Shown: piece after piece, positions 1 through 33,850 of the stretch
Position numbering within the stretch: position 1 is the first letter of the stretch
Layout: every line of letters starts with the position of its first letter
NCBI GenBank assembly: GCA_937924475.1
Contig: CALDSV010000067.1
Location: 1 to 33,850, forward strand
DNA: 33,850 nt
Direction: 5' to 3'
DNA from: an uncultured bacterium
GTDB lineage: Bacteria; Nitrospirota; Thermodesulfovibrionia; Thermodesulfovibrionales; Thermodesulfovibrionaceae
Translations under genes and position numbers: made by a program
Notes under the pieces: generated by a model
The model's input: the letters and a program-made list of their open reading frames with translations, nothing else
The model's database searches: none
What the model was told of the DNA's origin: nothing

Positions 1-183
1 TATTTCAGACTCTAAGGCTGCTTGCCTTGCCTCTATACCTGATATCCTTCCATTCATAGACTCTATAGCAAGCCTGTATCCAGCAAGCTCACCAGTTACA
101 GATGACTTAAACTCCCTAAACTCCTCTCTTATCTCTCCAATGATTAAGTCCTTCAACTTCTCTGCAATCTTCTCTATCTCCAT
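1..183 (-). CDS. Hypothetical coiled-coil protein, N-terminal part (runs off left edge)
   Basis: The leftward reading frame is open from an ATG at 183 to the window edge, 61 codons without a stop. A strong GGAGG lies 7 bases before the ATG. The translated part begins MEIEKIAEKL and is rich in Glu, Lys, Arg and Leu with heptad-like spacing, and it ends in a run resembling IEARQAALES. That suggests an amphipathic helix or coiled coil with no signal peptide or membrane segment. I do not recognise the family and the C-terminus is missing. It has its own promoter candidate (224-252). Function is unknown; structural or partner-binding roles are possible but not shown. Confidence 0.7.
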   Translation of the reverse strand, partial: MEIEKIAEKLKDLIIGEIREEFREFKSSVTGELAGYRLAIESMNGRISGIEARQAALESEI

Positions 184-223
184 GATGACCTCCTACGTAA
201 ATCATAATTCTGCTATTTCCTAA

Positions 224-252
224 TTTTTACCATCTATTAGTCTTAATGTCAA
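224..252 (-). promoter_or_regulatory. Sigma-70-type promoter for the coiled-coil gene
   Basis: On the minus strand a perfect TTGACA (252-247) is followed after 17 bases by TAAAAA (229-224). Expected transcription start is near 217, giving a leader of about 34 bases that contains the GGAGG. The -35 is consensus and the -10 matches four of six positions. Confidence 0.5.
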
Positions 253-300
253 TAGGTGCTTTTTCTCATCTTTTCTATACCCTTAAAGCTATTTCAATGC

Positions 301-395
301 TGTCATTGCCCCTCTTTGTCAATGCAAGCCTCACGAAGTGAACCGTGGCAATCACTGGGATTGCTTCGGACGCCAAAGGCGTCCTCGCAATGACA
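301..395. repeat. Palindromic repeat element, copy A
   Basis: The element is bounded by TGTCATTGC on the left and GCAATGACA on the right. It holds a perfect 7-bp hairpin, GGACGCC-AAA-GGCGTCC (368-384), between a 'ttgcttc' block and 'tcgcaatgaca'. The same flanks recur at 404-441 and several times in 13387-13603 with different stem sequences. It has no coding capacity. Confidence 0.75.
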
Positions 396-403
396 GAAAA
401 GGA

Positions 404-441
404 TGTCATTGCGAGCAGTCCGAAGGACTGGTCGTAATGAT
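404..441. repeat. Palindromic repeat element, copy B (compact cruciform)
   Basis: An outer arm TCATTGCGA (406-414) pairs with TCGTAATGA (432-440), with one G-T wobble. It encloses an inner perfect hairpin CAGTCC-GAA-GGACTG (416-430). The whole element is one nearly continuous stem. It shares the 'tcattgcga' end with the other copies, while the inner stem differs. Confidence 0.75.
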
Positions 442-460
442 AGGAAAGAAAGGGTATTAG

Positions 461-756
461 TCTTATGGAAGGTCTTCTAAATTAGCTGATGCACAAAAAA
501 GAGAATTATACTTAAAGCAAAACTCTCGGGAGTATACAAAGGGACAAAACAAAGGAACTCTCGCAATAAAGTTCGGAAAGCTTTCTCTTAAAATCCCCAA
601 GTAAAACAAGGAGGCGAATTCAGACCCGCCCTATAACATCAAAGATTTAAAAGATTTAACAAAGAATATGAAAATTTCAATCGCTCTTTTTGTAAAAATT
701 TATTACCTTTAAGGGATAAGTTATTGGTTAAGGCAGATATTTACCCTTCTGTTTGA
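461..756 (+). pseudogene. Decayed transposase fragment (IS256/Mutator-like N-terminal region)
   Basis: Two rightward frames join into one transposase-like stretch. Frame one (461-604) starts without an ATG and ends in FGKLSLKIPK followed by TAA. Shifting back one base at 601 gives VKQGGEFRPAL, then an in-frame TAA (634-636), and the same frame resumes as QRFKRFNKEYENF until TGA at 756. The string 'RFGxLxLxIPKxRxGxFxPxLL' is typical of the region before the DDE domain in Mutator-type (IS256-like) transposases. No catalytic DDE residues, inverted ends or start codon remain. I read it as a relic disrupted by one frameshift and one nonsense change. The family call is from memory of the motif only. 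Confidence 0.5.
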
Positions 757-782
757 AGGAAGTGATATGAATAATGTTGAAA

Positions 783-1778
783 CTAATTTTTCTTCGAAAT
801 GTTATTTTTTTTATCCCAAAAATTTCCTATTTTTCTAAATTTTTGATATCTTTCTTTTAGCAAGTCTTCTATGCTTTTATTTTGTAATTCATCAAAGGCA
901 TTCAAAATAGATGCCTTAATTCTTTTTGCCATATCTTGTGGATCTCTATGAGCACCACCTAAGGGTTCAGGGATAATCTCATCAATTATATTAAAATCTT
1001 TTAAGTGTTGAGCAGTTAGTTTCAATTCTTCCGCTGCTTTTGCATATTCTTCCACGCTTACTTCAGAATTTTTCTTCCATAAAATTGCTGCACAACCTTC
1101 TGGTGATATAACTGAATATACAGAGTATTCAAGCATAAGAATTTTATCGCATACACTCAATGCTAAAGCTCCTCCACTGCCTCCTTCTCCAATTACTACA
1201 GCTACTATAGGTGATTTAATTAGAGACATTTCCATAAGATTTGTTGCAATAGCTTCTGCTTGACCTCTCTGTTCTGCTCCTATGCCAGGATATGCACCGG
1301 GTGTGTCTATCATAGTAATTATGGGTATAGAGAATTTTTCAGCTAATTTCATTATTCTTAGAGCTTTTCTATATCCTTCAGGATGAGCTTGACCAAAATT
1401 TCTGTAGACTCTTTCTTTTACAGTCCTTCCTTTCTGATGCCCAACTATAGCAAAAGAACGCTTTTCTATTTTTCCTATACCTGCCACTATTGCAGGATCA
1501 TCACCGAATCTTCTGTCTCCATGTAATTCTATAAATTCATCAAATATCATTGAGACATAATCTAAGGTGTAGGGTCTCTCGGGATGTCTTGCAAGCTGAG
1601 TTTTTTGCCAAGGAGTTAAATTCGAGAAAATTTCAACTCGTAAATCCTTCAGTTTTTTATTTATCTTTTTTATCTCTTGAGATAAATCAATGTCGCTGTC
1701 ATCAGAGAGTTTTTTTAATTCTTCAATTTTAAGTTCTAATTCTTGAATGGGTTTTTCGAAGTCTAAATAGAATCTCAT
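783..1778 (-). CDS. accA: Acetyl-CoA carboxylase carboxyltransferase subunit alpha
   Basis: The 331-residue protein is close to the usual length of about 320 for AccA. Together with AccD it transfers the carboxyl group from carboxybiotin to acetyl-CoA, giving malonyl-CoA for fatty acid synthesis in the cytoplasm. An N-terminal helical region (residues 1-50, FEKPIQELE-type start) is followed by the crotonase-like carboxyltransferase fold. Seen signatures include [35 protein letters not shown] and the oxyanion-hole region [12 protein letters not shown]. The ATG overlaps the dnaE stop by four bases (ATGA), so translation is probably coupled. It is the last gene of the leftward run, and accB, accC and accD are not in the window. 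I see no clear hairpin terminator after it. Confidence 0.97.
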
Positions 1779-4700
1779 AAAATTCTTACCTCACATCCTT
1801 CTATGTTTTTTAATTTAAAAGGCAAATCAGAACAAGGCTGAAAGGGACTTAAAATTGTAACACAATATTCAGGGAAATCTAAAGATATATATAGATTAGC
1901 ATCTCCATTTTCACTTATTCTTAGTAAGTCTCTAATTTTTTTTATTATCTCTTCCCCTTTCTCTTGGATTTGGCAATCCACTCTGATTTCATATCTTATC
2001 TTTAGATCTTCTTTTTTTATCTCTTCAATCTCTCGTGCAAAAAACTTAGCTGATTCTCCATTTTTAGTTAAAACTCCCTTAATTAATACTAAATTACTCT
2101 CTTTTAAAATTTCTCTAAATTTCTTAAACAGTTCAGGATAAATGACTACCTCCAAAATTCCTGTCTCATCTCCAATTGTTACATATCCTATTACTCCCTT
2201 GTCCTTTGCTTTACTGCTTACTTTCTCCACTATGCCAGCAATACTTACCTCAAAAGCATCTTCTTTTTCTTCTGTGAGTTCTTCGTCCTCTATATCAATT
2301 ATTTCACCAATTGAAAGGATTTTTTTCTTTTTCAATAAAGGTCTTAAATTTTCTACGGGATGCCCACTTAGATAAAATCCAAGAGCATTCTTTTCTTCTG
2401 ATAATAATTTTTCCTCCTCCCAAGCTTCAATTTTCTCTTCTATATGAAATAATCCTTTTGATAAAGCTTTTCCTTTATTGAAATTCATCTCATCCATTGC
2501 CTTAGCTCTTGCCTCATGAGGAGAATAATTCGGATATAAGGAGTCAAAAGCTCCAGCTTTTATTAGTGATTCCACTACCTTTTTGTTAACTTTTTTTGTA
2601 TCTACCCTTGTTAGAAAATCTTCCAAAGATTTAAATCTGCCCTTCTGTCTTTCCTTAAGAATGCACTCTAAGGCTGATCCTCCTACTCCTTTCACAGCCT
2701 CCAGTCCAAATCTAATTGAATTCTCACTAATAGTAAAAAATCGTTCACTTTCATTTATGTCTGGTCCCTTTATTTCTATTCCTATAGCTTTACACTCGTT
2801 TAAAAATTTCAGTATTTTATTGGTATCTCCCATTTCATTAGAGAGGTTTGCAGCAAAAAATTCTAAAGGATAATGTACTCTCAAATAAGCAGTAATGTAA
2901 GAAAGATATGCATATGCTGCTGAATGGGATTTGTTAAAACCATATTTTCCAAAAGCAGCCATAAGGTTAAAGAGGGATTCAGCTTTTTCTTCAGATATAC
3001 CTTTTGATAGAGCACCTTTTATAAAATCTGATTTTAGCTCAATCATTAATTCTTCTATTTTTTTACCCATGGCTTTTCTTAATACATCGGCCTGTCCCAT
3101 GGTAAATCCAGCAATTACATTGGCAATTTTCATAACTTGTTCCTGATATAGAATTACCCCATAGGTTTCATCAAGGATATCCTTAAGCTCTGGTAAATCA
3201 TATTCAATGGATATTAATCCCTTTTTTCTCTTAATAAAGTCATCTACCATTCCACTTCCTAAGGGACCTGGCCTAAATAAGGCTACAAGAGCAATTAAGT
3301 CTTCAAATCTCTCTGGTTGCATTTTCTGTAACAACTCTCTCATACCTCTGCTTTCAAGCTGGAAAACACCAATTGTTTGTCCTGAAGACAAAAGTTGATA
3401 AGTTTCAGGATCATCAAGGGGAATATTATTAATATTTATTTCCTTTTTATTTTTTTTTGCGTATTGCACTATATCATTAATAACTGTAAGCGTTTTGAGT
3501 CCTAAGAAATCAAATTTCAATAGTCCTATGTTCTCAAGAGCTTTCATATCAAACTGGGTTATAATATTGTCTTCACCAGGATTTTTATAAAGAGGCATGA
3601 ATTTGTCTAAGGGTTCTGGAGAGATAACTACACCTGCAGCATGTTGGGATGCATGTCTTGCTAATCCTTCTAATCTCAGGGAGATATCAAAAAGTTCTTT
3701 AATAGTGGGATCTTTTCTGTATAGTTCCTTTAGTTTTGGTTCTAATTCTAAGGCTTGACCAAGAGAGGAACAAGCATTAGGGATCATTTTTGCAATTTTA
3801 TCTACCTCTCCATAAGGAATATTCATTGCTCTTCCTACATCTCTTACTACTGCTTTTGCTGCCATAGTTCCAAAAGTTATTATATGGGCCACCTTGTCTT
3901 TTCCGTATTTATCCGATACATATTTAATCACCTCTTCTCTACGATCCTTACAAAAATCTATATCTATATCAGGCATGCTTACTCTCTCAGGATTTAAAAA
4001 TCTCTCAAACAAAAGTCCATATTTTATAGGATCTATATCAGTTATATGAAGAGCATAAGCAACAAGACTTCCTGCAGCAGAACCTCTACCAGGTCCTACA
4101 GGGATGGAATTTTTTCTCGCATAATTTATAAAATCCCATACAATCAGAAAATAAGAGGCAAAACCCATTTCTGTTATAACTGCTAATTCACTCTCAAGTC
4201 TCTTATAGTATTCATCAGGAATAGTGCCATTGAATCTTTCTTTTAAACCCTCTGTTGCCAATTCTCTTAGATAACTTTCAGGACTATACCCTGATGGTAC
4301 TTGATAGGTAGGAATTTTATAATCTCCAAGATTAAATTGGAAATTACATCTCTCAGCTATTTCCAAAGTATTTTTAATTGCTTCAGGAATTTCATTAAAG
4401 GCTAAAAACATCTCTTCAGGAGATTTAAAATAAAATTCTTCAGTTTGAAACTTCATTCTCTTTTCATCTTTTATGGTTTTACCTGTTTGAATACATAGAA
4501 GTATTTCATGGGCTTTCGCATCTGATTTTCTTAGATAATGACAATCATTTGTGGCAACGAGAGGAATTTTGAATTTTTTAGAAAACCGAATTAATTCCCT
4601 ATTAACTATTTCCTGCTCTGGTATGTTATTGGGTTGAATTTCTAAATAGAATCTATCTTGAAATATTTCATATAATTTCTTGACTGTTTCTTCAGCTTTA

Positions 4701-5182
4701 TCTATGTTTCCTTGGATAAGGTGATATGGAATTTCTCCCTTCAAACAACCTGATAAGGCAATTAATCCTTTAGAATGTTGGCTTAATATCTCCATATCAA
4801 TACGAGGTTTATAATAAAAACCCTCTAAATAGGCAGAGGTTATTAACTTTGTGAGATTTTCATATCCCTCTTCATGCTCCACAAGTAATGTCAAATGGTA
4901 AGAGGCTTCTTCGGAAATTCCTGTATCTTTACTGGGCTTTGATCTATCAAAACGACTCTGAGGTGCCATATAAACCTCGCATCCAATGAGTGGCTTAATA
5001 CCTGTTTTTTTGAACTTTTTGTAAAATTCTATAACTCCAAAAAGGTTTCCATGATCAGTTATAGCCACAGCAGGCATACCGAAGGCTTTTGCCTGTTGGA
5101 CTAATTCATCAATTCTTATGGCACCATCTAAAAGACTATACTCTGTATGAAGATGGAGGTGAACAAACTTACGGTCACTCAT
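1775..5182 (-). CDS. dnaE: DNA polymerase III subunit alpha
   Basis: This 1135-residue protein is a full-length DnaE, the replicative polymerase. The N-terminal PHP domain (about 1-280) keeps its predicted metal ligands: H10, H12, D19, H44, E69, H96, C146, D213 and H215. The polymerase palm carries the catalytic pair D405 and D407 in PDIDIDF and the third Asp in KFDFLGL (D558). [10 protein letters not shown] lies at 363-372. A helix-hairpin-helix region and an OB-fold ([18 protein letters not shown]...) follow near the C-terminus. It sits between the DUF1828-like gene (39-base gap) and accA (four-base overlap). No ribosome site precedes the ATG, but a promoter-like pair does (5190-5219), so it may also be transcribed without a leader. 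Confidence 0.98.
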
Positions 5183-5189
5183 ATTATGA

Positions 5190-5219
5190 ATGTTAAAATT
5201 TTAGAGAATAACAAGTCAA
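5190..5219 (-). promoter_or_regulatory. Possible internal promoter for dnaE giving a leaderless message
   Basis: On the minus strand TTGACT (5219-5214) is followed after 18 bases by TAACAT (5195-5190). The dnaE ATG begins seven bases further on, so the predicted transcription start nearly coincides with the start codon. No Shine-Dalgarno sequence is visible. The -10 matches only four of six consensus positions. Confidence 0.35.
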
Positions 5220-5221
5220 TT

Positions 5222-5884
5222 TTACATTAAGTAAAAAAAATACACCGCTGAAACTATTTGGATAAATTTATATAAGTTTACCGACAAATCTATGGAGGAT
5301 GTCTCTAAAAATAATTCTTCATCTCTTACTTCGATGCCTAATTTTTTAGCAGCAAAAATTACTTTTTCTCTCTGTCCCCTTTCATGTGGTCTAAATTGCC
5401 TTAGAATAAGCCCATCATCGCTAATAACAAAATCGCCGGTATCTTTTTTTCTAAGAATAATTTTTATTTGTTTTGATTCTTTGCCCCCAAGGGGAATAGT
5501 TAATTCACAATTACCTTGTTCAGAAATTTTATATTTTATAGAGTTTTTGAAAAATTCATGATAGTTATTAAGTATAATCTCTACTTCCTGAGATGTCAAA
5601 GGTTCTGTAACAGACATTAGAGTACCAAAAAGAAATTCCTTTATAAAATTCTCAATCTCTTCACTTTCTCTTTCCTCTTCAGGAGAAAGGCTCCAAAGGA
5701 TTCTACAGGAGCGAAAATTAGGACTATAGATTATCTCACCCTGAGCATTTTTATCCATTAATTGAACCTCAAAAGGTAAAGAAAAGAAAGATTTATCTTT
5801 TGTAGATCTTCTTCTGTCTCTATAAAAAGTTATCTTTACGCTACCTGTTTTAGGTAAAGAAACCTTTTTGCTTATTATATCCAT
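5222..5884 (-). CDS. DUF1828-like protein of unknown function
   Basis: The 220-residue protein lies between panD and dnaE. The second half (about 120-215) resembles DUF1828: a hydrophobic strand, the motif DFVISDDGLIL (151-161), a helix, then GIEVRDEELFLE and a closing helix (204-218). The first 100 residues, rich in Arg and Lys with a possible beta fold, are not recognised. There is no signal peptide, and the hydrophobic C-terminus (KFIQIVSAVYFFYLM) is more likely a buried helix than a membrane anchor. Some DUF1828 proteins are annotated near mobile or restriction genes, but nothing here supports such a role. There is no ribosome site; an extended -10 box lies six bases before the ATG. The family assignment is moderate and the function unknown. 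Confidence 0.7.
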   Translation of the reverse strand: MDIISKKVSLPKTGSVKITFYRDRRRSTKDKSFFSLPFEVQLMDKNAQGEIIYSPNFRSCRILWSLSPEEERESEEIENFIKEFLFGTLMSVTEPLTSQEVEIILNNYHEFFKNSIKYKISEQGNCELTIPLGGKESKQIKIILRKKDTGDFVISDDGLILRQFRPHERGQREKVIFAAKKLGIEVRDEELFLETSSIDLSVNLYKFIQIVSAVYFFYLM

Positions 5885-5890
5885 TCAGAA

Positions 5891-5899
5891 ATTTTAGCA
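5891..5899 (-). promoter_or_regulatory. Extended -10 promoter element before the DUF1828-like gene
   Basis: On the minus strand TGCTAAAAT (5899-5891) is an extended -10 box (TGn plus TAAAAT). Only six bases separate it from the ATG at 5884, so the transcript would start at or within a base of the start codon. No good -35 is seen and none is needed for an extended -10. Confidence 0.45.
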
Positions 5900-5922
5900 T
5901 AAATGTAAAAATTTTATTGAGG

Positions 5923-6297
5923 TTAAAATACTAATTTGGGATTATAAATTTTAATGGGTTCATTATTTTCATTTAAAATTATTATCTTTGGTTCATGTTT
6001 GACTATTTCATCTTCTCTAAGGTAACCATAGGAAAATATGACAATTTTGTCACCTACTGAGGCTTTTTTAGCAGCAGGTCCATTTAAGCCTATAGTTCTT
6101 GAACCTTTTTCAGCAGGAATTACATAAGTGTCAAATCTTTCGCCATTATTCATATTGCTTATCCAAACCCTCTCATAGGGAAGTATTCCTGCGAGTTCCA
6201 ATAATTCTATATCTATGCTTATTGAACCTTCATAAAACAAATTAGACTCCGTTACTGTTGCCATGTGAAGTTTAGCTCTTAGAAAACTTCTTAACAT
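5923..6297 (-). CDS. panD: Aspartate 1-decarboxylase proenzyme
   Basis: PanD decarboxylates L-aspartate to beta-alanine for pantothenate and coenzyme A synthesis. The 124-residue proenzyme cleaves itself between G24 and S25 (YEGS at 22-25), which turns S25 into the pyruvoyl cofactor. Other active-site residues known from E. coli PanD stand at the same numbers: K9, R54, T57, Y58 and N72. The start MLRSFLRAKLH matches the family N-terminus, so the ATG at 6297 is secure. It lies 23 bases after gatC within the leftward run. No other pantothenate gene is present in the window. Confidence 0.97.
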   Translation of the reverse strand: MLRSFLRAKLHMATVTESNLFYEGSISIDIELLELAGILPYERVWISNMNNGERFDTYVIPAEKGSRTIGLNGPAAKKASVGDKIVIFSYGYLREDEIVKHEPKIIILNENNEPIKIYNPKLVF

Positions 6298-6320
6298 TTA
6301 TCTCTCCAAACTTATAAAAT

Positions 6321-6608
6321 TTAGTCTATAATCTTAGGTACTCTAAAAAACTTATCTGTGGAATCTGGAGCATTCCTCAATGCTTCTTCTCTTGACAGAG
6401 AGGCCTTTACCTCATCCTCTCTGAATACATTGTTTAGGTATAAAACATGGGATGTAGGTTCAACATCATTAGTATTAATTTCATTAAGTTTTTCTACATA
6501 TTCCAATATTCTGCTTAATTGTTGCTGATAAAGCTCTATTTCTCCTTCTTTAAGTTCTAATCTACTTAAAAGTGCAACATGACTTACTGTTTCTTTTGAT
6601 ATTTTCAT
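6321..6608 (-). CDS. gatC: Asp-tRNA(Asn)/Glu-tRNA(Gln) amidotransferase subunit C
   Basis: GatC stabilises the GatCAB complex, which amidates misacylated Glu-tRNA(Gln) and Asp-tRNA(Asn). The 95-residue protein shows the family pattern ISKETVSHVALLSRLEL, a middle coiled segment (LSRILEYVEKLNEI), VEPTSHV, and the tail APDSTDKFFRVPKII. Two ATGs lie six bases apart, at 6614 and 6608. I chose 6608 because the GAGAGG ribosome site is 8 bases from it but only 2 from 6614, and because family members begin with MKIS-like sequence. The start codon directly follows the pcrA stop. gatA and gatB are not in the window. Confidence 0.95.
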   Translation of the reverse strand: MKISKETVSHVALLSRLELKEGEIELYQQQLSRILEYVEKLNEINTNDVEPTSHVLYLNNVFREDEVKASLSREEALRNAPDSTDKFFRVPKIID

Positions 6609-6610
6609 GA

Positions 6611-8710
6611 TCATACCCTCTCTAAGTTTGCAATTTTTGGTGCAAGCTTTTTTACTCCTATGCCAGGGAAATTCACTACTACTTTTAAATCTTCACCCTC
6701 CCCTGAGCAGTCTCTTACTACTCCAATGCCCCATACAGGATGTTTTACTTTGCATCCAATCATAAAGGGTGGTTTAACTTTTATTGTTTCTTTCTCTTTC
6801 TTTGCTGTACTGAAGGTAGAGTAATCTTTTCTTATACAAATGCAATAATCTCCAGGTATATCTTTGATAAAGCTTGAAGGTTCTTGGCTTTGAACTTTAG
6901 AATAAAGCTTTCTATTCTTGGCAGTCGTTAGAAAAAGGATATCTTTAGCTCTTGTCATTCCCACATAAAATAGTCTTCTTTCCTCTTGAATCTCAACAGG
7001 ATCTTCTTTTGCTTTAAAGTAAGGTATAATTCCCTCTTCACAACCAGCAATGAAGACAACTGAAAATTCGAGACCTTTTGCTGCATGTAATGTAAGAAGG
7101 GACACATATTGTTTTTTATTCTCCCAAGTATCTACAGAAGATATCAAAGATATCTTATCGAGAAACTCTCTTACTGTTTGCTTTTCTGCTGAAGACAGAA
7201 GTTCCAATACATTTTGTATTCTGTCTTCTTCAATCTCTTCTAAATAAGCAGTAGCATTCAAAATTTCCTTTATCATTAAAGCTGCTGTTTTGTATTCCTT
7301 CGCAGATAAATTCTCTATTAAATTAATGAAACCTGATAATTTTTCCTTTAAATTTTCCTGAATGCTCTCATCTTTCACCATCTTTTTAATAGCATCATAA
7401 TAAGAACATGAATTCTTCTTTGCTTCTATTTCAATTTTTGATAAAGCTGACGCTCCTATGCCTCTGGGCGGCGTATTAATTATTCTCAAAAAGCTTACAT
7501 TATCTTCTTTATTTAGTATAAAGCGCATGTAAGATATTACATCTTTAATCTCTTTTCTATGATAAAAACTAACTCCGCTTATAACTTGATAGGGTATTCC
7601 TTCCATTCTCAGGGCTTCTTCTATTGCTCTTGCCTGAAGAGTAAGTCTATACAGGATTGCAAAATCTCTGTATTCATAATCACCTTTTAGATATAATTCT
7701 TTTATATTTTTAGCAATATATTTTGCCTCTTCTTCTTCATTCATTAATTGACAATAATATATTTTTTCACCCCAATCTCTTTCAGTCCAGAGGGATTTTG
7801 GCTTCCTAAGTAAATTTTTTGATATCATTGCAGAAGATGCCATTATTATATATTTTGAGGAACGATAATTCTGCTCTAATTTAACTATTTTTACATTGGG
7901 GAAATCCTTTTCAAAATTTAAAATATTATAAACATTAGCTCCTCTAAATCTATAAATACTTTGATCATCATCACCTACAGCGCATATCTTTTGGTGATAT
8001 TTACAGAGGAGTTGAAGTAAGACGTATTGGGATTTGTTTGTATCTTGAAATTCATCTACAAGAATATATTTGAAATGCTCTGCATACTTTTGTAGTAAGT
8101 CCTCTCTTTCATTAAATAAGTCTATTACCATCAATATTAGATCATCAAAATCAAGAGCATTGTATCTTTTCAATTCATTTTGATATTTTGCATAAATTCT
8201 GCCTAATCTCTCCTCAAATTCATAGCCCTCTATTTGAGATGCATATTGTTCTGCTGATATGAGATTAGATTTCAGATTGCTTATTTTTGATACTACACAC
8301 TTACAAAGAGCCTCATGCATATTGAATTCTTTCAGTATTCTCTTTATTAATGCGGATTGATCATCTTCATCATAGATAATGAAATCTCGAGTATACCCAA
8401 TTTGATCAATATGATTTCTCAGTATGCGTAAACAGAGTGAATGAAATGTTCCAATCCAATGATTTTTCCAATTACCATTACATATCTTACTTATGCGCTC
8501 TTTCATTTCATCAGCAGCCTTATTCGTAAAGGTCACAGTAAATATACAAGAGGGTGAAACACCTAAGACTTTTGTTAGATAAGCATACTTGTAAGTAATA
8601 ACCCTTGTTTTTCCACTTCCTGCCCCGGCGAGCACAAGAAGTGGCCCCTCACAATAAATTACTGCTTCTTGTTGCGCAGGATTTAAATCCCTTAAGGGGA
8701 AATCTTTCAT
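6611..8710 (-). CDS. pcrA: UvrD/PcrA-type superfamily 1 DNA helicase
   Basis: The 699-residue ATP-dependent 3'-5' helicase acts in nucleotide excision repair, mismatch repair and removal of RecA or stalled complexes. Seen motifs are LNPAQQEAV (Q motif), Walker A AGAGSGKT (28-35), TVTFTNKAADEMKER (Ia), WIGTFHSLCLRIL, Walker B LVDEFQDTN, GDDDQSIYRFRGA (III), the LEQNYRS block (IV), TLHAAKGLEF (V) and VGMTRAK (VI). The C-terminal VKHPVWGIGVV segment is the small tail domain of PcrA/UvrD that contacts partners such as RNA polymerase. It could equally be named uvrD. AGAGG precedes the ATG, and the stop overlaps the first possible gatC start. Confidence 0.95.
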   Translation of the reverse strand: MKDFPLRDLNPAQQEAVIYCEGPLLVLAGAGSGKTRVITYKYAYLTKVLGVSPSCIFTVTFTNKAADEMKERISKICNGNWKNHWIGTFHSLCLRILRNHIDQIGYTRDFIIYDEDDQSALIKRILKEFNMHEALCKCVVSKISNLKSNLISAEQYASQIEGYEFEERLGRIYAKYQNELKRYNALDFDDLILMVIDLFNEREDLLQKYAEHFKYILVDEFQDTNKSQYVLLQLLCKYHQKICAVGDDDQSIYRFRGANVYNILNFEKDFPNVKIVKLEQNYRSSKYIIMASSAMISKNLLRKPKSLWTERDWGEKIYYCQLMNEEEEAKYIAKNIKELYLKGDYEYRDFAILYRLTLQARAIEEALRMEGIPYQVISGVSFYHRKEIKDVISYMRFILNKEDNVSFLRIINTPPRGIGASALSKIEIEAKKNSCSYYDAIKKMVKDESIQENLKEKLSGFINLIENLSAKEYKTAALMIKEILNATAYLEEIEEDRIQNVLELLSSAEKQTVREFLDKISLISSVDTWENKKQYVSLLTLHAAKGLEFSVVFIAGCEEGIIPYFKAKEDPVEIQEERRLFYVGMTRAKDILFLTTAKNRKLYSKVQSQEPSSFIKDIPGDYCICIRKDYSTFSTAKKEKETIKVKPPFMIGCKVKHPVWGIGVVRDCSGEGEDLKVVVNFPGIGVKKLAPKIANLERV

Positions 8711-8745
8711 AGCTCTACCCCTCTAATTTTATTTTAAAAACTAAC

Positions 8746-10572
8746 TTATTCAACAGTAACACTTTTTGCAAGATTTCTTGGTTGATCCACATCACATCCT
8801 CTTAAAAGTGCCACATAATATGCCAGTAATTGTAACGGAATAGTAAATAAAATTGTATTTAGATAACTGTTAATACCTTCCACGTATATAAATCTATCAG
8901 AGATTCTATTGAGTTTCTCATCTTTGCTGTCTGAAACTGTTATTATTAAACCATCTCTTGCCTTAATTTCCTCCATATTAGAAATAGTTTTTTCAAGATA
9001 TTGATCAGAGGAAACCACAAATACAACTGGAAAGCCTTCCTCAACTAAAGCAATAGGTCCGTGCTTCATTTCACCAGCAGCATAACCCTCTGCATGGATA
9101 TATGATATTTCTTTCAACTTAAGAGCTCCCTCCAGTGCAACAGGATAGGCAGGTCCTCTACCAAGATATAGGAAATTAGGCTTCCTATAAACTTCTTTTG
9201 CTAATATTTGGATTTTATCATCTAATTTCAAAACTTCTTCTGCAAGAGTTGGAAGATGAAGAAGATCTTTTATAAATTTATGAAAAAGGTCTTTCTGCAA
9301 AGTCCCTTTCAACTGGGCAAAGGCTAAGGTTAGAATATAGAGGGCAGATATTTGACAGGTAAAGGCCTTTGTTGAAGCAACACCTATCTCAGGTCCAGAG
9401 TGAGTATAAAAAACAGCATCAGCTTCACGAGATGCGGTACTACCCAGAACATTACAAATGGCAAGAGTCTTGATACCATATTTTTTTGCGAATCTCAAAG
9501 CTGCTAAAGTATCGGCCGTTTCTCCTGATTGACTTATAGCTATAAAAAGAGAATCCTCTTGAAAGGGAATATTTCTATATCTGAATTCTGAAGCAATGTC
9601 TACCTCAACAGGTATTTTTGCAATATTCTCAATCATGTATTTTCCAATAAGGCAAGCATGATAGGAGGTGCCACAGGCAACTAAATAAATCTTCTTAAAT
9701 TTCTCCATTTCTTCTTCCTTTAAACCCCATTCCTTAAATACAACTCTTGATCCATCTGGTAGTATTCTTCCCCTTATTGTATCAGCTAATGCTCGTGGTT
9801 GCTCATAGATTTCTTTAAGCATAAAGTGTTTAAAACCACCTTTTTCAGCCATACTGGCTGTCCAGTTTATTGTCACTGGGTTTTTCTTTTTTTCTTTTCC
9901 CTGAAAGTTATATATCCTTACTTCACTTTTTTTAAGGCTTGCTATTTCACCATCATCGAGAAAAATAACTCTATTACAATATGAGAGAAAAGCAGGAATA
10001 TCTGAGGCTATAAATTTTTCACCATTAAGAATACCAATTACCAGAGGACTTTCCATTCTTACACCTATTAAGCGATCAGGTTCTCTCTCATCCATTATGA
10101 CAAGGGCATAGGAACCCTTTAGCTTGGAAACTGCCTTTCTTACAGCCTCTTCAAAAGGTAATTTATCCCTGTATTTTCTAATTAGATGAACAATTACCTC
10201 TGTATCAGTCTCGGAAATAAATTTGTATCCATCCTTTTTGAGTTCTCTTTTTAATTCGGCATAATTTTCTATGATTCCATTGTGAACTAAAACAATTCCT
10301 CCTGAGCAATGGGGATGGGCATTTTCATCAGAAGGTTTACCATGAGTTGCCCATCGAGTATGACCGATAGCTATAGTAGAGGAATTTAACTGTTCATCTA
10401 CCAAGGTTTCGAGATTTTTGATCTTCCCTTTACATTTAATAATTTTTATCTTTTCATCAATTAAACAAGCAATTCCTGCTGAATCATAACCTCGGTATTC
10501 AAGTTTCTTTAAACCCTCTAATACAATTGAAACAGCCTTTTTGTCACCAATATAGCCAATTATTCCACACAT
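8746..10572 (-). CDS. glmS: Glutamine-fructose-6-phosphate aminotransferase (isomerizing)
   Basis: GlmS makes glucosamine 6-phosphate from fructose 6-phosphate and glutamine, the first step to UDP-GlcNAc. The protein is 608 residues from the start chosen here. That start gives MCGIIGYIG, whose Cys (position 2, exposed after Met removal) is the glutaminase nucleophile. The reading frame stays open 24 codons further upstream, but that would bury the Cys and lie inside glmU. The N-terminal glutaminase half (GHTRWATHG, HNGIIENY) is followed by two SIS sugar-isomerase domains (CGTSYHAC, SQSGETADT, EGALKLKEISY) and the tail DQPRNLAKSVTVE. The ATG overlaps the glmU stop as TAATG, with AAGGAAG upstream. 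No glmS ribozyme is visible. Confidence 0.98.
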   Translation of the reverse strand: MCGIIGYIGDKKAVSIVLEGLKKLEYRGYDSAGIACLIDEKIKIIKCKGKIKNLETLVDEQLNSSTIAIGHTRWATHGKPSDENAHPHCSGGIVLVHNGIIENYAELKRELKKDGYKFISETDTEVIVHLIRKYRDKLPFEEAVRKAVSKLKGSYALVIMDEREPDRLIGVRMESPLVIGILNGEKFIASDIPAFLSYCNRVIFLDDGEIASLKKSEVRIYNFQGKEKKKNPVTINWTASMAEKGGFKHFMLKEIYEQPRALADTIRGRILPDGSRVVFKEWGLKEEEMEKFKKIYLVACGTSYHACLIGKYMIENIAKIPVEVDIASEFRYRNIPFQEDSLFIAISQSGETADTLAALRFAKKYGIKTLAICNVLGSTASREADAVFYTHSGPEIGVASTKAFTCQISALYILTLAFAQLKGTLQKDLFHKFIKDLLHLPTLAEEVLKLDDKIQILAKEVYRKPNFLYLGRGPAYPVALEGALKLKEISYIHAEGYAAGEMKHGPIALVEEGFPVVFVVSSDQYLEKTISNMEEIKARDGLIITVSDSKDEKLNRISDRFIYVEGINSYLNTILFTIPLQLLAYYVALLRGCDVDQPRNLAKSVTVE

Positions 10573-11933
10573 TAGGTCTTCCTTATTTTTTTCTTTGACC
10601 AACCTTCTATGTGTCTCTGAGGTACCCTGCTTATAGCAAGGCAACCCTCTGGGACTTCTTTTGTTATAGTAGAGCCTGCTGCAATATAGGCATCTTTGTT
10701 AATTTTTACAGGCGCTACAAGTTGAGAATCACTTCCAACGAAAACATTATCCTCTATTATTGTTTTATGTTTTTTAGTACCATCATAATTACAAGTTATG
10801 GTTCCTGCTCCAATATTTACATTTTTACCAATTTCTGCATCGCCAATATAGCTAAGATGGGCTGCTTTTGTTCCATCTTTTAAAACCGATTTTTTAATCT
10901 CTACAAAATTTCCAACCCTACAGTTTTTACCTATTAATGTATCAGGTCTTAAATGGGCAAAGGGACCTATCTTGGAACCTGATTTAATTTGAGTATTCTC
11001 TGCAATAGTGTAATCCTTTATTTCAACAGAATCTTCGATAATACAATTTCTTAATCTAACACCCTGATGTAAAGTACAGTTTTTCCCTATAATTGTCTCA
11101 CCTTCTATAAAAACATTAGGATATATGACAGTATCTTCACCAATCTGTACTTTTGGCGAAATCCAGGTAGTGGCAGAGTCATATATGGTTACACCTTTAT
11201 CCATCCATTCTCTCACAATTCTATCTCTTAAATATTTCATAGCCAAAGAAAGTTCAAATCTTGTATTTATACCTATAAGTTCCTCTTCCTCAGCAATAGT
11301 GTAAGCTTCTACTTTTTTACCTTTTTTTACAGCTATTTCCACAAGGTCTGTAAAGTAATATTCCTTTTTAAGGGGATTTTCTTCAATTGCTCTAACAAAC
11401 TCTGCTAATTGTCTTTTTAATAAGTAAACTCCACTATTTGCCTCTGATATATTTTTTTTATTTTCTGATAAATCTGTCACTTCTACGATTTTCTGGACAT
11501 TACCTTTTTGATCTCTTAAAATTCTTCCATAGGAATGTTCTCTTTTAGGTATAAAGGAAAGAATACCCATATCAACAGCGTTTTTCTTGTAAAGATCAAT
11601 AAATTTAGAGATAGTCCCTGCTTTTAAAAGAGGTGTATCACCATTTAATATGAGAATATCTTCACTCTTTAAGAAAGATAAGGCACTAAGCACAGCATTT
11701 CCAGTGCCTTTTGGTTCTTTTTGAAAAACGAAATTTATGTCATAATTTGACAAATGCTCTTTTAATTCCTGGAGTTGAGGATTAATAACCACGAACAAGT
11801 TATTAGGATTCAAGGTTCTTGCTGTTTCTATTACATAATCTATTATGGGAACATCAAAAATTCTATGAAGCAGTTTTGGTATTTTTGATTTCATCCTTGT
11901 GCCCAACCCTGCTGCCAAAATAACTATATCCAC
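10572..11933 (-). CDS. glmU: Bifunctional N-acetylglucosamine-1-phosphate uridyltransferase / glucosamine-1-phosphate acetyltransferase
   Basis: GlmU acetylates glucosamine 1-phosphate and then couples it to UTP, giving UDP-GlcNAc for peptidoglycan and LPS. The 453-residue protein has the N-terminal uridyltransferase domain (LAAGLGTRMKSKIPKLLH at 7-24, then NGDTPLL). The C-terminal left-handed beta-helix has hexapeptide repeats (IGENC-type turns such as IGKNCRVGNFVEIKKS) and acetyltransferase residues in NYDGTKKHKT. The start is GTG at 11933, with GGTGG seven bases upstream. It overlaps the preceding stop by one base (TAGTG) and the next start by one base (TAATG). Direct glmU-glmS linkage is a common bacterial arrangement. 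Confidence 0.98.
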   Translation of the reverse strand: MDIVILAAGLGTRMKSKIPKLLHRIFDVPIIDYVIETARTLNPNNLFVVINPQLQELKEHLSNYDINFVFQKEPKGTGNAVLSALSFLKSEDILILNGDTPLLKAGTISKFIDLYKKNAVDMGILSFIPKREHSYGRILRDQKGNVQKIVEVTDLSENKKNISEANSGVYLLKRQLAEFVRAIEENPLKKEYYFTDLVEIAVKKGKKVEAYTIAEEEELIGINTRFELSLAMKYLRDRIVREWMDKGVTIYDSATTWISPKVQIGEDTVIYPNVFIEGETIIGKNCTLHQGVRLRNCIIEDSVEIKDYTIAENTQIKSGSKIGPFAHLRPDTLIGKNCRVGNFVEIKKSVLKDGTKAAHLSYIGDAEIGKNVNIGAGTITCNYDGTKKHKTIIEDNVFVGSDSQLVAPVKINKDAYIAAGSTITKEVPEGCLAISRVPQRHIEGWSKKKIRKT

Positions 11934-12544
11934 TATTTTCCACCTCTAATAATTTCTGGTGAGGTAATACCTCCAGAGAGGATTATTTTAATCCCTTGTT
12001 GAACTGGAATGTCAGTGTGAATAATTGCATCAGGTTCAAAAAGAACTACTTCACCCAAATAAAGATTATTGGTGGGTATATAAACTGCAATGAGATTCTT
12101 CTCATTGTTACCTTCCTTTAAGATACATTGTTTAGTCTGAAATCCAAAAGCAAAACTACCTTTTCTTGGATATTCCACGATAACAAATTTTTGAAAAGAA
12201 GTCTGATTTTCAGGAGAAAAAGCATCAATTAATTGCTTTAATGATGAATAAAGACTTTTAAAAAGGGGAATTTTCAAAAATAAAAATTTCTCTAATTGAG
12301 CTAAAAGTTTTTTTCCAAAAACATTAGTAGAAATAATACCAACAACAAATACAATAATAATAGCAGTTAAAAATCCTATCCCCGCTATGTGCCTACCAAA
12401 AATGTAATCATAAATAGGACTTAGAAAACCATCAACTACCTTAAAGAGCTGAATAAATATAAAAATACTTATAGCAACAGGGATTGTTACAATCAGTCCA
12501 GCGATGAATTTTCTCTTAAAGGTAAGTTTTATGGATGGCTCCAT
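11933..12544 (-). CDS. DUF502 family membrane protein
   Basis: The protein of about 203 residues has two N-terminal membrane segments (FIAGLIVTIPVAISIFIFIQLF and a second around GIGFLTAIIIVFVVGIIS). A soluble part with YPRKGSFAFGFQT, VYIPTNN and SGGITSPE follows. This layout matches DUF502, a family of bacterial and plant membrane proteins of unknown biochemical role. Two starts are possible: GTG at 12553, only 3 bases after the AAGG, and ATG at 12544 with about 12 bases. I chose the ATG, without certainty. It is sandwiched between yebC and glmU with overlapping ends, so it is cotranscribed with cell-envelope precursor genes, which hints at an envelope role without proving it. Confidence 0.9.
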   Translation of the reverse strand: MEPSIKLTFKRKFIAGLIVTIPVAISIFIFIQLFKVVDGFLSPIYDYIFGRHIAGIGFLTAIIIVFVVGIISTNVFGKKLLAQLEKFLFLKIPLFKSLYSSLKQLIDAFSPENQTSFQKFVIVEYPRKGSFAFGFQTKQCILKEGNNEKNLIAVYIPTNNLYLGEVVLFEPDAIIHTDIPVQQGIKIILSGGITSPEIIRGGK

Positions 12545-12545
12545 A

Positions 12546-13301
12546 TTAAGCACTTACCTTATTCATCGCCTCATCTGGGATATCAAAGTTTGCATAAACA
12601 TTTTGTACATCATCATGATCTTCTAAAGCATCCATCAGTTTTAACATTTTCTCTGCATCTTCACCTTCTAAGAATATATAATTCTTGGGCAACATTGTTA
12701 TCTCTGCCAGGGCTATTTTTATCCCTGCCTTTTCAAGAGAATCTTTAATATTTCTAAAGTCTTCTGGTGAAAAAATCAGTTCATAGTTATCTTCCTTTGG
12801 ATCGTTTTTTACATCCTCAACACCCGCTTCTAAGGCAATAGAAAGAAGAGAGTCTTCATCAATGGTTTTTTTATCTACCAAAATATATCCTCTTTTTTCG
12901 AAAAGCCAGGAAACGCAACCAGACTCGCCTAAACTTCCTCCATGTTTTGAGAGTAAATGTCTTATTTCTGATACAGTTCTATTTTTGTTATCAGTCATTG
13001 CTTCAATTAATAGAGCAACTCCTCCAGGTCCATAGCCTTCATAAGTAACTTCTTCGTAAGTTGTTCCAGAAAGCTCTCCTGTACCCTTCATAATTGCCCT
13101 TTTAATATTGTCTGAGGGCATATTTACTTCTCTGGCCTTTTCGATAGCCACTCTAAGTCGAGGATTTTTCTCTGGATCCCCTCCACCTAAACGAGCTGCT
13201 ACAGAGATTTCTTTGACTAATTTTGTAAATATTTTACCTTTTTTTGCATCAACCTGTGCTTTTTTATGTTTGATCTGTGCCCATTTGGAATGACCAGCCA
13301 C
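12546..13301 (-). CDS. yebC: YebC/TACO1 family translation or transcription regulator
   Basis: The 251-residue protein begins [20 protein letters not shown], the hallmark of YebC/PmpR/TACO1 proteins. The family has been described as DNA-binding regulators and more recently as ribosome-associated factors that relieve stalling on proline-rich stretches. Other family segments are [44 protein letters not shown] and the C-terminal [19 protein letters not shown]. The start is GTG at 13301, eight bases after a consensus AGGAGG. It is the first gene of the leftward run and has a good promoter at 13332-13361. ruvA, ruvB or ruvC, its frequent neighbours, are absent here. Confidence 0.96.
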
Positions 13302-13331
13302 TAAAAACCTCCTAATGGAAGGAATATTTTA

Positions 13332-13361
13332 ATAATAATAAGATTTTTCATTTTCTGTCAA
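13332..13361 (-). promoter_or_regulatory. Sigma-70 promoter of the yebC-to-accA run
   Basis: On the minus strand consensus TTGACA (13361-13356) is separated by 18 bases from TATTAT (13337-13332). Transcription should start near 13325, about 24 bases before the yebC GTG, with AGGAGG in the leader. It probably drives the whole leftward gene run. Confidence 0.6.
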
Positions 13362-13386
13362 ATACTGATTTTGTTCTAACTTCAAA

Positions 13387-13603
13387 TTGCGATGATGGAT
13401 TGCCTCGCAGTCCTTCACACTGCTCGCAATGACTTCTCCCTTCTGTCATTGCGACTCCGCGTTTTGCGAGGGGGAAGCAATCTCGTCTTCCATGTTTTTA
13501 AGAGAGAGAGGTTGCAATGAGATTGCTTCGGGCACCTTGCGGTGCCCTCGCAATGACGAGAAGTGGGGTTTGCTTCGCCTGCCTAAAGGCAGGCTTGCAA
13601 TGA
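13387..13603. repeat. Cluster of palindromic repeat elements (copies C, D, E)
   Basis: At least three copies of the TCATTGCGA/TCGCAATGA element seen at 301-441 lie here. Copy C ends at 13433 and has GCAGT-loop-ACTGC (407-411 with 419-423 of the 13,000s). Copy D spans about 13443-13557 and has a perfect 7-bp stem GGGCACC-TTGC-GGTGCCC (13530-13547). Copy E spans about 13569-13603 with GCCTGCC-TAAA-GGCAGGC (13577-13594). Each hairpin is followed by (c)TCGCAATGAC or TTGCAATGAC. Open frames across this region on both strands come from the repeats and are not taken as genes. Confidence 0.7.
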
Positions 13604-13745
13604 CGGTAAAAAGGGTGCTCGCAATGACAATAAAAAAATGGACTGATAGCAAGGACAGAAAAAAGATGACTGATCGCAAGGAAAATAAAAAAGAATGGAT
13701 CATCGCAACTAAAATAAAAAATATGACTGATGGCAAGGATGGATA
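13597..13745. repeat. Ladder of about 28-base degenerate tandem repeats
   Basis: GCAA cores occur at 13597, 13621, 13649, 13676, 13705 and 13733, spaced 24, 28, 27, 29 and 28 bases. Each unit resembles '(g)aytgatcGCAAgga-aaTAAAAAAg-atg', and the first two units still read GCAATGAC. The ladder starts exactly where palindromic copy E ends. The units are too divergent and have no constant repeat/variable spacer structure, so this is not a CRISPR array. Confidence 0.6.
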
Positions 13746-13894
13746 AGTGGGTGTCATTGAAAGGGAGAGATACCAAGACTCACTACATGAACCTTACAAT
13801 GCCAGAATAGATAGTACTGCTTTGGCAGCTCTATAATGCTTTCCCTGAATTTTTATGATAAAAAATATATAGCTTTTAGTTACTTTGCAAAGTG

Positions 13895-13900
13895 TATAAT
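13895..13900 (+). promoter_or_regulatory. -10 box immediately before the polysaccharide operon
   Basis: A perfect TATAAT lies 11 bases before the ATG at 13912, so the transcript would start about 5 bases before the codon. I see no convincing -35 at 16-18 bases and no ribosome site between box and start. The rest of the spacer (13746-13890) shows only a degraded 'gtgtcattg' and nothing else I can name. Confidence 0.45.
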
Positions 13901-13911
13901 AAAACTTTGAA

Positions 13912-15009
13912 ATGAAAATTGCATTCGTAAAAAGACACTTTTCTTATTATGGCGGAGCAGAAAGATATCTAAATAGGCTCATTGAAGCACTAAAAAATAA
14001 AGCAAAAGAAATTCATATTTTTGCCAATAATTGGATTGCAGACAAAGATTTAATATTCCATAAAGTGCCCATATTAAATTTTAGCTCTTTCTTGAAAGCT
14101 TATACTTTTAATCGCAACTTAAAGATAAACCTTCAAGAATTTGACTGTGTAATAAGCTTTGAAAGAACTATAAATCAACATATTTACAGAGCTGGAGAAG
14201 GCTGTCACATAAGATGGCTTCAAATACGTAGCACCTACGAGCATTTTTGGAAAAGGTACTCCTTTAAAATCAATCCCCTCCATCAGTATTATCTTAAGCT
14301 TGAAAGGCAGATATTTGAGAAAACCCCTCTTATAATTGCTAACTCTGAGATGATAAAAAATGAAATTATCCATTACTATAACATTTCTCCCCTTAAAATC
14401 AAAGTAATATATAATGGGGTTGATCCTCTTAAATTTTCCCCTGCAAAAGAAATGGAGAAAAAAAAGATTATTTTTAACCAATCCTTTAATGGAAAAATAA
14501 TTCTTTTTGTAGGATCTGGTTTTGAAAGAAAAGGACTTCTTACCCTTCTTAAAGCATTAAGCCTTTTAAAAAATAAAAAATTTTTATTGTTAGTGCTTGG
14601 TAAGGGTAATTTTGGGAAATATAAAGAAATTTCTAAGGAACTTGGTATTTCAGATAAAATCCATTTTTATGGCCCTACAAAAGAAATTGAAAAATTTTAT
14701 GCTGTTTCAGATATATTTGTACTTCCCACTCTTTATGATCCTTTCAGCAATGCCACCCTTGAGGCTATGGCATCAGGTTTACCAGTAATTACCACTGTAA
14801 ATAATGGCGCTTCTGAACTCATTGAAGAAGGAAAAGAAGGCTTTATCATTCAAAATCCCCTCAATTATAGAGAACTCACCGAAAAAATTGAGTTTGCCTT
14901 AAAAGAGAAGGGGAAAATGGGTGAATTAGCAAGAAAAAAAGCAGAACAATATACAATTGAAAGGGCAGCAAAGGAGTTTTTCCAATGCGTAGGAAAATTC
15001 TTGTCATAA
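13912..15009 (+). CDS. GT4 glycosyltransferase, WaaG-like (LPS core)
   Basis: The 365-residue cytoplasmic or membrane-associated retaining glycosyltransferase has a GT-B fold. The N-terminal nucleotide-fold start is followed by YYGGAERYL (12-20), NSEMIKNEI (144-152), YNGVDP (167-172) and the donor-side GFERKG (203-208). DPFSNATLEAMASGLPVI (276-293) contains the EX7E-type motif. The wording around RAGEGCHIRW and DPFSNATLEA is very like WaaG/RfaG, which adds glucose to heptose of the LPS inner core. The following GT9 gene resembles the heptosyltransferase WaaQ, which supports that role. It is the first gene of a rightward eight-gene operon, overlapping the next by 25 bases. Substrate sugar is inferred. 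Symbol withheld. Confidence 0.88.
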   Translation: MKIAFVKRHFSYYGGAERYLNRLIEALKNKAKEIHIFANNWIADKDLIFHKVPILNFSSFLKAYTFNRNLKINLQEFDCVISFERTINQHIYRAGEGCHIRWLQIRSTYEHFWKRYSFKINPLHQYYLKLERQIFEKTPLIIANSEMIKNEIIHYYNISPLKIKVIYNGVDPLKFSPAKEMEKKKIIFNQSFNGKIILFVGSGFERKGLLTLLKALSLLKNKKFLLLVLGKGNFGKYKEISKELGISDKIHFYGPTKEIEKFYAVSDIFVLPTLYDPFSNATLEAMASGLPVITTVNNGASELIEEGKEGFIIQNPLNYRELTEKIEFALKEKGKMGELARKKAEQYTIERAAKEFFQCVGKFLS

Positions 15010-16145
15010 AACTTAGACATATTGGAGATGTATTATTATCAACGCCTGTTTTCAAAACATTGAAGGAAAACTTTCCCAGTGACCACATTACCGTATTAGT
15101 AAACAAAGGAACCGAGGCAGTTCTTGAGAATAATCCTCATATTGATGAAATCCTCACTTATGACAGAGACATTAAAAAACTTCCTACCTTTAAAAGATAT
15201 AAAGAAGAATTAAAATTTTTAAGAAAAATAAGAAAACATGGCTTTCACATTACCATAGAGCTTACAGGTGGAGACAGAGCAACATTGATATCATTTTTTT
15301 CAGGTGCAAAAGAGAGATTTGGAATAAAATCTAAAGGTTTTTTGGGGAAAAATTTTCTATATACCAAGGCTTTCTCAGTTGATGGAGCTAAACACATTGT
15401 TTTACAAAATCTTGAAATTCTCCAGAAAATGGGCTTAAAAATGGAAAAACCTAAAATTATACTTCATGTAAGTGAAGAGGAAAAAAAATGGGCAAAAAAA
15501 TTAATTTTTCCAGGTGAAAGAAAGTTAAATCAAAAACTTGTACACATCCATCCTACCTCAAGATGGTTGTTTAAATGTTGGAAAGATGAATATATGGCAA
15601 AAGTGATAAAATGGCTTGTAAGCAATGACTACAAAGTTATACTCACATCTTCTAAGGAGGACAGGGAGTTAGAGAAGATCAAATCAATTCTATCCTATAT
15701 TGATCCTAAGTGGGTTTGCGATTTATCTTTAATTTCAGGAGAGTTTCAAGAAAATTCTGTAACCAGCGAAAGCTATCCTGTAATAAATCTTGCAGGCAAA
15801 CTAACTTTAAGACAATTAATAGCAATCTCTTCAATATGTGATATTTATTTTGGAATTGACACAGCACCCATGCATATATCAGCAGCCCTTGGTAAGCCTG
15901 TAATAGCTCTCTTTGGTCCAAGTGGTGCTTTTCATTGGGGTCCTTGGGATAATGAAGTTTGTGAAAATCCCTACTCTAAAAGAAAGGGGATTCAAAAATT
16001 TGGTAAAAACATTGTAATTCAAAGAGAATGGAAATGTATCCCCTGTGGACAAGACGGCTGTGAAGGAAGTAAAATAAGTAAATGCCTTTTTGATATAAAA
16101 CCCGAAGAGGTAATTGAAATATTATCTTCAACCTTAATAAAGTGA
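14985..16145 (+). CDS. GT9 glycosyltransferase, WaaQ-like heptosyltransferase
   Basis: The 386-residue protein begins RRKILVIKLRHIGDVLLSTPVF, the GT9 signature, close to LPS heptosyltransferase III (WaaQ). The donor-binding half carries HPTSRW, the motif GIDTAPMHISAALGKPVIALFGPSG, and a Cys-rich tail CIPCGQDGCEGSKISKCL. It would transfer L-glycero-D-manno-heptose from ADP-heptose to the inner core of LPS. The start ATG lies inside the end of the WaaG-like gene and its stop overlaps the next start (GTGA), so the three are translated together. Acceptor and linkage cannot be told from sequence. Confidence 0.88.
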   Translation: MRRKILVIKLRHIGDVLLSTPVFKTLKENFPSDHITVLVNKGTEAVLENNPHIDEILTYDRDIKKLPTFKRYKEELKFLRKIRKHGFHITIELTGGDRATLISFFSGAKERFGIKSKGFLGKNFLYTKAFSVDGAKHIVLQNLEILQKMGLKMEKPKIILHVSEEEKKWAKKLIFPGERKLNQKLVHIHPTSRWLFKCWKDEYMAKVIKWLVSNDYKVILTSSKEDRELEKIKSILSYIDPKWVCDLSLISGEFQENSVTSESYPVINLAGKLTLRQLIAISSICDIYFGIDTAPMHISAALGKPVIALFGPSGAFHWGPWDNEVCENPYSKRKGIQKFGKNIVIQREWKCIPCGQDGCEGSKISKCLFDIKPEEVIEILSSTLIK

Positions 16146-17278
16146 AATTAAAAATTAGAGAAAATTTACTTTATTTAGCGCTAAAAATTATAAATAATTT
16201 TGATAAAAGACAACGAGACCTTAAATATTTTAACCCTGAGGAAGTAAAAAGCATACTCATTGTATCATCAACTGCCATAGGAGATACTTTAATGTCAACT
16301 CCTGCTATTAAAGCCATAAGAGAAAGATATCCTCATGCAAAAATAATTGCCCATTTTAATGCTAAAAATATGGAACTTTTTGAAAACAATCCTTATATTG
16401 ATGGAATAATTCCCTATTACGGAGGTTGGAAAAAATTTTTTAAAACTATTAAAGAATTTAGAAACCACAAATTTGATGTGGCAGTAATCCTCCATGGAAA
16501 TGAGCCTCAGGCAACTCCCATGGCATATCTGGGAGGAGCAAGATTTATTGTGAAAGTGCCAAATTCTAATAAATTCAGATTTTTATTGTCAAATCATGAA
16601 AGAATTTATGCTTGGAAAGATTTTAATCATGGAATAGAAGCAAGACTTTACTCAGCAAAATTAATAGATTGTAATATTTCTGATAAAAAAATGATCATAT
16701 TAGAATATCCTGAAGGAGAATTTATAATTTCAAAATTTTTAAAGCAAAATAAAATACACGAAGAAAATATCTTAGTGGGTTTTCAGGTGGGAGCCTCTAC
16801 TACGAGTAGAATGTGGAGTAAAGATAATTTTATTGAATTAGGAAGAAAATTATTAGAAAAAATACCTAATTTAAGTATTATAATTACAGGTTCTCCTAAA
16901 GAATACAATTATTGCCAAGCAATTGCCGATGGAATAGGGAAAAAAGCTCTTGTTTCAGCTGGTAAAATTCCATTAAAATATCTTCCATCTTTACTTAAAA
17001 AGCTTACTTTATTAGTAACGGGAGATACTGGTATTATGCATTTAGCAATAACTGTGAGAACGCCTATTGTTGGATTATTTGCTGTTTCTGATCCTAAAAA
17101 TTCCGGTCCTTATTATGATAAAGAAATGCATATAGTCATAAAAAAAAACAGGATTTGTAAACCTTGTAAAGGTAAAAAATGTAAAAATCCAGATTGCCTT
17201 AACAATATAGATATAGATGAAGTTTATGAAGCTGTTTTAAAGATTATTTATAATATAAATCAAAAATTTACGATATAG
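16142..17278 (+). CDS. GT9 glycosyltransferase (heptosyltransferase family), second copy
   Basis: The 378-residue protein starts with GTG overlapping the previous stop. After an N-terminal helix of about 35 residues comes ILIVSSTAIGDTLMSTPAIKAIRERYP, the GT9 acceptor-side signature. The donor-side motif is TGDTGIMHLAITVRTPIVGLF. A Cys-rich tail (CKPCKGKKCKNPDCLN) resembles that of the previous gene. It is more divergent than the WaaQ-like protein, so it may add heptose or another sugar. A gap of 13 bases separates it from the next gene. Confidence 0.85.
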   Translation: MKLKIRENLLYLALKIINNFDKRQRDLKYFNPEEVKSILIVSSTAIGDTLMSTPAIKAIRERYPHAKIIAHFNAKNMELFENNPYIDGIIPYYGGWKKFFKTIKEFRNHKFDVAVILHGNEPQATPMAYLGGARFIVKVPNSNKFRFLLSNHERIYAWKDFNHGIEARLYSAKLIDCNISDKKMIILEYPEGEFIISKFLKQNKIHEENILVGFQVGASTTSRMWSKDNFIELGRKLLEKIPNLSIIITGSPKEYNYCQAIADGIGKKALVSAGKIPLKYLPSLLKKLTLLVTGDTGIMHLAITVRTPIVGLFAVSDPKNSGPYYDKEMHIVIKKNRICKPCKGKKCKNPDCLNNIDIDEVYEAVLKIIYNINQKFTI

Positions 17279-17291
17279 AGCATTTTAATTG

Positions 17292-18509
17292 ATGGCAAAG
17301 AAATATAAAATATTAGTACTTGATACAGGAAAAGAATGGGGAGGCGGGACAAATAGTCTCATTGAACTTCTCAAAAGAATAAATAAAGATAGATATTTCT
17401 TCAATGCACTATTCTACTATAACTATCCAAAAGGCAATGAATCGGATATAAAAACTGAAATCGAAAAAATTGGATTTAAATTTTTTTTATTGCATCAAAA
17501 ATCTCAACCTATAATTGTTAAAATTTTGAAAGAATTCTTTAGAATTATATTTTTCTTCAGCAAAACTATGAAGAAAAATATAATCTTTTGGATAGATTAT
17601 TTTTGGAGAGTAAAGCCAAACGCTAAAAAAATTGCTCAAATAATAAAAGACCTACGAGTTGACTTACTCTATCTGAATAATCAGCCATCTTCAAATCTTG
17701 AAGGAATCATTGCATCAAGGTTATCTAATATACCAGTAATACAACACTGTAGAACAAGAACAAAACTTGAACCATTTGTAGTTAATATTTCAAATTCAAC
17801 CCTTAATAAAATAATATGTACCTCAGGAGGAGTCAAAAATGACTTAATTATAAGAGGTATAAATCCAGATAAATGTATCGTTGTTTACAATGGAATAGAC
17901 TCCAGAACAAAACCTTCTAAATCTCCTGAAGAAATAAAGGAAAAATTAGGAATTTCAAATGATTCATCAATTATTATTGGGTCAGTCTCCTCTTTGTTAA
18001 AAAGAAAAAGAGTTGATAATTTAATAGATATTATATCCCTAATAAAAAAGCGTTCCATAAACAATATTAAGTGTATCGTTGTAGGAGAAGGCCCAGAAAA
18101 GAAAAAATTGTTGAAATATGTTCATGAAAAGAATTTACAAACCACTATTATTTTCACAGGTTTTCAATCTGATGCTATTTCTTATATTAATGCCATGGAT
18201 ATATTTCTTCTGACTTCCGAATCAGAAGGTCTCCCAAGAGTTATATTAGAAGCAATGCTAATGGGTAAACCTGTATTAGCCTACAACATCCCAGGTCCTT
18301 CTGATTTGATCATTGATGGAGAAACAGGCTATTTAATTTCAACAGGTGACACTGAAAATTTTGCAAATCATCTTCTGAAATTAATTGAAGACAAGAAATT
18401 AAGAATAGAAATGGGGAAAAAAGCAAAAGAGAGAGCTATTCAACATTTCTCTATTGAAAATTATATATCTGGCGTTGAAAAAGTTTTCCTTGAGGTGCTA
18501 GAAAAATGA
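17292..18509 (+). CDS. GT4 glycosyltransferase
   Basis: The 405-residue GT-B glycosyltransferase begins with AKKYKILVLDTGKEWGGGTNSL, where the glycine-rich loop binds the acceptor or donor. It continues with CRTRTKL, YNGIDSR, the donor-side SSLLKRKRVDNL and TSESEGLPRVILEAMLMGKPVLAYN (EX7E motif). TTG at 17289 also opens the frame, but the ATG at 17292 is preferred. No strong ribosome site is seen. Its donor and acceptor are unknown, and its position among LPS genes suggests core or O-antigen assembly. The stop overlaps the next start by four bases (ATGA). Confidence 0.87.
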   Translation: MAKKYKILVLDTGKEWGGGTNSLIELLKRINKDRYFFNALFYYNYPKGNESDIKTEIEKIGFKFFLLHQKSQPIIVKILKEFFRIIFFFSKTMKKNIIFWIDYFWRVKPNAKKIAQIIKDLRVDLLYLNNQPSSNLEGIIASRLSNIPVIQHCRTRTKLEPFVVNISNSTLNKIICTSGGVKNDLIIRGINPDKCIVVYNGIDSRTKPSKSPEEIKEKLGISNDSSIIIGSVSSLLKRKRVDNLIDIISLIKKRSINNIKCIVVGEGPEKKKLLKYVHEKNLQTTIIFTGFQSDAISYINAMDIFLLTSESEGLPRVILEAMLMGKPVLAYNIPGPSDLIIDGETGYLISTGDTENFANHLLKLIEDKKLRIEMGKKAKERAIQHFSIENYISGVEKVFLEVLEK

Positions 18510-19636
18510 TATATGTTATTTTGAGTTATCTCCTATATCCAATTTTGTATTTTTTAATTACAATAAAAAAGAAAAATTTAGTTCCCAAAATTTTAGTCAT
18601 ACAAACTGCTAAAATAGGAGATCTTATATGTTCGACACCCATCTTCAGAGAGATCAAAAAAAAATATCCAGAATCCAATTTAACTGCTATGGTTAATCCT
18701 ATAGCAAAGGAGATAGTAGAGTATAACCCTTATTTAGATAAAATCATATTAGTAAAACCCTCTAATTATAAAGGTTTTTTGGGGAAGATAAAACTTTCTA
18801 ATCTAATTCGTAAAGGAAACTATGACATAGTTATATGTCTTAACCCTAATGTTACCTATGCTATTACCCTATTTTGGGCACTAATTCCTAAAAGAATTTC
18901 TATAATTCCAAAATTTTCAGGCATAACATTTAAACTGGCCTCAAAATTTTTCAATTACTGCACAAAGCATTCTGGTAGCCAATTAATAACTGAAACATAT
19001 CTTAAAATGCTTGAATTTATAGATATTCAAACTGATAATAAAACTAAAGAAGTTTATTATACAAAAAATGCTGATGCAAAAGTTATAGAACTTTTGAGGA
19101 ATATAAAAAAACCTCTAATAGGGATCGGGGTTAGCAGTGGAAACAAATTAAAAGAGTTAGGTATAGATAAAACTGCTAAATTAATCAATGCTTTGTTAGA
19201 AAACACAAACGCTTCAATTGTATTTGTTGGTTCATCTGAAGACATTCAAATAAGTAACTCTATCTTAAATTTAGTCATTAAAAAAAATAGGGTAATCGAT
19301 ACAACTGGTAAATTTTCCCTTAGTGAGCTGCCTGCTCTTATAAAAAGACTATCACTTTTCATTGGTGTTGACTCTGCTGTTGTATACATAGCCGAAGCTT
19401 TATCTATTCCTATAATCCATATTGCAGGACCTCTCAATATTTTAGAACAACATCCTGTTGGAAAAAAAGTCATAACTATTCAAAAGAAAATCTCTTGTGT
19501 GCCATGTTGCTATATCTTTAAAACCCCCTATGAATGTAAGATTAAAACTAAAGAGTGCATAAAAGTGATTGAAATAGAAGAAATAGTCAATGCAGCAAAA
19601 AAATTACTCATTAATGGAAATGTTTCAGAAAGATAA
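18506..19636 (+). CDS. GT9 glycosyltransferase with N-terminal hydrophobic segment, third copy
   Basis: The 376-residue protein has a hydrophobic segment at residues 3-20 (YVILSYLLYPILYFLITI), probably a membrane anchor or signal-like helix. The GT9 start PKILVIQTAKIGDLICSTPIF follows. The donor-side motif is GVDSAVVYIAEALSIPIIHIAGP, in which the usual 'D(S/T)(A/G)xMHxA' has lost its Met-His (here VVYIA). The tail has six cysteines in CVPCCYIFKTPYECK and the following TKEC. This loss of the common His could mean altered activity. It overlaps the preceding GT4 by four bases and runs into the membrane ligase gene. Confidence 0.82.
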   Translation: MIYVILSYLLYPILYFLITIKKKNLVPKILVIQTAKIGDLICSTPIFREIKKKYPESNLTAMVNPIAKEIVEYNPYLDKIILVKPSNYKGFLGKIKLSNLIRKGNYDIVICLNPNVTYAITLFWALIPKRISIIPKFSGITFKLASKFFNYCTKHSGSQLITETYLKMLEFIDIQTDNKTKEVYYTKNADAKVIELLRNIKKPLIGIGVSSGNKLKELGIDKTAKLINALLENTNASIVFVGSSEDIQISNSILNLVIKKNRVIDTTGKFSLSELPALIKRLSLFIGVDSAVVYIAEALSIPIIHIAGPLNILEQHPVGKKVITIQKKISCVPCCYIFKTPYECKIKTKECIKVIEIEEIVNAAKKLLINGNVSER

Positions 19637-19646
19637 AGTAGGAATA

Positions 19647-20906
19647 ATGATAAATCATGGGATTTTGTTTTGTTTTTGTATTTTAATATTTTTCTTACCT
19701 ATAGCTCATACTGCCACAATTCGCTCTTTTACAATATTCACTCCTCTAATTCTAATTATAATAAGATATTATTTCCTAAGGGATATTAGATTTATTAATA
19801 CCTCCTTTGAATTACCTTTTCTTGCTTTCTTTATTACTGCATTAATTTCATTATTTACATCTATAGATCTCCATGAAAGTGTCAAAGAAATTTGGGGTGA
19901 ACTCATTATCCCTATACTAGTCTTTTATTCAGTATATTTAACCATTAAAAAAGAAAAAGAGGCTTTTTTACTTATTAAAATTCTATTTTTTAGCAGTTTT
20001 ATTTTTAGTGCCTACTCTTTTTATGATTTTTATGTCCACAAAGGGCATTTCTTCTCAGCTGTTTATAGAGCCGGAGGATTAAGGGATCCTGGGGGTGGAG
20101 AAGTAGCAGCTTTATATCATTGCATGGTTATTCCCTTTATTATATTTTCAATTTTTTACTCTCAAGTATTTAAAAATCATATTTTTTTATCATGTCTCTT
20201 GCTAATTAATTTTTTGGCTTTTCACTTAACTTTTGTCAGAGCTGGTATGATAGCTATAATTTTTCAAATTCTCTTTGTTTCGTTATTATTACTGTTGGAT
20301 AAGAAATGGAAAATGAGTTTGATCTTACTCATAATTATAGTCTCTATCGGAACTCTCTACATGGAGAAAAAAATGTTTCGTGAAATGCATACAGAAAAAA
20401 TACCCTCCTTAACTGAATACTTCAAATTAACTCCTGAAGAAATTGCCGGTAAAAATCCTTCCTCAATGAGACAAAGACTCGCAATGTGGAAAACAGCAAT
20501 AGATAAAATCTCTGAAAATCCCTTTTATCCCCATGGTTATGGAAGATTTTTATTTGGTAAAACGGTCAGGAATGAAAACAATAGGCATTTTATATATCCC
20601 CAAACTCATAATACTTTTATTGGAATTGCCTTTGAGTTAGGCATTCAAGGGTTTTTAGTGTTTTTGTGGATGATAGGGACATTCTTTATTGTTTGTTTGA
20701 AATACTGGGTTAAATCAAATAATTGTTCAATTAAATTTTTTTCTGGATCATTAATGACAATGATGATTGGATACTGGGTAAACAATTTCTTTGGAAGCTT
20801 TGATGGAGATGATACAAAATTACTATTTATGGTTTTATTAGGAATTGGGATGGCTGTTATGCATAAAATTCCTAAAGAAATTGGAATGGTTAGAAAGAAT
20901 GATTAG
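19647..20906 (+). CDS. O-antigen ligase / polymerase-like membrane protein (Wzy_C family)
   Basis: The protein of about 419 residues has roughly ten to twelve hydrophobic segments. A large periplasmic loop holds SMRQRLAMWKTAIDKISENP, GYGRF and QTHNTFIGIAFELGIQG, the Arg and His pattern of the Wzy_C (O-antigen ligase/WaaL) family. WaaL joins undecaprenyl-linked O-antigen to the lipid A core in the periplasm; Wzy polymerases share this domain, so the exact activity is open. The frame opens at 19590 inside the previous gene, but the ATG at 19647 has AGGA upstream and directly precedes the first membrane helix, so I prefer it. Confidence 0.82.
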   Translation: MINHGILFCFCILIFFLPIAHTATIRSFTIFTPLILIIIRYYFLRDIRFINTSFELPFLAFFITALISLFTSIDLHESVKEIWGELIIPILVFYSVYLTIKKEKEAFLLIKILFFSSFIFSAYSFYDFYVHKGHFFSAVYRAGGLRDPGGGEVAALYHCMVIPFIIFSIFYSQVFKNHIFLSCLLLINFLAFHLTFVRAGMIAIIFQILFVSLLLLLDKKWKMSLILLIIIVSIGTLYMEKKMFREMHTEKIPSLTEYFKLTPEEIAGKNPSSMRQRLAMWKTAIDKISENPFYPHGYGRFLFGKTVRNENNRHFIYPQTHNTFIGIAFELGIQGFLVFLWMIGTFFIVCLKYWVKSNNCSIKFFSGSLMTMMIGYWVNNFFGSFDGDDTKLLFMVLLGIGMAVMHKIPKEIGMVRKND

Positions 20907-21933
20907 AAAAATTTTATTTATTAGACGCGATAACATAGGAGATCTTATTTGCACTACCCCTGCTATATCTGCTGTAAGGCAAGCTTATCCTGATGTAAAA
21001 ATTGGTATTCTTGTAAATACATATAACGCCGAGGTTGTTATGAACAATCCCGATATTGATGAAATTTATGTCTATCAAAAAGCAAAGCATATTCCTGAAA
21101 AAAATAAACTAATAGTATGGCTTAATAATATAAAAATTCTTATGAAACTTAGAGAAGAAAAGTACGATTGTGCTATTGCTTGTGGAACTTATTCGGCGAG
21201 ATTAGCACGGTATACTTACTTTTCTGGAGCAAAATTAAGAATTGGTTATGTCTCTTATAATACCTCCAAATCATTTTTTTATAATTATGCAAAAATAGAT
21301 TCTAAAAATTCCTTACATGAAGTGGAAAGAGTTTTTAATCTTCTTGAACCCCTCGGCATCAAAGGAAAACCAGGAAAACTTAAAATTTATCCATCACAAT
21401 TTGAAATTCAAAATCTAAAAATTTTCTTGGAAAAAATTTCTAATAAAAATAAACCTCTAATCGCCTTTCATATCAGTAGCAGAAAACCTGAAAATCGATG
21501 GTCTTCAGAAAATTTTATAGACCTTGCAAGGCTTATTTTTAATAATTACGATGTAAACATATTGCTTTTATGGTCTCCGGGAAGTAAAGACAATCCATTT
21601 CATCCTGGAGATGACGAAAAAGCTAAAATTATAATTAAAAATTTACCAGAAATAATTCCTTATAAAACTATTAATCTAAAGCAACTCATTGCAGCATTAA
21701 ATATGGCATCTGTAGTAGTTTGCCTTGATGGAGGCGCAATGCACATTGCCGCAGCCTTAGGTAAACCAATAGTTACTATATGGGGATCAACAGATCCTAA
21801 TAGATGGAGACCCTGGGGGGTTAAGCATATTATTTTACAAGACGCAAATAAAAAAGCTGAAAATGTCAAAGTAATTGATGTTTTTGAAGCAACATCAACT
21901 TTCATTGAGGACCTACTGAAAAATGACACTTAA
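20899..21933 (+). CDS. GT9 glycosyltransferase (heptosyltransferase family), fourth copy
   Basis: The 344-residue protein, counted from the ATG at 20899, begins IRKILFIRRDNIGDLICTTPAISAVRQ, a standard GT9 start. Donor-side motifs are FHISSRKPENRWSSENF and LDGGAMHIAAALGKPIVTIWGSTDPNRWRPW, which retain the usual Met-His. Unlike the other three GT9 proteins here it lacks the C-terminal Cys cluster. The frame extends 18 codons upstream into the ligase gene, but the conserved N-terminus fixes the start at 20899, where it overlaps the ligase stop by eight bases. It may add a heptose to the core; the acceptor is unknown. Confidence 0.87.
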   Translation: MIRKILFIRRDNIGDLICTTPAISAVRQAYPDVKIGILVNTYNAEVVMNNPDIDEIYVYQKAKHIPEKNKLIVWLNNIKILMKLREEKYDCAIACGTYSARLARYTYFSGAKLRIGYVSYNTSKSFFYNYAKIDSKNSLHEVERVFNLLEPLGIKGKPGKLKIYPSQFEIQNLKIFLEKISNKNKPLIAFHISSRKPENRWSSENFIDLARLIFNNYDVNILLLWSPGSKDNPFHPGDDEKAKIIIKNLPEIIPYKTINLKQLIAALNMASVVVCLDGGAMHIAAALGKPIVTIWGSTDPNRWRPWGVKHIILQDANKKAENVKVIDVFEATSTFIEDLLKNDT

Positions 21934-23029
21934 AATTCTTCACACAGAATCATCACCCGGATGGGGTGGGCAAGAAAACAGAACACTTAACGAAGCCTTA
22001 GGATTAGAAAAATTAGGGGCAAAAGTCTATATTTTATGCCAACCTAACAGCATTCTCTTTCAAAAAGCACAGGAATCTGGAATAGAAGTTTTTACCTATC
22101 CTATGAGAAAAAGCTATGACATTAAAGCAGTTTACTTTACTATGAAACTTATAAATAAATTAGGGATAGATGTGATAAATTCCCACAGTGGCAAAGACAC
22201 TTACATTTCCTCTATTGCAGGGAAGCTTTCAAGAAAGCCACTTCTTTTGGTGAGAACCCGTCATCTTGCTTTGCCTATTACATCAACTTTCTCCTATAAG
22301 TATCTTTCCCATGTAATTATTACTGTTAGTGAATATGTTAGAAATTATTTAATAAGTAAAGGAATTAATGGGCAAAAAGTCTTCTCTGTTCCCACCGGTA
22401 TTGACATTGCAAAATTTAATCCTGATAGAGTAAAAGCTACCCTAAGGGAAGAGCTCAAATTAAATGAAAATATACCTCTTGTGGGGACAGTAGCAGTTTT
22501 AAGAAAAAAGAAGGGGCATCATATTCTTTTAGAAGCTATTCCCTCTGTTTTATACAAGATTCCTAATGCTCGTTTTGTTTTTGTTGGTGATGGACCACAA
22601 AGAAAAAACATTGAAAATAAAATAAAAGAGCTTAAATTGCATGATAATGTAATAATCCTTGGCCACAGAAATGACATACCTGAAATTTTAAAGTCCATTG
22701 ATATTTTTGTCTTACCTACAATTCAAGAAGCATTGGGTACTTCCTTTCTGGAAGCAATGGCTATGCAAAAACCTGTTATTGGCTCGAATGTGGATGGTGT
22801 AAAGGAAGTAATCGATGATGGTATAAATGGATACCTCTTTCCTCCAGAAGACACTAAAACCTTAGCAGAGAAAATTATTAAACTTTTAAAAGACAAAGAG
22901 AAAGCTTTTGAAATGGGACTTAAAGGACAACAAAAGGTTTACAGTAAATATACAATTGAGCATATGTGCAATAGTATGCTCGAAGTATATACTAAAAACT
23001 TAAAATCCCTCAAAGACTCCAATAGATAA
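21923..23029 (+). CDS. GT4 glycosyltransferase, last gene of the polysaccharide operon
   Basis: The 368-residue GT-B protein starts TLKILHTESSPGWGGQENRTL and continues with TRHLALP, SVPTGIDIAKFNPD, VLRKKKGHHILL and LPTIQEALGTSFLEAMAMQKPVIGS, the EX7E-type donor motif. The N-terminal HTESSPGWGGQE block is typical of GT4 proteins in LPS clusters; the sugar cannot be assigned. It overlaps the preceding GT9 by 11 bases. Its 3' end overlaps the convergent dehydrogenase gene by 20 bases, so the two transcripts are complementary at their tails. Confidence 0.88.
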   Translation: MTLKILHTESSPGWGGQENRTLNEALGLEKLGAKVYILCQPNSILFQKAQESGIEVFTYPMRKSYDIKAVYFTMKLINKLGIDVINSHSGKDTYISSIAGKLSRKPLLLVRTRHLALPITSTFSYKYLSHVIITVSEYVRNYLISKGINGQKVFSVPTGIDIAKFNPDRVKATLREELKLNENIPLVGTVAVLRKKKGHHILLEAIPSVLYKIPNARFVFVGDGPQRKNIENKIKELKLHDNVIILGHRNDIPEILKSIDIFVLPTIQEALGTSFLEAMAMQKPVIGSNVDGVKEVIDDGINGYLFPPEDTKTLAEKIIKLLKDKEKAFEMGLKGQQKVYSKYTIEHMCNSMLEVYTKNLKSLKDSNR

Positions 23030-24320
23030 AACCTTGACTTTCTGCTTCTTTTTTGTCATATATATTTTTGATATCAATTAATACATAAGGTTGATTCATT
23101 AAATTTTTATAAATTTGTAGATTGTAATTATCCAGAAAAACTTTATGTTTCACTGCTAAAACAATGCAATCATATGGTGAATTAGAGCTTAAATCTTCAA
23201 TAAAATTAATTTCTCTTTCCTCAAAGCCTAACTCTTTTACAGTGGGATCAAATACATAAACTTTTATTCCAAAATCCTGAAGCTCTCTAATTAGCTCAAA
23301 AACCTTACTGTTCCTTAAATCGGGAACATTTTCTTTAAAGGTGGCCCCCATGATTAACACTTTTGATCCCCTCACTTTTTTGTCTGCCTTTATCAAAATT
23401 TTAATTATTTCATGAGCTATGTAAATCGGAACTGATTCATTTACCCCTCTACCAGCCAAAATTAACTCTGGAACATGACCTATTTGCATTGCTTTGTGGG
23501 CAAGATAATAAGGATCAACAGGTATGCAATGACCTCCTACAAGACCTGGTTCAAAGGGTAAAAAATTCCATTTTGTTCTTGCTGCTGATAAAACCTCTTT
23601 TGTATCAATGTTAAGTTTATGAAAAATAATAGCAAGCTCATTCATCAAGGCAATGTTTATATCTCTTTGAATGTTTTCAATTACTTTGGCTGCTTCAGCT
23701 GTTTTTATGTCTGATGTTTTGTATACTCCTGCTTTTGCTACTTTACTATAAACAGAGGCAATAATTTCTAAAGCTTCAGGCGTATCGGCAGATACAACTT
23801 TTATCACTTTTTCTATAGTATGCTCTTTATCTCCAGGATTTACTCTTTCTGGTGAATAGCCTACCCAAAAATCAACTTTCCATTTTAACCCACTTTTCTT
23901 TTCAATGATGGGTACACATATTTCCTCTGTGGCACCCGGATATACAGTAGATTCAAAAACTGCAATACCACCCTTTGCAATAACTTGCCCTACAGTTTCA
24001 GAGGCTGAAACTAAAAAGGATAAATCAGGATTTTTAAGCTTATCAACAGGGGTAGGCACTGCAACTATGATAAACTTGAATCTATCATATTCTGAGAGAT
24101 TGTCAGTAAACTGTATTTTAGAGTTTAAGAGTTCCTTATTAGAAATCTCACCATTTATGTCATTTCCTTCTCTAAGTTGTTTTATTCTTTTAGAATTTTT
24201 GTCGTAACCAACTACTTTAAAAAACTTTGATAGGCTTAAAGCAAGGGGTAAACCTACATAACCAAGTCCTATAAGAAGAATCTTTTCTTTGCCAGACAGG
24301 AGATCTTTAAAATTTATCAT
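23010..24320 (-). CDS. Nucleotide-sugar 6-dehydrogenase (UDP-HexNAc/UDP-Glc type, TviB/WbpA-like)
   Basis: The 436-residue enzyme oxidises C6 of a UDP-sugar to a carboxylate using two NAD+. It shows the NAD site GLGYVGLPLA (18-27), FESTVYPGATEE (122-133), K212 and N216 of the active site, and the catalytic Cys265 in GGHCIPVDPYYLA. The PGATEE and NPGDKEH segments look more like the UDP-GlcNAc/GalNAc dehydrogenases (TviB, WbpA) than plain UDP-glucose dehydrogenase. The product would feed the neighbouring LPS or O-antigen cluster, although it sits on the opposite strand. The ATG overlaps the stop of the flavodoxin-like gene (ATGA), so the two are coupled. Confidence 0.9.
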   Translation of the reverse strand: MINFKDLLSGKEKILLIGLGYVGLPLALSLSKFFKVVGYDKNSKRIKQLREGNDINGEISNKELLNSKIQFTDNLSEYDRFKFIIVAVPTPVDKLKNPDLSFLVSASETVGQVIAKGGIAVFESTVYPGATEEICVPIIEKKSGLKWKVDFWVGYSPERVNPGDKEHTIEKVIKVVSADTPEALEIIASVYSKVAKAGVYKTSDIKTAEAAKVIENIQRDINIALMNELAIIFHKLNIDTKEVLSAARTKWNFLPFEPGLVGGHCIPVDPYYLAHKAMQIGHVPELILAGRGVNESVPIYIAHEIIKILIKADKKVRGSKVLIMGATFKENVPDLRNSKVFELIRELQDFGIKVYVFDPTVKELGFEEREINFIEDLSSNSPYDCIVLAVKHKVFLDNYNLQIYKNLMNQPYVLIDIKNIYDKKEAESQGFIYWSL

Positions 24321-24790
24321 CCAAGCCTCTCCAACACCTCCACATATTTATTAACCATCTCATTTATTTCTTTGTCTATTCTTTCATCGGGCTTGCCAAT
24401 GGAAACAGGTCCATAATGTCCAAGTCTTGTAAATCCAAGACATATGCAGCCGTGAATGAGAAAAGCCTTTAGTATATCAAGGCATACAGTCTCACCGCCA
24501 CCACCAATCATTCCAGTGGAAGTGAAAGCAGCTACCAATTTACCTTCGATTTTTCTGTAATACTTTACGCTCTCATCAATGAATTTTTTAACCTCTGCTG
24601 CCATGGTTCCAAAGTAATTTGGAGAACCAATTATATATCCATTGTATTTGGGAAGGCTGTCAATATCTACTTTATCAACGGTAAATAGATCAACTGAAAC
24701 TCCTTTTTGAGATAACCTATCTGCTATCATCTTTGCCATTTTCTCTGTATTTCCTGATCTCGAGTAATAAGCAACCAATACTTTCTTCAT
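24317..24790 (-). CDS. Flavodoxin / NADPH-dependent FMN reductase family protein
   Basis: The 157-residue protein has the FMN phosphate loop YYSRSGNTEKMAK (8-20), the flavin-binding GSPNYFGTMAAEVKKF and a third loop FTSTGMIGGGGE. This places it in the flavodoxin-like superfamily, near WrbA/NAD(P)H quinone oxidoreductases. It would bind FMN and pass electrons in the cytoplasm; its partner is unknown. GGAGG lies nine bases before the ATG, and an extended -10 (24822-24830) is 32 bases upstream. It is cotranscribed with the sugar dehydrogenase, which gives no clear metabolic link. Confidence 0.88.
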   Translation of the reverse strand: MKKVLVAYYSRSGNTEKMAKMIADRLSQKGVSVDLFTVDKVDIDSLPKYNGYIIGSPNYFGTMAAEVKKFIDESVKYYRKIEGKLVAAFTSTGMIGGGGETVCLDILKAFLIHGCICLGFTRLGHYGPVSIGKPDERIDKEINEMVNKYVEVLERLG

Positions 24791-24821
24791 TTTATCTACC
24801 TCCTTGAAGGATTTAATTTAA

Positions 24822-24830
24822 ATTATAACA
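24822..24830 (-). promoter_or_regulatory. Extended -10 promoter of the flavodoxin-like and dehydrogenase genes
   Basis: On the minus strand TGTTATAAT (24830-24822) is a perfect extended -10. Transcription should start near 24815, with GGAGG in the leader. A second TATAAT (24848-24843) lies just upstream and could be an alternative. The -35 region is unconvincing. Confidence 0.5.
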
Positions 24831-24922
24831 TATCACTTTTTTTATTATAAGCATTCTTTCAGATGAGGCTTATTATAACTTTATTACATGTTAATTTTGA
24901 CTTTTTTGCAATGTCTCCTTAA

Positions 24923-25339
24923 TTAATTGCCCCTTAAGTGGAGTTTAAATTCGTAGTCCGCTAACTCGTCCTTCTTCTTTATAAGAAGCCATTGATCTAC
25001 TTTTCCTTTAATTTTCAATAGTACAAATCTCCCCATTAAAATCTTACCTTTCAGAAATATCTCCCAGTGCCCTTCTTCAATTGAACCTTTAACAGTGAAG
25101 TATTCTCCTTTGTCCCATATGTAAACCTTTCCTGCTCCGTATTGTCCCTCTGGAATATCTCCCTCAAAGTCACCATAATCTAACGGATGGTCTTCTACCA
25201 TGATAGCGAGTCTCTTGTCTTGAGGATTCATAGAGGGTCCTTTTGGTACTGCCCAGGATTTTAATACTCCATCCTTTTCAAGCCTTAAGTCAAAATGCAG
25301 TTGCTTTGCGTGATGCTCATGGACTACAAAGTAAGGCAT
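24923..25339 (-). CDS. Stand-alone LigD-type DNA 3'-phosphoesterase domain protein
   Basis: The 138-residue protein corresponds to the phosphoesterase (PE) domain of bacterial LigD. That domain trims 3'-phosphate and 3'-ribonucleotide ends during break repair. All key residues of Pseudomonas LigD have equivalents at the same spacing: H9, H15, D17 and R19 in [15 protein letters not shown], then H51 and Y55 in [21 protein letters not shown]. It lacks the ligase and polymerase domains, and no Ku or ATP-dependent ligase gene is in the window. GGAG lies seven bases before the ATG, and the gene follows truD by 12 bases as last gene of a leftward operon. Confidence 0.92.
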
Positions 25340-25351
25340 CTTTTGCTCCTT

Positions 25352-26527
25352 TTATTTTTTTGCAAAAATTCTTTTTATGAGCATGGTAGCGTAACTTCCT
25401 CGAGGAAGAAAAAATTTCAGATAAAGCTTTATTTTATTCATGTATATTTCATCTTCACTTATTTGAAATTGAAAATTTTTTGGTATTACAATGACTTCTC
25501 TATTTACTGATTTGAAAAAGGCTTGTCTAATTTTTCTTAAATTGAACATGGAAGGTTTTATTTGCCTTTCAATTAATAATGCCTCATATATACTTTGAGT
25601 AATATTATCTGGCATGATAGCTTTTGAAGAAGGCGTAGGTAAGGAGAGTTTTTTTAAATATTTAAATTTTTTTTCATCTAAAGTATTGTAGAAAATATAA
25701 TCTCCTGCAATCCCTCGGTGTTTTAGAATTTCTTCTTCTGTTAAAATTTGGAGTAAAAGCCTCCTTAATGTTTCATTCCAGAGAAAACTTTGATAACAGG
25801 CAAAAAACATTGACATTTCCTCTTTAGGTATTCTCTTTAAAACTGTGATGTAATCTTTTGGATTTTTCAATAAATGGCTGAAAGAAAATCTTTCCATGTT
25901 AGTTTTAGCTAATCTTAAGCATTCCTCCCAATTTCCCCACTTCTCAAAAATCTGTCTTTTTCTCCTTTTTGCCTCTCCTTTGTCCTCTGGATAAATATGA
26001 GTAAGATATATTTTTAAAGCTCCATTGTAATGAGCTTTAAGTAATTTCTCTCCTATAAATCCTTGATTTTGATCATAGCTTCCAAATCTCTGATCATCAA
26101 AATAATTTACGAAACCATAATTTTTTATTTTCTCCAAATGGTCAACAATCCATTCCTTAGCTTGCTGAGGCATAGACCTTACAATAATTTCAAATTCATT
26201 CCCTATAATATACTTGGGATCCATGGGTTCTGAGGAGAAATTTATGAATTTTAAGGAATAATTCTTTTCCTGTATAGATATTTTTCTGGGAGCATTTTTT
26301 ATAGAAATAAATTGCTCTGTAAGAGCATGCCTGTCTTTTTTACCTCCATAAGAAATATGGGAAAAGGGAATATTTAAATTTTTGGAAATTTTCCTTAAAA
26401 GATCCAAGGTATTCCATCCCTTTTTTTTAAGAAGATAAATACCGTACTCACCCTTTTTGTTGAAAGGAAGGGATGTTACTTCTTTTACAACGAAGTCTTC
26501 AGCTCTAACTTTTATTTTGTATTGCAT
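25352..26527 (-). CDS. truD: tRNA pseudouridine(13) synthase
   Basis: TruD isomerises uridine 13 in tRNA(Glu) to pseudouridine. The 391-residue protein has the N-terminal DFVVKEV, the catalytic motif GGKKDRHALTEQ with Asp65, and the TruD-specific NYFDDQRFGS. The C-terminal part carries FFACYQSFLWNE and GIAGDYIFYNT, the last lying in the inserted TRUD domain. Length is somewhat above that of the E. coli protein (about 350) and close to the archaeal type. The ATG begins 23 bases inside the flippase gene, so the two overlap. The frame ends 12 bases before the PE gene. Confidence 0.95.
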   Translation of the reverse strand: MQYKIKVRAEDFVVKEVTSLPFNKKGEYGIYLLKKKGWNTLDLLRKISKNLNIPFSHISYGGKKDRHALTEQFISIKNAPRKISIQEKNYSLKFINFSSEPMDPKYIIGNEFEIIVRSMPQQAKEWIVDHLEKIKNYGFVNYFDDQRFGSYDQNQGFIGEKLLKAHYNGALKIYLTHIYPEDKGEAKRRKRQIFEKWGNWEECLRLAKTNMERFSFSHLLKNPKDYITVLKRIPKEEMSMFFACYQSFLWNETLRRLLLQILTEEEILKHRGIAGDYIFYNTLDEKKFKYLKKLSLPTPSSKAIMPDNITQSIYEALLIERQIKPSMFNLRKIRQAFFKSVNREVIVIPKNFQFQISEDEIYMNKIKLYLKFFLPRGSYATMLIKRIFAKK

Positions 26528-27704
26528 TGAAGGGCCTTAGCAATTTTAATCTCCAAAGATATAATAATACAAAAAAGGCATTCACTAAAAAAATATAGTG
26601 AAGATAATCATTTATGCTTTTAAATTTCAAGAATACAAAGCCTAAATAAAAGAAAAATAAGTGAAGATAAATTAATAGCATTCCCTTTTCAAGGGCAGTG
26701 GCAAGACTTATGAAAATCATGGAAAACAAGAGAGGAAGGATAAAAAATAAATAGGGATGAAGAAAAATTAAGGCACTTTCAAATTTTTTACCAAAAAGAA
26801 GCAAAAACAGAGGCTTACCTATTAATAAAACTCCAACGTGACTTATTATCTCCGCTAAAAGAACTATGCCTATCATTTGGACTACATACTTTTTAAATTT
26901 CAAAGAATTTTTTGACTCTACAAACTTAGGGAAATAAACTCCAAGCATAGTAATAGTAAACCACACCAATAGTTTTCCCACAATAGACACTGATGCATAA
27001 AGTCCAGCAGTATGTTCATCAAAAATTCTTCTTATGAATATGTCATCTGCATAGACAAAAAAGCCTGAAGGAGAAACATAAAGAGCTATTTTTATGATTT
27101 TCTTTATCTCTAAGGAAGCCCTCTCCCCAAGGATTTTTCTATTTATTCCAAAGACTAAAAAAATAATTACTGAAAAAATTCCTAAGACTGATGCTAATAA
27201 AACTCCCGACAAACTTAAACCTAATAAAATCATTAAAATTGTTGCCAAAAGCCTTATTGTTAGCTCTGCTGAATTACAAAAGGCTAAAAGAGGGAATCTA
27301 CCTGTTGATTGAAGAAAGCTTTTTTCAATAGCTAAAATAAACATTCCAAGCCAAGCAAAACCTATAATAAGGAAATAATAATTCTCTCTTACATGGAGAA
27401 AATCTCTTAAATAAGGGGCAAAAGTCATTACTAAAGATGCAAAAATTACACCAAGAAAAAAAGCCATTTTTCTTAATGACCTTAGAAAATCATATCTTTT
27501 TTCAAAGTTTTCCACTATAATCTTTACTCCCACAGTACCTAAAATTGCTGTTATATTTCCTACTGTTAACATAAAAGAGTATAAAACCATAAATTCACCA
27601 TAACCACCAGGACCAAGACTTCTGCTCACCAAAGAGTGGAAAAAATAACCAAGAATATTTACATAAACAAAAGCTAAGGTAAGGTAGGAGATGTCTTTAA
27701 CCAT
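26505..27704 (-). CDS. Polysaccharide flippase-like membrane protein (Wzx/MOP family)
   Basis: The 399-residue protein is almost entirely hydrophobic with about ten to twelve predicted membrane helices and short charged loops. The pattern fits the oligosaccharidyl-lipid flippase family: SRSLGPGGYGEFMVLYSF (28-45), a helix pair ending in VKIIVENFEKRYD, and SFLQSTGRFPLLAF. These would move lipid-linked O-antigen or teichoic-type units across the inner membrane. The nearby glycosyltransferases and O-antigen ligase fit this role. It overlaps the histidine kinase by eight bases and truD by 23. The substrate is unknown. Confidence 0.8.
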   Translation of the reverse strand: MVKDISYLTLAFVYVNILGYFFHSLVSRSLGPGGYGEFMVLYSFMLTVGNITAILGTVGVKIIVENFEKRYDFLRSLRKMAFFLGVIFASLVMTFAPYLRDFLHVRENYYFLIIGFAWLGMFILAIEKSFLQSTGRFPLLAFCNSAELTIRLLATILMILLGLSLSGVLLASVLGIFSVIIFLVFGINRKILGERASLEIKKIIKIALYVSPSGFFVYADDIFIRRIFDEHTAGLYASVSIVGKLLVWFTITMLGVYFPKFVESKNSLKFKKYVVQMIGIVLLAEIISHVGVLLIGKPLFLLLFGKKFESALIFLHPYLFFILPLLFSMIFISLATALEKGMLLIYLHLFFFYLGFVFLKFKSINDYLHYIFLVNAFFVLLYLWRLKLLRPFNAIQNKS

Positions 27705-30216
27705 TTAATAAAAGACCAAGCTTTTTTTTGAATTCCTCTATTCCAAAAGGTTTATTTATTATTATTTGACCCTCTTTAAGGATTGTTTGGACCTGTTCAA
27801 GATTATCAGCATAGCCTGTCATGAAGATTACTTTTACATCATTTTTTATTTGCTTTATTTCCTGATAAAGCTCAAATCCTCCCATAGATGGCATAATTAT
27901 ATCAAATAGGCAAAGATCAATTATATCTTTATTTTCCCTGTAAAAAGCTAAAGCATCAGTACCTTTAGAAAAAGAATAGACCTCAAGACCATTTAATTTC
28001 ATTATCTCTTCTATGAGATTTCTAACTTCATCATTATCTTCCACTAAAAGGATCCTATTTAAATTAATAGTCTTAAAAGATTTCTCAGATGTGTAAGTTC
28101 CTATAGAATCAGAGTATTTTTCAACAAGAGGTAGGTAAATTTTAAAAGTAGTTCCTTTACCTACTTCACTGTATACATTAATAAATCCTTTATGTTGTTG
28201 AACAATTGAATAAACAGTTGCCAACCCTAAGCCAGTTCCTTCAGGTTTAGTGGAGAAAAAAGGATCGAATATTTTATCTATTATCTCAGAGGGTATTCCT
28301 ATTCCTGTATCAGAAAAATTTATACATACAAAATTACCTTCTCTAACAAAAGGATATTTCTGGATATGCTGATATTCAAAAAACTTCTCTTCAGTGGATA
28401 TTTTTATTTTGCCTCCTTTTGGCATTGCCTCTATAGCGTTTACTGTAAGATTCAATAGTAATTGAGAAAACTGAGTTCTATCCAAATAGACATAAAAGGA
28501 CTTATCCGAAAGGCTTAAATCTAAAGAGATATCTTCTCTTAAAGTGGGTTTTAGAAGTTTTATCTCCTCAGAAAGAATCTCATTTATTTCGTATATCTTT
28601 GGTTCATATAGTTGCCTTTTTGAAAAAAGGAGTAATTTCTTTACAAAATCCCTTGCTTTTTCCACGGCTTTTGTTATAGAGGAAGTATATTTCTCTATTT
28701 TTTCATCTTTCTTTGTATACATTTGAATAAGTTGATTGCTGCTGTAAATAACTGAGAGGATGTTGTTAAAGTCATGGGCTATAGAGCCAGCAAGTCTTCC
28801 AATGCTCTCCATTTTCTGTGCTTGAAAGAGTTGTTCCTGTAGTTTTCTCTTTTCAGTTATGTCTTTAATTATAGATACTATAAAAAGAGGATTACCATAT
28901 TCGTCGTTCACAAGACTTGAGGATATTAATCCATCAAAAGTTGTACCGTCTATTCTCTTAAATTTTACTTCTAAATTTTCTACAAATCCCTTCTCCCTTA
29001 ATTCACTGTAAATAAAATCCCTATCTGAGTCATCATAGAAGTAGAGCTTATCTATTCTATATTCAGGATTTACCTCCTTTGTATTTTTAAAGCCTACCAT
29101 TTTTGCTGCTGACACGTTAAAATCTAAAATTTCACCTTCAAAATTTGAAATTATAATAGCATCTTTTGATGCCTCAAAAATTTTTATCAACTTCCTCTCT
29201 CTGTCAGTAACTGTTTTTGACATCTCCAAGATGGCTTCAGCAATAGAGTTGAACTCAGTTATGGCAGAAACAGGATTTACACTTAGGGGCTCTCGCCTCT
29301 TAAATTTTTCAATCATAAGAATGATTTTATTAATCGGATTGATAATGCTTCTTGAAAAAGCCAAACTAAAGAATAATAAAAAAAATAAAAAACCTAAACT
29401 TAAAAGAAAAAAGCTCTTTTTTAGATTATAAAGAGCTCCTAATGCTACTTCTTTTTTTTGTCCAATGAAAGATATGTAATTGGAATTTGGAATTTTTGTT
29501 GCTAAAAATGAATATTCTTCACCATTAATCTTTCCAATTATAAATTCTTTTTGCTCGTTTATTCCCTCTTGCACAAATTTTTGATGACTAAGATTTAATC
29601 CTTGCTTTACAAAATCCTCTTTTACGTGGGCTAATACTAAACCTTTACTGTCTAAGATAAAAGCATAAAAATTCTGCTCCTTTAATCTTTCTAACAATAA
29701 ATTAAGAGCAGAAATCTCAACAAAGGCCAAAACTTTAAGATCAGAGACTTCTTTTACCACAACATAGTAAGATTTTTTGTCTATAATTGAAATGAAGGGA
29801 CCAAAAAAATTCATCCTTGCATTAAGAGAACTCAAGGGAGATCTTGAAAGATCTATCCCTATTATATCCTCTCTGAAGGGAATAACATCCTTTACCTGAT
29901 CGTTTCTATTAAGAATGATTAAATGTCGAATTGCTGGATTAACAGAAATATATTTCTCTTTCAAAGAGTCTCTGTTTTTTGAAAAATTTTTCACATTAAG
30001 ATTTTTAATTATATAATCTAAGTCTCGGTGTATTTTTTCAGCAAAAAATTCAAGATAATTATTTAAAATTTCCTGCGTCATCTTAAATTCATGAAATTTT
30101 TCTTTTGTTAACTGTTCTTTTGAGGCAAGGTAAAGTATTGAATAGCCTAAAATTATCAAAATAAAAAATAACGAAAGTAAAATTGACAAAAAATAATTTT
30201 TGATATTAATTTTCAT
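27697..30216 (-). CDS. Hybrid sensor histidine kinase with periplasmic sensor, PAS, kinase and receiver domains
   Basis: The 839-residue membrane protein has TM1 (about 8-31), a periplasmic Cache-like sensor (32-265) and TM2 (268-290). A HAMP-like linker (291-340) and a PAS domain (345-455) follow. The kinase core has phospho-acceptor H481 in GSIAHDFNN, N593, the ATP-lid motifs DTGIG (636-640) and GTGLGL (660-665). A receiver (720-838) has acidic E726/D727, phospho-acceptor D772 and K822. It therefore relays phosphate to its own receiver; no HPt protein or DNA-binding regulator is nearby. It overlaps the lipoprotein gene upstream by 11 bases, which suggests the lipoprotein delivers the signal. 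Confidence 0.95.
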   Translation of the reverse strand: MKINIKNYFLSILLSLFFILIILGYSILYLASKEQLTKEKFHEFKMTQEILNNYLEFFAEKIHRDLDYIIKNLNVKNFSKNRDSLKEKYISVNPAIRHLIILNRNDQVKDVIPFREDIIGIDLSRSPLSSLNARMNFFGPFISIIDKKSYYVVVKEVSDLKVLAFVEISALNLLLERLKEQNFYAFILDSKGLVLAHVKEDFVKQGLNLSHQKFVQEGINEQKEFIIGKINGEEYSFLATKIPNSNYISFIGQKKEVALGALYNLKKSFFLLSLGFLFFLLFFSLAFSRSIINPINKIILMIEKFKRREPLSVNPVSAITEFNSIAEAILEMSKTVTDRERKLIKIFEASKDAIIISNFEGEILDFNVSAAKMVGFKNTKEVNPEYRIDKLYFYDDSDRDFIYSELREKGFVENLEVKFKRIDGTTFDGLISSSLVNDEYGNPLFIVSIIKDITEKRKLQEQLFQAQKMESIGRLAGSIAHDFNNILSVIYSSNQLIQMYTKKDEKIEKYTSSITKAVEKARDFVKKLLLFSKRQLYEPKIYEINEILSEEIKLLKPTLREDISLDLSLSDKSFYVYLDRTQFSQLLLNLTVNAIEAMPKGGKIKISTEEKFFEYQHIQKYPFVREGNFVCINFSDTGIGIPSEIIDKIFDPFFSTKPEGTGLGLATVYSIVQQHKGFINVYSEVGKGTTFKIYLPLVEKYSDSIGTYTSEKSFKTINLNRILLVEDNDEVRNLIEEIMKLNGLEVYSFSKGTDALAFYRENKDIIDLCLFDIIMPSMGGFELYQEIKQIKNDVKVIFMTGYADNLEQVQTILKEGQIIINKPFGIEEFKKKLGLLLNG

Positions 30217-31324
30217 TAGTCACTCTTTTAAACTTACCATTTATGACTTCTAAAACAAAAGAAGTTTCATTATTATCTCCAAATTCATCAAATTCTATCT
30301 CCTTTAACAAGCCTTCAAATCTTTTTATCTCTAATATATTTTCTTTTAAATCGAATCTTTCAGCGCCCCTTTCAAGGGCTTTTTTTAAGACCATAACTGC
30401 GTCAAAGCCTTTTATGGATCCCACATTCATATCTTTACCGAATCTTTCAAAAAATCTCTTACTAACGTACTTAAAATGATCTCCACCAGACAGAGTATCT
30501 ATACTATCTATGGTTAGTATACCTTCTGCCCACTTCCCACTGTATTGCAGCAAAACTGAAGATTTAGACCAGGGAGTTATAAATATCCTGAGATCAGGTT
30601 TTAATATTTTAAAATTTTGAATTAATAAAGAGGTATTATAAACATCTGTGATAATTAAAACAGCATCAGGATTTTGAGATAGAATTTTTCTTGAAAATTC
30701 TCTGAAATTTTCCATATTGTTTTCTAATGAAAATATTAATAATTTAGTTTTTTTTTCTAAGAAGTTTTTTAAGTTTTCTATAAAATCCAAAGTGTAGTCT
30801 AAATTAATGACATCATAAATAACAACAATACTCTTTATTTTTAAGTTTTTGTTTAAATATTCAGCTAATATACCGGCATCTTCTCTGTTTGTTGGTCTTA
30901 ATCTAAGCATATAATCATCTAATCCTTTCAATTTAGTAGATGTGGGAGTTGGAGCAATTGTTAAAATTTTATATTCATTTATTAGAGGAAGTATAATCTT
31001 GGCAGTAGTACTCGTTGCTGGCCCTATCAAAGCGATTACATCTTCGTTGAGCAGTTCCTCAATATTCCTTTTGGCAGTTTCAGAGTTGTATTGATTATCT
31101 TTTATTATTAGTTGTAAAGGTCTCCCCCTAATACCTCCCTCTTCATTTATCATTTCTACTGCAAGAAGGGCACCATCTCTAATCTCTCTGCCAAGATCAG
31201 GATAAATACCAGTAAGAGTAACAAAAAGTCCAATTTTTAGAGGTTCCTTTGGTTTTAAACAAGAAAAAAATAAAAAAATTAGAGAAAAAGAAATAAAAAC
31301 TATTATAAAGATTTTTTTACTCAT
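30206..31324 (-). CDS. Periplasmic ligand-binding lipoprotein, branched-chain amino acid/amide type (Peripla_BP_6)
   Basis: The 372-residue protein has a hydrophobic signal (about 4-21) ending in FFSC22, a somewhat loose lipobox, so Cys22 is probably lipidated. The mature part has the binding-protein hallmarks KIGLFVTLTGIYPDLGREIRDGALLAVEMINEEGGIRGRPLQL, LIGPATSTTAKIILPLINEY and VLIITDVYNTS. These fit the LivJ/AmiC-type fold, which binds amino acids or amides. No permease or ATPase genes follow; instead the next gene, overlapping by 11 bases, is a hybrid histidine kinase. I infer a sensory co-receptor rather than a transporter part. Ligand unknown. Extended -10 promoter upstream. Confidence 0.9.
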   Translation of the reverse strand: MSKKIFIIVFISFSLIFLFFSCLKPKEPLKIGLFVTLTGIYPDLGREIRDGALLAVEMINEEGGIRGRPLQLIIKDNQYNSETAKRNIEELLNEDVIALIGPATSTTAKIILPLINEYKILTIAPTPTSTKLKGLDDYMLRLRPTNREDAGILAEYLNKNLKIKSIVVIYDVINLDYTLDFIENLKNFLEKKTKLLIFSLENNMENFREFSRKILSQNPDAVLIITDVYNTSLLIQNFKILKPDLRIFITPWSKSSVLLQYSGKWAEGILTIDSIDTLSGGDHFKYVSKRFFERFGKDMNVGSIKGFDAVMVLKKALERGAERFDLKENILEIKRFEGLLKEIEFDEFGDNNETSFVLEVINGKFKRVTNEN

Positions 31325-31345
31325 TTTTAGTTTTCCTTATAGCAA

Positions 31346-31354
31346 ATTATATCA
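31346..31354 (-). promoter_or_regulatory. Extended -10 promoter of the lipoprotein-kinase operon
   Basis: On the minus strand TGATATAAT (31354-31346) is a perfect extended -10. Transcription should begin near 31339, giving a short leader with AAGGA nine bases before the ATG at 31324. No clear -35 is seen. Confidence 0.5.
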
Positions 31355-31438
31355 GAAATTTAATGTTTTTTTCTTAGAGGAATTAAAATTTATGATTATG
31401 AAGAGGAGAATTTTTAAAAAAGGGAATTATTAAATTAT

Positions 31439-31463
31439 GATAAGGGGGCAGAGCCCCCTTATC
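31439..31463 (-). terminator. Hairpin terminator after the small heat-shock gene
   Basis: GATAAGGGGGC-AGA-GCCCCCTTATC forms a perfect 11-bp stem with a 3-base loop, six bases after the hsp20 stop. On the leftward strand it is followed by ATAATTTAATAATT rather than a clean T-run; on the other side there is TTTT. It is probably the intrinsic terminator of hsp20 and insulates the lipoprotein promoter. Confidence 0.75.
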
Positions 31464-31469
31464 TTTTGA

Positions 31470-31949
31470 TTATTCGATCTGTAGCTTTCTCTCTTTTGTC
31501 TTTGCAGCTTCAGACTTTGGTATTCTTATCTCAAGCAATCCATTTTCAAATTTTGCCTTTGCTTTGTCTGTCTGAACTTCTACAGGTAATCTAAATGTTC
31601 TTGAAAAGGTGCCATAGGATCTTTCATAGCGATAGTAATTCTTCTCTTCTATTTTTTCTTCCTTCTTCTTTTCACCTGAGATGGTAATATAATCCTCTGT
31701 AATTTTAACTTCAATGTCTTCTTTATTTAAGCCAGGTAGTTCAGCCTTTAGCACCAAATCATCACCCTCTTCGTAAATGTCTACTGCAGGTGCAATAATA
31801 TCTGTTTCTGTTTTTAGTCTGGGCATTAATGAGGTGAAAACTGAAAAGGGTCTTCTCCATACTTCCTCAAAGAACTTTTCCATCTCCTCGAAAGGAGAGA
31901 AAAATCTTGGTTCAACTCTTGCAATGTCTTTTGACTCTTTTCTTGTCAT
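31470..31949 (-). CDS. Small heat-shock protein, Hsp20/alpha-crystallin family
   Basis: The 159-residue chaperone binds unfolding proteins without ATP and forms large oligomers. The N-terminal arm with FSPFEEMEKFFEEVWRRPF precedes the alpha-crystallin domain (about 50-145: PAVDIYEEGDDLVLKAELPGL, then ITISGEKKKEE and the beta-strand pair YGTFSRTFRLP). The C-terminal strand LLEIRIPKSE closes it. AGGAGG stands eight bases before the ATG, and a TTGACA promoter lies upstream. No CIRCE or sigma-32 site is visible, so heat control is not evident from sequence. Monocistronic, ended by the hairpin at 31439. Confidence 0.95.
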   Translation of the reverse strand: MTRKESKDIARVEPRFFSPFEEMEKFFEEVWRRPFSVFTSLMPRLKTETDIIAPAVDIYEEGDDLVLKAELPGLNKEDIEVKITEDYITISGEKKKEEKIEEKNYYRYERSYGTFSRTFRLPVEVQTDKAKAKFENGLLEIRIPKSEAAKTKERKLQIE

Positions 31950-31996
31950 AGTTACACCTCCTTTATGTTTACTTGATCTTGATATAACATATTTAA

Positions 31997-32025
31997 ATTT
32001 AATAAGAAAAAAACTGTTTTGTCAA
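31997..32025 (-). promoter_or_regulatory. Sigma-70-type promoter of hsp20
   Basis: On the minus strand consensus TTGACA (32025-32020) is followed after 17 bases by TTAAAT (32002-31997), or TAAATT with 18. The predicted start is near 31990, about 40 bases before the ATG. It is vegetative-like with no heat-shock sigma signature. Confidence 0.5.
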
Positions 32026-32052
32026 GAGGTTATGAAATAAAATTTATACAAT

Positions 32053-33078
32053 TTATGTTAGAATTATTTTAGTAACTTTTTCCTCAACTACCTCTCCTAT
32101 TATAGAAGCTTCCTTATAACCAGCCTGTATTAGTTGACTTTGAAGTAACTCAGCATTCTTTTCTTTTATTGAAATTAAAAGTCCTCCTGAAGTCTGTGGA
32201 TCTCCGAGAATATCAAGAGTTATGGAGTCCATATTTCTTATTTCCACAAGCTTCTCACAATAATTTATATTTCTCCTGCCACCAGCTGGGACTATTCCCA
32301 TAGAAGCATACTCATAAACCTTTGGCATTATAGGAACTTTGTCCTTAAAAATTCTAATAGTTACTTTACTTGCTCTTGCCATTTCAAGACTATGACCTAA
32401 AAGTCCAAAGCCAGTTATATCAGTACATGCCGAAGCACCTAATTGCATCATTATTTCTGATGCTCTTTTATTAAGGGTTTCCATAGTATGGGTTAGGTAC
32501 TTTGTAGTTTCAGAATCAAGGAGCTTTCCTTTTAAAGCTGTTGATAGAATTCCTGTACCTATAGGTTTTGTGAGGACTAAAAGATCTCCTTTTTTAGCTC
32601 CGCGATTAGTAATAAATTTTTCGGGATGAACTATACCTGTAACAGCTAACCCATATTTTATCTCTGGATCTTCAACACTATGCCCCCCTAATAGAACTAC
32701 CTCTGCTTCTTTTAGTTTATCTAAACCACCACGAAGTATTTCCCTTAATATATTCTTATCCATCTCTTTAATAGGAAAACATACAATATTTAGAGCTAAG
32801 AGAGGTTTGCCACCTACAGCATATATGTCACTAAGAGAATTTGCCACTGCTATTTTGCCAAAGTCATAGGGATCATCAACAATGGGAGTAAAAAAGTCTA
32901 TGCTTTGAACAAGCGCCACATCTTCATTCAAACGATAAATTCCTGCATCTGACCAGTCTTCAGAGCCAATTAATAAATTAACATCTACTGGTAAAGAAAG
33001 TCCTCTCAATATATCTTCCAGCTCCGCCGGACCTATCTTGGCAGCTCAACCTGCTGCTTTTACTTTTTCCGTAAGCAT
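32053..33078 (-). CDS. selD: Selenide, water dikinase with in-frame TGA (predicted selenocysteine)
   Basis: SelD makes selenophosphate from selenide and ATP, the selenium donor for selenocysteine and selenouridine. The frame 32053-33009 alone lacks the catalytic N-terminus. Reading on upstream, an ATG at 33078 with GGAG five bases before it gives VKAAG-TGA-AAKIGPAEL, so the TGA (33046-33048) is codon 11. It falls where E. coli SelD has Cys17, with a Lys three residues later (K14, like K20). With U11 the protein is 341 residues, the usual length. The ATP-binding part shows DFFTPIVDDPYDFGKIAVANSLSDIYAVGG, LGGHSVEDPE, DITGFGLLGH and DPQTSGGLL. Read-through needs a SECIS (candidate 33020-33046). 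A decayed gene is less likely because the rest is intact. Confidence 0.92.
33020..33046 (-). promoter_or_regulatory. Candidate bacterial SECIS element just after the selD TGA
   Basis: From the A of the UGA onward, AGCU pairs with AGCU and GCC pairs with GGC, with a GG bulge on the 3' side. The 11-base apical loop AAGAUAGGUCC contains GGUC, and a GGUC motif is also found in the loop of the E. coli fdhF SECIS. The loop is nearer to the UGA than in fdhF, so the fold is tentative. A competing hairpin (GCAGC/GCUGC, 33041-33057) would put the UGA in its loop. Confidence 0.4.
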
Positions 33079-33439
33079 CCTTTCTCCCCTTTAATTTTTT
33101 TAATTCTATCATAATTTTTCTAAAGTAAAATAGCTAAAAATTTCAAATTTTAAGTTTGGATTAATGAATATTTTGTCTTTATAAATACACTTCCAGCTCC
33201 TTTGTCATTTAAAGAGATACTTTTTCCCCGATTTTTCTAAAGTTATTACAAGGATGTCTCTAACTTTTATCTTTCTCATTCCATAATTATGACTCCCTTA
33301 AGTCATGAAAAATAATCCTTATGAACTCAAAAGAAATCACCTGTTAAGAGGCTAAAGAAATGAGCCATGGCAATTCATCCTTTAAATTTAAAAAAAGTAA
33401 ATTCTTAAAAATTAACCTTCAATTTAATTGATTATCTCT
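33079..33439. other. Intergenic spacer between parA-like gene and selD
   Basis: This 361-base AT-rich stretch has no open frame worth reporting. It contains the selD promoter candidate at its left end and a small inverted repeat, ATGACT-CCCTTA-AGTCAT (33289-33306). I see no recognisable RNA gene, terminator or repeat family in the rest. Confidence 0.5.
33103..33111 (-). promoter_or_regulatory. Extended -10 promoter of selD
   Basis: On the minus strand TGATAGAAT (33111-33103) is an extended -10 with one mismatch in TATAAT. Transcription would start near 33096, giving an 18-base leader that contains GGGGAG before the ATG at 33078. This position supports the upstream start of selD. The -35 region is weak. 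Confidence 0.4.
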
Positions 33440-33850
33440 TTAAATCTTACTGAGCAATTCTTCTGCAAGTTCCAGATATGCTAAACTCCCAGGGGAATTC
33501 GGAGCATATGTGATAACTGGTTTACCATTCATTGATGCTTCTGATAGAGCAATATTTCGTGGGATGACAGTATTAAAGGTTTTTGAACGAAATACTCTCT
33601 TTACATCTTCTGCAATATTTCTACTAAGAGTTAGATGTTTGCTGTACATAGTAAGGAGAATACCTTCCAATTCAAGATTTTCATTAAAGTTAGCCTTTAT
33701 TCTCCATAGAAGTTTTATGAAAATTCTTAAAGCCTCCAAGGCAAAATGTTCACATTGAACGGGAATAATAACTGAATCAGAAGCTACAAGAGAGCATAAT
33801 GTTAAGAAAGAAAAAGAGGGTGGACAGTCTATAAAAATGTAGTCAAATTC
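33440..33850 (-). CDS. ParA/Soj-family ATPase, C-terminal part (runs off right edge)
   Basis: The leftward frame is open from the window edge to the stop at 33440, 136 residues. It begins EFDYIFIDCPPSFSFLTL, the Walker B region of ParA-type ATPases, and continues SDSVIIPVQCEHFALEAL, then VIPRNIALSEA and GKPVITYAPNSPGSLAYLELAEELL. These are the usual C-terminal ParA/Soj features used in chromosome or plasmid partition. An ATG at 33739 is internal, not the true start. The Walker A loop lies beyond the window. A parB gene does not follow: the next gene downstream is selD. It may be the chromosomal soj or a related MinD-like protein. Confidence 0.92.
   Translation of the reverse strand, partial: EFDYIFIDCPPSFSFLTLCSLVASDSVIIPVQCEHFALEALRIFIKLLWRIKANFNENLELEGILLTMYSKHLTLSRNIAEDVKRVFRSKTFNTVIPRNIALSEASMNGKPVITYAPNSPGSLAYLELAEELLSKI

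Follow-up and report, generated by a model that had tools for sequence, protein, structure and literature searches.

The question raised by this locus is where its selD gene begins and what the eleventh codon stands for. The window (the whole stretch of DNA that was analysed, 33,850 nucleotides) carries a selD frame which mechanical calling starts at TTG 33009, giving an open reading frame of 318 amino acids, whereas the same frame can be followed upstream, through a TGA, to an ATG at 33078. The preliminary description took this TGA for the catalytic selenocysteine (Sec) codon of a selenoprotein that standard annotation would truncate. The mechanical call, which starts past the TGA, does truncate the gene, and a selD with an in-frame TGA at the catalytic position is confirmed by the observations that follow.

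The selD frame and its conserved TGA

Re-reading the minus strand agrees with the frame described earlier: the TGA at 33048-33046 is in frame both with ATG 33078 and with the SelD frame from TTG 33009, it is the sole internal stop of the 341-codon frame, and, when it is read as Sec, the translation has U11 and, three residues later, K14 (Table 1). With Cys in place of Sec, the protein scores 382.8 bits against TIGR00476 (cut-off 125) in a match that begins at residue 2. Residue 11 had been placed at the position of Cys17 of the E. coli enzyme, and the structural alignments are consistent with this. In PDB 2yye it lies opposite the Cys of SSGCAAK, and the Lys also matches; in 3u0o, which we take to be E. 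coli SelD, residues 2-332 align with 8-336, so that residue 11 corresponds to position 17 if the alignment is gap-free. In E. coli SelD, the catalytic Cys and the Lys three residues on are Cys17 and Lys20.

Table 1. Coordinates of the features discussed (window positions, unless a contig of the same genome is named).
Feature	Position	Strand	Remarks
selD, full frame; selenide, water dikinase, Sec type	32053..33078	(-)	341 aa, one in-frame TGA
TGA codon 11, putative Sec; catalytic Cys/Sec position	33046..33048	(-)	from conservation and alignment
Purine-rich ribosome-binding sequence AGGGGAGAAAGG before ATG 33078	33079..33090	(-)	identical in G013
-10-like sequence TATGATAGAATT	33102..33113	(-)	at most 1 difference in two other Thermodesulfovibrio genomes
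Register B hairpin, candidate SECIS, UCCGGC-GGA-GCUGGA	33017..33031	(-)	-7.5 kcal/mol, the lowest in the window; loop 21-23 nt past the UGA
Register A hairpin, candidate SECIS, with G-G mismatch	33021..33033	(-)	loop 18-20 nt after UGA; -4.9 kcal/mol, best sub-stem evaluated
Upstream hairpin with UGA in loop, GCAGC/GCUGC	33041..33057	(-)	mostly due to Ala codons, though not entirely so in the genus
FDH-N alpha, TGA at active site	G000:C1:965-3346 (L125, L130)		
FDH-N alpha, Cys paralogue	G000:C40:18523-20910 (L144)		82% identity

The start signals proposed for the longer gene hold in part. The ribosome-binding sequence is found before the ATG; the extended -10 site is not among the sites listed by a promoter scan, although the closest relative has an identical -10-like sequence and a third species one that differs by a single base. 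The 361 nt between a ParA-like gene and selD (33079-33439) contain no listed open reading frame of at least 80 amino acids and align well with the closest relative.

It is important to note that a long open frame behind a TGA is not rare by chance (8 TGAs of the window are followed by 110 or more open codons and preceded by 7 or more), so that the evidence lies in the conservation of the protein across the TGA. We searched the genome of the window and 40 relatives. A strong SelD match (E 2e-65 or better) is present in 36 of these 41 genomes, each time with exactly one in-frame stop, which is TGA in 36/36; the five genomes with no such match comprise four that are 56-72% complete and one (G035) that is 99% complete. 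Thirty of the 36 strong matches became loci and were read, and all 30 have the TGA at the identical place, followed by AAK, ASK or AGK. Among the 16 genomes of Thermodesulfovibrio, selD was found in 12, all of them with the Sec form. The nearest named SelD proteins are from loci titled Thermodesulfovibrio (76-78% identity), and, as judged from sequence, the source of the window presumably belongs to this genus, in the phylum Nitrospirota.

The conservation extends further. TGA is present in 31 of 32 named loci (six of which repeat genomes of the genus), the remaining one, titled Geobacteraceae, having TGT, and TGA-type SelD also occurs in records titled Deltaproteobacteria and Bacillota. Across the phylum, 148 genomes were sampled, 20 places being fetched among 69 matches; SelD reaches E 1e-40 or better in 64 genomes, with TGA in 58/64 and TGC in 6/64. 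As for a second, Cys-type selD in the genome of the window, its assembly holds no second strong match: the next ones (E 1.2e-5 and 4.6e-5) have 30-32% identity over partial length. A search of a plasmid collection returned 181 records, every one below 60% identity.

Some genomes have additional SelD-like sequences. Four in the phylum sample (G044, G045, G063 and G144) give two SelD matches each, both with an in-frame TGA. In G024, two adjoining weaker pieces (G024:C3:119574-120049, E 1.2e-24 and 6.5e-12), one of which has a TAG inside, lie beside a TGA-type SelD and are perhaps a remnant. Elsewhere in the window, a GlmS-like open reading frame called from a TTG (8746-10644), whose domains are SIS and glutamine amidotransferase, overlaps a GlmU-like one (10572-11933) by 73 bases; the true GlmS-like start probably lies further downstream.

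Selenocysteine machinery and a second UGA-containing gene

The assembly to which the window belongs is a draft of 80 contigs, 94.74% complete. In profile searches, its selA scores 626.3 bits (cut-off 267.9) and its tRNA-Sec (selC) 72.6 bits (cut-off 47); a second program calls the latter tRNA-SeC, with anticodon TCA. The preliminary description had asked for selA, selB and selC; two of the three are present, and selB was not found over its cut-off in this assembly, the best candidate being a partial match of 192.6 bits (against 242.25) which, judged by its length, we took for EF-Tu.

By the same cut-off, selB is found in 38 of the 41 genomes. In the closest relative and in G009 it lies between a gene for a DegP-like protease and hisH (neighbours named by eye, hisH backed by a search), and the SelB of G009 has the SelB winged-helix domains. 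The 8-kb selB stretch of the closest relative, compared with the assembly of the window, has no orthologous counterpart there: it gives a single 71% match, besides short dispersed repeats, and hisH too falls short of its cut-off in that assembly. Since this neighbourhood and hisH are missing too, and since 38/41 genomes have selB, the absence of selB likely reflects an assembly gap and not a loss; the gene would then lie in the unassembled part of the genome.

Short dispersed repeats are seen in the window at 359-396 and 13396-13433 and in locus L054 at about 8354-8793, and the end of the relative's selB stretch matches dozens of places in the genome of the window (45 matches listed in all). 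Such repeats may explain the breaks in the assembly. In locus L001, selA adjoins a CdhD-like gene (CO dehydrogenase/acetyl-CoA synthase delta subunit family). Selenouridine synthase (TIGR03167) has no match in the incomplete genome of the window.

selD is not the only gene of this genome with a UGA at an active site. The alpha subunit of a formate dehydrogenase of the FDH-N type (1169.3 bits, cut-off 814.2) has a TGA within EHQARI-U-HSPTV, and FDH-N alpha with TGA occurs in 14 of the 16 genomes of the genus. Downstream of this UGA lies a hairpin with a nine-pair stem, the loop of which (GGC or GGG) is situated 24-26 nt past the UGA. From the 14 TGA loci, 8 and 7 sequences were located in two sets (12 distinct; L134 and L136 were not located): the nine-pair stem is complete in 8/8 of one set, and pair 16-34 is present in 4/7 of the other. 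Most positions being invariant, this is conservation and not covariation. The nine-pair stem is absent from the Cys paralogue. Among the 16 genomes of the genus, that of the window is the only one to give a second FDH-N alpha match at E 1e-100 or better. The claim that the organism uses selenocysteine is supported by selA, tRNA-Sec and this second UGA gene.

Candidate SECIS hairpins downstream of the UGA

Counting the first nucleotide after the UGA of selD as 1, two overlapping hairpin registers can be drawn. In register A, nucleotides 13-17 pair with 21-25 (GGUCC-NNN-GGACC); in register B, 15-20 pair with 24-29 around a GGA loop. From sequence, hairpins that fit the bacterial SECIS model are predicted 3' of the UGA beyond what codon choice accounts for. 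This was evaluated by keeping the amino acids fixed and redrawing the codons from the usage of each group; the sequences are related, so that the counts overstate independence. The groups include the genus, the order and two sets to which we gave the labels Syntrophobacter-like (L077-L089) and Desulfovibrio-like (L091-L102); the counts leave out L071-L076, which repeat genomes of the genus, the TGT row (L090) is outside the Sec counts, and L121 and L122 are not in the sets of 67 sequences.

The pairing observed in register A is reached by 0/4000 redraws in each of four groups, with the same reserve about related sequences. In register B it is reached by 0/4000 redraws in two groups, the genus and the Desulfovibrio-like genes, and by 2/4000 in the order; the Syntrophobacter-like group has no excess (955/4000). 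According to the part of the source available to us, the published model for bacterial SECIS elements (bSECIS) puts G at the first two positions of the loop, at a distance of 16-37 nt from the UGA (PMC13188914). The lowest-energy hairpin agrees with this rule in 61 of the 67 sequences, while 200 redraws have a mean of 41.0, none reaching 61. In four of five groups, the local folds have a lower mean energy than any of the 200 redraws (in the genus, -8.03 vs -2.68 kcal/mol). Here again the Syntrophobacter-like group does not stand out, the rule count being reached by 24/200 redraws and the energy by 15/200.

The best local hairpin is of register A in 25 of the 67 sequences, of register B in 17 and of another kind in 25, including all 12 rows from the wider phylum; outside the genus, the lowest-energy hairpin is often in neither register. 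Folding energies compared with those of dinucleotide shuffles are unremarkable (in the window, z is -0.76 over 47 nt and -1.55 over 59 nt; two relatives give -0.36 and 0.23), and the region near selD has no Rfam match up to E = 1. The six Cys-type SelD genes (TGC) form 1-2 of the 5 pairs of stem A and 2-5 of the 6 pairs of stem B, which makes a weak control for the hairpins, since the protein itself differs in the hairpin codons.

The window departs from its genus in the register that it prefers. The lowest-energy local fold is A (GGUCC-NNN-GGAC(C/U)) in 11 of the 12 sequences of the genus, and B only in the window; among the Desulfovibrio-like SelD genes, it is B in 12/12. The window and its closest relative differ at nucleotide 24 (33022), where the window has G for C, and Glu for Asp: this G breaks one pair of A and completes one pair of B. 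In the closest relative, A has -9.0 and B -4.5 kcal/mol; in the window, the order is reversed. Both loops of the window fit the published bSECIS model, and both start with GG, a feature shared with the loop of the formate dehydrogenase hairpin of the genus. It may be, and we propose it tentatively, that the change from C to G (Asp to Glu, codon 19) moved the working SECIS of selD by one codon, 3 nt downstream, to where it is in the Desulfovibrio-like SelD genes. If this is true, the shift is a natural experiment on how far SelB tolerates changes in loop position.

Readings of the UGA and relation to known systems

We consider it very probable that the selD gene of Thermodesulfovibrio encodes a selenophosphate synthetase with a catalytic Sec, whose UGA codon 11 is decoded by SelB, Sec-tRNA(Sec) and a bacterial SECIS, and that Sec is also used in at least one formate dehydrogenase. 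A small hairpin, its apical loop situated 18-23 nt past the UGA, would aid SelB and Sec-tRNA(Sec) in reading codon 11 as Sec; without it, translation would end after ten residues. SelD would make the selenophosphate with which SelA makes Sec on tRNA-Sec, and Sec would in turn be needed for SelD and for at least one formate dehydrogenase. By this logic, a selenium feedback loop via SelD, also proposed earlier, is plausible.

The region around the UGA was also suggested to be a regulatory switch, in which two alternative hairpins, one of them with the UGA in its loop, sense selenium and set the level of SelD. We find this unlikely. The 59-nt fold does have a 5-bp stem with the UGA in the loop, all five pairs are present in 9/12 sequences of the genus (the central pair being T-A in 7 and A-T in 3), and the genus mean of 4.67 pairs, compared with a redraw mean of 4.16, is reached by 0/2000 redraws of these related sequences. 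However, the stem, GCNGC/GCNGC, is mostly dictated by the Ala-Ala codons on both sides, and the central pair is present in 29/55 sequences (10/12 in the genus, 9/18 in the order, 7/13 and 3/12 in the other two groups). The observed pairing is reached by 74/2000 redraws in the order, a weak excess, and by 178 and 1467/2000 in the other two groups, little or none; the hairpin that was described forms and exceeds codon choice in the genus, but hardly beyond it. Nor are the two hairpins mutually exclusive, contrary to what was claimed, since the lowest-energy 59-nt fold holds both together. As to the hairpin said to have a GGUC apical loop, an approximate version built for the purpose has -4.8 kcal/mol, compared with -7.5 for the best hairpin. 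Support for the two-hairpin switch is weak at best.

Still less probable is that the TGA ends a ten-codon leader and that a shorter SelD, devoid of the catalytic residue, starts at TTG 33009. The mechanical open reading frame of 318 amino acids begins there, and a TTG-started selD frame of equal length exists in the closest relative, but the protein match in the relatives already starts at the first residues and continues across the TGA, the TIGR00476 match covers all but the first of these residues, and the ribosome-binding sequence is located at the ATG. An error of sequencing or assembly at the TGA, or a gene in decay, can practically be dismissed in spite of the draft state of the genome, since the same TGA is kept in independent genomes at the level of genus, order and phylum and in the records titled Deltaproteobacteria and Bacillota, and no further stop interrupts the 341 codons.

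The reading of codon 11 as Sec is therefore the one that we retain. Overall, the preliminary description is partly supported, the supported part being its core: a SelD of the Sec type, a Sec-using organism and a gene truncated by calling. The principle of a Sec-type SelD is textbook, and the immediate gain is the correction of a gene cut short by mechanical calling. That a selD homologue autoregulates selenocysteine metabolism, SelD needing its own product, was reportedly put forward by Guimaraes et al. in 1996, in a paper cited by PMC8659212, and the proposed selenium feedback is the same idea.

Sec-SelD, its SECIS and the autoregulation idea being already in print, the selD gene of the window is an ordinary further member. 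In the text available of one study, Sec is found in 19% of the SelD genes of a reference set of 223 genomes, always at one position, and a bacterial SECIS element was found in the SelD coding sequence with RNAz (PMC4561486); another source, in the part at hand, terms FdhA and SelD the most widespread bacterial selenoproteins (PMC1794560). Compared with the prokaryotic Sec-SelD/SPS genes of the former, again as far as its available text goes, the window shares the family, the kind of residue position and a putative SECIS within the coding sequence, but it comes from another species and its most stable SECIS candidate is 3 nt off that of 11 sequences of the genus. The register B loop, GGA, agrees with the bSECIS model as given in the accessible part of its source (PMC13188914), whereas the hairpins of the genus have triloops and the window has no Rfam match near selD. 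Together, the SECIS hairpins in two registers make up a small set that could be used to test the requirements of SelB.
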